Assembly (NCBI RefSeq): GCF_007741535.1
Contig: NZ_CP036525.1
Location: 2,666,001-2,730,000 of the forward strand
Origin: Rubripirellula lacrimiformis
Lineage (GTDB): Bacteria > Planctomycetota > Planctomycetia > Pirellulales > Pirellulaceae
Length of the DNA: 64,000 nt
Reading direction: 5' to 3'
The translations under genes were made by a program, and so were the position numbers. Below the pieces are notes generated by a model, which was not told the DNA's origin, ran no database searches, and worked only from the letters and a program-made list of their open reading frames with translations. Below, in pieces: positions 1 to 64,000 of this stretch (its first letter is position 1; each line of letters begins with the position of its first letter).

Positions 1-152
1 GTGCGATGCACCTATCCAAATACAAGCGTCCGCGACGGTGGCAACGATGTCAGGACGACCTGCCTCGCAACTTTCTTGGCAAAGTCCTCCGTCGCAACCT
101 TCGTGAATCCGATGTTTCGGCATCCGTCGATGAAATCAAGGAGACCATGTGA
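1..152 (+). CDS. Acyl-CoA synthetase (AMP-binding ligase), C-terminal end only
   Basis: The reading frame is open from the window edge to a TGA at 150-152, so only about the last 49 residues are visible. They read as the C-terminal subdomain of the adenylate-forming (ANL) family: a segment LSKYKRPRRW followed by DDLPRNFLGKVLRRNLRE. The Lys in the NFLGK motif matches the conserved catalytic lysine of this fold. The enzyme would activate free fatty acids to acyl-CoA with ATP. The stop codon overlaps the thiolase ATG by one base (TGATG), so the two are almost certainly co-transcribed and translationally coupled. A long-chain acyl-CoA ligase is inferred from the beta-oxidation neighbours; the substrate cannot be read from this fragment. 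Confidence 0.8.
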   Translation, partial: AMHLSKYKRPRRWQRCQDDLPRNFLGKVLRRNLRESDVSASVDEIKETM

Positions 153-1465
153 TGATTGTTTCGAAACCTGACACCATGAATCCGGTCGCCGTGATGGCGG
201 CAGCCCGCACCCCCTTTGCCAAAGCGTTCACGGAACTGTCCAAGGTTTCGGCGGTCGAACTAGGCAAGATTGCGTTGCTTGGCGCGGTCGGTCACAGCGG
301 TCTGCGGCTTGATGATGTGGATGAAGTCATCTTTGGCAACGTCGCTGGGCCAGCGGACTCGGCCAATATCGCTCGTGTGATCGCGCTCAGTTCGGGCGTG
401 CCACAGGATCGAATTGCGCACACGGTCAATCGAAACTGCGCCTCGGGAATCGAATCGCTTTTGGCGGGATGTCAGTCATTGAATTCCCGCCGCGCGGGAC
501 TGGTCGTGGCCGGCGGCACAGAATCGATGTCGCAGATCCCGTTGCTGTTTCGCCCAGCGGCCGCCCGGCGGATGATGAAACTGGCTCGCGCCCGTTCGTG
601 GCGCGAAAAGTTGCGGGTGTTGGTCAGTCTGCGGCCAGCCGACTTCAAACCGGTGGTGGGGATTGAACTGGGGCTGACCGATCCGGTGTCCGGATTGAAC
701 ATGGGGGAAACCGCGGAGGTCTTGGCCAAAGAATTTGCCATCACCCGCGACCAACAGGATGCGTTCGCGATGGATAGCCACGTGAAGGCCGAAGCGGCTC
801 AAACCCGATGTTTTCTGTCAGGCGAAATTGTCCCGGTGCCGGAGTCCACCGCAGGAATGGATCGCCCGTTCGCCAAAGACAATGCGATCCGCTACGGCCA
901 ATCGATGCAGTCGCTGGCAAAGCTGCGGCCGATTTTTGATCCGGCCGGATCGGTCACCGCGGGCAACAGTTGTCCGTTAACCGATGGTGCGGCAGCGGTC
1001 GTGATGGCACGAGAAGACGAAGTGGTTCGGTTCGGGACTTCGCCGCTTGGGTACATCGTCGACTATGCGGTGGCGGGATGTGACCCGCGACGCATGGGGC
1101 TTGGCCCCGTCTATGCGACGGCCAAGCTGCTGGACCAACGGGGATGGTCACTATCCGACTTTGATTTGATCGAGATCAACGAAGCCTTTGCAGCGCAGGT
1201 GATCGCCTGCGAACGCGCGTTCGAATCGAAACAGTTTGCCGAGCGTGAACTCGGTCGCGGAAACGCCGTGGGAACCATCGATCGGTCCAAATTGAATGTT
1301 CACGGCGGCGCGATTGCATTGGGGCATCCCGTCGGAACCACGGGGACTCGATTGATCCTGACCATGATGCGAGCGCTGCGTGAATCGGGCGGCAACCGTG
1401 GGTTGGTGACGTTGTGTGTGGGTGGCGGTCAAGGTGTCGCCGTGGCGATCGAAGTGCGTTCTTAA
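152..1465 (+). CDS. Acetyl-CoA acyltransferase (3-ketoacyl-CoA thiolase)
   Basis: The 437-residue product has the full thiolase fold and typical length. The nucleophilic Cys is near residue 96 in NRNCASG. The C-terminal catalytic His and Cys lie in HGGAIALGHPVG and CVGGGQG. It would cleave 3-ketoacyl-CoA with CoA to acetyl-CoA and a shortened acyl-CoA, the last step of beta-oxidation. The start is the ATG at 152, with AAGGAG at 138-143 and 8 bases of spacing; a GTG one codon upstream is possible. It lies between an acyl-CoA ligase fragment and a bifunctional hydratase/dehydrogenase, so a degradative FadA/FadI-type role is favoured over a biosynthetic acetoacetyl-CoA thiolase. Confidence 0.92.
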   Translation: MIVSKPDTMNPVAVMAAARTPFAKAFTELSKVSAVELGKIALLGAVGHSGLRLDDVDEVIFGNVAGPADSANIARVIALSSGVPQDRIAHTVNRNCASGIESLLAGCQSLNSRRAGLVVAGGTESMSQIPLLFRPAAARRMMKLARARSWREKLRVLVSLRPADFKPVVGIELGLTDPVSGLNMGETAEVLAKEFAITRDQQDAFAMDSHVKAEAAQTRCFLSGEIVPVPESTAGMDRPFAKDNAIRYGQSMQSLAKLRPIFDPAGSVTAGNSCPLTDGAAAVVMAREDEVVRFGTSPLGYIVDYAVAGCDPRRMGLGPVYATAKLLDQRGWSLSDFDLIEINEAFAAQVIACERAFESKQFAERELGRGNAVGTIDRSKLNVHGGAIALGHPVGTTGTRLILTMMRALRESGGNRGLVTLCVGGGQGVAVAIEVRS

Positions 1466-1481
1466 CAGGAGATGAATTCAG

Positions 1482-3677
1482 ATGAATACCAAACCCTATC
1501 AAAACTTTGATGTCACGACCGATCACCGCGGTGTAGTGACGGTATCGATGAACGTTCCCGATCGGCCGTTGAACGTGCTGACACGCTCGGCAATGTTGGA
1601 ATTGGTTACGATCGTTGCGGACTTGGAACGGTCCCAAGGAATCGTGGCGGTCGTTTTCTGTAGCGGAAAGGAGAGCGGGTTCTTGGCGGGAGCCGATGTT
1701 GCGGTGATCGCCGATATCCAGTCGCCCGAGGAGGCTTCTCACATGATCGAAGCCGGACAGCAAATGTTTGCGCGTATCGAATCATTGCCAATGCCAACCA
1801 TCGCAGTCATCCACGGCCCATGTTTGGGGGGTGGTTTGGAATGGTCATTGGCCTGCGACCATCGAATCGCTCGTGACAACAGTTCGACCAAGATCGGATT
1901 GCCCGAAATGAAGCTTGGGTTGATCCCCGGATGGGGCGGCACACAGCGGTTGCCTCGTTTGATTGGGCTTCGTCAGGCTCTGCCATTGATCCTGACCGGG
2001 GCGCATGTTGACGCCAAGAAGGCAGCGAAGATTGGGTTGATCGATCGAGCGATTTTGCCTGATCGATGGGACTACGAAATCGATCAGTTCGTCGATGATG
2101 TTGTCGGGGGGCGAATTCCGCAGCGAAGTGCAGGATCACTTTGGCACAGAATGCTGGATCGCACTCGGTTAGGACGTTTCGCCACCCTGCAGATTGCGAA
2201 CCGGTCGGTGCGGTCCAAGGCCAAGCACTATCCAGCACTTCCCGCGGCGCTGCGGGCAATGTCACACAGCCATTTGAATCTCACGGTCGGGATGGCGGCG
2301 GAACGAACGGAGTTTGTGAAGCTGTTATCGACCCCGACTTGTCGTCATTTATTGTCGCTGTTCTTTGCACGCGAACGGGCTCGCAAGCCATCGACATGGT
2401 CCACGGCGTCCACGGTAGCAATGCATCAGCCACCGATTCGCAAGGTGGGGGTTGTCGGTGCTGGGGCGATGGGCGCCGGCATCGGCCAATTGGCCGCGAC
2501 CTTGGGCTATGACGTCACCCTGAACGAAGTGGACGAAGCTGCGGGGCGTGCTGGTCAAACGCGAATCGACAAGCTGATCGACGACTTGGCAAAACGCAAG
2601 CGATGGGATGATGCCGGACGTAAGGCTTTGGCAGATCGTATTCGCGTCTGCTGGGACCCCCATTCGCTTGCCGATTGTGAACTGGTGATCGAAGCGGTGG
2701 TGGAACGCGCCGATGTGAAGGCTGATGTGTTCCAGCAATTGGATGCGGTGGTCAAACCATCCGGGATACTGGCCAGCAATACGTCATCCCTTTCGGTGAC
2801 TCGGATGGGCGATGCCACCACACGAAGCCAGCAGGTCGCGGGGCTTCACTTTTTCAATCCAGTCCACCGGATGGAACTGGTCGAAGTGGTCCGCGGTCGT
2901 GACACCGACGACGTGACGATGGCACGATTGGTGGGTTTTGTTCGGACGCTGGGGAAGACGCCGGTGGTGACGACCGATACCCCCGGATTCCTGGTCAATC
3001 GCGTGTTGTTTCCCTACTTGGGGGAAGCCATTTTGATGGTCGCCGGTGGCGGCGACACGGCGATGATCGATCGCCAAGTCAAAAAGTTTGGGATGCCGAT
3101 GGGGCCGCTGGAACTGTTGGACCAGGTGGGGTTGGACGTTGCCGAGCACGTCGCCGAGTCGCTTCGCGGAGTGATTGCGGACGTGGAACCCGTGGTCCAG
3201 TTTCTGCACCGCATGGTGTCCAAGGGACATTTGGGACGCAAGTCGGGACAAGGTTTCTATCGCTACGAAGATGGCCAACGCCGGCGGGCCTTGTCGCTGC
3301 GTGGTCGCCGCCGGGCGGACGCGGATCCGGAACTAGGATTCCTGCCCGATGGGTTTTCGCCCACGGCACGGCGGTTGGTCTATCCGATGTTGATCGAAGC
3401 GGTTCGTTGCCACGACGAATCGGTCGTCGATTCCGCTTGGGCGATCGATTTGGCGATGGTTCTGGGCACCGGGTTTGCGCCTCATCTAGGCGGTCCTTTG
3501 CACATGATCGACCAGATCGGTCCGGGCACGATCGCAACCAACCTGCGGCGTCTGCGTGATCTGCATGGGGATCGGTTCGTGGTTCCGGATTCACTTCGCG
3601 CGATGTCTCAGTCGGGGGAAAACTATTTCGACCAGTTGGTCGACACGCAATCGCCATCGGTCACGGTGGAAGGATAA
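1482..3677 (+). CDS. Bifunctional enoyl-CoA hydratase / 3-hydroxyacyl-CoA dehydrogenase (FadB/FadJ type)
   Basis: This 731-residue protein has two enzyme halves. Residues 1 to about 200 are a crotonase domain with the oxyanion-hole motif FLAGADV and the two conserved glutamates in GGGLEWSLACD and GLPEMKLGLIPGWGGTQ. From about residue 320 comes a 3-hydroxyacyl-CoA dehydrogenase: the NAD-binding GAGAMGAG, then ASNTSS, the catalytic-His segment HFFNPVHRMELVEVV and DTPGFLVNRV. It would hydrate enoyl-CoA and oxidise 3-hydroxyacyl-CoA. AGGAG at 1467-1471 precedes the ATG, 16 bases after the thiolase stop. Length and order match the alpha subunit of the fatty-acid oxidation complex, with the upstream thiolase as the beta subunit. 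Confidence 0.93.
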   Translation: MNTKPYQNFDVTTDHRGVVTVSMNVPDRPLNVLTRSAMLELVTIVADLERSQGIVAVVFCSGKESGFLAGADVAVIADIQSPEEASHMIEAGQQMFARIESLPMPTIAVIHGPCLGGGLEWSLACDHRIARDNSSTKIGLPEMKLGLIPGWGGTQRLPRLIGLRQALPLILTGAHVDAKKAAKIGLIDRAILPDRWDYEIDQFVDDVVGGRIPQRSAGSLWHRMLDRTRLGRFATLQIANRSVRSKAKHYPALPAALRAMSHSHLNLTVGMAAERTEFVKLLSTPTCRHLLSLFFARERARKPSTWSTASTVAMHQPPIRKVGVVGAGAMGAGIGQLAATLGYDVTLNEVDEAAGRAGQTRIDKLIDDLAKRKRWDDAGRKALADRIRVCWDPHSLADCELVIEAVVERADVKADVFQQLDAVVKPSGILASNTSSLSVTRMGDATTRSQQVAGLHFFNPVHRMELVEVVRGRDTDDVTMARLVGFVRTLGKTPVVTTDTPGFLVNRVLFPYLGEAILMVAGGGDTAMIDRQVKKFGMPMGPLELLDQVGLDVAEHVAESLRGVIADVEPVVQFLHRMVSKGHLGRKSGQGFYRYEDGQRRRALSLRGRRRADADPELGFLPDGFSPTARRLVYPMLIEAVRCHDESVVDSAWAIDLAMVLGTGFAPHLGGPLHMIDQIGPGTIATNLRRLRDLHGDRFVVPDSLRAMSQSGENYFDQLVDTQSPSVTVEG

Positions 3678-3722
3678 CGAACATCGATCGGTTGGATTCT
3701 CGATACTGTAGGAGTATTGATC

Positions 3723-5729
3723 ATGAGCACTGACATTCGGAAACCTTCGAACAGCGACGATCAAAGCCGGGAAGTCAAACGGCACGTTTCGCCGACGAAC
3801 GATTCAAATCCATCAGCCGTCCCTGTGTCGGCTTCGGCTAGCCATTCGTTTGCCGAGGTTGCACTTCGCTTAGGTGGCGCGTCCGACGACGAAGCCAGAC
3901 GCACCGGGGTGCTGGATACGGCGGACGATCAGGTCGAGGGCCTCTTTGCGCCTCAGTACCAAACGGTCCAAAGTCCGGCTCACCGTGCTGTTTGGGATGC
4001 GCATGTTCCCACCGAACTGTTCCAAAGCGAAAACGGCGAATCCGATGCAGCCGTGGATGGGGTGATCGAGCGATCGTTGCAGGTCGTCCGGTCGCACCGT
4101 GATGGTGGGACGCTTGTCAACGATCAGGGGAAAATCACTGACGAAGTCCTGGACCAGCTTGGGGAAGCTGGATATTGGGGGATGTTGGTGGACCGCGAAT
4201 TCGGTGGCAGCGGCGCATCGATGCGGCAATTTTCCAAAATGATCACTGCGATGGCGACCTTGGATCCAACCGTTGCCGGTTTGGCGTCGGTCCATGGCTG
4301 TATCGGCGCCGTGGACCCTGTCCGATCTTTTGGATCAGACGCGCAGAAACGTCGATTCCTGCCCAAGTTGGCTGACGGTACTCGGCTGTCTGCGTTCGCG
4401 CTCACCGAGCCCGGTGCGGGCAGCGATCTGACGGCGCTGCGAACGACCGCGGTGCTGGACGGTGATGACTACGTGGTCAACGGCGAGAAACTGTTCATCA
4501 CCAACGCCGTTCCCGGTCGCACGATTGGTTTGGTTTGCAAGATTGATGGGGTCCCCAGTGTGTTGGTGGTCGACCTTCCCGAATCGGAAGACGAGACCTT
4601 CCAAATCAATCGCTACGAAATCTATGCACTGCGTCGGGCGCACAACAATGGACTGGTATTCCGAAACTTCCGCGTCCCCGCCAAGAATCGTCTGGTCCCA
4701 GCCCACGGTGACGGCTTGACGATCGCCTATCACGGGTTGAACCTGGGGCGAGTCGCGTTGTGCGCCAACGCAGCGGGGACGATGCGATGGATGTTGGCCG
4801 AGATGTTGCCATGGGCCGATTACCGTCACACCTATGGTCAAGCGATCGCAAGACGCGAATTGGTCCAACGTCGCATCGGACGCATGGCCGGATTGATCGT
4901 CGCCTGCGACGCGCTATCGAGTTGGTGTTCGGGGTTGCTGGATCAAGGGTATCGCGGCGAGATGGAATGCATCATTGCCAAGATCTTTGGCAGCGAAGCT
5001 CAAAAGGAAGCGGCCATTGAATTGTTCATGAAGACACACGGCGGGCGTTCGTTCCTGGCAGGTCACCTGTTCGGTGACAATGTCCATGAATTCCTTGCGC
5101 CGTGTATCTACGAAGGCGAAGGCGAGATGCTGGGGATGGCGTTCTTCAAGTCGCTGGTCAAGGATCATGGAAAACGCTATTTCGAACCGATCGGACGGAT
5201 TCTGCATCAGCGGGGAATCCAACAACCCAACCTCGCAAACCCGCGCCATCTTTGGGCGCTGAAAGAACCGATGATGGCGTATGCCCAGTGGTATGGGGTC
5301 CGCGGTTTGGGGGGGGCATCGTGGACGAAACGTCCAAGGATGTCGGATTCTTTGGCGCGGCATGCCAAGTTCGCGCAAAACGTTCTGTCCAGCGGTGCGT
5401 TGGATGTCAGCGGAACGATGCGTGCCCATCAACTGAAATTGGCTGATCGTCAGTGTCGTATGTCGGCACTCTCGTCCCGATTGCAGGATGCGATCGTGAT
5501 GTTGGTGACGGCGCTGTATGCCAACCGATCCGAGGATCCGGTGACGCAGGCAGCCGGGAACGTGATTTGTTCGGAACTGCGCCGTCGGTTATCGCTCGCG
5601 GCGCCTTCGGACCGAGACTTTCGTCAGGTCACTCGATTGGGGGCAACGATCGCGTCCCAGGGTTGGAATGAATTGAAAGGTGTGGGGGCCACCCCCATTC
5701 TGATGCCGTATTCGAAGGGAGGCGGTTGA
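3723..5729 (+). CDS. Acyl-CoA dehydrogenase
   Basis: The 668-residue FAD flavoprotein oxidises acyl-CoA to trans-2-enoyl-CoA, the first step of beta-oxidation. Family motifs are FALTEPGAGSDLTALRTTA, NGEKLFITNA and, near the active site, APCIYEGEGEML, whose Glu is the likely catalytic base. It is longer than the usual 380-400 residues: about 90 N-terminal residues look low-complexity and polar, and a C-terminal helical extension of over 150 residues follows the core. The ATG at 3723 follows GGAG (3711-3714) at 8 bases; a TTG two codons upstream is less likely. It lies 45 bases after the bifunctional enzyme. Electron-transfer partners are not in this window. Confidence 0.92.
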   Translation: MSTDIRKPSNSDDQSREVKRHVSPTNDSNPSAVPVSASASHSFAEVALRLGGASDDEARRTGVLDTADDQVEGLFAPQYQTVQSPAHRAVWDAHVPTELFQSENGESDAAVDGVIERSLQVVRSHRDGGTLVNDQGKITDEVLDQLGEAGYWGMLVDREFGGSGASMRQFSKMITAMATLDPTVAGLASVHGCIGAVDPVRSFGSDAQKRRFLPKLADGTRLSAFALTEPGAGSDLTALRTTAVLDGDDYVVNGEKLFITNAVPGRTIGLVCKIDGVPSVLVVDLPESEDETFQINRYEIYALRRAHNNGLVFRNFRVPAKNRLVPAHGDGLTIAYHGLNLGRVALCANAAGTMRWMLAEMLPWADYRHTYGQAIARRELVQRRIGRMAGLIVACDALSSWCSGLLDQGYRGEMECIIAKIFGSEAQKEAAIELFMKTHGGRSFLAGHLFGDNVHEFLAPCIYEGEGEMLGMAFFKSLVKDHGKRYFEPIGRILHQRGIQQPNLANPRHLWALKEPMMAYAQWYGVRGLGGASWTKRPRMSDSLARHAKFAQNVLSSGALDVSGTMRAHQLKLADRQCRMSALSSRLQDAIVMLVTALYANRSEDPVTQAAGNVICSELRRRLSLAAPSDRDFRQVTRLGATIASQGWNELKGVGATPILMPYSKGGG

Positions 5730-5730
5730 T

Positions 5731-6678
5731 ATGATCGATCTGATGCGGTTCTTTATCCCTCATCGGCCAACCTTTGATCGGGACCCCCAACGACGCCAAA
5801 GCGCAGCGATTGCACTTGGCGGTGGAGGTGCGCGGGGGCTGGCGCACCTGGGCGTGATCGAAGCCATGCAGCAGACTCACTTAACGGTGGATCAAATCGT
5901 CGGCGTCAGCATGGGCAGTTTGATCGGTTCCATGTTTGCCATCGACGGAGACATCCAGCGAGCCAAAGCGATCGCGGTGGAATTGCTGGGGTCACCCGAC
6001 TTTCAACATCGCCAACAGGTGTTGTTTGGTGCCGCACCACCGGCCGAAGATGAATCGTTGGGAGGAACTTTGGGGTGGTATTCGCGGCTGCGCAAGATGG
6101 TTTCGGCGCATCGGAAACTCAGCCGCGCCGTGACGGGCCCTTCCCTGTTGTCGGATGCCCCGCTGCGGGATTCGATCGAAGCCTTGCTGCCCGATATCGA
6201 TCTTGCCGACCTGGCGATTCCGACCAGCGTTGTGGCGGTTGACCTGTTGACCGGACACCGGATCGTGTTGGAACGTGGCTCGCTCCGCAAGGCGGTGTTG
6301 GCGTCATCGGCGATCCCTGGAATCTTTCCGCCGGTGCCCTGGGACGGCATGCTGCTTTGTGACATCGGAACGATCGAAGCGGTGCCGACGATGGTGGCAA
6401 AATCCTATCGCCAAGACCTGACCATCGCTGTTGACGTGGGACAGAGCGATACTCGCGTTGAAGCCTGTTCAACGGCGCTTGACGTGATGATGCGAGTCGA
6501 TGATATCGGGCAACGATTGATGCGACGTCATTATTTGCAGGCTGCCGATTGTGTGATTCGTCCCGACGTGGGCACGCGAGCTTGGTTCGACTTCAGCAAG
6601 CCAGACGAAATGATCCGCGAAGGACACCGATCCGCGCTGGAAATGTTGTCGTCCGTTGTCCAAATCCAGGCGGCATGA
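5731..6678 (+). CDS. Patatin-like phospholipase (RssA type)
   Basis: The product has 315 residues. It carries the patatin oxyanion loop GGGGARG (residues 30-36) and the nucleophile elbow GVSMGS with Ser60. The second dyad residue should lie in a DG[GA] motif; here the matching segment reads LLCDIGTIEAVP, so Asp is kept but the following Gly is Ile. No signal peptide is seen, so the protein is probably cytoplasmic. The start lies one base after the dehydrogenase stop, which makes it the last gene of the beta-oxidation operon. The likely role is to release fatty acids from lipids for the upstream enzymes; the lipid substrate is unknown. Confidence 0.88.
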   Translation: MIDLMRFFIPHRPTFDRDPQRRQSAAIALGGGGARGLAHLGVIEAMQQTHLTVDQIVGVSMGSLIGSMFAIDGDIQRAKAIAVELLGSPDFQHRQQVLFGAAPPAEDESLGGTLGWYSRLRKMVSAHRKLSRAVTGPSLLSDAPLRDSIEALLPDIDLADLAIPTSVVAVDLLTGHRIVLERGSLRKAVLASSAIPGIFPPVPWDGMLLCDIGTIEAVPTMVAKSYRQDLTIAVDVGQSDTRVEACSTALDVMMRVDDIGQRLMRRHYLQAADCVIRPDVGTRAWFDFSKPDEMIREGHRSALEMLSSVVQIQAA

Positions 6679-6745
6679 GTTCCGCGATATCGAAACCGAT
6701 CAGCCGCGGACGATGTCGAAATCCGCTGCCGCTGGCATCCGCAGG

Positions 6746-7489
6746 TCATTGGGTCAGGATGACCAACACATATCCAATCCCGACCATCGATCCAAACGCG
6801 GTTACCCCCCAAGCCGTGTAAATTCGCTTGCGGCGGTTCGGGTGCTGATGGGCCTCCGGTGGCAAACGCCAAAGCAGCGACATGACGTACAAGGTTGAAA
6901 TTGGCGGAAACAGAAAGACCGCAGCGAATGCAGCGATCAGTACCCGCCGAACCTGTTCATCAAGATCATCGCTGGACACCGCGGCCGGTGACGCTTGGGA
7001 GTTTTCCAAACCGACGGGCTTCTCCGGCGTGACCAATACCGGGCGGTAGGGATTGCCGTCTTCGCGAGTCGACGCCGGGGCGGGCGGATCGAAGTGATCG
7101 TCAAATCCGTTGGCGACGGGAATCGGCGGTTCTTCGACGACGTCTTCGCTGCGGATCCGTACGTCGTCATCACGGCGCGGCTTATTGCAGCTCCAACACA
7201 ACTCGAACGCGGCATCGTTGGGCTCGCCACAGCGACTGCACTTCCAGTCCCCTGCTTCAAGCGTGCGGCGGGCGTCGTTCAGAAGAGTTTCGTTAGCAAG
7301 GTCGTAATCGTCCGGATGCACTTCGACACGCACCAGTCGGTCTGTGCCGGCGCCACCCATGCTGAGCGCCGATTCCATATCGGTACCGGTCACGAAAGCA
7401 CGAATGTCGGCTGCGGCCAAGCGGTCGCGAACGATCTCGGCTTCGTACACCGCGGCGTATTCGCGTAGCGGTCGAGTCGACTGTTGCAT
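6746..7489 (-). CDS. DUF2007-type signal-transducing domain, zinc ribbon and membrane segment protein
   Basis: The protein has about 247 residues. The first 70 (REYAAVYEAEIVRDRLAAADIRAFVTG and on to a PDDYDLANE stretch) resemble the DUF2007 'putative prokaryotic signal transducing protein' domain. A Cys4 zinc ribbon follows (CSRCGEP ... CWSCNKP). After an acidic, Pro-rich linker come two C-terminal hydrophobic stretches (VLIAAFAAVFLFPPISTLYV and AWGVTAFGSMVGIGYVLVIL). This suggests a membrane-anchored protein with cytoplasmic zinc ribbon and ligand domains. The ATG at 7489 fits the usual DUF2007 start; an in-frame TTG lies ten codons upstream. It converges on the patatin gene with 67 bases between. 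The function is unknown. Confidence 0.75.
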   Translation of the reverse strand: MQQSTRPLREYAAVYEAEIVRDRLAAADIRAFVTGTDMESALSMGGAGTDRLVRVEVHPDDYDLANETLLNDARRTLEAGDWKCSRCGEPNDAAFELCWSCNKPRRDDDVRIRSEDVVEEPPIPVANGFDDHFDPPAPASTREDGNPYRPVLVTPEKPVGLENSQASPAAVSSDDLDEQVRRVLIAAFAAVFLFPPISTLYVMSLLWRLPPEAHQHPNRRKRIYTAWGVTAFGSMVGIGYVLVILTQ

Positions 7490-7712
7490 CGTGGGAAAAC
7501 CTGTGCGAGCGAAATTCAATCACCGGTCCATTCTATTCGCTCTGCCCTGCGGTGCACCGGTACCGGCACGGTATCGTTGACCCTTTGACGCAGGATTCCG
7601 GTCTAGCGTCCACTTGTACCGCCGCGACTGGCCCAACGCGTCTCCCACGGCCAGGGTGACGCGGGAATCCATTGGCCAAATTCGCTGACGGTGCTTGTGA
7701 TGCGCAGCGGAT

Positions 7713-8354
7713 TCAGGCGGCTCGGGTGCGCATCGATACGTTGGATGTAATCGTTTCGCATTCGTTGATCCAGCGTTTCAGACGCCGCGTGCTGGGCAGT
7801 CGACGACCGCGCAGTTGGGCTTGCCCTTGACTGCTTTCTGCGAATCGTTGCAGATCGCGATGGAGCGCTGCGGCAGATTCACAAGCGAGGCCTCGGACGC
7901 CGCGGCGATGAATGCTGACCAACAGCATCGCGTCACGCGGCATCATGCCGGGAACCGATGCCGCAAATCGAATCGATCGACGGTATTGCTGGATCACTCG
8001 CAGCGCCTTACGCGATGCGGTGAAGTGGCTGGCCAGTCGTTCGGGATTGGCCGCAGCCAAGTCTCCGGCGGTGATGATGCCCAGTTCGGCAAGTCGTTCA
8101 CAGCGTTTGGGGCTGCAGATCCGGATGTGTTCAATCCGCATGCTGAGCAGGCGTTGGCGATGGCCGCCTGAACTTTGCCGTCGCGCAGTGTGATGCTTGC
8201 CATCGATTTTGGCATGGCAATGGGGGACGGAGCGGCCTTGGGGGGCAGCGGTCGGTAGTTGGGCGTACAGCACCACCGACTGGGATGTTTCCGTCGGGAT
8301 GGGCTTGGGAGCCGTTGGCGTAGAAAAGAGACGCAGAATAGATCGTAGCAACAT
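7713..8354 (-). CDS. DUF4332-like protein
   Basis: The C-terminal half (about residues 85-200) contains ERLAELGIITAGDLAAANPERLA, a helix-hairpin-helix-like 'level/terms' motif, followed by GMMPRDAMLLVSIHRRGVRGL. This pattern is recalled from DUF4332 proteins common in planctomycetes. The N-terminal 70 residues are Pro/Ser/Thr-rich and probably disordered. Basic residues are frequent, and nucleic-acid binding would fit the HhH-like fold, but that is inference. The start is set at the ATG at 8354; a GTG 12 codons upstream is the alternative. The gene stands alone between the DUF2007 gene and the repeat array. Confidence 0.65.
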   Translation of the reverse strand: MLLRSILRLFSTPTAPKPIPTETSQSVVLYAQLPTAAPQGRSVPHCHAKIDGKHHTARRQSSGGHRQRLLSMRIEHIRICSPKRCERLAELGIITAGDLAAANPERLASHFTASRKALRVIQQYRRSIRFAASVPGMMPRDAMLLVSIHRRGVRGLACESAAALHRDLQRFAESSQGQAQLRGRRLPSTRRLKRWINECETITSNVSMRTRAA

Positions 8355-8612
8355 GGTGTCCCGTGTGGAGTGAGAGAAGAGATAAGGCACTCGACACTTT
8401 TGAATTACCGAACTGACCGGGCCGGACGCCAGAGCGAAAATGTTGACACCGACTATTGAACGGACCGAGAAGTTTGAGATTGGTATTGCGTTTGGAACCG
8501 AGAGCGGCCCGGATCCCGGGTCCGCGATTCACATTCGGTGAACGAGGAAGGATGGGATAGCGGATTTCTTGGTCCCGCATACTTCTATTTCGTCGGCCTT
8601 TCGGCCCCTGCT

Positions 8613-10643
8613 CGTTTCACCGCGTGCCCGTCGGGCCGCGCGTTTTGGGTGCGTGGACGCACGGGGCGTTGCCCACGCGGTGAAACGATTTAGCGCACGA
8701 GTCGCATGCGCGGTGCCTGATTGCTCCCGCTCGTTTAACCGCGTGCCCGTCGAGCCGCGCGTTTTGGGTGCGTGGACGCACGGGGCGTTGCCCACGCGGT
8801 GAAACGATTTTGGGCACGGATCGCATGCGCGGTACGTGACTGCCCCTATCGTTTAACCGCGTGCCCATCGGGCCGCGCGTTTGGGTACGTGGACGCACGG
8901 GGCGTTGCCCTCGCGGTTAAACGATCCAGCGCACGGATCGCATGCACGGTACGTGACCGCCCCTATCGTTTAACCGCGTGCCCATCGGGCCGCGCGTTTT
9001 GGGTGCGTGGACGCACGGGGCGTTGCCCACGCGGTGAAACGATTTTGGGCACGGATCGTATGCGCGGTACGTGACCGCCCCTGTTCGTTTAACCGCGTGC
9101 CCAGCGGGCCGCGCGTTTTGGGTGCGTGGACGCACGGGGCGTTGCCCACGCGGTGAAACGATTTTGCGCACGGATCGTGTGCGCGGTACGTGACCTCCCC
9201 TGCTCGTTTAACCGCGTGCCCATCGGGCCGCGCGTTTTGGGTGCGTGGACGCACGGGGCGTTGCCCACGCGGCCAAACGATCCAGCGCACGGATCGTGTG
9301 CGCGGTACGTGACCGCCCCTATCGTTTCACCGCGTGCCCATCGGGCCGCGCGTTTGGGTACTTGGACGCACGGGGCGTTGCCCACGCGGTTAAACGATCC
9401 AGCGCACGAGTCGCATGTTCGGTGCGTGACGGCCCCTGTCGTTTAACCGCGTGCCCAGCGGGCCGCGCGTTTTGGGCGCGTGGACGCACGGGGCGTTGCC
9501 CACGCGGTGAAACGATTTTGGGCACGGATCGCATGCGCGGTACGTGACTGCCCCTATCGTTTAACCGCGTGCCCATCGGGCCGCGCGTTTTGGGTGCGTG
9601 GACGCACGGGGCGTTGCCCACGCGGTTAAACGATGCAGCGCACGGATCGCATGCGCGGTGCGTGACGGCCCCTATCGTTTCACCGCGTGCCCGTCGGGCC
9701 GCGCGTTTTGGGTGCGTGGACGCACGGGGCGTTGCCCACGCGGTGAAACGATCCAGCGCACGAGTCGTATGCGCGGTACGTGACCGCCCCAGTCGTTTCA
9801 CCGCGTGCCCGTCGGGCCGCGCGTTTTGGGTGCGTGGACGCACGGGGCGTTGCCCACGCGGTTAAACGATCCAGCGCACGAGTCGCATGTTCGGTGCGTG
9901 ATTGCTCCCGCTCGTTTCACCGCGTGCCCGTCGAGCCGCGCGTTTTGGGTGCGTGGACGCACGGGGCGTTGCCCACGCGGTTAAACGATACAGCGCACGG
10001 ATCGCATGTTCGGTGCCTGATTGCTCCTGCTCGTTTAACCGCGTGCCCATCGGGCCGCGCGTTTTGGGTGCGTGGACGCACGGGGCGTTGCCCACGCGGT
10101 TAAACGATCCAGCGCACGGATCGTATGTTCGGTGCCTGATTGCTCCTGCTCGTTTCACCGCGTGCCCATCGGGCCGCGCGTTTTGGGTGCGTGGACGCAC
10201 GGGGCGTTGCCCACGTGGTTAAACGATTTTGGGCACGGATCGCATGTTCGGTGCGTGATTGCTCCCGCTCGTTTCACCGTGTGCCCGTCGGGCCGCGCGT
10301 TTGGGTGCGTGGACGCACGGGGCGTTGCCCACGCGGTTAAACGATACAGCGCACGGATCGCATGTTCGGTGCCAGATTGCTCCTGCTCGTTTAACCGCGT
10401 GCCCATCGGGCCGCGCGTATGGGTACGTGGACGCACGGGGCGTTGCCCACGCGGTGAAACGATCCAGCGCACGAGTCGCATGTTCGGTACGAGACCGCCC
10501 CAGTCGTTTCACCGCGTGCCCGTCGAGCCGCGCGTTTTGGGTGCGTGGACGCACGGGGCGTTGCCCACGCGGTGAAACGATCCAGCGCACGAGTCGCATG
10601 CGCGGTGCATGACGGCCCCAGTCGTTTCACCGCGTGCCCATCG
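8613..10643 (+). repeat. Tandem array of ~118-bp cloverleaf-forming units, left part (units 1-17 and start of 18)
   Basis: Seventeen complete units and the first 21 bases of an eighteenth are seen, counted by the shared core GGACGCACGGGGCGTTGCCC at about 8655, 8774, 8891, 9009, 9128, 9247, 9364, 9482, 9600, 9718, 9837, 9956, 10075, 10194, 10312, 10431 and 10550. The period is 117-119 bp. Each unit has a 75-base block: outer arms CGTTTAACCGCGTG and CACGCGGTTAAACG, enclosing three small inverted repeats (GCCC-ATC-GGGC, GTGCG-TGGA-CGCAC and GGGC-GTT-GCCC). A linker of about 43 bases contains a further weak GCGCAC/GTGCG pairing. Outer arms occur in TTAA and TTCA forms. Long reading frames here arise from repetition and are not counted as genes. 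Confidence 0.95.
10639..10643. repeat. Target-site duplication, left copy (CATCG)
   Basis: CATCG flanks the left end of the IS, and the same five bases follow its right end at 12218-12222. Removing the element and one copy restores the array sequence GTGCCCATCGGGCCGCG exactly, as found in the other units. A 3-4 bp duplication with slightly longer element ends cannot be excluded, because the terminal bases overlap this word. Confidence 0.75.
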
Positions 10644-10702
10644 AGGCTGTGAATAATTGAGTTTTGGCTTGTTGGATTTCTACATGGGGCTAAATTATTT
10701 GC

Positions 10703-12031
10703 ATGAAAATTCCAACCGATGCTCAGCAGCGTGGTTCCGCTCGCACCCACCGCCCCGAACGCAGCCAAGTTGAGATGCGGTTCTATTCGCTCGACCAGAT
10801 GGTGGCCCGCGAGCACCGCGTTCGTTTGGTATGGCAGTACTGCGAATCGCTCGACCTCGGACCGCTTTACGAGAAGATCAAATCGAAAGTAGATGGTCGT
10901 GGTCGTACCCCGATCGATCCGCGAATCCTCTTCGCCCTGTGGTTCTACGCAACGCTCGAAGGGATCAGTAGCGCCCGCCGTTTGAGCGATTTGACCACCC
11001 GCGACTTCCACTACCTGTGGATCTGCGGCGATGTCACGGTTAATCATCACACCCTGAGCGACTTTCGCAGCGGCAACGCCGAGTATCTCGAGAAGTTGCT
11101 TAGCGACTCGATCGCCGTGCTGCTGAGCGAAAAACTGATCACGTTGGATACCATCGGGCAGGATGGCATGCGGGTGCGTGCCTCGGCCGGCAGCAGTTCG
11201 TTTCGGTCCGAATCGACGCTCCAACAGATGCAAGAGGTTGCCGAAGACTATGTAAAGGAACTCGCCGAGCGATCCGACGAGGAAGCTGCCGCGGCAACTC
11301 GGGCCGAACAGGCCGCCCGTAAGCGTGCTGCCGACGAACGACTCGAGCGTATCAAGGCGGCTCAAGAGAACCTCAAAGAACTTGAGCGACGTCGTAAAGA
11401 GAAACGATCACGCAAAAGCAAGTCGACCCCACGAGCCTCCACAACGGACCCCGAAGCGGCGCGGATGAAGATGGGAGACGGCGGTTTTCGCCCCGCCTAT
11501 AACGTCCAATTCGCCAGCGACGGCGACTCTCGAATTGTCGTCGGCGTGAGCGTTGACAATCAGGGCAGCGATCAAGGTGAGATGCTTCCGATGTACGAGT
11601 CGATCTGCCGCACCTATGGGGTGACGCCGGCACACTACTTGGTCGACGGCGGGTTCACCAAAGCGAGCGATATCGAAGCGATGGACGCTGCGGGGACGGA
11701 GGTTTACGGTCCACTGAAGGACATCAAAAGACAAGTCGCTAACGGCAAGGATCCCCATGCGAGCAAGCCGGGCGATAGCGACGCGATGGCGAGGTATCGA
11801 AAGAGGATGGGGACACCCGAGGCGCAGGAGATGTTGAGACGACGTCCATCGATAGCTGAATTTCCCAACGCGGAATGTCGTAATCGCGGTCTTCATCAGT
11901 TCCGGGTTCGTGGCCAGAAGAAAGCAATGGCCCAAACGCTTTGGCACGTGCTGGTGAACAACTTCAATCGATTGAACAACCTAGGATTTTTACAAACACT
12001 GATGAGGCAATCCTGTACTGCGACGCCTTGA
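10703..12031 (+). CDS. IS1182-family transposase (DDE)
   Basis: The 442-residue protein starts at the ATG at 10703, 59 bases inside the left end. The N-terminal 100 residues (FYSLDQMVAREHRVRLVW ... DPRILFALWFYATLEGISSARRL) are the InsH/DUF772-type domain typical of IS1182 and IS5-like elements. Candidate catalytic acids are Asp in TIGQDGMRVRAS, Asp in LVDGGFTKASDIE and Glu in IAEFPNAECRNRGL. A charged, Ala/Glu/Arg-rich coiled-coil insertion at about residues 165-245 lies between the first two motifs, as often seen in this family. No frameshift is present, so the enzyme looks functional. Confidence 0.92.
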   Translation: MKIPTDAQQRGSARTHRPERSQVEMRFYSLDQMVAREHRVRLVWQYCESLDLGPLYEKIKSKVDGRGRTPIDPRILFALWFYATLEGISSARRLSDLTTRDFHYLWICGDVTVNHHTLSDFRSGNAEYLEKLLSDSIAVLLSEKLITLDTIGQDGMRVRASAGSSSFRSESTLQQMQEVAEDYVKELAERSDEEAAAATRAEQAARKRAADERLERIKAAQENLKELERRRKEKRSRKSKSTPRASTTDPEAARMKMGDGGFRPAYNVQFASDGDSRIVVGVSVDNQGSDQGEMLPMYESICRTYGVTPAHYLVDGGFTKASDIEAMDAAGTEVYGPLKDIKRQVANGKDPHASKPGDSDAMARYRKRMGTPEAQEMLRRRPSIAEFPNAECRNRGLHQFRVRGQKKAMAQTLWHVLVNNFNRLNNLGFLQTLMRQSCTATP

Positions 12032-12052
12032 GGTTGGCCTCCGGCCTCCAAT

Positions 12053-12075
12053 CGTTGGACGCATCGCGTCCAACG
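12053..12075 (+). terminator. Hairpin downstream of the transposase gene
   Basis: A perfect 10-bp stem (CGTTGGACGC / GCGTCCAACG) with a 3-base loop ATC lies 21 bases after the transposase stop and inside the IS. No T-tract follows directly, so it could end transcription only weakly. It may instead insulate the element or act in transposition. Confidence 0.45.
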
Positions 12076-12217
12076 AAGCTTCAAAGCGATCCACCAAGAC
12101 AAAAGAACCACCGAAGCTTCAACCTGAAACTTTGACGACGACCGGCAATCCAAAATTTTTGAAAAACCACTTCAAAAACACGGCGTCAAGCCACAACCGG
12201 CCAATTATTCACAGTCT

Positions 12218-12222
12218 CATCG
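12218..12222. repeat. Target-site duplication, right copy (CATCG)
   Basis: This is the second copy of the five bases found at 10639-10643, directly after the right terminal repeat of the IS. Confidence 0.75.
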
Positions 12223-12412
12223 GGCCGCGCGTTTTGGGTGCGTGGACGCACGGGGTGTTGCCCACGCGGTTAAACGATTTTGGGCACGAGTCGGATGCGC
12301 GGTGCATGACGGCCCCTATCGTTTAACCGCGTGCCCATCGGGCCGCGCGTTTTGGGTGTGTGGACGCACGGGGCGTTGCCCACGCGGTTAAACGATCCAG
12401 CGCACGAGTCGC
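12218..12412 (+). repeat. Tandem array, right part (rest of unit 18 and unit 19)
   Basis: The sequence resumes with CATCGGGCCGCGCG, exactly where unit 18 was broken, then completes that unit and one more (19). The core word occurs near 12243 (one variant base, GGGGTG) and 12362. The array ends in the unit-19 linker, after which the sequence becomes unique. With both parts joined, the original array was about 2.24 kb, or 19 units. Confidence 0.93.
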
Positions 12413-12505
12413 AGTGAGTGCCTTGCGGTGCGAGCCGTCAGGTTTGCTTGCACCATTGGTTCTGCGCCAGACCCGGCATGCATTGCCAATGCCGGCGAGT
12501 GGAAA

Positions 12506-13498
12506 TCAGTTCTTGGCCCACGGTGTCGCTGGAAGATTGTTGACACGATCACGCAATCGATCCAGATCGACCGATTCATCCGCGGCGGGATACGGGCTGT
12601 CCCAAAGCCACCAAACTTCCGTGAACGATGCTGACTGGCCCGGTGAGATGGTTTCGGCGGGACCGATGGGTTCGACTTCGACGGTTTCGCCGCTGGCCGG
12701 CGCCCAGGTCGACAACGTGATGCCGGCGACTTCGTTGTAAAGCCTGTCCGGGAAAGTCGGGTACTGTTTGACAAACATCAATCCGGCGGGCTGTTGATGA
12801 GCGACCCAGCCGGCGAAACTGTCCATGCCTAGCTTGGGTGTCTTGGGTGGACCGATGACCTCTAGGAATCCATCTCGAATGCGGATGTTGTCATCGACAG
12901 GCTTGGTCAAAATGCCGCCGCCCTCGTAACGCACGTAACGCTTTGGGAATCTCGCGTGACCTGCCAGCGGCAGCAAGGCGATCCCGGCGCCATTGGCTAG
13001 CGTGCGGCTCCAGTGACAGTACTGAACCGTGCGGTCGGAAATGTTTTCGATCCTTTGAGTGCAAACCAACCGAGATGTTTGGTGGTCGAGCGAAAACTGA
13101 CGTACCAATCGAACCCCAGTCGTCGGACAGTCCGGACTAGTCAGTTCGATCTCGTGATCGGTAGACGACGTCACCGTCCATTGACCACGGAAAAGCGGAT
13201 CCCGTTTGGGGACGATCTGTTCGGGGCCAATGTCAAACCGGCCAGCCGATGGATTGTGTTTCCAACCATCATCTGGCTGCCCCAATTCATACGGGGACAC
13301 GAACAACGCATTCTTGCCGTCCAGCGAATACTCCAGCACGCGGCCGCCAACCTGCGGGCACAATACAACACGTGTTCGATCGTTTCGAAGCACGGGGCAG
13401 TCTTGATAGCGGCCAAAGTCGACCACTTGAGTGGACGGTGCTGCGATTTCAAATGCCACCGCGGCCATCCACAAAGTCCAAGCAGCAATAGGTGACAT
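12506..13498 (-). CDS. DUF4380-like secreted protein
   Basis: The protein has about 330 residues. A hydrophobic N-terminus (AAWTLWMAAVAFEIAAPS) suggests a signal peptide. The rest resembles the DUF4380 family of mutarotase-like beta-sandwich proteins: VVLCPQVGGRVLEYSLDGKNALF near the start, then WPHNP/GRFDIGPEQ-type and QYCHWSRTLANGAG segments, and a C-terminal FTEVWWLWD. The fold suggests recognition of a sugar or its anomer; no catalytic function can be stated. The ATG at 13498 is chosen because it precedes the signal peptide; a TTG lies ten codons upstream. The neighbour upstream is a beta-barrel protein on the same strand. Confidence 0.65.
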   Translation of the reverse strand: MSPIAAWTLWMAAVAFEIAAPSTQVVDFGRYQDCPVLRNDRTRVVLCPQVGGRVLEYSLDGKNALFVSPYELGQPDDGWKHNPSAGRFDIGPEQIVPKRDPLFRGQWTVTSSTDHEIELTSPDCPTTGVRLVRQFSLDHQTSRLVCTQRIENISDRTVQYCHWSRTLANGAGIALLPLAGHARFPKRYVRYEGGGILTKPVDDNIRIRDGFLEVIGPPKTPKLGMDSFAGWVAHQQPAGLMFVKQYPTFPDRLYNEVAGITLSTWAPASGETVEVEPIGPAETISPGQSASFTEVWWLWDSPYPAADESVDLDRLRDRVNNLPATPWAKN

Positions 13499-13607
13499 CG
13501 ACAGGTCCAGCGTGCGAATGAGGGGCAAGATTGTTTGCCGGCGACGGACGGTTCACTCCGCTGCCACGAACAAAAGGTTCGCCCCGTATTCTACTGCAAC
13601 GGGCCTG

Positions 13608-15125
13608 CTAGTAGCCGATCCCGAGCCGGAAATTGATCCCGTCATCGATGTCGATATCGTTCGCGCTGTGTCGATATTCGATGTCGCGATTGAACACATA
13701 ACCGACCTCGAAGAACCCGATGCGACGACCGGCGCGGATCGCGTCGCTTTGGCCCCATTCGATACCGCCGATCAATCGAATGTCATTGATGTCGACACTG
13801 TCCTCCGCACCGCTGGCACGCGTGACGGTCCAAGAACCGCCGCCGTAGTCGCCGCTGATGTACCACCAAACGTCTTGGGTGCCGATCGTGCGGCAGTAAC
13901 GCGCGAACTTTGGCTGTGGAAAGAAGATGTCGAAACGTGTCATCGGGTTGGGTTGCCACAGCAGTCCACCGGCCGGGACCAGTTTCGTGTTGTTACGGTC
14001 CAGGTAGTAGACGCCACCTTTCAGTGTCGATTGTGGGGTCATCCGGAAACTGACCAATGCTTTTCCGAGGACTCGAATGCTTTCGTCATTGAAAGTGTCA
14101 AAGTCGGTGAAGGCACCGACGCGTACGCCCAATTCGGTGCTGAACATCTGGTTGGGGTCCGAGTTCCAGCCCAAGTCCAGGAAGGCACTGTAGGCGCTGC
14201 CGGGCAGGTCCGCCCCGTTGGGATAGTTTTTGGGGCCATCCCAAAGGTGCATCGAAAACGACGGCACCACGTAAAAGGGTTGATTGGTGTACAGGAAATT
14301 TGGGAACGCAAAGACGATCGAAAGATCCATGTCGTTCATGTTCAACGAGTCGTCATCGTCACCGGATCCGACGTACCCGTAACGGAACCGTGGTCCACGC
14401 AGCAGACGATAGGCACTGTAATTGTCGACGCCGGTACCCGGAAAAACGCCACCCTGGAACAGACCTTCGGGGAACAGCGTCGAAGGTGACGACGACGGGT
14501 AGATCGAACTTGGGTAACCGGGGGCGGCGTAGCCACCCTGATTTCCATAGACATTGGTGTTGTCATAGGGCAGACCCGGGACGCCGTAGGCGGGTGCGCC
14601 GTTGAAGGTGGGTGCACCGACGACGGGGGCACCGTAGGGCGATGATCCGTAGGGGGCCGTGGTTCCAAAGGGGACGCTGGTGCCGGGGGCCTGCACCGGG
14701 GCACCGAATCCGGAGGGGACCGGCGCGGATGCGGGTTGCGAAAACAAGCCACCGAAGATGCCCGAGCCGGTACCGGTGGAAAATGGTGATCCCGCATAGT
14801 TGGGCGGCGCTGTCACGCCGGCCGGACCTGTGGTGCCGATCGGTGCGCCGATACCCGAGGTGCCACCGTAGGGAGCGTTGGAATACGGATCAAAACTTCC
14901 ATAACCGCCCTGGGTGGGCGGGGCGGATGGTGGGCTGATCGGTACTAAGTTCGTCTGTGGGTTTTGGGGGGCACTGCCGGTGCTGGGATATTGACCGTGG
15001 GCAGGCTGGACCAGCAAAACCAATATCGCTGCCAAGCAGAGGGCCGGACTCGACTTGCCAAAATGCTTGCGGTTGGAAATAACAACAGCCGGCCAAGACA
15101 AGGCCGTCCAAACTTTGCTCGGCAT
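13608..15125 (-). CDS. Outer-membrane beta-barrel-like protein with Pro/Gly/Tyr-rich N-terminal region
   Basis: The product has about 505 residues. A signal peptide (HFGKSSPALCLAAILVLLVQPAHGQ) is followed by roughly 200 residues dominated by Gly, Pro, Ser, Tyr and Ala with YG and GAP steps. The C-terminal 270 residues show alternating polar and hydrophobic strands (DLSIVFAFPNFLY, FYVVPSFSMHLW, TLKGGVYYLD, IGFFEVGYVFNRDIEY) and end in INFRLGIGY, as expected for a barrel. It resembles DUF6268-type planctomycete barrels, but that is recollection. The ATG at 15125 is used; earlier in-frame starts give a longer N-terminus. No function beyond outer-membrane residence can be claimed. Confidence 0.7.
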   Translation of the reverse strand: MPSKVWTALSWPAVVISNRKHFGKSSPALCLAAILVLLVQPAHGQYPSTGSAPQNPQTNLVPISPPSAPPTQGGYGSFDPYSNAPYGGTSGIGAPIGTTGPAGVTAPPNYAGSPFSTGTGSGIFGGLFSQPASAPVPSGFGAPVQAPGTSVPFGTTAPYGSSPYGAPVVGAPTFNGAPAYGVPGLPYDNTNVYGNQGGYAAPGYPSSIYPSSSPSTLFPEGLFQGGVFPGTGVDNYSAYRLLRGPRFRYGYVGSGDDDDSLNMNDMDLSIVFAFPNFLYTNQPFYVVPSFSMHLWDGPKNYPNGADLPGSAYSAFLDLGWNSDPNQMFSTELGVRVGAFTDFDTFNDESIRVLGKALVSFRMTPQSTLKGGVYYLDRNNTKLVPAGGLLWQPNPMTRFDIFFPQPKFARYCRTIGTQDVWWYISGDYGGGSWTVTRASGAEDSVDINDIRLIGGIEWGQSDAIRAGRRIGFFEVGYVFNRDIEYRHSANDIDIDDGINFRLGIGY

Positions 15126-15389
15126 CCTAGCGATGCTAGGTCCAGGCATGGATGATCCCCGGTGATCCCCGGAATGAAATCCAGTTCGGCGTTCGCTAGG
15201 GCTTCGACGATCAGTCGTTTTCATCGCAGGGCTGAACGGGACAAGTGGTTCGGGATCCGCAGTGCGGAGGGGAACACGTGCCTGTCCGCATCCTCGAATT
15301 ACCTAGACCCGTCGTTGCCGGTCAAGGCGAATTGCTCGGCAAAGGGCATCCAAATCTTGAGCCGATTTCTAAAAAAGGCCTCCTTTGCC

Positions 15390-15968
15390 CTACCAGGCCA
15401 AGAATCGCGTCAACATTTCGATTCCGGGTTCGGTCAGGAAACTTTCCGGATGAAACTGCCACCCTTCCATTTTGAATTCGCGGTGCCGCACACCCATGAT
15501 CTGTCGGATGCCACCGGTGTCGGTCCAAGCGGTGACGACCAATTCAGGTGGCAGACTGGACGGTTCGATCACCAGCGAATGATAGCGTGTGGCAATGAAC
15601 GGATTGGCCAAGTTGGCAAACAGCCCACTGTCGCTGTGGTAGATTGCATCGGTCTTGCCGTGCATCAATTGCGGGGCGCGGACGATATTGCCACCGAAGG
15701 CTTGCCCGATCGATTGGTGCCCCAAGCAGACACCCAGCAACGGAACTCGCCCGGCGAAATGCTTGACGCATTCGACACTGATGCCAGCTTCGTTGGGGGT
15801 GCATGGTCCCGGAGATACGAGCACACGCGACGGCGAAAGTTCGTCCAATTGTTGGACCGTCAATTCGTCATTGCGGAACACTCGAATGTCGATCGTCGGA
15901 TCGATCTCGCCGAGCCGCTGGACCAAATTGTAAGTGAACGAATCGTAGTTATCGATGACGACGACCAT
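15390..15968 (-). CDS. Anthranilate / aminodeoxychorismate synthase glutamine amidotransferase subunit
   Basis: The 192-residue class I glutamine amidotransferase opens with VVVIDNYDSFTYNLVQ, typical of TrpG/PabA. The catalytic Cys81 lies in GVCLGHQ, and the His and Glu are in the C-terminal HPES. It supplies ammonia from glutamine to a chorismate-using partner (TrpE or PabB), which is not in this window. Whether it serves tryptophan, folate or another pABA-derived pterin cannot be decided, and many bacteria share one subunit. The gene is divergent from the DUF2617/HisA-like pair. Confidence 0.9.
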   Translation of the reverse strand: MVVVIDNYDSFTYNLVQRLGEIDPTIDIRVFRNDELTVQQLDELSPSRVLVSPGPCTPNEAGISVECVKHFAGRVPLLGVCLGHQSIGQAFGGNIVRAPQLMHGKTDAIYHSDSGLFANLANPFIATRYHSLVIEPSSLPPELVVTAWTDTGGIRQIMGVRHREFKMEGWQFHPESFLTEPGIEMLTRFLAW

Positions 15969-16289
15969 CAGGTTGTTCCCGCCGAAGAAGTCAATGGAGA
16001 TTCAAGTCGAAACAGGCAAAAAAGATATTCTTTCGCTACTAGCTTAAACGCTCTTTAGCCAGTTCCGATACGGTGCCTATAATGGCGATGTCGCTTTGTG
16101 CGATCGATGACGAGTCGACGGGTGGATACCAGACGGCGTCGAACCGGAACGACAATGAGCCCCCAGTTGCGACGGCTCGCCCTTGGCAAGTGGACGCTCT
16201 GCGTTTGGCTTGCTTTGGATCTAGAGCTTGCGGTAACTCAATAGTTCTCACATTGAATCATCTCTTTGTTCGTGTAACGGAAATCTGCT
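15969..16289. promoter_or_regulatory. Divergent intergenic region with one candidate sigma-70 -10 box
   Basis: This 321-bp spacer separates trpG/pabA (-) and the DUF2617 gene (+). A perfect TATAAT lies at 16078-16083 with a weak -35 candidate TTTAGC (16054-16059) 18 bases upstream, pointing toward the DUF2617 gene about 205 bases away. Nothing else was recognised. Confidence 0.3.
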
Positions 16290-16844
16290 GTGCTTTCGGT
16301 TCGTCCTAAAGTTGCCGAATTGGCATTTCACGTCTTCAGCCGTTCGCTTCACCCCGAACTGTACGCGATTCACAAGAGTCGTCGCGTTGAACGTGATCAC
16401 TACCATGCCCAGATCGATATCACCAATTGCGGTCACGTCGTGACCTGGAATGCGGACGGCATCACGCTGTGCGAAGTCGCAACCAGTGCCCAGCAACCAC
16501 TGCCCAAGCGGCGATGTTTGTTGTCCAAGCCGCTGAAAGGCAGCCGAACCGAACGCGCCAATTGTCGCCAAGGGTTCAGTTATCGCACCCATTTTCAACT
16601 TGAACCTGTCGAACCAGACATGTTCTGGATGGTCCAACAACAGTTGGGCAACGGTCCGACCGAAGGTTTGTTGCACAACTTCGACGCCAGCGGCCGGATG
16701 GCCCTCGGGGCACTCAGCTACGTCAGCGTTGAAACACGTCGCAGTTCGATGTTAATCCAGGCGATCCATACTTTCCCCGACGATTTTGCAATTGTGAAGG
16801 TGGAAACATTGTTCTCCATCGGTTCGGACAAAGAATCGGTTTGA
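16290..16844 (+). CDS. DUF2617 family protein
   Basis: The 184-residue product begins LSVRPKVAELAFHVFSRSLHPELY, matching the recalled start of DUF2617 proteins found in planctomycetes and actinobacteria. The middle contains GHVVTWNADGITLCEV and a central FSYRTHFQLEPVEPDMFW. No signal peptide or membrane segment is visible. The start is a GTG at 16290. It slightly overlaps, or directly precedes, the HisA-like gene (16943 if the ATG is used), so the two may be co-expressed. The function is unknown. Confidence 0.7.
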   Translation: MLSVRPKVAELAFHVFSRSLHPELYAIHKSRRVERDHYHAQIDITNCGHVVTWNADGITLCEVATSAQQPLPKRRCLLSKPLKGSRTERANCRQGFSYRTHFQLEPVEPDMFWMVQQQLGNGPTEGLLHNFDASGRMALGALSYVSVETRRSSMLIQAIHTFPDDFAIVKVETLFSIGSDKESV

Positions 16845-16942
16845 TCAACCAGCTTGCAGCAGCACGAAAGCTTTCTAGCTGCAATCCCCCCATCGACCGA
16901 ACCCGGTCGATCAAGCCCGATCAAGATCTCTGCCAATCCAGC

Positions 16943-17656
16943 ATGGCGGTCGCCGATTCGATCATCGGCGTGATTGATCTGAAGAACGGGCAATCGGTTC
17001 ACGCGGTCGCTGGTCTCCGAGATCAGTATCGACCCGCAAACGGCGGTGATGGTTCGCCCACCCATCTGGCATCGCATTACCGAAGCATCGGTGTCGATCG
17101 ACTCTACATTGCGGATCTGGATTCGATCCAGTTTGGCCGCGTTTCAGTGGACGTGATCGCCGAACTGCTGGACATCTACGCCGGCTGTGAAGTGCTGGTG
17201 GATCTGGGGTGGCGGAACCCATCCAGAATCGAAATCGTTTCCGCCATGAATGTTTTGGTTGCCCGATCCGAACATGTGTCGTTCATTGCCGCCACAGAGT
17301 CCGCGGAATCGTTGGTTTCGGTCCCGCAGATGGCTGACATCGTTCCAGCAGACCGCTGTTTTCTAGGTTTGGATTTTCGAAACGGCCAACTCAATGTTCC
17401 ATCCGGCAGCCAGGCCGATTGGATCGATGCGGCGGCGGACGCCCGTTTTGCCGGCGTCGTGGTGTTGGATGTGGCCGAAGTTGGAATGCGGCGTGGCCCG
17501 GTCACTGCGACGCGGTGCCGAGAAATCGCCGATGATTTTCCCCAGTTCCGCGTCTATACCGGCGGGGGGATCCGATCGTTGGATGACGCAAAACGGCTTG
17601 TCGATGCGGGATGCCGTGGATGTTTGGTGGGGACCGCCCTGCTGCCCCAACACTAA
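16943..17656 (+). CDS. HisA-like TIM-barrel protein (proFAR isomerase-related, COG1411 type)
   Basis: The product has about 237 residues with the HisA/HisF layout: IIGVIDLKNGQSVHAVAG at the N-terminus (Asp in strand 1), LYIADLDSIQFG, VLVDLGWRN, FLGLDFRNG, GVVVLDVAEVGMRRGP and the phosphate-binding end VYTGGGIRSLDDAKRL ... GCLVGTALL. It differs from true HisA in the VDGA and active-site segments. It looks closer to the HisA-related group that recurs with archaeal-type tetrahydromethanopterin/methanofuran C1 genes in methylotrophs and planctomycetes. That link is from memory. The ATG at 16943 is chosen over a TTG at 16841. No other histidine genes are nearby. Confidence 0.75.
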   Translation: MAVADSIIGVIDLKNGQSVHAVAGLRDQYRPANGGDGSPTHLASHYRSIGVDRLYIADLDSIQFGRVSVDVIAELLDIYAGCEVLVDLGWRNPSRIEIVSAMNVLVARSEHVSFIAATESAESLVSVPQMADIVPADRCFLGLDFRNGQLNVPSGSQADWIDAAADARFAGVVVLDVAEVGMRRGPVTATRCREIADDFPQFRVYTGGGIRSLDDAKRLVDAGCRGCLVGTALLPQH

Positions 17657-17723
17657 ATCGGGTGGTGTTTCGACGGCGGGTATCGAACGGTTTGGGGTCC
17701 AGTGGACAGGCATTGATACCGAA

Positions 17724-18503
17724 TCAAACGTCCACTTTCCGTTCGAATCGTTCGATCGACTTTGCTTTCCCATTGTCCTTCGCTTCGATGATCGCGCCGC
17801 ACAGTCGGACGTCGCGGGTTGCGACATGGAAGTGGCATGGTTCAAAAGTTCGTGTCGTCTGGGTGACGCGTCGAATATCACGGCCGATGATACTGTCGTA
17901 CGGACCGCACATTCCGACATCACATTGGAACGCGGTTCCACCGGGGAAAATGCATGCGTCTGCCGTTGGGACGTGCGTGTGAGTGCCCAAAACAGCCGTG
18001 ACTTTGCCATCCAAGTATCGCCCGATCACTTGTTTATCGCTGGTCGCTTCGGCATGGACATCGACCAGAATGTGTTTCGCCGCGTCTCCGATCTCTTCGA
18101 TCGCGCGGTCCAACGCATCGAATGGGCAATCCACCGGCCGCATGTAAACACGCCCCATCACCGAAATCACCCCGAGGGGCCCCTTGGACGTATCGATCAC
18201 GATCCAATTGCGACCCGCCGAATCGGCTGGATAGTTGGCTGGTTTGACGATCCGATCGCTTTTTTTCAGCGTCGCTACGATTTCTTTGCATCGATAGATG
18301 TGGTCGCCCAAGGTGACAGCGTCCACGCCGACTTCTAAAAATCGCTTGAATTGCCTTGGCATCAGTCCAGATCCGTCCGATGCGTTTTCGGCATTGATCA
18401 CCAACGCATCCAGATTCAGTTCGGACCGCAGGGCTTCGGCATGTTTGGTGACCGCGACGTAGCCAGGTTTGCCGACGACATCGCCTAGAAAAAGAATCCG
18501 CAT
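17724..18503 (-). CDS. YmdB-family metallophosphoesterase
   Basis: The 259-residue protein opens MRILFLGDVVGKPGY and carries the metal ligands of the TIGR00282/YmdB family: Asp in GDVVG, INAENAS, TLGDHIYR, VDVHAEATSDK and GTHTHVPTAD. Family members hydrolyse 2',3'-cyclic nucleotides in vitro. One residue differs from the usual pattern: the TxGNH segment reads TLGDH, so Asn is Asp. The predicted location is cytoplasmic. It stands alone, convergent with the HisA-like gene and divergent from the next gene. Confidence 0.85.
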   Translation of the reverse strand: MRILFLGDVVGKPGYVAVTKHAEALRSELNLDALVINAENASDGSGLMPRQFKRFLEVGVDAVTLGDHIYRCKEIVATLKKSDRIVKPANYPADSAGRNWIVIDTSKGPLGVISVMGRVYMRPVDCPFDALDRAIEEIGDAAKHILVDVHAEATSDKQVIGRYLDGKVTAVLGTHTHVPTADACIFPGGTAFQCDVGMCGPYDSIIGRDIRRVTQTTRTFEPCHFHVATRDVRLCGAIIEAKDNGKAKSIERFERKVDV

Positions 18504-18769
18504 GGCGAAAATGTCACTCCGAAATCAAAGCTAGTCGGTCGAAAATGGGGGCTGCCTATCGATGACGGCATGATACGCGATCCATCGATTCAGTTCACCG
18601 GTCGATCAAAAGACGAGGGGGGGGGAGAGATGAGACGACTCATTCGTTCTCCGCTGGTTCCATGCTCCGGTGGTTCGATGCTTGCCGCAGTGGGGGGGAA
18701 CCTATTCTATGGAAATGGTTAGACTGTTGATGCAGGTGTGTGTGCCACATAAAACGGAAAAGATGCTCG

Positions 18770-19393
18770 ATGAAAAATAACGTAAAATTGTTTCCCCCGT
18801 TTCTCAGTGCAACCAAGTCGTTGATCCTCCGTTTAGCGGTCCTTGCGGTGATCGCTGCGTCCCCGTGGACGGTTGAATTGGCGGCGGAACCGCCTGCCGG
18901 CGAACTGGAATCCGCCAATTCAACCGAGCAGATGATTCGCGACGTCTTGGAAGGCAAAGAGCTGGGTCAGGTCAGCGATGGAGTCTTGGAGGACGTCTTT
19001 AATGTGATTCGAGATCGTGGCAGCATTCTGGACGGCAGCATTTTGGACGACAGTGCAGACCAGGAAAGCCAAACCGAAGTCCGCAACCGCGGTGGTAGCA
19101 AAAAAACGCATTCGGTGTCGGATCGCGGCTCTGCGGTCCATCGTCGTGCAGTGGCCGCCGAACAGCTTCTGCGAGCGGCGCGTTTGTTGGTTCGCGTGGA
19201 TGGGGAAGACGCTCAGAACGACCTCGTGCGACAGATGCGATCGGAAGCCGCACGACTGCTCGCAATCCCATCGCATGCTGAACGACCGATGGTCGATTCG
19301 TCCGCATCGGTCGATTTCGTGGAACCGAAACGCCATCAAGTTGGTCTACGCAAAAGTAGGGCTGGTAAAGCCAGGCGAAACGAAACCGAGTAA
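18770..19393 (+). CDS. Hypothetical secreted protein
   Basis: The product has about 207 residues. After a basic start (MKNNVKLFPPFLSATKSL) comes a hydrophobic segment ILRLAVLAVIAASPWTVELAAEP that fits a signal peptide. The mature part is charged. One stretch, EQMIRDVLEGKELGQVSDGVLEDVFNVIRDRGSILDGS, is helical with a short repeat. The C-terminus is very basic (RKSRAGKARRNETE). No family is recognised. The ATG at 18770 is used; an in-frame ATG ten codons earlier would lengthen the N-terminus. A G9 tract lies in the upstream spacer (18617-18625). Confidence 0.55.
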   Translation: MKNNVKLFPPFLSATKSLILRLAVLAVIAASPWTVELAAEPPAGELESANSTEQMIRDVLEGKELGQVSDGVLEDVFNVIRDRGSILDGSILDDSADQESQTEVRNRGGSKKTHSVSDRGSAVHRRAVAAEQLLRAARLLVRVDGEDAQNDLVRQMRSEAARLLAIPSHAERPMVDSSASVDFVEPKRHQVGLRKSRAGKARRNETE

Positions 19394-19496
19394 ACTGCGT
19401 TTTGCCGGCCACCGCCCGTGGCTTTGCATCCAATCTATGACGTGGAAACCGACGCTTTTGGCGTCGCCCCTGAATCTCTGACCCGACCCAAGTCAA

Positions 19497-21785
19497 TTGC
19501 AACCGATCTCTTCTCCGCTCAAGTCCAAACGGTTGGCATTGGTCGCTGGCGCCGCGATTCTGTTGCTCGCGGGTGGCGTGTTTGCCGACTACTGGTCCGC
19601 ACGACCACCCGAGACGGTTGCCACGTATGTCGGACGCGCCGCGTGTATCGATTGCCATCAAGAGGAATCGTTGGCGTTCACTGGATCGGATCACGACAAG
19701 GCGATGGACTTAGCGACGGACGAGACCGTGCTGGGCGATTTCGACGACGCCACGCTTGACCATGACGGGATGACCAGCCGAATGTTTCGCGACGGCAAGC
19801 GATTCATGGTCCGGACCGACGGCCCATCCGGCGAAATGGAAGACTTCGAAGTCAAGTACGTCTTCGGCGTCGAACCGCTGCAGCAATACATGGTCGAATT
19901 CGATCGAACCGATGACATGTCACCCAACGAAGTGCCCAGGTTGCAGGTGCTTCGAATCAGTTGGGATACGATCAACAAACGTTGGTTCTATCTGCGTCCC
20001 CCGGACGTCGATGACAAACTGTTGCCCGATGATCCATTGCACTGGACTGGCATCGCCCAGCGCTGGCAGACGATGTGCGCCGATTGCCACTCGACCAATC
20101 TGAAAAGCAACTTTGATCCGGTCACGACCAAGTACCACACGACGTTCTCGGAAATTGATGTCAGTTGTGAAGCCTGTCATGGACCGGGCAGTCTGCACGT
20201 TGAATTGGCCAATGCGAAATCGTTGTTCTGGGATCGCAACCACGGCTACGGTTTGGCTCGGCTGAAAGGCCCCGACGCCGAACCGCAGTTGCAGTCGTGC
20301 GCACCCTGCCATAGCCGGCGCAGTCTGCTGGATGATCAATTCAAGCCGGGGGACATGTATACCGACCACTACAACCTGGAATTGCTGCGTGCGGACACGT
20401 ATCACGCCGATGGCCAGATCAAGGACGAGGTTTACGTTTACGGTTCGTTCATCCAAAGCCGGATGCATCACAAGGGCATTCGTTGCACCGATTGTCATGA
20501 CCCGCATACGTTGAAACTGAAATCCACTGGCAACGAAACCTGCACGTCCTGTCACCAGCATGCGGCTGGTAAATACGACGTTCCATCGCATCATCACCAT
20601 GCCGTCGGCACGCCCGGTGCGATGTGTGTGAATTGTCACATGCCGCACACGACCTACATGGACGTGGACAAACGACGGGATCACAGCATTCGCGTGCCCC
20701 GTCCGGATCTGTCCGTCGAACTGGGGACGCCCAACGCATGCAGCCAATGCCACGTTGCGGACCAACTAAAATCGCTAGATACCAAACGGCAAACGGAGTT
20801 TGCGACCAAAGAGTATGCCGACTGGATTTTGGCTGCTCAGGCCGGTGACGAATCCGTGGCCGATGCGATTCTGCGTACCGATACCTGGTGCGACGAAGCC
20901 TGCGATCGTTGGTACGGCGACAGTCGCAAACAACCGGATCACTTTGGTCAGGCCATCACTGCATTTCGACGCGGCGAGCCCGATTCCGTTGCTGGCATGC
21001 TGCGGTTGGCGATGATGCCGACCGAAACCCCCCAGGGACAGTTGACTCCCGACATGGCTCGCGCCTCGGCGCTAGCGGAAATGGCATCCTCGGGTGCCGC
21101 CGAAGCAATTCCGACGGCCAAGAAACTGCTGGACGATCCTGATCAACCGCCGATGGTTCGGGCTGCCGCTGCGGGTGTATTCCTGATTGCGTCGCCGGAA
21201 GCCGCTCGCCGCGCGTTGCAGCCGCATCTGCAAGACCCGTCGCGTTTGGTTCGCACCGAGGTCGTCCGCGTGTTGGTGGCGTCCGGTGGATACCAGACGT
21301 TGACCGGCGCCGAACAGTTGCGTGTCGACCAGGGGCTAGAAGAGGTTCGAGAGGGAATGATGATGGCCGGCGATCGCGCCGGTGCTCATATGGCGTGGGC
21401 GATGCTTTGTGAAGCGACCGGACGGTACGACGAAGCGATCAAAGCCTACGAAGCCGCCATCCGTGTCGAACCCAATACGACCGGTCCGCGGTCGAATTTG
21501 GCCACCCTGATCGAGAACTTGGCACAGCAATCGCAATCGCCGAATTCGGTGTCCATGTTGCAGCGTGTCGGTGAACTGCGAGCCGCCGAACTGCCATTCC
21601 TGAAACGCGATGCTAACCTGGCGCCCGATAACGCGGCGGTTCAATATCGTTTCGGATTATCGTTGTATTTGGCGGGACAGTTCGACGAAGCGCTCGACCA
21701 GATTGAACTTGCGATCGAACTGGCACCGGATGTCGCCGAATTTCGTCAGGCTCGTGACTTACTAAAAGCCAAACTTGCCGAGTAA
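19497..21785 (+). CDS. Octaheme cytochrome c with C-terminal HEAT/TPR repeats
   Basis: The 762-residue protein has an N-terminal membrane anchor or signal (LALVAGAAILLLAGGVFADYW). Eight CxxCH heme c sites follow: CIDCH, CADCH, CEACH, CAPCH, CTDCH, CTSCH, CVNCH and CSQCH, all within the first 420 residues. The arrangement resembles cytochrome c-554/NrfB-like multiheme proteins. The C-terminal third has alpha-helical repeats (ARASALAEMASSGAAEAIP, then TPR-like GRYDEAIKAYEAAIRVEPNT and GQFDEALDQIELAIELAPD). A periplasmic electron-transfer role is likely; the partner and substrate are unknown. The start appears to be TTG at 19497. It overlaps or abuts the GH10 gene downstream. Confidence 0.82.
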   Translation: MQPISSPLKSKRLALVAGAAILLLAGGVFADYWSARPPETVATYVGRAACIDCHQEESLAFTGSDHDKAMDLATDETVLGDFDDATLDHDGMTSRMFRDGKRFMVRTDGPSGEMEDFEVKYVFGVEPLQQYMVEFDRTDDMSPNEVPRLQVLRISWDTINKRWFYLRPPDVDDKLLPDDPLHWTGIAQRWQTMCADCHSTNLKSNFDPVTTKYHTTFSEIDVSCEACHGPGSLHVELANAKSLFWDRNHGYGLARLKGPDAEPQLQSCAPCHSRRSLLDDQFKPGDMYTDHYNLELLRADTYHADGQIKDEVYVYGSFIQSRMHHKGIRCTDCHDPHTLKLKSTGNETCTSCHQHAAGKYDVPSHHHHAVGTPGAMCVNCHMPHTTYMDVDKRRDHSIRVPRPDLSVELGTPNACSQCHVADQLKSLDTKRQTEFATKEYADWILAAQAGDESVADAILRTDTWCDEACDRWYGDSRKQPDHFGQAITAFRRGEPDSVAGMLRLAMMPTETPQGQLTPDMARASALAEMASSGAAEAIPTAKKLLDDPDQPPMVRAAAAGVFLIASPEAARRALQPHLQDPSRLVRTEVVRVLVASGGYQTLTGAEQLRVDQGLEEVREGMMMAGDRAGAHMAWAMLCEATGRYDEAIKAYEAAIRVEPNTTGPRSNLATLIENLAQQSQSPNSVSMLQRVGELRAAELPFLKRDANLAPDNAAVQYRFGLSLYLAGQFDEALDQIELAIELAPDVAEFRQARDLLKAKLAE

Positions 21786-21822
21786 ATCGGCGACCGTTGG
21801 TGACTCTGTGGAAGGTACCCGA

Positions 21823-23601
21823 ATGCGCATCCTGTCTCTGATTGTTTTTACGCTGATTCTGGTTGGGCACTCGGACGCCGAGTCACCGCTGCCGGCGGGA
21901 GGACATAGGGTCGTTGAATCGGATTCGTCGATCATCGACAAATTGGATGTCCGGTTAGCCGATGGCACGTGGGGGACCAGCGTGATCAGTGCGGTGGACC
22001 ATCCCCAATTTGAAAAGTCGCTGCGCATTGATCTGACGAAACAGCCGCAAAATACTTGGGACGCCAGCTTCGGAATCGCAACGACTGGTCCGGTGGCCAA
22101 AGATGACATCCTGTTGGTGGGGTTTTGGTTGCGCGGCAATGCGTTGGAAAACGATGGCGGCGCAGTTGCCGAATTCGTTTTTGAACGGTTCGGCGAACCG
22201 TACACGAAAAGTATCCAGTTTCTGGCCGAGTCGCCTGCCGACGGATCATGGGAACACTACTGGGTCCGGTTCCGAAGTCTCGAAGACTACGATGCCGGCG
22301 TCGCAGGACTGAATTTTCAATTGGGCTATCAGCGTGAGACCATCGAAATCGCTGGTTTGGAAGCATGGAATTTCGGAAAAGATTTCAACATCGATTCGCT
22401 TCCCAACACGCAACTGACTTATCAGGGGCGGTCGCCCAGCGCTGATTGGCGGACCGAATCGGCCCAGCGAATCGAAACGCTTCGCAAACGTGACATCAAA
22501 ATCACGTTGGTGGACGAAAACGGGGATCCGCGGTCCGGCGTGAAGGTGTCCGTCGAACTCGATCGGCATGCGTTCGATTTTGGTTCCGCCGTATCGGTGC
22601 CCATGGTGACCGGTCAGGGCCCCGACCATGATCGATACCGAGAAACGTTCCTCGATACGTTCAACTGTGCGGTCATCGAAAACGGATTGAAGTGGGGCGT
22701 GTGGGAGCAGACGCAGGACCGGCGGACGGCAACCCTGGACACGCTTCGCTGGCTGAAACAGGAAGGCGTCCCCAGCCGCGGTCATGTGATGGTTTGGCCC
22801 AGTTTCAAGAATTCGCCGGGTTGGGTGGCACCGATCGCAGATCACCCGCAGTCGTTGGCGCACACGATCGATACCCATATCCGCGACGTTGGGTATGCGA
22901 CACGCGGTTTGGTTCGTGACTGGGACGTGCTGAACGAAGTCTTCGACAACCTCGACTGGACTCGGATTTTGGGCGACCAAGCGATGGTGGGTTGGTTCAA
23001 ACTTGCCGACGAAGTCGCGCCCGATGCCGATCTGTACTACAACGACTATGCCGGTTTGGTGCGCGGCGGGTTTCCTACCAAGCACAAGGATCACTTCGAA
23101 GAAACCATTCGGTATCTAAAAGACAATGGTGCACCGATCGATGGCATCGGGATCCAAAGTCACTTTGGTTCGTTGCTAACCCCGCCTCAGCGATTGATCG
23201 CCGAATTGGATCGTTGGCACGCCTTGGGACTGAAGGTGTTGATCACCGAATTCGACGTGGTGGTTCCGGACGATCAGTTGCAAGCGGACTTCACTCGCGA
23301 CTTCCTAACGGCTTGTTTTTCTCACCCCGCCGTCGTCGGTGTTCTAACCTGGGGTTTCTGGGAAGGTGCTCACTGGAAACCCGATGCCGCTTTGTTTTCG
23401 AAAGACTGGTCGCCGACCCCGATGGGCAGTCAGTGGATCAGGCTGACGCAGCAGGAATGGACCACCAAGACGTCGGTCGTGACCGATCAGAATGGCGTGG
23501 CTGGTTTTCGTGGATTTGCGGGGACGTACAACGTCACCGTCGGCGATGAAGCGTATCGGGTGGATGCATCCCAAGACGGGGAAGCCCAACGCATCGACTG
23601 A
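21823..23601 (+). CDS. Secreted endo-1,4-beta-xylanase (GH10)
   Basis: The 592-residue product starts with a signal peptide (MRILSLIVFTLILVGHSDAE). An N-terminal carbohydrate-binding-like beta-sandwich (about residues 30-190) follows. The GH10 barrel has the acid/base Glu near residue 372 in WDVLNEVFDN and the nucleophile Glu near 475 in VLITEFDVV; the barrel also shows GHVMVWPSF and GIGIQSHFG. It would cleave internal xylan bonds outside the cell or in the periplasm. The C-terminus (TSVVTDQNGVAGFRGFAGTY) is a short beta domain usual in these enzymes. The ATG at 21823 is chosen because it begins the signal peptide. Confidence 0.88.
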   Translation: MRILSLIVFTLILVGHSDAESPLPAGGHRVVESDSSIIDKLDVRLADGTWGTSVISAVDHPQFEKSLRIDLTKQPQNTWDASFGIATTGPVAKDDILLVGFWLRGNALENDGGAVAEFVFERFGEPYTKSIQFLAESPADGSWEHYWVRFRSLEDYDAGVAGLNFQLGYQRETIEIAGLEAWNFGKDFNIDSLPNTQLTYQGRSPSADWRTESAQRIETLRKRDIKITLVDENGDPRSGVKVSVELDRHAFDFGSAVSVPMVTGQGPDHDRYRETFLDTFNCAVIENGLKWGVWEQTQDRRTATLDTLRWLKQEGVPSRGHVMVWPSFKNSPGWVAPIADHPQSLAHTIDTHIRDVGYATRGLVRDWDVLNEVFDNLDWTRILGDQAMVGWFKLADEVAPDADLYYNDYAGLVRGGFPTKHKDHFEETIRYLKDNGAPIDGIGIQSHFGSLLTPPQRLIAELDRWHALGLKVLITEFDVVVPDDQLQADFTRDFLTACFSHPAVVGVLTWGFWEGAHWKPDAALFSKDWSPTPMGSQWIRLTQQEWTTKTSVVTDQNGVAGFRGFAGTYNVTVGDEAYRVDASQDGEAQRID

Positions 23602-23628
23602 AAATCCACGCCCAATGGCTGTGCTGGT

Positions 23629-24135
23629 TTAGGCCGGTGTGTCGGACCACGGTAGTCGGCAAACTCCCCACTGACCATGGTTTTCATCGACGCCGACTTC
23701 GATCCAGTGGATCGCGTCGCCGAACTGTTCGCGGGTCTGCTCGCGAACTCGTTCCGCGATCACGCGAGCCATTTCTTCGGCCGTGGTGTTGGTGACCGGC
23801 AGGATGACACAGTCTTCGTTTGGGAACACCCATCGTCGGTCACCGAAGGTGGCTGTGGTTTCTTTTTCGTCGCTTGTGATTTTGATTTCAGCGTGATCGC
23901 TAGGCAGCACCACGTGGTGATCCAATAACTGCGTTTGCTTCAGCACGGCATCACGCAAAGCGATGAAGTCCACGACATATCGGTTGGCGTCCAAGGGGCC
24001 TTCGACCGAAGCGCGAACGCCATAGTTGTGACCATGCAGTCGTTCGCAAATGTCACCTGCAAACGTGATGAAGTGTGCTGCCGAGAAAACGAACTGTTCT
24101 TTCGTTACATCGACGCGATAGGTTGCCTGGTTCAT
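23629..24135 (-). CDS. 6-pyruvoyl-tetrahydropterin synthase / QueD family protein
   Basis: The protein has about 168 residues. Zn-binding His residues are in FSAAHF and LHGHNYG, and the catalytic Cys is in GDICERLHGHN. The later triad region (LLDHHVVLPSD) and a C-terminal EVGVDENHGQWG are also present. Family members act on dihydroneopterin triphosphate in pterin or queuosine synthesis. No queuosine genes are nearby; the upstream CitG-like gene suggests a pterin cofactor role. The ATG at 24135 lies 34 bases after the CitG-like stop, on the same strand. Confidence 0.85.
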   Translation of the reverse strand: MNQATYRVDVTKEQFVFSAAHFITFAGDICERLHGHNYGVRASVEGPLDANRYVVDFIALRDAVLKQTQLLDHHVVLPSDHAEIKITSDEKETTATFGDRRWVFPNEDCVILPVTNTTAEEMARVIAERVREQTREQFGDAIHWIEVGVDENHGQWGVCRLPWSDTPA

Positions 24136-24169
24136 GGTTTCGATTTTCGTGGGTGGGGAAGCGTACTGT

Positions 24170-25039
24170 CTAAAACGTGCCCGCGTCCGTCCGCAACAAC
24201 AGATACATGCTGGCTGCAATCAAGTCGGCGGTCGTTCCCGGATTCAATCGGTGGTCATCGGATCGTAGGTAGGTGTCCAATGCCAACATGTCTTCGGCAT
24301 TGTCGACGTCGACGGTGGCGGCGCTTCGCTGCACTTCTTGGGCAACGGTTGGTCCACATTTGCGAGCGATCAGGGTGTCGGGGGCCTCGGAAAGAATCCG
24401 TACATGGGCCCGTGCGATGCCGCTGATGACGTCACCAGATTTCCGAATCTGATCGGCAACGACTGGCACGACGTTTTCTATGAGATCGCGAAATCCGGTC
24501 GCATACTGTCGTGCGATACGGTCACGCTGCTTTGCCGAATCCATTGCACTGACGATATCGATCGACTCGTGATCGTGTCGAACGTCCATCGAATCGACTT
24601 CGCCTAGTCCGCCGGCAGACGCCGCGCCGATAGCGGCATAGATATTCTGGCCATCGGCCGCGTCGAAAGTGCGGATCACTTTTGCGATCTCGTTACACCA
24701 GTCCGCTGGGCAATGCAGCGACCGGTGGTTGGCTTCGTCCGCAGCGACGATGGGGCCCAACAGCAGGATGATTCCCAGATTCACGTTCGTATGGGTCGCA
24801 CGCTTGGTTTCGATCGCGGCGTCTTTCATCCGCTGTGTGATGGGGATCGACGGGGGCGACAATTCTATGGCGCAGGTTTCGGCTGCCACTTGGAAATCTT
24901 GATACGTCAAATCGTGAAACGACTTGCCCGGATAGACATTGCCGGCTTTGGGCGCGGTTGCTTCCAGCAGGCATGCCCAGCGGATGGCATCGGCAGGATT
25001 GCCCACGTGACTTCGAAGCAGATTCAGCGTGTCAGGCAT
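24170..25039 (-). CDS. CitG/MdcB-like protein (triphosphoribosyl-dephospho-CoA synthase family, COG1767)
   Basis: The protein has about 289 residues. Family motifs are ATAPKAGNVYPGKSFHDLTYQDF at the N-terminus, TNVNLGIILLLGP and a C-terminal DHRLNPGTTADLIAASMYL. No citrate- or malonate-decarboxylase genes are present, so the classical role is unlikely. Homologues are recalled in tetrahydromethanopterin/methanofuran C1 clusters of methylotrophs and planctomycetes, where the role is cofactor-related. Its ATG overlaps the end of the alpha/beta hydrolase gene by 8 bases, indicating translational coupling. PTPS follows 34 bases downstream. Confidence 0.8.
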   Translation of the reverse strand: MPDTLNLLRSHVGNPADAIRWACLLEATAPKAGNVYPGKSFHDLTYQDFQVAAETCAIELSPPSIPITQRMKDAAIETKRATHTNVNLGIILLLGPIVAADEANHRSLHCPADWCNEIAKVIRTFDAADGQNIYAAIGAASAGGLGEVDSMDVRHDHESIDIVSAMDSAKQRDRIARQYATGFRDLIENVVPVVADQIRKSGDVISGIARAHVRILSEAPDTLIARKCGPTVAQEVQRSAATVDVDNAEDMLALDTYLRSDDHRLNPGTTADLIAASMYLLLRTDAGTF

Positions 25040-25916
25040 CAGTGCTGTTAGCCAGGAATGATTCAATCGCTTGCAGGGTCTCGTCCGGCGCATCCTCGAT
25101 CACGTAGTGGCCGGCGTCCGCGATTTCCACCGACGTGGCAGAGGGCCAAACCGACTGAAAACGCCTCAGACACTCTGGGCGGAAGCACCAATCTTTCATC
25201 CCCCAGACCAGCAGCGAAGGCAGATCCGCAAGACTGGGCAGCGCGGCCTCTAGATCGGCCAACGTTTGATAGGTGGGGTGGCTCCGGTTCATCGGGATGT
25301 CCTGGACGAACGCGTTGATCGCGACCCGATTTTTCCAGCTGTCGTAGGGAGCCAGCAATCCAGCGGCGACGTCGGGATCCATGCGGTTGCGGTCCATCGC
25401 CATGGTGATGGCTGCCTTGGCAAACGCATTGAGGCCCTGGACGGCAGCGGGACCCACCACAGGGATCCGACAAGCGGCGATCCGCCTTGGCAGGTAGGGG
25501 GGCGGGAACGCCGCCGTATTGAGCAGCATGATGCGATTGAATCGATCTCGCCGTGCCACTAGCGACGATAGTCCGATCGCACCGCCCCAGTCGTGAGCCA
25601 GTAGTGTCACGTTTTGAAGATCCAAATGGTCGATCAGGGCAATCAGGTTGTCCCGGTGGTCGGCCAAGGTGTATCCAAAATCGCCTGCCGCCGGTTTATC
25701 GCTGCGACCACAGCCAATATGGTCGACCGTGATCACGCGGAATCGGTTTGAAAACTGCTCGACAATCTTCCGCCAATAGAAGCTCCACGTCGGATTGCCG
25801 TGGACACAAAGGATCACTTGATCGCCAGTTCCCTCGTCCAAATAGCGCAGCGTATGGCCGCCGACGTTGAACTCGGCAGATGAATAGGGCAATCGTTCCG
25901 ACGCAATCTGTTTCAT
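25032..25916 (-). CDS. Alpha/beta hydrolase, haloalkane-dehalogenase-like
   Basis: The product has about 294 residues. The oxyanion segment is CVHGNPTWSFYWR, and the nucleophile elbow LAHDWGGAIG has Asp rather than Ser, as in haloalkane dehalogenases, fluoroacetate dehalogenases and OleB. A C-terminal His lies in DAGHYVIEDAPDE. The ATG at 25916 is chosen: upstream in-frame residues lack conservation cues and fall in the repeat-bearing spacer. It is the first gene of a probable operon with the CitG-like and PTPS genes. Dehalogenase, beta-lactone decarboxylase or another activity cannot be told apart here. Confidence 0.78.
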   Translation of the reverse strand: MKQIASERLPYSSAEFNVGGHTLRYLDEGTGDQVILCVHGNPTWSFYWRKIVEQFSNRFRVITVDHIGCGRSDKPAAGDFGYTLADHRDNLIALIDHLDLQNVTLLAHDWGGAIGLSSLVARRDRFNRIMLLNTAAFPPPYLPRRIAACRIPVVGPAAVQGLNAFAKAAITMAMDRNRMDPDVAAGLLAPYDSWKNRVAINAFVQDIPMNRSHPTYQTLADLEAALPSLADLPSLLVWGMKDWCFRPECLRRFQSVWPSATSVEIADAGHYVIEDAPDETLQAIESFLANSTDA

Positions 25917-26210
25917 GAGCAAGAGTTTCGCCAATTGAGCCGGATTTTGAAACCGGTAGGACACGGAATGTTCTGGGCTGGGAACTGCGAATTGTAACCA
26001 CTTTTGGGCGTGATTCGTCTTTACCCGAAAGCACGGAATTTCGTAGCTTGGGTTCGTTGGCAGGAATCCTGGCAATCTTTTCTCCTTTTCTTTTCTCTCC
26101 GCGGTTCGATGGGCCCCCCTTCCATCCACCCATCAGGAGACATCCATGATGTTGCATTCTGCGCTCACCGGTCCTTCGTATCCATTCGGACTGTTTCGAC
26201 ATCTAGCGGC

Positions 26211-26349
26211 GCCCTAGTACTTCGCTGCACCTTGGTTTTCGGGTAGCGGAACTCGTCAAGAGTTTCGGCCTCGCCGTGATCTACGAAAGTCTTGACGACT
26301 TCCGCTACGGCGTTTGCACGAAAACTAAGCTGATACGGAGTACTAGGGC
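26211..26349. repeat. Long imperfect palindrome (MITE- or REP-like), copy 1
   Basis: The ends are GCCCTAGTACT (26211-26221) and AGTACTAGGGC (26339-26349). Nested inside are arms GTAGCGGAACTCGTCAAGA (from 26243) and TCTTGACGACTTCCGCTAC (to 26308). A GTTTTCG/CGAAAAC pair lies between the inner and outer arms. The central 66 bp match, as the reverse complement, the element at 44728-44798. No coding capacity is present. Confidence 0.8.
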
Positions 26350-26556
26350 ACGGCCCCCGTTCGATACGGCCCATTTCGATACAGCTGCAGTCCGTTCGGG
26401 ACCTCAGCGATCCCTCCCCTGTCCAGATTTGTTCTCCTTCGATTTCTGCTGGCACTGTGCCAACAGCGAAACGATGGCGTCGTCGGGGGCGGTATCGCTA
26501 TGCCAAAACGATGGCTGCGGTTTTAGGTTCTCGCTCGAGTTCGATTCAACCAATCA

Positions 26557-26562
26557 GAAGGT
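26557..26562 (+). promoter_or_regulatory. Ribosome binding site that sets the pgsB start
   Basis: AGAAGG lies 7 bases before the GTG at 26570. The long in-frame extension upstream runs through the palindromic element and lacks PgsB similarity, so this site supports the GTG. Confidence 0.6.
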
Positions 26563-26569
26563 TCGTTTG

Positions 26570-28018
26570 GTGAGCTTTTTCACTGCATTTGCTGCGCTGA
26601 CCGCTATGGCCGTCACCGCATCGTTGGGGTTTCTGTTGGAAGCTTGGCTCTACCGTCGGCGGCTTCACCAGATTCCTATCCGCATTCATGTCAACGGGAC
26701 GCGGGGGAAATCTTCCGTCGCTCGGTTGATCGCAGCGGGGCTTCGCAGCGGCGGAGTCCGGACTTGCGCCAAAACGACAGGCACATTGGCCCGGATGATT
26801 TTCCCGGACGGTACAGAGATGCCCATTTTTCGACCCGCCAGGGCCAATGTGATCGAACAGAAACGTGTGGTCCGTGCGGCCGTGAATTCTGGGGCGGAAG
26901 CCTTGGTGATTGAATGCATGGCACTGCAGCCGCTGTTGCAAACGGTGTGCGAATTGAAATTGGTGCAGTCCACTTTAGGAGTCATCACGAACGCTCGCGC
27001 CGACCACCTGGATGTGATGGGACCGACTCGCTTGGATGTGGCCAGAGCATTGGCGGGAACCACTCCCGTTGGCGGCACTCTTTTTACGGCGGAATCCCGT
27101 GCGGATTCGTTAAGCGTGATGCAGATGGCCGCGTCGGATCGCGGCAGCCGGATGGTGCGGATTGACCAGCGGGATTCGGATCAAGTGACGCCCGAAATTT
27201 TGGCAAAGTTTTCGTACATGGAACATGCCGAAAACGTCGCGTTGGCTTTGCAAGTATGCCAGGCCGCCGGGGTTGATCGCGAGTCCGCGTTGCTTGGCAT
27301 GTGGGCTGCATCCCCAGACCCGGGCGCCATGCGAGTCCACTGTTTGGCGTTGGGGCAAAATTCCCAGTGGCACTTTGTGAATGGTTTTGCAGCCAACGAT
27401 CCCGAATCGACCGAGGGACTGTGGGCGTCCGCGTTCGACCGATTTCCAGGCACCTCTCGCCGAGTCCTGGTGATGAATTGCCGAGAAGATCGTCCCGATC
27501 GATCGACGATCATGGGACAGGCGGTGGGGGCATGGTTACCAGCCGATCAGATCATCGTGATTGGGACAGGGACAGAAATGTTTGTCCGAGCGGCTTTCGC
27601 CAACGGTGTCGCCGCAGAAAAACTATCGTTGCTGGGCGACGCGACCAGCGAAGAAATTGCCAATGCGATTGCCGATCACGCCACATTGACCGAACCGTCC
27701 GTGATGGTGATGGGGATCGGAAATGTGGCGGGGCCAGGGTTCCGCTTGGAACGTTTCTTCGAACAGAACAGCGTGGCCGTGTGTGGCGACGACGGCAACG
27801 CCTGGACACCCACGCGGTTGCCCGAGGTGTCCCGTCGGTTGGCCGATCCCGTGGTGCCCGCGGAAACGGCGTACCCCGTCGAAGTGATCTTTCAACGGAT
27901 CCAACCCACGAACGAAACGACTGCTGCGTCGCTTCCCTCTGTTCCAAACGCGTCGGCAATACGGACCACGCCGTCACGAACGTCATTGCCGGTCCACGAG
28001 CTATCAGGAGCTGTTTGA
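26570..28018 (+). CDS. pgsB: Poly-gamma-glutamate synthase subunit PgsB/CapB
   Basis: The product has about 482 residues. An N-terminal membrane segment (FFTAFAALTAMAVTASLGFLLEAWLY) leads into a Mur-ligase-like ATPase: P-loop HVNGTRGKSSVARLIAAGL, then AKTTGT, ECMALQP and GVITNARADHLDVMGPT. These are hallmarks of PgsB/CapB, the ATP-dependent amide ligase that polymerises glutamate through its gamma-carboxyl. The C-terminal part has the second Mur-type domain and ends in a Ser/Thr/Pro-rich tail. The GTG at 26570 is preferred on its ribosome binding site. pgsC follows one base later. Confidence 0.9.
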   Translation: MSFFTAFAALTAMAVTASLGFLLEAWLYRRRLHQIPIRIHVNGTRGKSSVARLIAAGLRSGGVRTCAKTTGTLARMIFPDGTEMPIFRPARANVIEQKRVVRAAVNSGAEALVIECMALQPLLQTVCELKLVQSTLGVITNARADHLDVMGPTRLDVARALAGTTPVGGTLFTAESRADSLSVMQMAASDRGSRMVRIDQRDSDQVTPEILAKFSYMEHAENVALALQVCQAAGVDRESALLGMWAASPDPGAMRVHCLALGQNSQWHFVNGFAANDPESTEGLWASAFDRFPGTSRRVLVMNCREDRPDRSTIMGQAVGAWLPADQIIVIGTGTEMFVRAAFANGVAAEKLSLLGDATSEEIANAIADHATLTEPSVMVMGIGNVAGPGFRLERFFEQNSVAVCGDDGNAWTPTRLPEVSRRLADPVVPAETAYPVEVIFQRIQPTNETTAASLPSVPNASAIRTTPSRTSLPVHELSGAV

Positions 28019-28019
28019 A

Positions 28020-28496
28020 ATGGAATGGGTTGCTGTTTCTATCGGGTTGGGTCTGATTGTCAGTCTGCTGTTCACCGAGGCCTTTGGGTTAAGTGTTGGC
28101 GGAATGATCGTGCCGGGATACTTGGCGCTGCATTTTGCACAACCGATGACGGTCGTGTTGACGATTGCTGCGGCCGTGGCAACGTGGGGGATCGTCCGTG
28201 CGGTCAGTCGACACGCAATCGTGTTTGGTCGCCGCCGTGTGGTTCTGACCATGTTGATCGGATTCGCGGTCGGCGAAGGGATGCGGATGGCGTTGGCTTG
28301 GTCGATCTCTGGTAGCGGCCCCGAAGCGACGACATCCGGATCGATGGCGGGCGTGACGGTGGTGGGATTTGTGATCCCCGGTCTGGTCGCTTTGTGGATC
28401 GACCGAACCAGCATCCTGCAAACACTCTCGCCTCTGTTTGCGGCATCGGGGTTGGTCCACCTGACGCTGATTGTTCTGGGCATGCAGTCGTTCTAA
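28020..28496 (+). CDS. pgsC: Poly-gamma-glutamate synthesis membrane protein PgsC/CapC
   Basis: The 158-residue integral membrane protein has four or five hydrophobic segments. It begins WVAVSIGLGLIVSLLFTEAFGLSVGGMIVPGYLAL, typical of PgsC/CapC, and its size fits the family. It would form the membrane part of the PGA synthase with PgsB. The start lies one base after the pgsB stop, so coupling is expected. Confidence 0.9.
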   Translation: MEWVAVSIGLGLIVSLLFTEAFGLSVGGMIVPGYLALHFAQPMTVVLTIAAAVATWGIVRAVSRHAIVFGRRRVVLTMLIGFAVGEGMRMALAWSISGSGPEATTSGSMAGVTVVGFVIPGLVALWIDRTSILQTLSPLFAASGLVHLTLIVLGMQSF

Positions 28497-28512
28497 CAAC
28501 GGAAATTCGATC

Positions 28513-29670
28513 ATGAAATCGCTTTACTATCGTTCACAGAAAATTTCGGACACCGCCTTTGTCTCGATTGCGATGACGACACTGGCAGTGCTGGCCGTCG
28601 TTCAGTGGTGTCGCAACGAGACACCGACGGCGCTGCGTCAACAGATGATTGAAGCGGCCACGCAGACGGACGCATCCTTCGCTGCGATCCGCCATCATCG
28701 CAGTGAATTGGGACATCGAATGCTGTCCAGCCAAGATCCGACGCAAACCGGGATGTTGGGCCCATCGATGTCGTTGGTGACGACGCTGCCCGGACATCTG
28801 GACGCCAAACAGACATCCATCAATCCCAACTTTGCTGCGGTCGCCGTTCGGTTGTTTCATGATGCGGGCGTCGATCCCGGCGATCGTGTGGCGATCGGGA
28901 TGACGGGAAGTTTTCCGGCTTTGAACATCGCTGTGCTTCAAGCTGCTCGCAGTATGGACCTGGACGTCGCTCTGGTCAGTAGTGCAGCGTCCAGCCAGTT
29001 TGGTGCCAACCATCCAGAAATGATGTGGCCTGATATGGAACGAATACTGTTCGACGAAGGCCTGATCGGGCAGAGGTCCTTGGCAACTTCGCTAGGAGGT
29101 TTCCGCGACGCAGCAGTCGGTATGACCGACGACACACGTTCCTTGTTGGTCGATTCGGTGCAACGAAATCGAGGCGTGCTGTTGGAATGTGAATCGGTGG
29201 CTGATTCCATCGATCAACGAATGGCGATGTTCGATCGCTCCGAAAATGGGCGGCCGGTGGTTGCCTATATCAATGTCGGTGGCGGGTCGGCGTCCGTCGG
29301 TGGAACGAAGGGGAACGATGCGTTGGGCAGCGGAGTGATCTTGCCGACCCAACTGACTGCGTTGTCATCGGAAATCGATAGCGTCGCCACAAGGTTTTTG
29401 AAACGCGACATCCCGGTGATCAACATGATCGAAGCGGTCTCGCTCGCTAATCGCTATGGTTTAGCGGTCCAGCCAGACGTTCGCCCGAACGTCGGCGAAG
29501 CGAATGTGTATCAAGCGTCCGAGTACCGCAGGTTATGGGCAGCGACGGGGATTCTAGTCGTATTGATGGTGACCAGCCTGGCAGTGCGGCCACCACGCCG
29601 CTGGGTCGCATGGATCCAACGACAAAAATGGTGGTCAGCCGAAGAACACCAACCCCAGTGGATGGTCTAA
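28513..29670 (+). CDS. Poly-gamma-glutamate system protein (PgsW-like)
   Basis: The 385-residue product has an N-terminal membrane segment (FVSIAMTTLAVLAVVQW). A soluble domain contains VAVRLFHDAGVDPGDRVAIGMTGSFPALNIAVL and a C-terminal hydrophobic anchor (LWAATGILVVLMVTSLAV). Proteins of this design follow pgsBC in several bacteria under the name 'poly-gamma-glutamate system protein'. The role in polymer export or control is not established here. The ATG at 28513 lies 16 bases after the pgsC stop. No PgsA (calcineurin-like) or PgdS/CapD gene follows. Confidence 0.8.
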   Translation: MKSLYYRSQKISDTAFVSIAMTTLAVLAVVQWCRNETPTALRQQMIEAATQTDASFAAIRHHRSELGHRMLSSQDPTQTGMLGPSMSLVTTLPGHLDAKQTSINPNFAAVAVRLFHDAGVDPGDRVAIGMTGSFPALNIAVLQAARSMDLDVALVSSAASSQFGANHPEMMWPDMERILFDEGLIGQRSLATSLGGFRDAAVGMTDDTRSLLVDSVQRNRGVLLECESVADSIDQRMAMFDRSENGRPVVAYINVGGGSASVGGTKGNDALGSGVILPTQLTALSSEIDSVATRFLKRDIPVINMIEAVSLANRYGLAVQPDVRPNVGEANVYQASEYRRLWAATGILVVLMVTSLAVRPPRRWVAWIQRQKWWSAEEHQPQWMV

Positions 29671-29673
29671 TCC

Positions 29674-29708
29674 CAAGCCTCAAGCCTCAAGCCTCAAGCC
29701 TCAAGCCC
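29674..29708. repeat. Heptanucleotide microsatellite CAAGCCT
   Basis: Four perfect copies of CAAGCCT are followed by one variant (CAAGCCC), just after the PgsW-like stop. The rest of the 29671-29899 spacer holds short decayed stems around AAGTCTTGGCGACATTCGC but no gene. Confidence 0.85.
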
Positions 29709-29899
29709 CAACCGCCAAACGGCGTCCGTCCCATCCCGTTGTCCGTCGCAAACGCGAGCGTAAGTCTTTCGGCCTTCCCCTCCCCCACCAATCGATTTGG
29801 CGGGCCGTCAATGTGTCGCCAGCCGCCAAACCGCGCGTAAGCCGAAAGTCTTGGCGACATTCGCTACGGGGGCAGGTGCAGCGTTGACCTCGTGCCAAC

Positions 29900-31561
29900 C
29901 TAGGGCTGGCTGGCGACCTGAAGCGATAACCGCTGATTCCAGAATTCTCGAGCCGCTTTCACGTAGGGAATGTGCTTTGCCAACTCGGTCGGTGGCAGGC
30001 GTTTGAGTCTTTCCTCGTAATCGCTTTGCCACTTTTGAAAGAACAGCACCGCGTCGGTGGTGACCCGGCGATGTCCATCAAAATCGATGTACCAGGGGGC
30101 GCTGGTTGCGATGCGATAATGGTCGTCATGCAGTGTGACCACTCGCATCATGACCCAGCTGCTTTCTTTGATCAGCAGTGGAGGAATGATGCCGCCGGCT
30201 TTCGCAAACTCATCCAGCCTGGCCTTATAATGGACCTGGCCATTCTGGATCACCTCCAAATAGTCGACCGGATCTCGCGTCGCCAACCGCACTTCGGGAT
30301 GCATCTCCAAAGCTTCGCCGGTGGTGGCGTGAAAGACATGCCCGGGAATCTTGCCAGCCAAGACCGGACGCAGCATCGGACCGTTGGTGGCGACGCTTTG
30401 CCCAGCCCATGCGGACCGCCACCAATTCGTTTCGCTTTGGACCGGGTTTGCTTCCAGTTCAGCGTCTTCGTTGTACGATTCCAACGGTTCGGCAACATAT
30501 AGCCGGTTGTAACCAATCGGTGACAGACCCGAATCGTCACCGCTGCCGGCAAGCGGAGCGATCCGAAACCCGGCGTCTAGTAGTTTCCAATAGATCTGTT
30601 CGGCCCAACGTCCCACCGCATGGTGCGTGCCTTTGACCAGGCTTTGCGTTTGCTGCCCGCTGCGAACGGACAAGACCTTTCGATCCAGACGAAGCCAGTC
30701 CCCCAGCACAAAGAATCCATCGATTCGTTCGCTGGCTAGCCAGATCGGTAGCGCCCAGGCGAAAGGGTTCTCGATCGCGATCTGTACATCGGATTGGTCC
30801 GACGTCGCAGCGATCCACTGGCTGGGGATGGATTCAGACGGCGGGTGCTGATTGGGATCCAGGCCATAAAACGCCAAACCATCGTGCGTGGCAACATCGT
30901 CGCGAATCCACATGGGATCGATGATGGGTGGGTCATCGCGATCGCGGCGGGGGATCGGCTTGGCGTCGACGTGGCCCATCACGGCGGCTAGGTGCAGGTC
31001 TTCGGAAACCATCCGAAGCGGCAGGCTATTGGGGGATGCCGTGACGCAGGCATCCCCGCTGGTCCATCCCTTGGATCGCATGTTGACCATGCGTGGCAGA
31101 TCGACGTTGTGTTCGTCCAGGCTGGCTTTTTCGAGTGAAAAGTTTCCTGTGATGATCCGATACTCGGGGCCGCGAATCATTCGGAACTGGTAGCCGCCGT
31201 CGGGCAGCGAAAGTTCCAACGATCGGTCCAGCACCACACCCATCCCGGCCGGCACCGACTTTCGAATCTTCATCGGTTTGTCGGGTTGTTCCAACCGAAA
31301 GATTTCGACCCGGGTGATGGTCGGATCGCCCGTTTCTTCGTCGTGAACGGTCAAGTTCAGGACGCCACCGGCGGCCTGGCATGGCTGGGCCATCATGGTG
31401 CCCATCGAAAGCGTCGCAGCCAGGCCGATAAGGATGGCCAGCCCGCGGTGATGCTGGTTCGGTTGTCCGGCGGCGGTCGGAGCCAATCGGGGGTTGGCAA
31501 CGAACTTGCAACTTTCGTCCTCGGCGGCGACTTGTTCAGGCTTGAAAACTACACTCGCCAT
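29900..31561 (-). CDS. CehA/McbA-like protein with degenerate metal site
   Basis: The product has about 553 residues. A hydrophobic segment (GLAILIGLAATLSMGTMMAQPCQAAGG) is probably a signal or anchor. A beta domain (VLNLTVHDEETGDPTITRVEIF) comes next, then a segment MRSKGWTSGDACVTASPNSLPLRMVSEDLHLAAVMGHVD. It aligns by eye with the GDLHVHR...EDLH region of CehA/McbA PHP-type hydrolases, but the first metal-binding HVH is replaced by CVT. Catalysis may be lost or altered. The start is uncertain (ATG at 31561 or 31621). The promoter region is shared with the divergent sulfatase, only about 51 bases away. Confidence 0.6.
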   Translation of the reverse strand: MASVVFKPEQVAAEDESCKFVANPRLAPTAAGQPNQHHRGLAILIGLAATLSMGTMMAQPCQAAGGVLNLTVHDEETGDPTITRVEIFRLEQPDKPMKIRKSVPAGMGVVLDRSLELSLPDGGYQFRMIRGPEYRIITGNFSLEKASLDEHNVDLPRMVNMRSKGWTSGDACVTASPNSLPLRMVSEDLHLAAVMGHVDAKPIPRRDRDDPPIIDPMWIRDDVATHDGLAFYGLDPNQHPPSESIPSQWIAATSDQSDVQIAIENPFAWALPIWLASERIDGFFVLGDWLRLDRKVLSVRSGQQTQSLVKGTHHAVGRWAEQIYWKLLDAGFRIAPLAGSGDDSGLSPIGYNRLYVAEPLESYNEDAELEANPVQSETNWWRSAWAGQSVATNGPMLRPVLAGKIPGHVFHATTGEALEMHPEVRLATRDPVDYLEVIQNGQVHYKARLDEFAKAGGIIPPLLIKESSWVMMRVVTLHDDHYRIATSAPWYIDFDGHRRVTTDAVLFFQKWQSDYEERLKRLPPTELAKHIPYVKAAREFWNQRLSLQVASQP

Positions 31562-31612
31562 CACCGCGGTGTATCCTTGATTGACCCAATTACCTCGAGT
31601 GAAGGACCTTCG

Positions 31613-33322
31613 ATGCGACATTCAGTCATCCTGTTGTTTTGGCTTGTGACCACGGGAATCTACGCGGCCAATCGACCCAATATCGTCTATGTCTTGTCAG
31701 ACGATATGGGGTTTTCGGACATCGGGTGCTACGGCAGCGAGATCCCAACGCCTCATCTGGATTCGTTGGCCCACGATGGGATCCGCTACACACAGTTTTA
31801 CAACACAGGCCGTTGTTGTCCCACGCGGGCAAGTATGTTGACCGGGTTGTATCCGCATCAAGCGGGTATTGGCCACATGATGGATGATCGCGGATTGGAT
31901 GGCTATCGCGGCGAATTGAATCGCAACTGCGTGACGATCGCCGAAGCGTTGAAACCGGCCGGGTACCGAACCTACATGTCCGGCAAGTGGCATGTGACCA
32001 GCAGAATTGACCCCAAGTCGGATGCCGACAAAGCCAACTGGCCTCGCCAACGCGGTTTTGATCGGTTCTATGGGACCATTCATGGTGCCGGAAGCTTCTT
32101 CGATCCGAATACGTTAACCCGAGACAACGAATACATTTCGCCGTTTGCCGATCCGTTGTACACGCCCGATCAAATGGCCAACGGAACCTTTTATTACACC
32201 GATGCAATCGCCGACCATGCGGTCAAGTATGTGCACGATCACCATCAATCCCATGGCGATCAACCGTTCTTTCTGTATGTCGCGTTCACCGCAGCGCATT
32301 GGCCGATGCACGCATTGGAAAAGGATATCGCCAAACACACCGGGAAATATGACGCCGGTTACGACGCGATTCGTGACGCTCGGTATGCTCGGATGCTATC
32401 GCTTGGCCTGATTCGTGAATCGAATACCGTCAACTTTCCAATCTCGGATCGCGCCAAACCAGATATGTTCTGGCAGTGGGACAAACGAAACATGGAAGTC
32501 TATGCAGCGATGATCGACAGCATGGACCAAGGCGTCGGACGCATCGTCGACGCGCTCAAAGGGACCGGTCAGTTCGACAATACGCTGATCTGTTTTCTGC
32601 AGGACAACGGGGGCTGTGCAGAAGGCTATGGCCGGGGCGGTGTTGGATCGGCGCGAATCCAGCCGCCATCGATGACCCCGTTGTCGGACGACTATCTACA
32701 GCCGCACATGACGCCCAAGCAATCGCGAGATGGTTACCCCATGCGAACCGGCAAGGGAGCGATGGCGGGACCCGCCGATACGGCGATCGGATATGGCGAG
32801 GCTTGGGCGACCGTGTCCAACACCCCGTTTCGCGAATACAAACACTTCGTCCACGAAGGCGGCATCGCGACTCCGCTGATCGCCCACTGGCCGGATCAAA
32901 TCAAACGTGCCGGTCAATGGGATTCAACCCCCGGCCACCTGATCGATTTGATGGCGACCGCGATCGATGTTTCCGGGGCGACCTATCCCAAAACTTTTCA
33001 TGGCGGCAACGCAATCAAGCCAATGGAAGGCAAAAGCCTTGTGCCGACCTTCGCAGGAAAGACGATTGATCGCGATGCCATCTATTGGGAACACGAAGGC
33101 AACCGAGCGATCCGAGTTGGCGATGATAAATTGGTTGCCAAGGGAGCCAAAGGAAAGTGGGAACTTTACGACATCGCGACCGATCGCAGCGAACAGAATG
33201 ATCTCAGCGAGCAGAAGCCCGAGTTGGTCAAAACGCTGGCGGCCAAGTGGCAAGCCTACGCGGAACGCGCCAACGTGTTGCCGCTAACTCCGAATCGTCC
33301 AGGTGCGGCGAAGAAACACTGA
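31613..33322 (+). CDS. Secreted sulfatase (formylglycine-dependent arylsulfatase family)
   Basis: The 569-residue product starts with a signal peptide (MRHSVILLFWLVTTGIYA). The metal-binding Asp pair is in NIVYVLSDDMGFSDIGCYG (residues 30-31). The sulfatase signature C68-C-P-T-R-A-S-M-L-TG follows, where Cys68 is the residue converted to formylglycine. GKWHVTSR, FLYVAFTAAHWPMHA, a later LICFLQDNGG and a C-terminal KGKWELYDIATDRSEQNDL complete the family pattern. The substrate is likely a sulfated polysaccharide or a breakdown product; it cannot be named. GAAGGA at 31601-31606 supports the ATG at 31613. The anaerobic-type maturase is not in this window. Confidence 0.93.
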   Translation: MRHSVILLFWLVTTGIYAANRPNIVYVLSDDMGFSDIGCYGSEIPTPHLDSLAHDGIRYTQFYNTGRCCPTRASMLTGLYPHQAGIGHMMDDRGLDGYRGELNRNCVTIAEALKPAGYRTYMSGKWHVTSRIDPKSDADKANWPRQRGFDRFYGTIHGAGSFFDPNTLTRDNEYISPFADPLYTPDQMANGTFYYTDAIADHAVKYVHDHHQSHGDQPFFLYVAFTAAHWPMHALEKDIAKHTGKYDAGYDAIRDARYARMLSLGLIRESNTVNFPISDRAKPDMFWQWDKRNMEVYAAMIDSMDQGVGRIVDALKGTGQFDNTLICFLQDNGGCAEGYGRGGVGSARIQPPSMTPLSDDYLQPHMTPKQSRDGYPMRTGKGAMAGPADTAIGYGEAWATVSNTPFREYKHFVHEGGIATPLIAHWPDQIKRAGQWDSTPGHLIDLMATAIDVSGATYPKTFHGGNAIKPMEGKSLVPTFAGKTIDRDAIYWEHEGNRAIRVGDDKLVAKGAKGKWELYDIATDRSEQNDLSEQKPELVKTLAAKWQAYAERANVLPLTPNRPGAAKKH

Positions 33323-33847
33323 CAATGTTTGGACGGACGCGTCCAGCTTACGACAGCCTCGGAGAGGCGAAAGCATCATGCCGGTGGCCTCGGCCACCGG
33401 CATTTGGCCACCGGATATGGCCACCGGATATGGCATCGACCAATGATTTTCTTGGCCGGGCGCCCTCCGGCGGCCCGGCCGAGAAGATCAAGATTTCATC
33501 AGTCATCGCTAACCGTGGGGCGGGCCACACGGCAAATAGCTGCCGCCGCTCCGCGGCTGAACTGGACGCTCGTGCCACAACCCTTAAGTTCCGTCCGGTC
33601 AGGTGCCGCCAATGACCGGAGGGCTCGCGCCGCGGGCGCTAACAAAGCACCCCTTTCGCGGTGGTAAAGTAGGTGGCATTGGCCGTGAGGGCACGGGCAA
33701 CGGGGGATGCCCGGCCGCTTACGCGATCACGGCTCACTCAATCAACGGGCCGCTAGGGGCAAAACTGCTATTCAACCGAACGACTTCCTGGCTATCTGCT
33801 TGCCAGCAGGGAATGCTGGCGAATCCCATTGCCCGAGCTTGGCTGGT
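33323..33847. repeat. Non-coding spacer with decayed composite hairpin element
   Basis: At 33331-33377 the sequence CTTACGACAGCCTCGGAGAG and its surroundings match the left end of the element at 43977. At 33672-33770 GGCCGTGAGGGCACGGGCAA and GGCTCACTCAATCAACGGGC match its right end. The middle differs. It holds a perfect 12-bp stem with a 2-base loop at 33378-33403 (ATGCCGGTGGCC / GGCCACCGGCAT), two copies of GGCCACCGGATAT, and a GCCAGCA/TGCTGGC hairpin near 33811-33829. No gene is supported. Confidence 0.7.
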
Positions 33848-36625
33848 TTAGGCCAGGCGGTGCAATCGACGCGTGACCCATTCCATTGTCAGCATCGTCG
33901 CGATCAGCCACATCAGCACGACATTGCGACGTTCACCAAAGTCAACGTCGGGGGTGCCGGGCAGGATTGTGGTTTGTGGTTGCGGCCGAATCGATCCGAT
34001 CAGTTCGGCACGGATCGATTCGTCGCTGGTGTCGTCATTCATCGGCAAGAAAACGCCGCCCGTCGTGGATGCGAACTGAGTCAGTTCGGCATCGTTGCGA
34101 CGCGGGCGTTCCAGTTCGATCGTGGGCAGCCGTACTTGAACGCTTTGCCGTAGAACCTGTTCGTCCAAAGCATCGCCGAGGGTCAACCGAATTTCATAGC
34201 TGCCCGCTTCCCGGACGACGAACCGGCCGCCGTACGTTCCGGCGCGAGGTTCACCCTTGAGCGGCAGCAGTCGCAAGTCATCGATGCGTCCGCTGGGGGC
34301 CAGCAGCTTGGCTTGAACTTCGGGGACATCCAACGGTTCGAACTGTTCGTCCGACAACACCGCGCGGACTGTGATCGTGTCCCCGACCATCGCACGCGAC
34401 GAATCGATCAACAGGATCCCGCGGTTGCTGTCACGCAGCAAACGCCCTTCGCTGACCCATCGGATCAGTTTGGTGTAGTAGCTGTCGAAATAGGCGTCGC
34501 TTTCACCACGCAATCGCCACATCTCGCCGCTACCTTGGAAATAGATTCGGCCGGCGCCGTAAAATTGGGACGCTTGATAGATCGGCAATGAACCGGCAAT
34601 CTCAGTGGTCGGGTCGCTGAAATAGCTGTAGACCTTGGCACCCGGTTTGGCGCTTTTGGCATCGACGTAGTCGTACACGCCATCGAAATCGTCCCACACT
34701 TCGAAACTGGATTCCGGCGTTTCCGCGATCCAGAAAAACTCGGCTCGACGAGCCTCGGGGGTGAACTGTGGCGGCCACGGTGTTTGCCCGCCTTGGCGTC
34801 CACCAGAAAGCAGAGGCGATTGGGTGGATAGATTGACCGGAAAGAAACCGCGGATTCGCGAGACGCGTGGATCGGTTTGGCGGCGGATCCAAAGTGGGTG
34901 ATAGACCGGGCCAGCGACCAACACCATGCCGCCGGCTTGTTGGCTCAGCCAGCGGTCCAGCAGGTCCAGTTGTTCGGGCTGGATCGCGGTCCAGTCCGGG
35001 TCGAACATGGCGATCGCATCGTACTGGAAAAGTTCTTCGGCCGTCTGGGGGAACGACATCAGTAACCGGTTGGCATCTTGGCTCATCCCGGTTTGACCGG
35101 TTTGCAGCCAAGCGTCCAGTTCAATGGATTTGTCGCGGTGCAGCAGGTTTCGGACAAACCGATACTCGCGGGTCGGGCCACCTGCGATCGCTAATACCTT
35201 GAGTTTCCGTGCGACGACTTCGTAACGCGCGTCTCGGATATCGTCGCGATCATTACGGTCCTCGGTTGGCGCCACGACTCGCACGGCCAATCGTCGCCGG
35301 CCAACCGATTCCGGTTCCAGTTCGAATCGAATGCCGGTCAGTGTGCCGTCGTTGTTGACTTTTACTTTTTGCGACTGCACGACATCGCCAGGCGGCGAAA
35401 TCTTGCCATCGGCACCGCGATTTTGGCTGTCGTCGGCGGGACTATCTAGCCCGTCCAATAGTTGCACTTCGATTTCCAGTGGCTTGGATCCGCTGGCCTG
35501 CAAGACCGCTGTGATGGCAAACTTGTCGCCCGGGTAAACACGACGCGGTGCATCCAAATCGACGACGCGGATATTGGTGGGGGCATCGCTGCTGCCCAGG
35601 CCAATCGGATAGACCGCGACTTCGCTGCGTCTTGCTGATGCGATTGCTGCGCCGGGATCGCTGCCACCGTTGCTTTGGCCGTCGGTGAACAGGATGATTC
35701 CGGCAAGTGTCGCCGGATCATGATCGGTCAACACGCCGCGAACAGCGTCGCCGATCCGGCTTTCCGCATCCGCGGCGGCAATCGCTTCGTTCCAATCCGT
35801 GACGCGAATCGGCTCTGGTGTTTCCGGTTGGTCGTCGGGCAGCACCTCGGACGATTCGGATTCCTGTCCAGCGACGCCGACGATTTCTGCCAACGATCGC
35901 TCGGTATCGACGCAGTAGGCCGCGCCTAAGATCACAATTCCCGGTATCAAGGTTGCGGCGCTGGCCAGAATCCAGGGGCCGACGAACGTGCCACGACCGG
36001 CGGCGCCGATCAATAGCGAAAGCACCGCCAAGACAATGCCAAGGCTGATCAACGCGATGCCCAGATGAGCGAAAGTGGATGGGCCGGATCGATCGGCCGT
36101 GTCCGTGGTCGGTTTTTGGCCGTCGCTGACGGATCCGATCGATTCCAACAGACGCGGTTCTGAATCACCACCGAATCCATACACACTGACGCGGTGTTCG
36201 GACGACAGATCGTCCAATAAATCGGTATCGCCAAGCAATTGTTGGACCCGCTGGGACCGGTTTTGGGTACCCACCGATGTCGCTGATGAACCCGATGGCA
36301 AAGACATGCTTTGACTGGTGTCGACCAGCACCACGACCTCGCTGGGCCGAGTGACCAATCGCTGAGCCCGCCGCTGGAGATCAAAGAAAAAGAACACGAG
36401 TGCCGCCAGAGTGCCGATCCGAAGAGCGATCAATCCCCACCGCAGCGAAGGGGAAAGTTCAGCGACGTCGCGGCGATAGTAGCGAATGCAGATCCACATC
36501 GCCGCAGCGATTGACGCGACCAGCAATGCCCAGACCCACCAACCTTCTAGAGTCGCGGCGCGAGCGAATTCGTAAATGATTTGACGTGTGTCATTTGCCA
36601 TCGGCGTTGAAGCGGACTCGTTCAT
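33848..36625 (-). CDS. Membrane-anchored VWA-domain protein, Bat-type operon
   Basis: The product has 925 residues. N-terminal membrane segments (WVWALLVASIAAAMWICI and GLIALRIGTLAALVFFFF) are followed by a von Willebrand A domain beginning VVVLVDTSQSMSLPSG, with the DxSxS metal site, and containing GIILFTDGQSNGG. A second TM pair interrupts the domain (about residues 180-230). A long extracytoplasmic part has a glutamine-amidotransferase-like segment (LKVLAIAGGPTREYRFVRNLL) and Ig-like strands. A C-terminal TM (NVVLMWLIATMLTMEWVTRRL) completes it. The ATG overlaps the upstream gene by 4 bases (ATGA). Bat-type systems are linked to stress or envelope functions; the exact role is unknown. Confidence 0.82.
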   Translation of the reverse strand: MNESASTPMANDTRQIIYEFARAATLEGWWVWALLVASIAAAMWICIRYYRRDVAELSPSLRWGLIALRIGTLAALVFFFFDLQRRAQRLVTRPSEVVVLVDTSQSMSLPSGSSATSVGTQNRSQRVQQLLGDTDLLDDLSSEHRVSVYGFGGDSEPRLLESIGSVSDGQKPTTDTADRSGPSTFAHLGIALISLGIVLAVLSLLIGAAGRGTFVGPWILASAATLIPGIVILGAAYCVDTERSLAEIVGVAGQESESSEVLPDDQPETPEPIRVTDWNEAIAAADAESRIGDAVRGVLTDHDPATLAGIILFTDGQSNGGSDPGAAIASARRSEVAVYPIGLGSSDAPTNIRVVDLDAPRRVYPGDKFAITAVLQASGSKPLEIEVQLLDGLDSPADDSQNRGADGKISPPGDVVQSQKVKVNNDGTLTGIRFELEPESVGRRRLAVRVVAPTEDRNDRDDIRDARYEVVARKLKVLAIAGGPTREYRFVRNLLHRDKSIELDAWLQTGQTGMSQDANRLLMSFPQTAEELFQYDAIAMFDPDWTAIQPEQLDLLDRWLSQQAGGMVLVAGPVYHPLWIRRQTDPRVSRIRGFFPVNLSTQSPLLSGGRQGGQTPWPPQFTPEARRAEFFWIAETPESSFEVWDDFDGVYDYVDAKSAKPGAKVYSYFSDPTTEIAGSLPIYQASQFYGAGRIYFQGSGEMWRLRGESDAYFDSYYTKLIRWVSEGRLLRDSNRGILLIDSSRAMVGDTITVRAVLSDEQFEPLDVPEVQAKLLAPSGRIDDLRLLPLKGEPRAGTYGGRFVVREAGSYEIRLTLGDALDEQVLRQSVQVRLPTIELERPRRNDAELTQFASTTGGVFLPMNDDTSDESIRAELIGSIRPQPQTTILPGTPDVDFGERRNVVLMWLIATMLTMEWVTRRLHRLA

Positions 36626-39096
36626 GCTTGTCCTCCCGCGGCGGATGGTTGATTCGATGGTGGTGTCGGGCGGTGGCGGTGACTGGCCGATTGAGTGGTT
36701 GGCTTGGCGTGATAGCTGGCCCAATATGCCAGTGCCTGTTCGGCGGCCAAGAACAGTGCCAACAGTCCTAACAACAACAGCATCAGTGTCGAACTGCCGG
36801 CGGTGCGGTTCTGTTCGCTCCAGGCACTGCTGCTGACAAACGTGACTTCGGTGGGCAGCAATTGTTGAGTAATGTCGGCTTTGTCGGCGCGGTCCAAGTC
36901 GCCTTCGCCGACTTGGATGACTGATGCAACGGGCAACACTTCGCCGCGGCCGTCGGTGCGATTGAACACCCATTCGGAAATGCCGGGACGCAGCACTTCG
37001 TCGACTTCACCCTGCCCTTCGATCACCATTTCGTTCGGCGCGATCACAAAATGAAGCCTCGGGTCGTCGCCCAGTGCCATCGCGTTGTCGGGACCATCAT
37101 CGGTTTGATTCGATTCGTCGTCCGGTGTCGCAGCGATCTCGATCGGAATTCGCGGCGGCGAAAGACTGGCCGGTAGGTAGGTCGCCTTCGCTGCGTAATC
37201 GCGGGATGAACGGATTTGATCGATCGGGTCGTCGACCATCCGCTGGGTGGGTGGCGCCGCACCGCTCCACAGCAACGCGTTGGACTGCAGTAGGAACACG
37301 ACAAAGGTTGGATCCCCAGGCCAGTTGGACCAGCCACCGTCGAGTCCCGACAAAACTGTGATGACACGACCGCGTCCGACATCGTGCTGGGTCACCCAAG
37401 GCAATCCATCTCGCCGTGTCAGCACCGTCCGCACGCGCGGTTGATCCGGCAACGGATCTTCGCCCAACGCAGGTTTTCGCAGCTGCCAAGATTGGGTTAG
37501 CCGCACCAACGAAAATGCACTCTCGCCCACTGACTGCAGTGGCGCTAGCAACAGAGATGCGGATTCACCGAGCCCAATATCGGGCTGGTTATCGGTCGGC
37601 GGTGGCAGCGGAATCGCTGGCATCAATTCAGCGGGCAGCAGATGGCGGTCTTGGGCCATCAGTGATCGGTTGTACGATTCGCTACTGGCTTGTGGGCCGA
37701 TGAACCAAGCCAACCCACCACCCCGGCGAACGTATTTGGAAATCGCGTCGGCCGCGTTTTCGCCAATCTCGGGAACGTCGACCAGATAGATCGCACGATA
37801 GGCCGCAAGAGATTCTGCAGTGGCCGAGCGTAGGAACGACGGTGGCTGCACGTCGGGGACGGCGCCGATTCGAACCTGGCTGCCGGGATCCAAGACGGAT
37901 GCGATGTGATAGGCACCCCGTCCATCGATGTCACCATCGATCACCAGCACCTTTTCGGCATCAGACAGCGGCAGCGTGCAAGTTCGGACATTGTCGATCG
38001 CAAGTGAGTCATCGGGAAGCGAGACTTCGATCGCATGCGTCCCGGTTTGTGTCACGAACACTTGGAAACTTTTGGTCGCTTCTTCGCCTGCGGCCAGTTG
38101 TTCAATCACCATCGTGGGAAGCGATTCGACTTCGCCGCTGAACGAACGTGTCGGATCGGCGGCGATGACGTCCTGCGAATATCGGATCACGCGGCTCGAC
38201 AACGTGACGTTCTTGGCCACCGCAGACGAGTAGTTTCGAACCGTGACTCGGATAACAACCGGAACACCCGCGACCCAGACATCACGTGCTGGCGAAACAT
38301 CGGTGATCGCCAAGTTGGGGCCGGGCGGTGCGGCGCAATCGATCATCCGAACGCTGACGTCGTTGTCGAGTTTCCGCATCGATTGGGCCAGACGTTCGGC
38401 GGATCCCCAATCGCGTTGCCGGAAATCGCTGGCGACATACAAGTACTTTGCGTCGGCCGGTGTCGCATTGATCAACTCGGTGACTTGATCCAAGGCCGGT
38501 ACCAAATCCGTTCGAATCGGGGACGCTTCAGTCGCCATCACGCGGTTGATCAGGCGGGCGTCACCGGTGACGGTTTGAACGGATAGGTCGGCTGCGGCGT
38601 CGGCTGATTCGCGCCCACCGCGGGTGGTCATCGCAGCCCGACTGGCACGGATGACCGTCAACTGATGCACGCCATCATCCGACGCCAAGCGTCGTGTTAG
38701 ATCCTGCAGCGCTCCTAGCGAACGCTGATAGGCCGACGCGCCGTTGTCGGCGGATACCAGTGGTGTGCCGGACCCGATACTAGAGTCGGCCATCGAGTAG
38801 CTGTCATCCAGCACCACCACGTGATGAGTCGTCGTACCACCCAGAACGCCAAAGGTTCCTTTGCCGCCTGTCCAACCGCACAACATCGCGATCAACAATG
38901 CGGCGACTGCCAAGCGAGAGAGCAGCAGCAACAGTTGACGAAGCCGGATCCACTTTTTTTGCTTGCGATAACTGGCCAGCAAAAAGTCCATGGCGGCCCA
39001 GGCTTGCTTGCGATGCCGAAGCATGTTGATCAGATGGACCAACAATGGCACCGCGACAAACAGAAATCCGATCGTCAGGGCTGGGTAAAGGAACAA
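36622..39096 (-). CDS. BatA-domain / VWA-like membrane protein
   Basis: The 824-residue product opens with the BatA N-terminal domain: LFLYPALTIGFLFVAVPLLVHLINMLRHRKQAWAAMDFLLASYRKQKKWIRLRQ, with two membrane helices. A VWA-like domain (VVVLDDSYSMADSSIG) and long beta-rich extracytoplasmic regions come next, and a TM near the C-terminus (LMLLLLGLLALFLAAEQALAYW). The start appears to be TTG at 39096, since the BatA motif begins there. It follows the DUF58 gene by 65 bases and overlaps the next VWA gene by 4 bases. Confidence 0.85.
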   Translation of the reverse strand: MFLYPALTIGFLFVAVPLLVHLINMLRHRKQAWAAMDFLLASYRKQKKWIRLRQLLLLLSRLAVAALLIAMLCGWTGGKGTFGVLGGTTTHHVVVLDDSYSMADSSIGSGTPLVSADNGASAYQRSLGALQDLTRRLASDDGVHQLTVIRASRAAMTTRGGRESADAAADLSVQTVTGDARLINRVMATEASPIRTDLVPALDQVTELINATPADAKYLYVASDFRQRDWGSAERLAQSMRKLDNDVSVRMIDCAAPPGPNLAITDVSPARDVWVAGVPVVIRVTVRNYSSAVAKNVTLSSRVIRYSQDVIAADPTRSFSGEVESLPTMVIEQLAAGEEATKSFQVFVTQTGTHAIEVSLPDDSLAIDNVRTCTLPLSDAEKVLVIDGDIDGRGAYHIASVLDPGSQVRIGAVPDVQPPSFLRSATAESLAAYRAIYLVDVPEIGENAADAISKYVRRGGGLAWFIGPQASSESYNRSLMAQDRHLLPAELMPAIPLPPPTDNQPDIGLGESASLLLAPLQSVGESAFSLVRLTQSWQLRKPALGEDPLPDQPRVRTVLTRRDGLPWVTQHDVGRGRVITVLSGLDGGWSNWPGDPTFVVFLLQSNALLWSGAAPPTQRMVDDPIDQIRSSRDYAAKATYLPASLSPPRIPIEIAATPDDESNQTDDGPDNAMALGDDPRLHFVIAPNEMVIEGQGEVDEVLRPGISEWVFNRTDGRGEVLPVASVIQVGEGDLDRADKADITQQLLPTEVTFVSSSAWSEQNRTAGSSTLMLLLLGLLALFLAAEQALAYWASYHAKPTTQSASHRHRPTPPSNQPSAAGGQA

Positions 39097-39161
39097 GAGT
39101 CGTTTTCAGGTGACAGGTGACTGGGGATGATGTATGCGGGCGTGACGTGCCGTCGTGCGGG

Positions 39162-40064
39162 CTATTTTTTCAGTTTGGGCAGCGAGTTTCTTGCCGCTAG
39201 GAATTTGGCCAGCACGGCATCCAGTGGTTCGCTGGTCCGCACCTGGACGTAATCAATCGACAGCCGACCGCACGCTTTCTTGGTCTGGTCCAGGAACTGG
39301 TTCAGGGCTTCTAAATAACCGTCGCGAAGAGCGCGTGGGTTGCAGTTTAGAAAGTCGTCGCCTTCGAGTCCTTCGAATCGTGTGGACCCGCTGAATTCAA
39401 AGTCCAGTTCGTCGTCGTGCAGCACGTGGAATAGCACCACGTCGTGACCGCGACGACGCAGCACTTGCAGTCCGGCGCGAAGGTTGTCGACCCCCAACAG
39501 ATCCGAGACGACCACGACGACACCGCGTTTGGGAATCCCCTGGGCGATCTGCTTGGCGACCCGTGTTAGATCGGTTCGGCCGTCGGCACCGACGCTGTCC
39601 AGCATCGTCAGGATCCGCGTCAGTTGCTGTTGGTTGCTTTTGGCCGGAACCGATGCACGGACTTCGGTATCGAAGGTGAACAACCCACAGGCGTCTTTTT
39701 GACGAAGCGCCAGATAGGCAAGCGATGCGGCGATCGACGCGGAATAATCGAACTTGTTCGATTCTCCTTCGCCGTAGGCCATCGATGCACTGCGGTCGAC
39801 CAACAACGTCAGTCGAAGATTGGTTTCCTCTTCGTACTGTTTGATATGCAGTTTGTCTTGGCGCGCGTACACCTTCCAATCGATGTGACGAATCTCGTCA
39901 CCGGCGGTGTAGTTGCGGTGCTGTAGGAATTCGATCGATTGACCAAAGTACGGGCTGCGGTGCATCCCCGACAAAAAGCCTTCGACCACGCGGCGAGCCG
40001 TCAACTCCAGTCGACGTATTCGCCCAGTTACCTCAGGACGCAAATATCTTCTGGAATCGGGCAT
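39162..40064 (-). CDS. DUF58 domain protein
   Basis: The 300-residue product shows the DUF58 signature [46 protein letters not shown] followed by a VWA-like [14 protein letters not shown]. These proteins are encoded next to MoxR AAA ATPases and BatA/VWA genes, as here. The role is probably assembly or regulation of the Bat membrane complex. Its ATG lies inside the end of the moxR gene, a 32-base overlap, which is unusually large but in a different frame and consistent with coupling. Confidence 0.9.
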
Positions 40065-41097
40065 CGCGTGAAAGCTCGTCTTCGGTCGTTGGCGTGGCTG
40101 CGATGATCCGTTGGATCACATCGTCGCTAGTGATTCCGTCGCTTTCGGCCGCAAAGTTGACAACCATGCGGTGGCGAAGGACGGCATTGGCGAGTGCTTG
40201 GATGTCTTCGACCTGGACGTGGAATCGGCCTTTCAGCAACGCCCGGGCTTTGCCACCCAAAATCAGGAACTGAACCGCGCGAGGTCCGGCACCCCAGCCG
40301 ACCAATTCGTTCACAAAGTCAGGAACGCCTTCGCTGCCGACCCGCGTTTGGCGGACCAGCGATAGCACGTAACGCACGACATGATCGCTGATCGGAACTT
40401 GGCGAACGAGTTGCTGCAGACGCAGGATTTCTTCCGCGGTCAAAACCGGTTCGACGACCGATGTTTGGGTGCCGGTGGTTCGGCGAGCGACCTCGAATTC
40501 TTCGTCAAAGCTTGGGTATTCGACAAACACCTTGAACATGAACCGGTCTTGCTGGGCTTCGGGCAGCGGGTAAGTGCCCTCCTGTTCGATCGGGTTTTGT
40601 GTCGCCAGCACAAAAAACGGATTGCCCAGTTCGTGTCGGTTGCGACCGACCGTCACCTGCCGTTCCTGCATCGCTTCTAGCAACGCTGCCTGAGTCTTGG
40701 GCGGTGTGCGGTTGATTTCGTCCGCCAAGACAACATTGGCGAACAACGGGCCCTGCATGAAACGGAATTCGCGGTGGCCGGTCGCGCGATCCTCTTCGAT
40801 GATCTCGGTACCCGTCACGTCGGCCGGCATCAGGTCAGGAGTGAACTGAATGCGGCTGAATGAAAGGTCCAGCGTTTTGGCCAGCGTGCTGATCATCAGC
40901 GTCTTGGCCAGTCCCGGAACGCCTTCAAGCATCACGTGGCCGCGGCTGAACAGGCAGATCAGGATCTCGTCAATGACATGTTCCTGGCCAACAATGACCT
41001 TGCCCAGTTGGTCCAGAATCCGTTTTCGAGCTTCGTGCAGACGGCTGGCGTCGGCCTCGCTGAGAACATCTACGTTTCCCGCAGCATCATGCGACAT
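40033..41097 (-). CDS. MoxR-family AAA+ ATPase
   Basis: The 354-residue product has Walker [13 protein letters not shown] and Walker [31 protein letters not shown], with the MoxR signature [24 protein letters not shown]. MoxR proteins are chaperone-like ATPases that act on partner VWA proteins. It is the first gene of the operon: MoxR, DUF58, BatA, VWA. The promoter should lie in 41098-41242. Confidence 0.95.
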
Positions 41098-41242
41098 GCA
41101 TTCTCTTTCGCTGTTGAATCAATCGTTGAGGGTGGGATCAGGGACGCCCAGGCATCGGCCGATACATTCTACGACCCTGCCAAACCCAAGCAAAGGATAC
41201 CAGCAATCCAGGCCGGGGGCGGCATCGCAACCGCATCGCTGG

Positions 41243-42337
41243 TCAGATTCGATCATTGACGACGCTGTTTGGGCCCTCGCCGGTCGGGGGGCCATCGTCT
41301 GGTAAAACGTCCGATTCCAGATCCTGGTCGCCCTCTGCTTCCTCGAGGCTCTCATGCACCTCGGCGCCGGCGGTCCAATAGAACACCGTTCCGATGATCG
41401 CCATCACCACTTTGACGATTTCAAAGACCAACGCGACCAGCGTTCCCGAGGCTTCGGTGGGGACGGCCGGGACGCTGCGGTACAGCGTTTCGGTCACAAA
41501 TTCTAATACCCCGATCCCGGCCGGGGTGATCGGCAACGCCGACGCCAACATGCCGATCGGGACGATCACGAAGTGTTCGGCCAACGTCGGCGGATCGGGA
41601 TACATCCCGCGTGCGACCAAGTACATGCTGATCACCAACAATCCCTGCACACCGATGCTCATCAAAATCGATGAACCAAACGCAAACGGATGAGCGTGAA
41701 ACATTCGCAGCGGCGGGCCCACGGTCCGAATGATGCCGCCGATCAGCGGCAAATCACTGCCCCAGCCGATCAGCCGATCCACCCCGCGGCCACCCATCAC
41801 CAGGATCGCTAAGACCGTCGATCCGACAACGATCAATACGGCTGTCGCGGTTTTGATCTTGTCCATGTCCAGTGCCGAATCCACGGAAGCCGGTGGCGCC
41901 GAAACCATCAACCCCGCAGCGACCAACAACAGCAGCCCGTACAGTCCAGCACCGCGGTCGACGAACACCGAAGCCACCGCAGCAATTCGCTTGCCGGGAC
42001 GTCGTTTGGCCAGAAAAACGGCTTTGAATACATCGCCGCCCACCGAACCGGCGGATACGAACGAAAGCAAGAATCCGATCGATCCCAGCCGGAACGCTTC
42101 CAACATCGACAATTCGATCCCCTGGCAGCGAACCAGCACACACCAGCGAACGAAGGACAGCATCATCGCGGCCAGCGATACGACCAGGGCCGCAGCCAGC
42201 AAACCGTAGTTCTTGGGTTGGGACGATAGCTGTTCCCACTGTTCTGGTTCGATCCTCCAGATCAAAAATCCAATGATTGCCGCCGGGAAGGCAAACTTGG
42301 CGAGCACGACGAGAGCGGTTTTGGCGGTGGGATGCAT
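41243..42337 (-). CDS. Flippase-like membrane protein (LPG-synthase TM / UPF0104 family)
   Basis: The product has about 364 residues with eight or so hydrophobic segments, among them ALVVLAKFAFPAAIIGFLIW, LLAAALVVSLAAMMLSFVRWCVL, and LASALPITPAGIGVLEFVTE. The last is the family signature (PxxPAGIGxxE). Proteins of this group move or modify lipid-linked substrates or phospholipids. The ATG at 42337 is chosen, as it starts the first helix; an in-frame start 12 codons upstream exists. No substrate-naming neighbour is present. Confidence 0.82.
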   Translation of the reverse strand: MHPTAKTALVVLAKFAFPAAIIGFLIWRIEPEQWEQLSSQPKNYGLLAAALVVSLAAMMLSFVRWCVLVRCQGIELSMLEAFRLGSIGFLLSFVSAGSVGGDVFKAVFLAKRRPGKRIAAVASVFVDRGAGLYGLLLLVAAGLMVSAPPASVDSALDMDKIKTATAVLIVVGSTVLAILVMGGRGVDRLIGWGSDLPLIGGIIRTVGPPLRMFHAHPFAFGSSILMSIGVQGLLVISMYLVARGMYPDPPTLAEHFVIVPIGMLASALPITPAGIGVLEFVTETLYRSVPAVPTEASGTLVALVFEIVKVVMAIIGTVFYWTAGAEVHESLEEAEGDQDLESDVLPDDGPPTGEGPNSVVNDRI

Positions 42338-42654
42338 CGTGAAAAGGATAGTTGTCGACGAAACGGCATCCAAGCGGCCAACCGAACAAAAAGTGTCGTT
42401 CGCGGATTCCCACCGCCGCCGCTACCGCGCTAAGAATCTTGCGGGAAAAACGTGTCCGAGTCCCTTTTGCCGCGTTCCCGGCCCTTGGGGTGGTTTGCAC
42501 AAAAGTTGAAACGCGCCGCCTGGATGGGCACACGGCTAAACGACCATGAAGCGGACCGGAGCGATTTTTTCGGCCTACCGTCGACCCCCGTCGGTTTGAT
42601 ACAGGTCGGATTCTGGATGACTTCTTTTGGTTCCGTCGACACTCACAGCCCTCT
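42338..42654. other. Spacer between flippase and permease genes
   Basis: This 317-bp spacer separates two divergent genes and carries a solo degenerate copy of the cloverleaf unit (42463-42541). No clear promoter motif was recognised. Confidence 0.5.
42463..42541 (-). repeat. Solo degenerate cloverleaf unit
   Basis: On the plus strand this reads as the complement of one array unit. The best part, AAACGCGCCGCCTGGATGGG then CACACGGCTAAACGA, matches the unit's AAACGCGCGGCCCGATGGG then CACGCGGTTAAACGA with few changes. The other arm (TTTTGCCGCG near 42465) is more diverged. It lies 30 kb from the array and shows that the unit occurs as a dispersed element too. Confidence 0.75.
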
Positions 42655-43860
42655 TTGCCTGCCGTGCCCACTCGTCTGACACGTTACGTGCTGCTGGAGA
42701 TTCTGAAGATATTCTTCGTTTCTTTGATCGCGCTGACGATGTTGATCCTGCTGATCGGCGTAGGGCGAGAATTGATTCGTCGTGGTTTGGGGATCATGGC
42801 GGTGGTCCAGCTGCTGCCGTTCGTTTTGCCCATCTCGTTGCAGTTTGCATTTCCGGCAACCGCACTGTTTTCGGTCTGCTGTGTCTATGGACGGATGGCG
42901 GCCGATGGCGAAGTGGCGACCGTCAAGTCGTCGGGGATTTCGCCGCTGAAACTGTTGCAGCCCGCGTTCATTTTTGCTGCTTTGCTTAGCCCCGTTGCCG
43001 TCTATGTCTCCGACTTAGCGGTTTCTTGGGGGCGGCCGGGCGTGAACCGAGTGGTGATGCTATCGATCGTGGACATCGCCTATCGCGTCTTGGAATCCGA
43101 GCATTCATACACATCCGAGCAGGGGTTTTCGATCAGTGTCCGCGAAGTCGACGGACGGACGTTGGTGCGACCGCGGGTCACCGTTCACAACAGCGGCAAT
43201 TCAGGGCCGATGATTTTGACGGCCACCACGGGCGAATTGAGTCTGGATCCCGAGTCCGAGATGCTGCTGTTGAAGGTTGTCGACAGCCAGTTCCAAGGCG
43301 GCAGTTCGTTCCAGTCGCTGGTGCCCGGCGAGAATGAGTTTCGGATTCCGCTGTCCGACGCGATGAGCAAGAAAGACATCAGCGACCAGAGTCCAAGTGA
43401 ACTGCCGTTGCGGCTGATCAGCAGTGAACGGATTCGCCAGGACAGCCGATCGCACGAGACCGTCGGCAAGATGGCCGCCCACACTGGTTTTTCGATCCTG
43501 GCGTCGCGAACCGAAGAAATCGCCGGTGGCGAAGGCCAATCGCTGACCCATTCGCTCTCTCGCAGCAAACGGCGGTTGGTCCGACTGCAGACCGAACCAT
43601 GGCGACGATGGGCGTGGGGATTCAGTTGCTTTTTCTTTGTCGTCGTGGGAGCACCGCTCGCCATGATCGCCAAGACCAGTGACTACTGGACCACGTTTGG
43701 ACTGTGCTTTCTGCCCACGTTGATCGTCTACTACCCGCTATTCATCTTTGGATTGGAACAGGCCAAAGACGGCACCGTTCCGCCCTATGGGGTTTGGTTG
43801 GGCAACGGAATCCTGGCGATGATCGGGATGGGATTGATCGCCCGAGTCCGCCGGTATTGA
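42655..43860 (+). CDS. LptF/LptG-type (YjgP/YjgQ) permease
   Basis: The product has about 401 residues. It starts TRLTRYVLLEILKIFFVSLIALTMLILLIGVGREL, the family's first helix, and has PFVLPISLQFAFPATALFSVCCVYGRMAADGEV, a periplasmic beta domain (about residues 130-260) and three C-terminal helices (WGFSCFFFVVVGAPLAMI onward). It would be part of the LPS-export ABC transporter or a lipid transporter of the same design. The start is uncertain: a TTG at 42655 or a GTG three codons later. The ATPase is not adjacent. Confidence 0.85.
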   Translation: MPAVPTRLTRYVLLEILKIFFVSLIALTMLILLIGVGRELIRRGLGIMAVVQLLPFVLPISLQFAFPATALFSVCCVYGRMAADGEVATVKSSGISPLKLLQPAFIFAALLSPVAVYVSDLAVSWGRPGVNRVVMLSIVDIAYRVLESEHSYTSEQGFSISVREVDGRTLVRPRVTVHNSGNSGPMILTATTGELSLDPESEMLLLKVVDSQFQGGSSFQSLVPGENEFRIPLSDAMSKKDISDQSPSELPLRLISSERIRQDSRSHETVGKMAAHTGFSILASRTEEIAGGEGQSLTHSLSRSKRRLVRLQTEPWRRWAWGFSCFFFVVVGAPLAMIAKTSDYWTTFGLCFLPTLIVYYPLFIFGLEQAKDGTVPPYGVWLGNGILAMIGMGLIARVRRY

Positions 43861-43976
43861 TCGATCCGACCCGCTGACGATCTTGCTTGTCGACCTGGTC
43901 ACCGATTGTGAAAGAATGTCGCCGGAATCGTCGGCCATCACGCCACCCCGATCGGGAATTGGCCGCCAGCGGCCAA

Positions 43977-44665
43977 CGGATTTCGTGAGCCGCGATGCGT
44001 GAGAAAACGTCCGGCTTACGGCAGCCTCGGAGAGGCGAGAGCATGCTGCGGTGTGGGCGAGCCCCACGGATTCAGCGTTACCACCGCCCCCTCACCCCAA
44101 CCCTCTCCCCCTGGATAATCGAAGCTCCACTTCGATCATCCAGGGGGAGAGGGGGCAAAAAAACAACCAACCGCAGTGTCGCCCCACCTCTTTTTTTCCC
44201 CTCTCATTTCGCCCCCTCACCCCATCCCTCTCCCCCTGGATCATCGAAGCTGCACTTCGATGATCCAGGGGGAGAGGGGGCAAAAAAACCAACCGCAGTG
44301 TCGTCCCACCTCATTTTTCCCCCTCTCATTTCGCCCCCTCACCCCATCCCTCTCCCCCTGGATCATCGAAGCTCCACTTCGAATATCCAGGGGGAGAGGG
44401 GGCAAAAAAACAACCGCAGTGTCGCCCCACCTCTTTTTTTCCCCTCTCATTTTGCCCCCTCTCCCCCGCGTTGAACGCGAGTTCCGCTCGCGTTCAACGT
44501 GGGGGAGAGGGTTGGGGTGAGGGGGCCCGACCTTCGCCGCTCCGCGACCTTCGCCGGACGTTGTCGTGAGCGGTCGGGAATCCCGCGTTGCGCTGTTGCC
44601 CGTGGCATCAAGGCCAGCGGCTCACCATTGCCGTTGGATGTTCGACCAAATCAACAGAACACTAG
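43977..44665 (+). repeat. Composite hairpin element, copy A (expanded)
   Basis: The left part is CGTCCGGCTTACGGCAGCCT then a GTGTGGGCGAGCCCCAC stem and CACGGATTCAGCGTTACCAC. Three tandem units of about 120 bp follow, each CCCTCTCCCCCTGGAT-type left arm, a short loop, and a right arm ending CCAGGGGGAGAGGG. A fourth hairpin has GCGTTGAACGCGAG/CTCGCGTTCAACG arms. The right part is GGCCAGCGGCTCACCATTGCC with ATTCAACGG-type flank. The same order occurs inverted at 53985-54440. Reading frames here have no protein support. Confidence 0.88.
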
Positions 44666-44727
44666 CCCGCGGTTCTTGGGTGACGAAACCGAGGCTAGCG
44701 CCTAAACGCTAGCGCTGCGAAGCATTT

Positions 44728-44798
44728 CGTAGCGGAAGTCGTCAAGACTTTCGGTGATCTCACATCCGAGGCCGAAACTCTTGACGAGTTCCGCTACG
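44728..44798. repeat. Long imperfect palindrome, copy 2
   Basis: Arms CGTAGCGGAAGTCGTCAAGA and TCTTGACGAGTTCCGCTACG surround a centre with CTTTCGG/CCGAAAC. An outer pair GAAGCATT (44718-44725) and AATGCTTC (44825-44832) extends it. The central sequence is the reverse complement of copy 1 at 26243-26308, with few changes; the outer flanks differ. Confidence 0.82.
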
Positions 44799-44884
44799 AA
44801 AAAACGCCCCTAGCATGGGGAATGAATGCTTCACAGCGTTCGCCTAAACGGCTCACTACATCAACAGGCGGCTAGTGCTTCGTT

Positions 44885-45529
44885 CTAGTTTTTCAGAGCC
44901 ATGATCACGTCGTCGGGTTCGGCGCGACTTCGATAGTCGACGTTGACGTATCGCCAGATCACCACGCCGTCGGCGGAAAGCACGAAAGTTGCCGGAATGG
45001 GCAGCACCGCAGCGTTGCCGTTGTTGATTTGTGCCAGATCAAGGCCACGGTCTTTTCGCATATGATCCAGGATCAGTTCGGGCACCTGCCATGCAACGCC
45101 AAACTGTGCGGCCACGCGAGCATCCTGGTCGGACAAGACAGGGAATTCCAGTTCGGCTTTTTCAATCATGCTTAAAGACTGTTCGGGAACTTGGGGGCTG
45201 ATCGCCACCAGCTCGGCACCGAGTGCATGGATCTCGGACAGCCGCGTTTGCATCGCGCGCAATTGCAGGTTGCAATAGGGGCACCATCCGCCGCGATAGA
45301 ACATCAACACCACTGGCCCTCGCCGCAGCAGTCCGGATAACTTCGTCGGATCTCCGTTGGAATTGGGCAGTTCGAAATCAGGTGCACGCTGCCCGACTGC
45401 GATTGCTTGGCCGCCTTGTTTGAATTGCGTTGCTTGAACCATCAATTCATCGATCCGATCCATGAATTCAGGTTTGGCTTGCCGCGTCTTTTCGATCTGG
45501 GCCTGGGTTTGCTGTTGAAGGCTTGTCAC
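44885..45529 (-). CDS. Peroxiredoxin-like AhpC/TSA protein
   Basis: The product has about 214 residues. The thioredoxin fold carries MFYRGGWCPYCNLQLRAM; the Cys pair is spaced CPYC, more like AhpC/TSA 'peroxiredoxin-like' proteins than classical 2-Cys enzymes. DGVVIWRYVNVDYRSRAEPDDV closes the domain. The role is probably thiol-dependent peroxide reduction in the cytoplasm. The start is placed at GTG 45529, because GGAGAG (45535-45540) lies 5 bases before it; an upstream ATG (45598) would add 23 residues. Confidence 0.83.
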   Translation of the reverse strand: MTSLQQQTQAQIEKTRQAKPEFMDRIDELMVQATQFKQGGQAIAVGQRAPDFELPNSNGDPTKLSGLLRRGPVVLMFYRGGWCPYCNLQLRAMQTRLSEIHALGAELVAISPQVPEQSLSMIEKAELEFPVLSDQDARVAAQFGVAWQVPELILDHMRKDRGLDLAQINNGNAAVLPIPATFVLSADGVVIWRYVNVDYRSRAEPDDVIMALKN

Positions 45530-45727
45530 GGGAACTCTCCGATATTGTTTGGCAATCTCTGAATTTGGATTCGAAACGGCACTGGGACAGAAGTCCACCG
45601 TTGCCCAATAGTGACCAGGTCAGTGGGGGCGTTGCCCAAATGAGCGCAGTCCAAGGCATGCCTGACCCGCGCGGTCAGAGGATGATTGAGGCGAGTTTTG
45701 CGGTCGGTTGAGGACGTCAATCCACCG

Positions 45728-46093
45728 TTACAGGGGGGCTGCAACCACATTCTTGATTGCAGCATCCAGATCCGGCCCGCTGACCGGTTTGGTGAGGAAG
45801 GCCTGGATGAACTCAGAATCCTGTTCGGTGGGCCTTTCGCGTGCCGAGACGACGATGATCGGAATCGTCTGCGTCTGCCGAATCTGCTTGGCAGCGTCCA
45901 AACCGGACAACTCGGGCATGCGAATGTCGGTAATCACGACATCGGGCAATTCCGTCCGGCATAGTTCGACCAGTTCTGCACCGCTGGCCGCTTCGCCAAC
46001 AACATTGCAGCCGAGTTTCCCCAACAGACGGCGGAAACCATCTCGAATATCAAGTTCATCATCAGCGATTACGATTCGAAGACGTCCTGTCAT
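45728..46093 (-). CDS. Single-domain response regulator (CheY-like)
   Basis: The 121-residue receiver domain has the acidic pocket in IVIADDELD, the phospho-acceptor Asp in VVITDIRMPELSG and Lys in LTKPVSG. No output domain is present. Its ATG overlaps the kinase stop by 4 bases (ATGA), so it is the kinase's cognate partner. It probably relays phosphate or interferes with a target, perhaps the divergent NtrC-type protein. Confidence 0.9.
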   Translation of the reverse strand: MTGRLRIVIADDELDIRDGFRRLLGKLGCNVVGEAASGAELVELCRTELPDVVITDIRMPELSGLDAAKQIRQTQTIPIIVVSARERPTEQDSEFIQAFLTKPVSGPDLDAAIKNVVAAPL

Positions 46094-47736
46094 GTTGGCT
46101 TTCGTGGCAACTCAATGATGAATTCGGCACCAATGATCGATTCGTCTCGGATCTTGATAGTACCTTGATGCGCTTCGACGAACCTACGGGCAATTGCCAT
46201 GCCAAGACCGGTGCCTTTGACCTTTGTCGTATGGAAAGCTTCGAAAACCTTCCCGCGAATCTCCTCGGGCAATCCGGGCCCATTGTCGCGAACGCTGATT
46301 CGCAGGTGGGGCGATGAAACGTCGTACAGATTTTGGCTCTGTACGGTTTCGCAGGACACGGTGATCTGGAGCGGATCTTTGCCGGCCGCCAGCGAGTTTT
46401 CGAACAGGTTTCGAAACACCTGCTCGATTCGGAACGCGTCGATTGGGCAGGTCAGATCGACATCCGCAATCTCTTCGACCAGTTGGGCATTGCGATCTTT
46501 CCTGGAAACCTGCAGGTTCGACCATGCTTGACGCCAAATTTCCGCGATATTGCACGTGGTGATGTTCAGCTGAATGGGACCGGCAAAACTGCGGAGTTCG
46601 TCGTGCAATTGCTGTAGGTCAGCTTTGGCCCGGCTGATTCGATCCAGGTCGTCGCGGGACTCGTTCTCTGGTTTGATTTCGTACTGCAGCATGTCCACGC
46701 CGACTTGGATTCGCTGAAGCGCGTTGCGGCTTTCGTGTGCGATCGCCGAGATCATCTGGCCCATCGCGGCTAGCCGCTCGGCCTGAACCAATTTAACTTG
46801 GCTGGCGGCAAGCTCAGCTTCGGCGGCCTTCCGATCGGTGATATCGCGAATCAGTCCCAGAAAACCGATCGCTTGGCCGTCATCGTCGCGAACAACGGTG
46901 CCAACCAGTTCCCCGAAAAACGTCTCGCCCGACTTTCGCCGCCACAGGATTTCGGATGCCTCCAGGTTATCGCTGTGTTTACCACTGAACCTCACCTTTA
47001 AATTAAGGATGTAGTCTTCTCGGTTCGCGTACAGGCGTTCCGTTTTTTTCCCCAGCATCTCTTCGATGGTGTAGCCGAACAGTTCAGTGGCACCGCGATT
47101 GAAATGAGTGATTCGTCGATCAAGTGTCGTTGAAATCAACGCATCGGGCACGCTACGGATGATCGTTTTGAACATGGCGCGTTCATGTTCGACTTGGAAC
47201 TGATAGCGAACGCGTTGGATCGCCAGTGCGGCCAGGCTGGCGCCATTGGACACAAACGCCAATTCGTGTTCGTTGGGCGCACGCGGGCTCCGGTAGTACA
47301 TCGCAAACGTGCCCAGCACTTCGCCGCTTGCACTGATGATCGGTTCGGACCAGCAAGCGTGTAGATTGGCTCGCTGGGCCAACTGGCGAACGTCTTTCCA
47401 TAGCGGGTCGGTGGATATGTCTTTGACGATGACCCGCTTTCCGGTGAACGCAGCCGTCCCGCAGGAACCCACGCTTGGCCCAGGCCGCAGGCCATCGACC
47501 GCTTTACAGTAAAATTCGGGTAGCTGTCGGGATGCACCGTTTTCCAGGCAACCGGTTTGTTGATTGATCAACAATACCGACGCGATCATGTCAGGACGTG
47601 ATTCTTCAGACACTTCGACCAGCGTTTGAAGCACTTCGTCTAGCGATGCCCCCTCGGCCAATCGCTTCAATACACGTGTTTGGCAGCGCAAATCGCTCTC
47701 CAACATCGCTTGGATTTTGCTCATTTCGGGTTCCAT
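46090..47736 (-). CDS. Sensor histidine kinase (GAF-PAS-HisKA-HATPase)
   Basis: The 548-residue product has a GAF domain (about residues 25-180), a PAS domain (about 195-310: DALISTTLDRRITHFNRGATELFGYTIEEMLGK with a PAC tail), the phospho-acceptor His in SAIAHESRNALQRIQVG and an HATPase with N-box NLFENSLAAG, G1 RDNGPGLPEE and G2 GTGLGMAIARRF. No membrane segment is seen, so it is probably a cytoplasmic sensor of a small ligand or redox state. It is divergent from the NtrC-type gene across a 131-bp spacer, so a combined system is likely. Confidence 0.92.
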   Translation of the reverse strand: MEPEMSKIQAMLESDLRCQTRVLKRLAEGASLDEVLQTLVEVSEESRPDMIASVLLINQQTGCLENGASRQLPEFYCKAVDGLRPGPSVGSCGTAAFTGKRVIVKDISTDPLWKDVRQLAQRANLHACWSEPIISASGEVLGTFAMYYRSPRAPNEHELAFVSNGASLAALAIQRVRYQFQVEHERAMFKTIIRSVPDALISTTLDRRITHFNRGATELFGYTIEEMLGKKTERLYANREDYILNLKVRFSGKHSDNLEASEILWRRKSGETFFGELVGTVVRDDDGQAIGFLGLIRDITDRKAAEAELAASQVKLVQAERLAAMGQMISAIAHESRNALQRIQVGVDMLQYEIKPENESRDDLDRISRAKADLQQLHDELRSFAGPIQLNITTCNIAEIWRQAWSNLQVSRKDRNAQLVEEIADVDLTCPIDAFRIEQVFRNLFENSLAAGKDPLQITVSCETVQSQNLYDVSSPHLRISVRDNGPGLPEEIRGKVFEAFHTTKVKGTGLGMAIARRFVEAHQGTIKIRDESIIGAEFIIELPRKPT

Positions 47737-47867
47737 GTCGTTTGAGATCGATCCAAAGCGTACTGACTTTTGATATTGGCGACTGGCAGTCTGACTGTGC
47801 GACCTGCATTCTCGTACAATAACGTTCTAACCGCCCGAGAACTGTTTCGACCCCCGCGAATTTGGCC

Positions 47868-49205
47868 ATGGCCGATAAAACTTTAGACCTTTTGTTTGTC
47901 GAGGACGATCCAGACTTTGTGGCTGGCTGCATTCGTTGGTTTCAACGCAATGGCCATTCGGTCACCCATACGACCAGCGGCCAGGATGGAATTGACCAGT
48001 GTGTCAAACATGACTTTGACGTCGCCGTGCTGGATTGGAATTTGCCGGGGCTCAGCGGACTGGAACTGGTCCAACGCATGCGGGACATGAATCCCGAGAC
48101 TGAAATCATCGTGCTGACCGGCGAAGCGACGATTGAAAATGCTGTCGAGTCCATGCGCCAGGGTGTGTTCGACTTTTTGTCGAAACCATTTCCGATGGGC
48201 GAACTGGAAACCCGCTGCCTAAGGGCATTGGAGCGCAGAAGTTTGCGGAGAGAGAACGCGCTGCTGCGGGAAGTCATCGATCGGGCCATCCGACCGCAAA
48301 CCCAAATGATTGGTCAGTCCGAACAAATCGCCAAGGTGTTCCGCTTGGTCGATCGCGTGGCCCCGACCGATAGCCCCGTTCTGATCGAAGGCGAAAGCGG
48401 GACGGGGAAAGAATTGGTGGCCCGGGCGATTCATTTAGGGAACGCTCGCGCCGGCCGCCCCATGGTCACGGTGAACTGCGCGGCTCTTCCTGAACAGTTG
48501 GTCGAAAGCGAGTTGTTTGGGCACGAAAAAGGATCCTTCACCGGCGCGACTGCCGCCAAGCCCGGTTTGTTCGAAGTCGCCAACGGCAGCACCCTGTTTA
48601 TCGATGAAATCGGCGAATTGCCACTCGCCCTTCAGCCCAAGTTGTTGCGGGTATTAGAAGATGGTTCCTTGCGACGAGTCGGATCCGAGAAAGAACGTCA
48701 TGTGGATGTGCGGATCGTCGCGGCGACCAATCGAAACTTGAAACAAGAAGTCGAAGAAGGCCGTTTCCGCGAAGATCTGTATTATCGGATCAATGTGCTG
48801 ACCATCGGTTTGCCGCCACTACGCGAACGAAGCGGCGACATCTCGTTGCTGGTCAACCATTTCTTGGGCAAAGGGTACGAACTCGATGACGATGCCCGGT
48901 CTGCTCTTGAATCCTATCACTGGCCCGGCAACATTCGGCAACTGATCAACGTCATCAAACGAGCCAAAATCCTTGCCGATGACGTGATCACGATGGACGA
49001 CCTGCCCGAGGAATTGGATGTTCCCACGTCGGCCAGTTCAACCGAATCGGTGGACGTCGAAGGATCTCTGATCTCGCTACAACGGGATCACATCCATGAA
49101 GTCCTGGGGCAAGTCAGCGGCAATAAGTCGGCTGCTGCACGTATCTTAGGGGTGGAGCGTCGCAAGCTGTACCGAATGATGAAGCAGCACGGAATCGAAA
49201 CCTGA
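47868..49205 (+). CDS. Sigma-54-dependent response regulator (NtrC family)
   Basis: The product has about 445 residues. The receiver has LFVEDDPDF, phospho-acceptor Asp in VAVLDWNLPG and Lys in LSKPFP. The AAA+ domain carries Walker A GESGTGKELVARAIH, the sigma-54 loop as GSFTGA (usually GAFTGA), Walker B TLFIDEIGELPL and ATNRNLKQEVEEGRFREDLYYRI. The C-terminus is a Fis-type HTH (NKSAAARILGVERRKLYRMMKQHGI). It would activate sigma-54 promoters. The ATG at 47868 is used; a TTG two codons upstream is possible. The target genes are unknown. Confidence 0.93.
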   Translation: MADKTLDLLFVEDDPDFVAGCIRWFQRNGHSVTHTTSGQDGIDQCVKHDFDVAVLDWNLPGLSGLELVQRMRDMNPETEIIVLTGEATIENAVESMRQGVFDFLSKPFPMGELETRCLRALERRSLRRENALLREVIDRAIRPQTQMIGQSEQIAKVFRLVDRVAPTDSPVLIEGESGTGKELVARAIHLGNARAGRPMVTVNCAALPEQLVESELFGHEKGSFTGATAAKPGLFEVANGSTLFIDEIGELPLALQPKLLRVLEDGSLRRVGSEKERHVDVRIVAATNRNLKQEVEEGRFREDLYYRINVLTIGLPPLRERSGDISLLVNHFLGKGYELDDDARSALESYHWPGNIRQLINVIKRAKILADDVITMDDLPEELDVPTSASSTESVDVEGSLISLQRDHIHEVLGQVSGNKSAAARILGVERRKLYRMMKQHGIET

Positions 49206-49842
49206 TCGGGCCGCCGACGCAGCCGCTTTCTCTCTTTCACCCCGTTTCTACGTCTGATTGTCCGCTTAGTGACAACTGTGTTCGCGAAGGTGCCCACATC
49301 TGGGCACCGCGGCGGCACCACTCCGTTGGGATGTCCCCAGACGTCGCTTTTTCACAGGTTTGTTGTCGTTTTTGCGAATTGGCACACCAGTTGCTATACG
49401 TATGCTCAGAAGCCAACGGGTGAGCTGGGAGTGACTTAACGAGACGGGGCATGGTCAAGTTGACTGTCCTGCCAGATTCACATCGAAGCAAATTCAAAGT
49501 GGATGTTCCAGGGGCAAACTTGAACCTCATCTTGTTGGCTGAATACTAATCACTGCTGCACGGGAAGCGACGCTTTGACGTACAGCGAGACTTAGAAATG
49601 CATTGTTCTAGACGCTCGGCCGCATTCGCGACCAGTGATCATGGGGCAGCGGATTTTAGGTCATCGCGACGCATCCTAAAAAGCAATCACCCTCGGGATA
49701 CTTCGAAGGGCCAGCCGACAACTCTTTCTGAATTGCTCCGCAATTGCGGTGGGTAGAGTTGCGTCGGAACCTCCTGCGAATCACCTGAAAACTGGATGGT
49801 CGACAACTCTATCGGTTGTTGAACTACACAGTCGGGATCTGC
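49206..49842. other. Spacer without recognised gene
   Basis: About 640 bases between the NtrC-type gene and DoxX. Frames here show no family motifs and unremarkable composition; I see no hairpin, repeat or clear promoter. Confidence 0.5.
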
Positions 49843-50166
49843 ATGATCGTACTAGAAATCATCATCAGCGGCGCATTCTTGTACGCCGGGGTGAGCAAAC
49901 TATGGGGCGCCCCTTCACTGGCGGATCAGTTCGATGACTTTCGACTTCCCCGATTCATGATGTACGTGATCGGAAGTCTTGAAATTATCGGCTCGATTGG
50001 TTTGTTTGTGGAACCTTTGACTTTATGGGCCGCGGTGGGCCTCGCTGCTTTGATGGCTTTGGCAGTTGCCAGCCACATCAAGGCAAGGCACACGTTTGAT
50101 AAAATTGCACCATCACTGTCTTTGATGATCCTCGCCACCATGCTTGCCGCGATCATCTATCGCTAG
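49843..50166 (+). CDS. DoxX family small membrane protein
   Basis: The product has about 107 residues (116 if a TTG at 49816 is used) and four hydrophobic helices: IVLEIIISGAFLYAGVSKLWG, FMMYVIGSLEIIGSIGLFV, LWAAVGLAALMALAVASHI and LSLMILATMLAAIIYR. The AGVSKL segment and GSLEIIGSIGL pattern fit DoxX/DoxD-like proteins. Roles in the family are varied and often linked to thiol or redox partners. The gene is single and converges on the PQQ-like gene. Confidence 0.75.
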   Translation: MIVLEIIISGAFLYAGVSKLWGAPSLADQFDDFRLPRFMMYVIGSLEIIGSIGLFVEPLTLWAAVGLAALMALAVASHIKARHTFDKIAPSLSLMILATMLAAIIYR

Positions 50167-50213
50167 AACGCGAAGTCGGCACACATCGGAATGTGTCGCA
50201 TCGAAAGCTTGTA

Positions 50214-51770
50214 TCAGTCTTGATCTGCGATGCAGATAATCTCTCGACTGGTGCGTTGATACAGACGTCCGTTGGCGGCCGCGAAAGGGCTTAGCGTCCA
50301 CGTTTTGCCCGCTTCACCGAGGTCGTTGACTGCGACCAGCGAACGTTCATCAAATCGCTCGGTCGTCGCGTCGACCACGTAGACCGTTCCCAATACGGTT
50401 GAAAAGTAGATGTGGTTGTTGACGACGATTGGTGTGGCTGCGGAAATGTGTCCGAACCCGTGACCAAGCCGACGCTGATCCCCTTTGACAGAAAATCCAG
50501 ATCCCGTGTCATCGCCGGATCGAAATTCTCGCCACGATGGTTTCCGCTTGCCGTCTTCGATCACGATCTGAACGGGCACCTGCAGATAGCTGACTTCGTC
50601 CGTTTCGATATCGATGCGACCCAAGATGCCCGGCTGACCGCCCATGAAAAAGTGGTACTTGCCGACGCCGATGTTGGTGCGGTGGGTCAACAGATGCTGC
50701 GACTTCAGAATCGAAGCAGCCGGTCGCTGTTGATAGCGGCCACTGGCTTCGTCAAACATGGAAACGTTGCCGACGTCGCGGATACGAATTTGCTTGATCG
50801 TCGCGCCCGTTGCCAGATCCAAGACGAAAAAGTCTTTCTTGTCGAAACAATAGGCGTGCTTTTCGTCGATGAAGTGCGTCCCTTCGAAATACAGACCGGG
50901 CCGTTCCCAGATCAGGTCGTGCGTGGGGTTCAGACGAGTCAGCCCGATGCCATAGGGTTTTTCAGGCGGGCTGTGACCACCACCTTTGGCGTGCAGCAAA
51001 ACGGGCTCGCCATTCAGGGTTCCCAAGGCGCCTTTGCTGTGAACGCTGATGCCTTCGGGTAACACCGCCGTGGGCTGGCCGGTGAACGCGTCGAAGCATC
51101 GCACATGCATCCACGGCCATCCGGTCTTGCTGTTCTTGTCGTAGTCCGTTGCTGTTTGCGGGCGCCGCATCGGATCGCTCGCGTCACGCATCATGGCGTA
51201 ATACAGGTTGCCGCCGTGCAGCAGTGGTTGGAACTGTTTCGCCGAGTGCTTCGTACGAACTTCGAATTCCTTGCCCCACACTCGCTGGCCGTCGAACGTG
51301 TGACATGCCATGAAGCCGCCCGCGTTGACGAACCAAACATGTTTGCCATCGGTCACCGGCGTCGGGGTCGTCGAATCGGTGAAGGTGCCGTTGACCTGGT
51401 TAGGCCGACGTCCCGGCAGATCACAGCTCCATAAGATCGCCCCCGAATCCGCCGACAGACAGTATCCCCGGGTTTCGGACACCGATGTACCATCGGGGCC
51501 CTGGTCCCCGTCGGTCAATGTTCGAAAGCAGGTCAGGAATAACTTGTCGCCTGCGATCGCGATGCCGCTGTGACCGGTTTCCGGCAGAGGCATTCTCCAG
51601 CGAATGTTGTCATCGTTGGCAACGCTCCACGATTTCGGGTAGGGATCATCCGAGGTCAGATGATAATTTTGATTGGGGCCACGGTGTTCGGGCCATTGAT
51701 CTTGGGCTACCGCTGCGGAGACGAAAGCGGCGGCAAGCACGACAAACGCCAAGGATGTGCGAGGTGTCAC
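50214..51770 (-). CDS. PQQ-binding-like beta-propeller protein
   Basis: The product has about 518 residues. The signal peptide is TPRTSLAFVVLAAAFVSAAVAQ. The mature start, WPEHRGPNQNYHLTS, is the common opening of planctomycete PQQ-like repeat proteins (WPxxRGP). Seven or so WD-like blades follow, each with segments such as GHSGIAIAGDKLFLTC and HVWFVNAGGFMACHTFDGQRVWGKEF. No quinoprotein dehydrogenase domain or Trp docking motif is clear, so enzymatic use is doubtful; a binding or scaffold role in the periplasm is possible. The GTG at 51770 fits the signal peptide; an ATG at 51827 would add 19 residues. Confidence 0.8.
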   Translation of the reverse strand: MTPRTSLAFVVLAAAFVSAAVAQDQWPEHRGPNQNYHLTSDDPYPKSWSVANDDNIRWRMPLPETGHSGIAIAGDKLFLTCFRTLTDGDQGPDGTSVSETRGYCLSADSGAILWSCDLPGRRPNQVNGTFTDSTTPTPVTDGKHVWFVNAGGFMACHTFDGQRVWGKEFEVRTKHSAKQFQPLLHGGNLYYAMMRDASDPMRRPQTATDYDKNSKTGWPWMHVRCFDAFTGQPTAVLPEGISVHSKGALGTLNGEPVLLHAKGGGHSPPEKPYGIGLTRLNPTHDLIWERPGLYFEGTHFIDEKHAYCFDKKDFFVLDLATGATIKQIRIRDVGNVSMFDEASGRYQQRPAASILKSQHLLTHRTNIGVGKYHFFMGGQPGILGRIDIETDEVSYLQVPVQIVIEDGKRKPSWREFRSGDDTGSGFSVKGDQRRLGHGFGHISAATPIVVNNHIYFSTVLGTVYVVDATTERFDERSLVAVNDLGEAGKTWTLSPFAAANGRLYQRTSREIICIADQD

Positions 51771-52017
51771 TTTCGTGTCTGCCTGTGTTGAAAGGGGGGG
51801 CGATCTGTCGGCGCAGAACGTCTGCATCCGACGGCCCTCTCTTAAAATACACCAACGGGCCCCCGATTTCGGTCCGCTTCATACCATCGGCATCCATCAG
51901 GGCCAGAGCAGTTCGTTTGATCCCCGTGTTCGCACCGAAATAGGGGCCCACATTGGAACCAAATCGCAGACACGTCGCCGATCGCCATCCAACTTCTCTG
52001 GCCCAACAGGATTGCCG

Positions 52018-53121
52018 TTACGATACCTCGACCACTCGGTCGCCTAGAACATCCAACTTGGGAACCACACCCAATCCGGGGGCGTCGCTTGTCTTCATGA
52101 AACCGTTCTCACGCTGGGGCGCCCCATCGGCGGTGCTGACCGTGACGTAGCTGTTGAAGTCCGTGCTTGTGAATCGCAGCGGTTCCGGTGTGCTGTGAGC
52201 CAGGTGAGCGATGGCGGCTGTCGTGACATCACCGCCCCAACTGTCTTCAAGCGTCATTGCGATTCCCATCGAAACGCAAAGATCGCGAGCTTGTGCGGCT
52301 TTGGTCAATCCGCCCAGTTTGCTGATCTTTAGGTTCACGACATCCATCGCGAGGTCGCCTTTGGCTCGCAGCAGCATGTCCAAGCAATCGATGTTTTCAT
52401 CCAGCACGAACGGATGGTTGGTGTTGCGTCGAATGGCCAGGCATTCTTCGTAGCTGAGGCAAGGTTGTTCGATGTAGACGTCTAGGTCTGCAACGGCTCG
52501 GACCACTCGTTGGGCCTCGTGCTGAGTCCATCCGGTGTTGGCATCGGCAACCAAACGCTCTTTGTCCGAGAGGACGGCGCGGGTCGCTCGAATGCGTTGG
52601 ATGTCCGTGTCGGGATCGCCACCCACTTTCAATTGAAAACGCGTGTACCCTTCGTCGCGGTAGCCCGCTAGGTTGCTGGCCATTTCGTCCGGTGCCGCCT
52701 GCGAAATCGCGCGGTAGAGCCGTACGGATTCGCCAAAACGTCCTCCCATCAAAACGCATACCGGCAGTCCACTGACTTTGCCCAGGATGTCCCAGCAGGC
52801 AATGTCGATCCCTGATTTGACGTAGGGGTGGCCCTTTAACGCCGCGTCCATTCGCAAGTTCAGAACCGACAATTGACGTGGGTCCATGCCGATCAGATGC
52901 GGAGCAAGTTCACGCATCCCAGCTCGGACGCCCTCGGCGTAGGCGGGCAGGTAAAACGGTCCCAGTGGACAGACTTCGCCATAGCCAATCAGACCGCATT
53001 CGGTTTCAACGCCCACAACCGTGCTGTCGAAAACAGAAACGGATTTGCCGCCGGACCAGTGGTAGGATCCTTCTTTAAGAGGCAGTTCGACACGATATGC
53101 AAAGATGCGAGCAATCTTCAT
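52018..53121 (-). CDS. Enolase-superfamily dehydratase (probable cis-3-hydroxy-L-proline dehydratase)
   Basis: The 367-residue MLE/mandelate-racemase-type enzyme shows the N-terminal lid [23 protein letters not shown] and barrel ligands: Lys in FQLKVGGD, Asp in VADANTGW, Glu in VYIEQPC, Asp/Glu in [11 protein letters not shown] and Lys in [11 protein letters not shown]. The pattern closely recalls cis-3-hydroxy-L-proline dehydratases of proteobacteria, but that specificity is by memory only. The ATG at 53121 starts the conserved [15 protein letters not shown]. It is divergent from a PAS-AraC regulator, which probably controls it. A different acid sugar substrate cannot be excluded. Confidence 0.8.
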
Positions 53122-53267
53122 GACGGGTAGTCTCGTGAATGTTAGGGTTTTTGTATCATCGACCGCAGTTCCCAATCAGTGTAAGAAGCCAAGCGGATCG
53201 TTTCTTGGTTCAGAAACAGCCGATTCGATGAATCCGCGCATAGCCCCCCCACACGTATCGATTTGAA
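53122..53267. promoter_or_regulatory. Divergent promoter region, dehydratase and AraC-type regulator
   Basis: This 146-bp spacer between the two starts should hold both promoters and the regulator's operator. No obvious inverted repeat was recognised by eye. Confidence 0.4.
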
Positions 53268-53975
53268 ATGGCGTTATCCAAGATCGACGTATCGCTGATG
53301 GGCGATCTGTTCGACCACGCCCCCGATGTCGCGTTCTTTGTAAAAGACGTCGATGGTTGCTACGTCGCAGTGAATCACTCGCTGGTCAAGCGTCACGGAT
53401 TCAACGACAAGGCCGACGTGATCGGCAAGCGTCCCGATGACATTTGTTTCGGCGACTTCGGCCGGTTGCCCTGCGAACAAGACGATCGCGTCCTGCGAAC
53501 CGGCCGACCATTGCTGGAACAATTGGAAATGCAGTGGTACCGTCCGAACGATCCCGTGTGGTGCATGACCACCAAGCTGCCGATTCGCGATGCGACCAAT
53601 CGGGTGACCGGCTTGGTAGGGTTTTCCCGAGATGTTCGGGTGCCAGTTCAGCGAGACGAAATTCCACGGAAGTTCGCCGAAGCACTCAATGAGTTCGAAC
53701 TGGGCCTGTTCGAAACGGTTACGCCCGCTTGGTTGGCGGAACGCAGCGAGATGACGTCTCAGCAACTGACGCGGTTGACCAAACGCGTGCTAGGACTGAC
53801 GCCCAGCCAATTGATCACCAAGACGCGTGTCGCAACAGCGTCCCGGTTGCTACGAGAAACGGACAAATCTGTGGCGACGATTGCCCTGGATTGTGGATTC
53901 TATGATCACAGCGCGTTCACCCGCGCGTTCCGCACCGCCACCGGCGTCACGCCCATCCAATTCCGCAAGCAATAG
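53268..53975 (+). CDS. AraC-family transcriptional regulator with PAS sensor
   Basis: The 235-residue product has an N-terminal PAS domain (residues about 10-130: HAPDVAFFVKDVDGCYVAVNHSLVKRHGF ... GLVGFSRDV) and a C-terminal AraC-type double HTH (about 140-235: RVLGLTPSQLITKTRVATASRLL, then TIALDCGFYDHSAFTRAFRTATGVTPIQFR). The usual AraC sugar-binding domain is replaced by PAS. It probably senses a small ligand such as the dehydratase substrate. The ATG at 53268 is used. It is divergent from the dehydratase gene. Confidence 0.9.
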   Translation: MALSKIDVSLMGDLFDHAPDVAFFVKDVDGCYVAVNHSLVKRHGFNDKADVIGKRPDDICFGDFGRLPCEQDDRVLRTGRPLLEQLEMQWYRPNDPVWCMTTKLPIRDATNRVTGLVGFSRDVRVPVQRDEIPRKFAEALNEFELGLFETVTPAWLAERSEMTSQQLTRLTKRVLGLTPSQLITKTRVATASRLLRETDKSVATIALDCGFYDHSAFTRAFRTATGVTPIQFRKQ

Positions 53976-53984
53976 ACGTTGATA

Positions 53985-54440
53985 AACGGACAGTTGATTG
54001 AGTCGAACTTTCAACGGCAATGGTGAGCCGCTGGCCGTAAGGCCACGGGCAATTCCCGGCCGCTTACGAGCGGCCTCGGAGAGGCAAAGGTCGCGCCCCC
54101 TCACCCCAGCCCTCTCCCCCACGTTGAACGCGAGCGGAACTCGCGTTCAACGCGGGGGAGAGGGGGCTAAAAAGTGTGGCGGTGGTTGAGGCGGTTGGAT
54201 TTTGCGTTGGACTTTTTTTGCCCCCTCTCCCCCTGGATTATCGAAGTGGAGCTTCGATTATCCAGGGGGAGAGGGTTGGGGTGAGGGGGCGGTGGTAACG
54301 CTGAATCCGTGGGGCCCGCCCACACCGCAGCATGCTTTCGCCTCTTCCGAGACTGCCGTAATCCGGACGCTCTCTGACGCTTCGCGGCTCACTCAATCGA
54401 CCGGCCGCAAACGCCTTATCGGTCACTGGAATCGATTCAC
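53985..54440 (-). repeat. Composite hairpin element, copy B (inverted)
   Basis: Read on the minus strand, this repeats the order of 43977-44665: a GTCCGG/ACGGCAG-type left part, GTGTGGGC/GCCCCAC, CACGGATTCAGCGTTACCAC, one CCCCTGGAT-type hairpin, one GCGTTGAACGCG-type hairpin, then GCCAGCGGCTCACCATTGCC. Only one of each hairpin is present, against three and one in copy A. The pair lies 10 kb apart in opposite orientation. The rest of 53976-54494 has no gene. Confidence 0.88.
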
Positions 54441-54494
54441 ACCCCCAGCATGTCGCTCGTTTGTCTTCAGAGGGCCTTGGGAATTCCCCGGGCG

Positions 54495-57104
54495 CTAGTC
54501 ATCGGAACTGGCTTCGGCAACGACTGGTCGGCTTGGCGTGCGGTATAGAAACGCGTCGGAAGTCAGCAGCGAAACCAACAGTGCATTCATGCTGCCGCCG
54601 CTATCTCGGTAAGCCCGGTGAGCTTCCTGTAAAACGGGAGCGTCGTTCAGGGTTTCGTTGCGGCCCATCCAGAATCGGAAGGCGTGGCGGACGAAGACTT
54701 GTTCGACGCGTTCGCTTTGGGCCAGTCGTTGGATCAGATCGATGGCGTTTGTGACTTTGCCGTCCAACGCCGGATCACCCGAGTCGATGATTTCCCCCGA
54801 TGTATCGACTGGTTTGCCTTGTTCGATTTCTCGGTACAGACCAGCGTGGTTGTACATTTCGAACGGCAAACCAAGTGGATCCATCTTTTGGTGGCAGGTC
54901 CAGCAATAGTCTTCCCGAGTGACCCGCATCCGTTCACGCAGTGTGCTCTTGGGTTCGTCCGGCAGCATTGCGTCGACGGTAATCGGCACATCGGGAATAC
55001 CGCCACCGAGCAGTCGTTCGTGGATCCAACGACCGCGGCGGATGGCGTGATTGTCCATGGCGTCGGAATGGGACACCAGCCAACTGGGGTGGGTCAGGAT
55101 GCCCATGCGTTGGCCTTCGGGAGCGGTCGTCAGCATCCGTTCCGGTTTCATCGATCCTCTGCCGAAGCTGCGCCGACTCACTCGTGCAAAGATTTCGGGA
55201 CCGGCAAGATGTGCTTGGTCGACGTTATGATTGACCGTCGACCGTTTCTTTTTCGTTTCCGGCGGTTCTTTCCCGGGATTGGCCAGTTTCCAGGCCTCCA
55301 GTTCGGCGGCTGCCTTCTTTGCCGCGGCGGCCAGTACCTTCTTTTCGGCGGCAACAGACGCTGCGATTTCTTCGGGGGTACGTTTGCTGCCGAAATAGAC
55401 GCGATCGGTCGGGGTGGCCACGACCTTGTCGGTGGTCAGCAGTTGTTTCAGGACATCTTGGTCCTGTTGCAGAATCAGTTCAATTAGCCGGTCGGTGCTG
55501 GCTGCGGCATCGAACATCGCATTGTAGTGAGCCTGTCCGCGATTGCTGGCCCCGGTCTCGGCAAGCGCTTTCAAATCTTTGCAGATGTAACCGGCCAAGT
55601 CGTAATCGAAGTAGTCCCGAAAGAAACGCAAGATCCGAGGCTTTCGAATGCTGTCGTCGGCCAAGATTCGCTCGACTTCCCTTTTCACGTCGGCCCTGGT
55701 GCGCATGCGGCCTTGGGTCACAGCACTGCGCAGCTGTTCGTCCGGTCGGATGTATCGCAGCGCATGATTGACCGCCATGCCCAGTTCCCAGTCCTGCAGC
55801 ATGACGCGGCCGTAGGAATCCGGGGTGCCCTCGTTGGCCAGTTCCGGTCGGAACAGTGCGTCGCGATCCAAGAAGATCGATGACAGTCCCAACACCACAC
55901 CGTCCCGCTTGCCGATCTTTTCGATCGATTGTTTGACGATTTCTACGTACGCGTCCGATTCGTTCGGTTCAGGAGGCCGAAACGTCAATGCTTCGAACAA
56001 ATAGTCGACCGCGTTTCGCAGTCCCTGGTCCGTGACGCCGTCTTGCGACATCAGGTCGTAGACAGGAGTCAGAGGCCGGACCACTTCGGTGCTGTACACC
56101 AAGCTGGTCGGCAGCCCACGAAGGTCGCCTTTCATTTTGTCCGCGATCGACTTGGGATCGTCGGTGATCTGATAAGGCTGGGCGATGCTTAGCGGACCTT
56201 CGGCCATGTATCGAAGGATGTCGCTGGCAACACCCATGATCTGGGTCGCTTCGGCGCTGTTGACGGTATAGAAATCGGGATAGTTTTCCAGTCCGTGATT
56301 TCGCGCCGACGATAGGACCGCAGGCACGCTTTTGACCGAAGTGGCATAGGCAACCGTTCCCCCTTGCCACTGGATGATGCGATCGGTGCCGAAGTACAGT
56401 TTCAGTTCGCCGCCGTGGTTGGTGGGGACGACGTCCCCGTGAGTGCGCAGGCCCGGTTTTTCTGGATCAAAATCGGGCTCTGTGTTGATCAGCTCGTTCA
56501 GCCGGGTGATGTGTTCTTGTGGGGTCACCCGCCAAATGCGTGCAGGTGACGATGTCGGTTCTAGTTGGATGCCATCGGGTAGCGAACCGAAGATCAATTC
56601 GTGATCGACGAAGTTGCCTTTGTCGGGATCCAGGTGCGCATGGAAGCCACCCTTGTCGCGCATGACCCGCGACAGCTCACTGACAATCCCATCGGAAAAC
56701 TGCAGACGGTGCACGACCTCGGGCTGCGTCATATCGGGAGGCGGCATCTGTTGGATCGTGACCTGCGCCCAGACGCTGCGCCAGGTACTAGCGTTGATCT
56801 CGTCGACCGCGCCCAGACCTTCCAGCGAAAGATCGCCTTCGGGGTCCGTTTCGCCATGGCAATCGATGCAGTAGTCGGTCAGGAACGATTCCGCAAAACG
56901 ATCGAAGTCCTGTGGGAACGCTTGCCCCGGCGTGTAGGTTTCGGCATGTGCGGTGGGCAGCAGCCCCAAACACTGAACCATGAACAAACCGGCGATCCGT
57001 AGGATAGGCTTCCAGCCTGTCGCTTCCGATGCATCCGATTGCAGGCTGATCCCGCCGAATTTCCGATCCCTGGTTTCGCCGGACGAAAGGCGACGCCGGG
57101 TCAT
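54495..57104 (-). CDS. DUF1592/DUF1588/DUF1585 planctomycete cytochrome-type protein
   Basis: The 869-residue product has an N-terminal hydrophobic segment ([22 protein letters not shown]), then a cytochrome-c-like [13 protein letters not shown] (PSCyt1-type heme site). The long middle has DUF1592 features, such as [16 protein letters not shown], and a DUF1588 segment [22 protein letters not shown]. It ends with the DUF1585 part. These large secreted proteins are common in Planctomycetes and pair with DUF1552 proteins; roles in surface electron transfer or polymer use are guesses. The start overlaps the DUF1552 stop by 4 bases. Confidence 0.88.
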
Positions 57105-58423
57105 GCCAACACTTCCTTCAGCGGGCCGGTGCTGTCGTCAAACTTCTTGGCCATCTTTTCGTCCATGTTGAATCGATCGACGTTCTGCCCGGCGGCCCGC
57201 AGCAGCGATGTGTACAACGCGTTGATCGGGCGCTTGCCATCCAGTTGTGTGAAGCAACCTGACTGGAAGGCGCCGTCCAAATTGCCCAACAACATGACGG
57301 GCCAGTTGGCGCCGTTGGTGTGCTGTTTGTCCGCATTGTTGCTGGTGTAAACGATCAGCGTATTGTCCATCATGGAACCATTCCCTTCCGGAACGCTTTC
57401 CAGCGTTTCCATGATCCGGACCAGCATGCGGCTGTTGTATTGGCGGATCTTGATCCAAATCGGATTGTCGGGCTGATCCATGTGGCCAAGGTTGTGTCCT
57501 TGTTGGTCGACGCCCAGTCCCTTCCAGGCACCAAAAATTTCGCCGCGGCCAGAGCCGATGGTCAGCGTATTGGTGATCCCCGAGGTCAACGCTGAAATCC
57601 CAAGGTCCAGCAGCACGTCGTGCCAATCGGTTTCAAACTTCGGCTTGGTGTATCGCTCGTCGACGGCCGGCGCGAATTTACGCAAGTGATCGGAAACGGT
57701 GTCCAGTCGGGTGCGCAGCCCGTTGACGTCCTTGAATCCCTGGACGTATTGGCCGTAACGCTGTTGGTCCGATTCCGGCAGTGACTGTCCCTTCATTGCG
57801 GCCAATTTTTCGACCTGACTGAACACACCGGATCGGGCTTCGTGTTGCTGACGAATGTTGCCAGACGAAATGCCACCGTACAGCATCTGGTACAGGTGGT
57901 TGGGGTTCGAATGCATGAAGATCGGTTGACCGGCACCGCTGGCCGACAACGTTGCGATCGTCGGCTTGGCTTTCATGTTTTCGATCGAATCCATGCCAAT
58001 GCAAAGATGCGGCAGAAGCGTCTGCGGCAGAACCTTGCTCAGTTCATAATCAATCGTCGATGCACTGGGCGGCACACCATCGCTGCCGCGATAGCCACCA
58101 AGAGCACCAAAGAAAGCACTGTGTGACGGGCTGGTGTGGATGCCGTGCAATCCGTTGATGATGTGCAGTCGTTCTTTGTAAGGTTCCAGTGCGCTGATCG
58201 GTTCAGGCAGTTTTACCTTGGCAAGCGAACCGCTGTTTTTCATTCCTTCGGGGATACAGGTCTTCGGATCGAAGCCCTGGTTCTGCATGAAGAAGATGAT
58301 CCGTTTCGCAGCGCCGTCCGCGGCCGGTGACGCAACGGCGCGTTCGGCAGCAATGGGGACGCCGAACGCGGCACCGGTGCTGGCTGCGATTCCTTGCAAC
58401 ATTCTTCTGCGGCTGAACATCAT
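57101..58423 (-). CDS. DUF1552 protein with Tat-type signal
   Basis: The product has about 440 residues. The N-terminus, [21 protein letters not shown], has a twin-arginine signal (SRRRML). The mature protein, [19 protein letters not shown] and on to a C-terminal [21 protein letters not shown], matches DUF1552, related to sulfatase/alkaline-phosphatase folds. It is the first gene of the two-gene operon with DUF1592, joined by an ATGA overlap. The ATG at 58423 is chosen because it begins the Tat signal. Three 16-bp repeats lie about 100 bases upstream. Confidence 0.88.
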
Positions 58424-58520
58424 CGATCTTTCAACGTGTAAACGGTCGATTGTCTGGCGTCGGCTTGTCTGACGAACGGATGGACCCGTACAGACTCTGT
58501 TTCGGCTATTCACACCCCAG

Positions 58521-58568
58521 CCGCACAGGGAAATCGCCGCACAGGGAAATCGCCGCACAGGGAAATCG
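58521..58568. repeat. Three perfect 16-bp direct repeats
   Basis: CCGCACAGGGAAATCG occurs three times head to tail at 58521-58536, 58537-58552 and 58553-58568, about 98-145 bases upstream of the DUF1552 start. The spacing is not whole helical turns (16 bp), so sites would rotate around the helix. A partial fourth (GCGGCGGGCAAACG) is unconvincing. They could be regulator sites or a replication slippage product. Confidence 0.7.
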
Positions 58569-58819
58569 TCGCGGCGGGCAAACGTGGTCGCAGTGGAAGG
58601 CGGGGGTGAGGCGGGATTTGCCAGTCGATTTCGGAAACAACCGGACACAAGCATTCTACCAGTCCGGGGGGCTGCCGCAACAGAGTTTTTGGTAGGCGTG
58701 CTACGCCGCTCACGAAAGCTCGGACGCAACGCCTCGCACCGCCATACTGCGGCGGATTGGCCGCAATGTCCGCTTTTGGGGTGCTCGACACCGTACGTCC
58801 CGGTGGGATTTATCGGGGC

Positions 58820-58943
58820 GATCGGAGGCACTTCGCAGCAAGATTGCCCCCGATCGACCAGCATGTTTCGGCAGCCGCCCCGGATCGACTAACGGACGCA
58901 ATTCGAGATTTTCTCCAGCATCGCGTCTCCGTCGCTGGCGATT
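58820..58943 (-). pseudogene. Relic of a pectate-lyase gene end
   Basis: On the minus strand, codons before the TAG at 58889-58891 read NPIASDGDAMLEKISNCVR, matching the end of the intact lyase (NKIASDGYTMLEKFLNSIQ). The 3' flank also matches: 58820-58943 aligns with 60291-60415 at roughly 80 percent by eye, in the same orientation. Upstream coding similarity stops at about 58948. It is a remnant, either of a tandem duplication or of recombination, with the DJ-1 gene between the two copies. Confidence 0.7.
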
Positions 58944-59068
58944 GGGTTCCGCTCACTCGGCCGCAATCTCCCGCCGCAATCTCGCGCCGAACGACGTCAC
59001 AGAGGGAGCGTCCCCATGCGGTTCGGGGGCGGCTACCGAACGCGTTCACGATGCAAATCGGTTTGTCT

Positions 59069-59863
59069 CTAGCGTCCCTGCAAGACCGCCTCGGCGATTC
59101 GTTTGCCAACTCCTTCAGCCGAAGCCGGATTTTGACCAGTGATGAGCCGACCATCCGCTACGACGCTCGATTGAAAGTTGGCTGATTTTTGCATCGTCGC
59201 ACCACGTTGACTCAGCGAGCTCGACAGCAGGAAAGGAACCGTGTCGGCAAGCCCCACCGCGCGTTCTTCGTCGTCGGTAAACGCCGCTACCGTTTTTCCA
59301 TCGACCAGATACCGACCGTTGGAAAGTTTGACATTCACCAGCGCTGCGGGACCGTGACATACGGCTGCAACCACACCACCGGAATCATATTGCTTCGCGA
59401 GGATCCCTTGCAACGCTTCGTTACCAGGCAAGTCCCACATCGCACCGTGGCCGCCGACGACAAAGATTGCCGAGTAGTCCGCTGGATTCACTTGCGCAAT
59501 CGGCTTGGTCGATGCGAGTTGCTTGCGAACTTGCGGGTTGGTCCAAAACAGATTGACCACTGGATCTTCTAACTTCAATGCATCTGCCGGAGGTTCGCCG
59601 CCTTTGACGCTGGCGAATTCGACAGCGATGCCCGCATCGGTCAACACTTTCCAAGGATGAGCAGCCTCGGGAACGTAATAGCCGGTCTTGCGATCCAGGT
59701 CGCCCATCTTGGAATGACTCGTCAATACGAACAGGGCGGGCTGAACATCGACGCGGGCTGCATGGGGCTTCGTCGCCGGAGACTCCGCTTGAGACGAAGC
59801 AGTCAATTGAAACAACGAAAAAATCGTTACCGTGGAAAGTGCAATCAAAAGGGTGCGTTTCAT
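59069..59863 (-). CDS. Secreted DJ-1/PfpI-family protein
   Basis: The 264-residue product has a signal peptide (MKRTLLIALSTVTIFSLFQLTASSQAES). The DJ-1/PfpI (class I glutamine amidotransferase-like) domain shows the nucleophile Cys169 in AAVCHGPAAL, with FVVGGHGAMWDLPGN before it and FTDDEERAVGLADTVPFLL after. Members include Hsp31-type glyoxalases, deglycases and proteases; the exported location is the distinguishing point. It sits between two direct copies of a pectate-lyase gene end. Confidence 0.85.
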   Translation of the reverse strand: MKRTLLIALSTVTIFSLFQLTASSQAESPATKPHAARVDVQPALFVLTSHSKMGDLDRKTGYYVPEAAHPWKVLTDAGIAVEFASVKGGEPPADALKLEDPVVNLFWTNPQVRKQLASTKPIAQVNPADYSAIFVVGGHGAMWDLPGNEALQGILAKQYDSGGVVAAVCHGPAALVNVKLSNGRYLVDGKTVAAFTDDEERAVGLADTVPFLLSSSLSQRGATMQKSANFQSSVVADGRLITGQNPASAEGVGKRIAEAVLQGR

Positions 59864-60360
59864 CGTGGTTCCTTTGGGGGGGACTAAGTGGGTTTCAGTC
59901 GACGTGGCCTTCGATCACTGAAGCAGCGAAGTGAATGAGCGGACGATGAAGCGATCATCGATACGGAAGTGCCCATGAAGACGTTGGCCCGGTGAGGTGC
60001 CGTGCCGTGAGGTGCCGTGAGGTGCCGTGCCGTGCCGTGACACTTCGTGACCAAACCGAAGTGCTGATCCGAGTGGACGACACACCACGCTACCTCAATG
60101 CCGTCGGCGTGGTTCCGCCCGCCAAAAATTGTCAGTTTTTGTTTCGATTCGCTTGGTGGGGAGCGAATTCTGGCGAATCTCGCTGCGTGCAGTCACGCCA
60201 CTTTTCGATCGCGAGTGAACCGACCGGCGCTGACGTGCGTGCTGATCGTCGGAACGCTACACCACGCGTTCGGGTTGAATTTCCACGGTCGACCGGAGGC
60301 ACTTCCCCGCAACAATGCTCTCGATCGACCAGGATGTTTCGACAGCGGTCTCCGGATCGA
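59864..60360. other. Spacer with short tandem repeat
   Basis: Between the DJ-1 gene and the lyase end. At 59991-60040 GTGCC and GTGAG words repeat (GGTGCCGTGCCGTGAGGTGCC and onward). The right half (60291-60360) is the lyase 3' flank shared with the relic. Frames here show no support. Confidence 0.5.
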
Positions 60361-61737
60361 CTATTGGATGCTGTTCAGAAATTTCTCTAGCATCGTGTAT
60401 CCGTCGCTGGCGATTTTGTTTCCGTCGGCGGCATCGTTGGGGTCCAGTCCGTTGGCCGTTTCCCACTGGTCGGGCATGCCGTCGTGATCGGCATCTTGCA
60501 CCGCGACGGAGCTTTTCAATTCTGGCCAGCCACCAACATCATTTTGCGAATCGATGATGCCCGTGACCTTCGATGGGTCGGCCACTTTTTTCACCGTGTC
60601 GTAAATGCCCTCGTAGGTTGCTGTCCCCGTGCGTGTTTCCTCGACAATTCGTGTGTCGATTGAATCACGCCGCGGCAGGTTCGCGCCGGCAGTGGCCAGG
60701 ACGGACTGAAACGCGTCGGCCGGCGTCTGCTGATGGATCGGCATCGCGTCCCACGGTTGGTCAAGCTTAACGAAGTTCCCGCCGCGAACTCCCGTCCAAT
60801 TGTCGTCGGATACCGAAGGGCTGCCTTCGACGAAGTTTCCGGCAACGTACCAGCTGCCTTTGTCGTCTGGTCCGCGCGATGATGGATCGGCTATTTCGGC
60901 CTTACGCGCTGGATCCGTTGCGGGCCCAGGCTTGTAATAGTTGGCCACCATATTGATGTTCGAAAAAGTGAACTTGTCGCTGCCCTTCTGGACGGCTTCC
61001 CCGCCGTAACAACTGCGATACCCCCAGTTGTACAGAACATTGTTGCGGTAATCGGTGTTGCCACAGCCGGATGCGAAACGCGGATTACGGCTGGAGTGAT
61101 TGGCGATCAGGTTGTGGTGGTAGGTGCTGTGGTTGGATCCCCAGATGCCGCCGAATCCATGCTGGCTCTTGCTGTGGTTCGAATTGAACATGCTCTCGGA
61201 AATCAAGCACCATTGCACCGTCATGTTTTCACAGTGGTAGATCGACATCGTTTCGTCGACGCTCCAGCTTGCCGAGACATGGTCCAGAATCAGATTCTTG
61301 ACGTACCTAGCCGAGATGGCATCGGCGTCTTTCCCGGACTCGTCACCGAATCGCACTCGGATGTATCGAATGATCACTTCATCAGCGCTGATCATCAACG
61401 GATAACGTTTGATGCAGATGCCATCGCCCGGTGCCGTTTGCCCGGCGATCGTGATGTGAGAGTTTCGGATCCGCAGGTCGCTGTTCAAATCGATCGTGCC
61501 GGAGACTCGGAACACAACCGTCCGTGGACCCTTGGCTTCGACGGCGTCGCGCAGGCTGCCTTCGCCAGAGTCATTCAGGTTGGTGACTTCGAATACCTTT
61601 CCACCGCGTCCCCCTACCGTGTGCTTGCCGTATCCTTCGGCACTCGGGAATGCCAAAGGGCTCGCCGCAAAGCAAGCGGAACCTACCGCCGCGAAACCCA
61701 TCAGCGTCATGGTCATGAAAATGGTTTTTAGAATCAT
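60361..61737 (-). CDS. Secreted pectate lyase (PL1-type)
   Basis: The product has about 458 residues. The signal peptide is MILKTIFMTMTLMGFAAVGSACFA. The right-handed beta-helix shows GGRGGKVFEVTNLNDSGEGSLRDAV, then strands such as NSHITIAGQTAPGDGICIKRYP, LILDHVSASWSVDE and YHHNLIANHSSRNPRFASG, with the Arg of NHSSRNPRF in the position of the PL1 catalytic Arg. The C-terminus has a calcium-type DADHDGMPDQWETANGLDPNDAADGN repeat. It would cleave polygalacturonate outside the cell. The ATG at 61737 starts the signal peptide. It lies 127 bases after the pectinesterase-fusion stop, in the same direction. Confidence 0.88.
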   Translation of the reverse strand: MILKTIFMTMTLMGFAAVGSACFAASPLAFPSAEGYGKHTVGGRGGKVFEVTNLNDSGEGSLRDAVEAKGPRTVVFRVSGTIDLNSDLRIRNSHITIAGQTAPGDGICIKRYPLMISADEVIIRYIRVRFGDESGKDADAISARYVKNLILDHVSASWSVDETMSIYHCENMTVQWCLISESMFNSNHSKSQHGFGGIWGSNHSTYHHNLIANHSSRNPRFASGCGNTDYRNNVLYNWGYRSCYGGEAVQKGSDKFTFSNINMVANYYKPGPATDPARKAEIADPSSRGPDDKGSWYVAGNFVEGSPSVSDDNWTGVRGGNFVKLDQPWDAMPIHQQTPADAFQSVLATAGANLPRRDSIDTRIVEETRTGTATYEGIYDTVKKVADPSKVTGIIDSQNDVGGWPELKSSVAVQDADHDGMPDQWETANGLDPNDAADGNKIASDGYTMLEKFLNSIQ

Positions 61738-61864
61738 TCGTTTTCTCTCGGGGTGGACTTGGTCGATGGAAGCGATCGGTCGATGAAAAATCATGGATGC
61801 TTTGGCCTGGCAATGGCGGCAAAAGTCTTGCCGATCGTTCATCGCCGGCGCTATGTTTCGCTGG

Positions 61865-64000
61865 CTACTGGATTTCGATCACCACGCGTTGGTATCGGGA
61901 CAACGCTGGCGTGCCGTTGTCTGTCACCTCGCAAATGACATGGATGGTTTGTCCCTGTTTGCCTTGGTCGGGAACGACCACGGATGCCATTGGGGTGCCG
62001 GCATTTTGAATTTCGACTGCACCGCCGTAGGTGCCCGCTTCCTGGTACTGCCACCATCGGTAGGTCAGCAGGTCATTGTCCGGGTCGACGGTCTCTTCGG
62101 CGTTCATCGGGATCGTCGTCCCAGGCGGCGCCTGGAAGTCCAACGGATTGGTCAACGTAACGACCGGCGGATGGTTGGCACCATCGAACGGTTCGACACA
62201 CCAGTCGGCCCGTGCTGCGAAGTCGTTTTGCATCGCTGCGGTCCAACGCCAAATCGGCTTCAAGTATTGCGTCAGCTCGCGGTCATCGGGGATTGCTTGA
62301 CGCAGCCGAACACGCCCCCATGCCGAATCGCCATACCATCGGCCTGCGGGATACTCGTACGTTGGATCGGCCACTGGATCCAACCATGTGTTGTCTCGAA
62401 CCCGGGTATAGCGACCACCCCAGCCACCCCAGTCGGGAGATTCAAGACTGCGCAACCCTGTGGGGATCGTGTGCAAGAATGCTGGCGAATCGCCTTCGGA
62501 TCGGAAGTCGCCATCGACAAAATTGCCTTCGTCCGAATCGCGATTCGCCGTCGTGTGCGATTGGTACAGCGAACACAGTGGGCCGTGATCGGCCAGCACG
62601 TTTTGCTTCATCCACTGGCCCGCAAAGTATGTCTGCTGTTCGGCCGGAAGATACTTTTTCCAGTGATAGAAGATGGCGATGAATTGGTCCGAGATGATCG
62701 TCGGAATGTTGTACTTGCCCCAGTGCGGACGGATGTAGGACTGGTAAGTCGAATCCTGTTCCCAGATGAAAAAGAACCGCAGTTTTTGCGCCACGTAGGC
62801 CATCTTGTCGGGATGGTCGTCTTCGATCGTTTTCAGCGCTCGGGCGATCGTGTTGGTACCACCCCACGCTTGAATCCAGATCGGACGGTCATCGGATTCA
62901 TCCAGCAAGACTCGGGCGATGTGCTGGGATCCCGGCGTGATTTCATCCATCTCGCCCTCGGTTTTTACGTTCCCCAGAAACGTTCTTGCTTGCAGGAAAT
63001 CGGCTGTCGGATAGCCACTGTCATGCTGAATCAGGTTGGGGTGAACCGCGGCGTAGGCTTTCAAGTACGGCTGAACCCAATCGTCACCAGCCCATTTATG
63101 CCCATGCCAGTGATACTGAGAACTGGACGTCACGATCCCTTCGATATCCCATTGGTTGGCATACAGCAAGAATCGAACCATCGAGCATTCGTCATCAATC
63201 TCGCCGTCACTGGTAACGATGACACGCGGCTTGTCGGAAGATTTGGATGGATTCGAATCGCGAAGCAATTCAATCTTCGGGATCCAGTCACCGTCGAAGT
63301 TCACAGCGGTCGTGTTACGCGCCTTGAAGATGTTTTCCTTGGTGTATTCGGCCGCTTCTTCGTCGGTCAATTGATGAGTCCAAGGAAGGCGATTGTCGCT
63401 TTGAGACCCCGGTCCGTGGTTTTTGTATTCAGCGTAATACGCGGTTTGGTGGTTGGGGCGGCCTTTCCACGGCGACCATCCTTCGGCTCGGATATGCGAT
63501 CCAAGATCGCAGTTCAAAAAGACGACTCGCGCCGCGTTTCCCCATGGTCGGCCCAGTGCCGCGCGGGTCACATCTTCGTCGGCGTGCTTTTCGATCTTGC
63601 AGTTTTGGAAGACGTACCCAAATTGATTGACGTGCTTGCCGTTTTTTAATTTTTGGCTGTGCGCCGTGATCGTCGAATTTTTGCGACAGACGATCGTGCA
63701 AGCTTCGAACATTGCGATGCCATCGCCGTAAATGAAATCCGTTGTGCCTTCGATCCGGCAATCCTTGTGGTACGACCGGTTGTTGCCACCGGTGTAGTAA
63801 GTGTCTTGGAATCCCATGATTCGGCATTGAAAAAACACCGACCGATCACCATCCATTCGCAATGCTGCCGCCTGTCCTCCATCGATGCCGGATCGACTGT
63901 CGATCGTGTTTTGAAAGGTTACGTTTTCCGCGTAGAAACCATCCGCCATCACTCGAGTGCTGGCGTAGTCGGACGTCTTTCCGCCGTAGTTGTTGAAGGT
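61865..64000 (-). CDS. Pectinesterase-DUF1593 fusion (5' end beyond window)
   Basis: The frame is open to the window edge; about 711 residues are seen. Visible residues 1 to about 210 are a CE8 pectinesterase beta-helix: FYAENVTFQNTIDSRSG, GQAAALRMDGDRSVFFQCRI, catalytic Asp in GFQDTYY and TTDFIYGDG, and Arg in LGRPWG. From about 250 comes a DUF1593 (Sde182-type, nucleoside-hydrolase-like) domain: KPRVIVTSDGEIDDECSMVRF, with Asp residues resembling nucleoside-hydrolase ligands, and RPIWIQAWGGTNTIARAL. A C-terminal beta domain ends in RVVIEIQ. It is the first visible gene of a pectin operon with the lyase. Confidence 0.85.
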   Translation of the reverse strand, partial: TFNNYGGKTSDYASTRVMADGFYAENVTFQNTIDSRSGIDGGQAAALRMDGDRSVFFQCRIMGFQDTYYTGGNNRSYHKDCRIEGTTDFIYGDGIAMFEACTIVCRKNSTITAHSQKLKNGKHVNQFGYVFQNCKIEKHADEDVTRAALGRPWGNAARVVFLNCDLGSHIRAEGWSPWKGRPNHQTAYYAEYKNHGPGSQSDNRLPWTHQLTDEEAAEYTKENIFKARNTTAVNFDGDWIPKIELLRDSNPSKSSDKPRVIVTSDGEIDDECSMVRFLLYANQWDIEGIVTSSSQYHWHGHKWAGDDWVQPYLKAYAAVHPNLIQHDSGYPTADFLQARTFLGNVKTEGEMDEITPGSQHIARVLLDESDDRPIWIQAWGGTNTIARALKTIEDDHPDKMAYVAQKLRFFFIWEQDSTYQSYIRPHWGKYNIPTIISDQFIAIFYHWKKYLPAEQQTYFAGQWMKQNVLADHGPLCSLYQSHTTANRDSDEGNFVDGDFRSEGDSPAFLHTIPTGLRSLESPDWGGWGGRYTRVRDNTWLDPVADPTYEYPAGRWYGDSAWGRVRLRQAIPDDRELTQYLKPIWRWTAAMQNDFAARADWCVEPFDGANHPPVVTLTNPLDFQAPPGTTIPMNAEETVDPDNDLLTYRWWQYQEAGTYGGAVEIQNAGTPMASVVVPDQGKQGQTIHVICEVTDNGTPALSRYQRVVIEIQ

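Follow-up and report, generated by a model that had tools for sequence, protein, structure and literature searches.

Tandem arrays of a REPIN-like repeat in Rubripirellula lacrimiformis probably represent a planctomycete branch of REP-RAYT systems

We analyzed a window of 64,000 nt from the 8.54-Mb genome of Rubripirellula lacrimiformis (G000), in which 19 head-to-tail units, one of them split by an IS1182 element, occupy positions 8613 to 12394 (array coordinates are in window numbering). We are confident, though short of certain, that these units belong to a planctomycete branch of the REP-RAYT systems that has an unusual tag and has grown into arrays by tandem duplication. A single-copy gene within one array of this genome encodes a HUH/Y1 transposase of the RAYT kind, which probably acts on these units. 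The description "unknown function" in an earlier note on this DNA was too open, as the units are a REP/REPIN-type repeat; of the roles offered there, only that of a non-autonomous mobile element expanded by slippage is favored by the evidence, and a candidate transposase and a family can now be named for it.

RESULTS

Extent of the array and its interrupted unit

TRF reported a repeat at 8604 to 10643 with a period of 118, 17.2 copies, and 90% matches, while BLAST and a pattern scan located 18 intact cores of 74 to 75 nt and one split core, spaced in the first block with a period of 117 to 120 bp (Table 1). These results bear out the 19 tandem units reported earlier, as well as their outer arms. 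The array had been drawn over 8613 to 12412; units do lie from 8613 to 12394, but positions 10644 to 12217 are an IS1182-family insertion sequence and not array. Hairpin A has the form GCCC-NNC-GGGC with a loop of ATC, GTC, or AGC, and its stem is GCCC/GGGC in 15 of the 18 intact units and GCCC/GAGC in 3, matching the variable loop and mostly kept stem described before. We also agree that this is not a CRISPR, since unique spacers are absent and spacers are homologous inside each array.

Table 1 Features of the array in window coordinates
Feature	Position	Strand	Remarks
Array, first block	8613..10643	+	17 intact units and left piece of unit 18
Intact cores 1-6, first block	8613-8687, 8732-8806, 8850-8923, 8967-9041, 9086-9160, 9205-9279	+	
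Intact cores 7-12, first block	9323-9396, 9440-9514, 9558-9632, 9676-9750, 9794-9868, 9913-9987	+	
Intact cores 13-17, first block	10032-10106, 10151-10225, 10270-10343, 10388-10461, 10505-10579	+	
Unit 18, left piece	10623-10643	+	5' of the IS
IS1182-family insertion sequence	10644..12217	+	1574 bp, in hairpin A loop of unit 18; target duplication CATCG
IS1182 transposase	10703..12031	+	442 aa; NF033551, 312.7 bits, cut-off 270
Unit 18, right piece	12218..12276	+	3' of the IS; starts with duplicated CATCG
Unit 19 (last of the array)	12320..12394	+	
Representative unit	9558..9632	+	From the sequence
Outer stem, representative unit	9558-9570 / 9620-9632		13 bp
Hairpin A, representative unit	9571-9581		GCCC-ATC-GGGC
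Middle stem, representative unit	9582-9588 / 9602-9608		7 positions, one C-A mismatch; loop 9589-9601
Hairpin B, representative unit	9609-9619		GGGC-GTT-GCCC
X module (half-element)	9558..9588	+	Tag CGTTTAAC, outer arm, hairpin A, CGCGCGT
Y module (half-element), inverted	9602..9632	-	Tag CGTTTAAC on the minus strand, hairpin B

An IS1182 element occupied the hairpin A loop of one unit, at the same site, in all five arrays inspected, which had been picked for an IS-sized gap. Insertion sequences are known to target REPs (PMC1525189), and IS1272 targets stem-loops, reportedly replacing the stem-loop without a target duplication (PMC5678879). As in those descriptions, an IS here sits in the hairpin of a repeat; unlike the replacement described for IS1272, the IS1182-family element is accompanied by a 5-bp duplication in 5/5 arrays.

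Unit anatomy and folding

Two ~31-nt modules in inverted orientation make up the core, each combining the tag GTTTAAC with a small hairpin, and the representative unit as drawn forms a four-way junction with zero unpaired junction bases. Its minimum free energy structure as DNA retains the junction, the outer stem, and hairpins A and B and has a different middle part. The folding proposed earlier is a fair but, for single units, modest claim: of three window units folded as DNA, two formed a junction and the third gave another fold, with z scores of -2.5, -1.5, and -2.4; the reverse strand of the first of these gave a z score of -3.6 and a different fold.

Within the family, the number of double changes was close to that expected under independence in the outer stem (15 versus 14.6) and the middle stem (4 versus 4.5), so covariation was rejected as proof of structure for these two stems, whereas hairpins A (6 versus 0.6) and B (2 versus 0.2) exceeded the expectation. 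The structure-level selection suggested earlier is thus weak inside the family. Across families, the same tag precedes stems of differing sequence, with an excess over shuffles for short stems only; hairpins of at least 4 bp after the tag showed no excess (56 versus 54.5).

The folding also bears on whether the units could be a transcribed structured RNA or a bidirectional terminator, with the arrays as multiples of an RNA element. Several units do fold better than shuffles, and convergent open reading frames (ORFs) flank half of the loci, but we found no Rfam match at gathering score within the window, the outer stem lacks covariation, copy number and spacers vary, and the tag follows a DNA transposase on its tree (see below). 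We consider this reading very unlikely.

Spread of the repeat within and between genomes

G000 contains at least 266 well-formed units in 35 of the 37 loci extracted (297 pattern extractions, of which 266 passed the filter; array counts are lower bounds) and at least 494 matches if partial and both-strand matches are included. An 18-nt piece of the core occurs exactly 249 times and its reversed pattern 0 times, so the repetition exceeds chance. While the ~75-nt core is common to the arrays, the spacer and middle loop are mostly array-specific, and spacers were homologous within the array in the 26 loci compared, one of which has a single intact unit. Among the G000 loci compared, arrays reach 21 intact units and keep a single orientation each, at dozens of sites in the one genome, and periods in other arrays range from 94 to 137 bp, so that no reading frame is kept, as would suit the probably non-coding nature noted earlier. 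By crude ORF calls the array loci are intergenic, with neighboring ORFs convergent at 13 of 26 loci, co-directional at 10, and divergent at 3; by the same calls the repeat is, like REPs, a small, high-copy, extragenic palindrome.

Of 21 genomes of the same genus, 19 had no match and one had a single match, and the element is therefore dispensable. The earlier note would have been refuted by an array present in this strain alone, which is not the case: six genomes carry the exact arm pattern, the element occurs in other genera, and many planctomycetes have comparable tagged repeats next to homologous transposases. The plasmid collection searched gave zero matches to the element. In two sister species, unit number was unequal at 7 of 9 orthologous sites (for example, 1 versus 4 and 2 versus 8) while the flanks stayed the same; between G027 and G232, the compared loci included no empty sites, only copy-number differences.

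A candidate transposase inside an array

One G000 array encloses a single-copy gene for a 204-aa HUH/Y1 protein (5,222,195 to 5,222,806 in genome coordinates). Units flank the gene on both sides in G000 and in G232, and in another genus a gene 72% identical to it is also enclosed by such units. The best NCBIfam match is REP_Tyr_transpos (E, 4e-12); this curated RAYT model, NF047646, is the top match of both proteins, at 46.1 and 42.0 bits, but its cut-off of 80 bits is not reached, and the Pfam Y1_Tnp match of 21.6 bits also lies below its curated cut-off. Residues H102, H104, Y172, N176, and P177 are invariant across 26 sequences, and the HUH motif and a catalytic Tyr with Y---NP, given as a class 2 signature in PMC6006769, are present. 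A profile search of the PDB (E up to 1) returned seven sequences, all named transposase or TnpArep, including 4er8 "TnpArep" at 1.1e-3. Judged by these matches, the protein appears to resemble the RAYT/TnpA_REP transposases.

The transposase locus holds nine intact units and the gene in G232 and one element, with the junction inside it, in the orthologous locus of G027. At E 1e-5, the transposase was not detected in G021, G027, G320, or G369, which make up four of the six carriers of the exact arm pattern.

The presence of an integron integrase in the genome (at 2,970,738; TIGR02249, 393.7 bits, cut-off 265), with a second at 192,198, led us to consider the units also as integron attC sites, the arrays being remnants of a cassette platform. 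attC sites end in RYYYAAC and GTTRRRY, which the unit ends fit, and the units fold as hairpins. However, the integrase at 2,970,738 is adjoined by small ORFs accompanied by ~92-bp repeats that are unrelated in sequence and separated by hundreds of bases, and the 20-kb stretch there holds zero copies of the element; the units have short gene-free spacers, are scattered over dozens of sites, and go with a different enzyme. Since the sites in the resident integron's cassette array differ from the units, we rejected this identification, which is almost certainly wrong. An attC scan found no match even at the resident integron and was too strict to count.

Tagged repeats beside transposase homologues

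Homologues of the transposase are nearly all planctomycete and adjoin tagged repeats of their own. In a motif-free count of 7-mers within 250 bp, the top two were TCGTTTA (40 of 80 loci) and GTTTAAC (38 of 80); each occurred at one locus in the distant control, for which both windows were full at 56 of the 80 loci. The tag GTTTARC, chosen after this result was known, lay within 250 bp of the homologue at 61 of 75 eligible loci versus 3 of 49 windows ~2 kb away and on both sides at 57 of 75 versus none of the distant windows, and at 29 of 75 a tag and then its inverse were present on one or both sides. GTTTARC was absent from 17 of the 80 homologous loci; among 30 loci inspected, tags other than GTTTAAC were GTTTAGC or GTTAGC and, in two loci (L178 and L179), GTAGC. 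Tag type clusters on the transposase tree, requiring 13 changes versus 36.5 when shuffled (0 of 200 shuffles as low). At least 10 copies of one tag-hairpin pattern were found in 16 of 65 genomes with the transposase versus 10 of 331 without it (Fisher P = 7e-8), a pattern that does not fit the window's own element (0 copies in G000); those 10 genomes hold the tagged repeats although they lack the transposase.

These data also address a pure slippage satellite, that is, an inert palindrome amplified locally and linked to the transposase by accident. The changing unit numbers between constant flanks would suit it, as would G027, which keeps repeats without the gene. Slippage does not, however, spread a single core over dozens of loci that differ in their neighbors, and it leaves both the tag enrichment beside the transposase family and the match of tag to tree unexplained; we judge it highly improbable.

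Orientation relative to the chromosome

Array orientation followed the genome half both in the genome that prompted the idea, G000 (29 of 38, P = 0.0017), and in G027 (22 of 25, P = 0.00016). The GC skew of G000, largely positive up to 3 Mb and largely negative beyond 4.1 Mb, is compatible with an origin near base 1. Together with the frequent placement between convergent ORFs, these observations would favor arrays recruited as sites that organize the chromosome or are replication-directed, in the manner of KOPS or the gyrase-binding BIME-2, and kept for that role whatever their origin. Against it, G232 showed no trend (11 of 24 by genome half), local GC skew failed as an orientation test, its concordance being non-significant in three genomes (23/38, 15/25, and 12/24), the element is dispensable within the genus, and an orientation bias is also expected from single-strand transposition at forks. 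We regard such recruitment as unlikely.

DISCUSSION

REPtrons combine REP sequences with RAYT/TnpA_REP transposases (Nunvar 2010, PMC2817692; Quentin 2018, PMC6006769). As in the REPtrons described there, we found short tagged palindromic repeats in high copy, a HUH/Y1 gene that is low in copy number, has the Y-x-x-x-NP motif, and lies between inverted copies of the repeat, and transposase clades each with its own repeat sequence. In contrast to them, the tag is GTTTAAC or GTTTAGC rather than GT[AG]G (or CGTC), and the protein scores below the curated RAYT cut-off. Class 3 RAYTs, found mainly in Planctomycetes, Acidobacteria, and Proteobacteria, are described with a Y----Q motif and a CnGA foot (PMC6006769), unlike the Y-x-x-x-NP motif and GTTTAAC/GTTTAGC tag here, and GTAG-tagged REPs are described as predominantly gammaproteobacterial (PMC3733652). 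A REPIN is a unit of two inverted REPs with a loop between them (Bertels and Rainey 2011, PMC3116915); our units share that plan, but their arms and hairpins can close into a four-way junction and they are amplified into arrays. BIME-2 and REP clusters are tandemly reiterated REP doublets (PMC2817692, PMC3733652), sometimes reiterated with segments of flanking DNA (PMC3733652). Tandem reiteration of doublets is common to both; unlike those accounts, each array compared in G000 has one orientation, and dozens of sites lie in this one genome.

We therefore favor REP-type mobile DNA, a REPIN-like doublet of inverted modules of which one strand could close into the cloverleaf. By analogy with studied RAYT and IS200 enzymes, the transposase would act at replication forks, recognizing and cutting the tag and hairpin of single-stranded DNA, and would have dispersed copies across the genome. 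At many sites, a copy and ~20 to 60 bp of neighboring DNA may then have been tandemly duplicated by slippage or unequal exchange into head-to-tail arrays, and duplication together with neighboring DNA would make spacers alike within a site and mostly unlike between sites. The directly observed part of this step is the spacer pattern and the unit-number differences between sister species. Several results oppose this explanation: the protein's score under the RAYT cut-off, a tag other than GT[AG]G, the 17 homologous loci lacking GTTTARC, hairpins of at least 4 bp no more frequent after the tag than in shuffles, an outer stem without covariation, zero empty sites among the loci compared, the four carrier genomes and the 10 other repeat-holding genomes in which the gene was not found, and a dispersal pattern with 0 copies in G000. 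Transposition, like any host role, is something we infer, and by default we take the arrays to be a persistent, mostly neutral genomic repeat. It is unlikely that they reflect an old, separate planctomycete RAYT class in which GTTTARC serves as guide and the REPINs form junctions, the enzyme itself having made the arrays from single-stranded circles copied out at forks, hence their orientation by genome half, and the arrays being kept as replication-oriented chromosome landmarks.

A planctomycete branch with another tag would explain why repeats occur in many planctomycete genomes. Its tag types, which track the transposase tree, and its dozens of large arrays in one genome would offer a natural series for the co-change of HUH enzymes and their repeats, and sister species with and without the gene would make testable whether RAYTs are needed for keeping REP populations.

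Array structure and anatomy of the repeat unit

The tandem array of 19 hairpin-forming units that the earlier note had described in the window was borne out by scans, in which 18 of the cores were intact and one was split (see table). An IS1182-family element fills the gap in this array. In each of the five arrays that we inspected because they contain an IS-sized gap (the window array and loci L013, L020, L022, and L030), an IS1182-type element of 1,574 to 1,576 bp sits in the loop of hairpin A and is flanked by a 5-bp duplication; the copy assigned to the family is that of the window.

Features of the window and of the R. lacrimiformis genome (window positions unless marked genome)
Feature	Position	Detail
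Tandem array of units	8613-12394	18 intact cores, one split
TRF call for the array	8604-10643	period 118
IS1182-family element	10644-12217	in hairpin A loop of unit 18; target duplication CATCG
IS1182 transposase	10703-12031	NF033551, 312.7 bits (cut-off 270)
Second palindromic tandem repeat	44085-44466	period 122, 3.1 copies, arms CCCCCTGGATCATCGAAG...
Short tandem repeats	58520-58572 and 59992-60040	16 bp, 3.3 copies; 5- to 15-bp units, 3.3 to 8.6 copies
Candidate transposase gene	genome 5,222,195-5,222,806	inside an array
Integron by appearance	genome 2,964,299-2,971,745 (L272:4300-11746)	TIGR02249 integrase, 393.7 bits
Second integrase match	genome 192,198	
DnaA-domain genes	genome 4,392,821 and 112-576	above Pfam cut-off

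As drawn from sequence, with the partition used for covariation, each unit is a four-way junction in which every junction base is paired, comprising a 13-bp outer stem, hairpin A (GCCC-NNC-GGGC), a 7-position middle stem with one C-A mismatch in window units plus its loop, and hairpin B (GGGC-GTT-GCCC). DNA folding returned a junction of this kind that differs in its middle part for two units, 9557-9632 (-25.6 kcal/mol, z -2.5) and 8966-9041 (z -1.5), a fold other than the junction for unit 9913-9987 (z -2.4), and a different fold for the reverse strand of 9557-9632 (z -3.6). Among 245 distinct rows (375 units retained, 56 excluded), double changes matched expectation in the outer stem (15 versus 14.6 expected) and the middle stem (4 versus 4.5) and exceeded it in hairpins A (6 versus 0.6) and B (2 versus 0.2). 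A more apt description of the unit is a pair of inverted ~31-nt modules (CGTTTAACCGCG-hairpin-CGCGCG) flanking a loop.

Dispersal within and between genomes

The core occurs in many arrays across the 8.54-Mb R. lacrimiformis genome, with 494 BLAST matches (counting partial and both-strand ones) and 249 exact copies of an 18-nt core piece, compared to none for the reversed control. Pattern extraction from 37 loci yielded 297 units, of which 266 in 35 loci survived the covariation-set filter. Spacers are homologous inside one array, while spacer and middle loop are mostly unlike between arrays, with related spacers seen by eye in L024/L025, L018/L022, and the window/L009. By our own crude tally of longest-ORF calls, the ORFs around 26 loci are convergent at 13, co-directional at 10, and divergent at 3. 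The second palindromic repeat of the window has 108 matches in the genome, again counting partial and both-strand ones.

DNA-level matches were found in 6 of 60 genomes, R. lacrimiformis included, and among 21 same-genus genomes only in G021 (36) and G011 (1). The exact arm pattern occurs in 6 of 396 genomes of the order (R. lacrimiformis, G021, the sister species G027 and G232, G320, and G369), and its control in none. The elements read from G021 have a greater length and form near-perfect palindromes in which hairpin A is GGGC-ATC-GCCC; one gave a z of -11.7 on folding, and one G232 unit gave -3.3.

Since R. lacrimiformis encodes an integron integrase, we asked whether the units could be attC-type sites of a resident integron. 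By its appearance, an integron is indeed present, with several small ORFs on the strand opposite the integrase, but the ~92-bp repeats separating them are unrelated in sequence to the units, and the 20-kb stretch around the integrase holds no copy of the element.

A candidate transposase and its tagged repeats

The candidate transposase, a 204-aa HUH/Y1 protein, is encoded within an array, as is its 72% identical homologue in G232; both genes were traced from two Y1_Tnp matches that scored under the cut-off. Its best NCBIfam match, REP-associated tyrosine transposase (E 4e-12), scores 46.1 bits, below the model cut-off of 80, and its Pfam Y1_Tnp score of 21.6 is below the cut-off of 23. H102, H104, Y172, N176, and P177 are invariant across 26 homologues, and a PDB profile search (E up to 1) returned 7 sequences, every one named transposase or TnpArep (2ec2, 7.8e-5; 2xm3, 5.2e-4; 4er8 "TnpArep", 1.1e-3). 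At E 1e-5, the gene was found only in R. lacrimiformis and G232 and was absent from the other 4 of the 6 carriers of the element, which counts against a simple element-transposase story.

Relatives are encoded in 396 of 415 candidate stretches in GTDB r220, and we studied the best 80 of the 396 (by title, 79 from various planctomycete groups and 1 Vicinamibacteraceae). In a motif-free search within 250 bp of the gene, the most enriched 7-mers were TCGTTTA, at 40 loci (control, 1), and GTTTAAC, at 38 (control, 1); GTTTAGC occurred at 30 (control, 2), with both distant control windows complete for 56 of the 80 loci and partial for the remainder. Of 75 eligible loci, 61 have GTTTARC, a tag picked post hoc from this result, near the gene, and 57 have it on both sides, compared to 3 of 49 and 0 for windows ~2 kb away, after removal of short-flank loci (5 near, 31 distant); it is missing from 17 of the 80. 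A hairpin of at least 3 bp follows the tag in 216 of 235 cases, versus 147 in shuffles (maximum, 164), with no excess at 4 bp or more (56 versus 54.5). Canonical GTAGC appeared in 2 of 30 loci inspected (L178 and L179). Tag type tracks the enzyme tree, with 13 changes on 82 rows against a shuffled mean of 36.5, and 0 of 200 shuffles were as low. At least 10 copies of GTTTAAC-N4-AGCC-NNN-GGCG, a pattern that suits other branches and not the window's element (0 copies in R. lacrimiformis), occur in 16 of the 65 genomes that encode the transposase and in 10 of the 331 that do not (P = 7e-8).

Array dynamics and orientation

Unit numbers, counted by pattern with at most 2 substitutions per arm, differ between G027 and G232 at 7 of 9 orthologous sites (1/4, 3/5, 2/8, 2/4, 6/8, 2/1, and 4/1) and are equal at two (1/1 and 3/3). 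The count excludes an L074 pattern match that is no element and an L089 unit ~3 kb off, and at L072 is confined to the element that adjoins the shared right flank. The loci that were compared included no empty site. The G232 gene locus (9 intact units plus the gene) corresponds to a single element at the orthologous G027 site (L104 versus L139), and the break falls within the element, the outcome expected of exchange between units. G027 lacks the gene and arrays at that locus, yet has many element copies elsewhere.

If an origin is presumed to lie near base 1, array orientation relative to it agrees by genome half in 29 of 38 cases in R. lacrimiformis, the source of the idea, 22 of 25 in G027, and 11 of 24 in G232, while agreement with local skew was not significant (23/38, 15/25, and 12/24, respectively). 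A trend by genome half is suggestive only. The stronger of the two DnaA-domain genes (681-aa frame) lies near mid-genome, away from the skew-inferred origin.

A passage of Di Nocera 2013 (PMC3733652) names R. baltica among species having several REP families. We found no description of GTTTAAC-tagged REPs in titles, abstract openings, and passages, a search mostly outside the subscription literature that leaves absence unproven. The data establish the anatomy of the units, their dispersal, their linkage to the gene, a tag type that tracks the enzyme tree, and differences in unit number. We conclude that the units are most probably mobile DNA of the REP type that belongs to a RAYT branch of planctomycetes and has been amplified into arrays, and for which the candidate transposase system would provide cutting and transposition and may depend on the replication fork.
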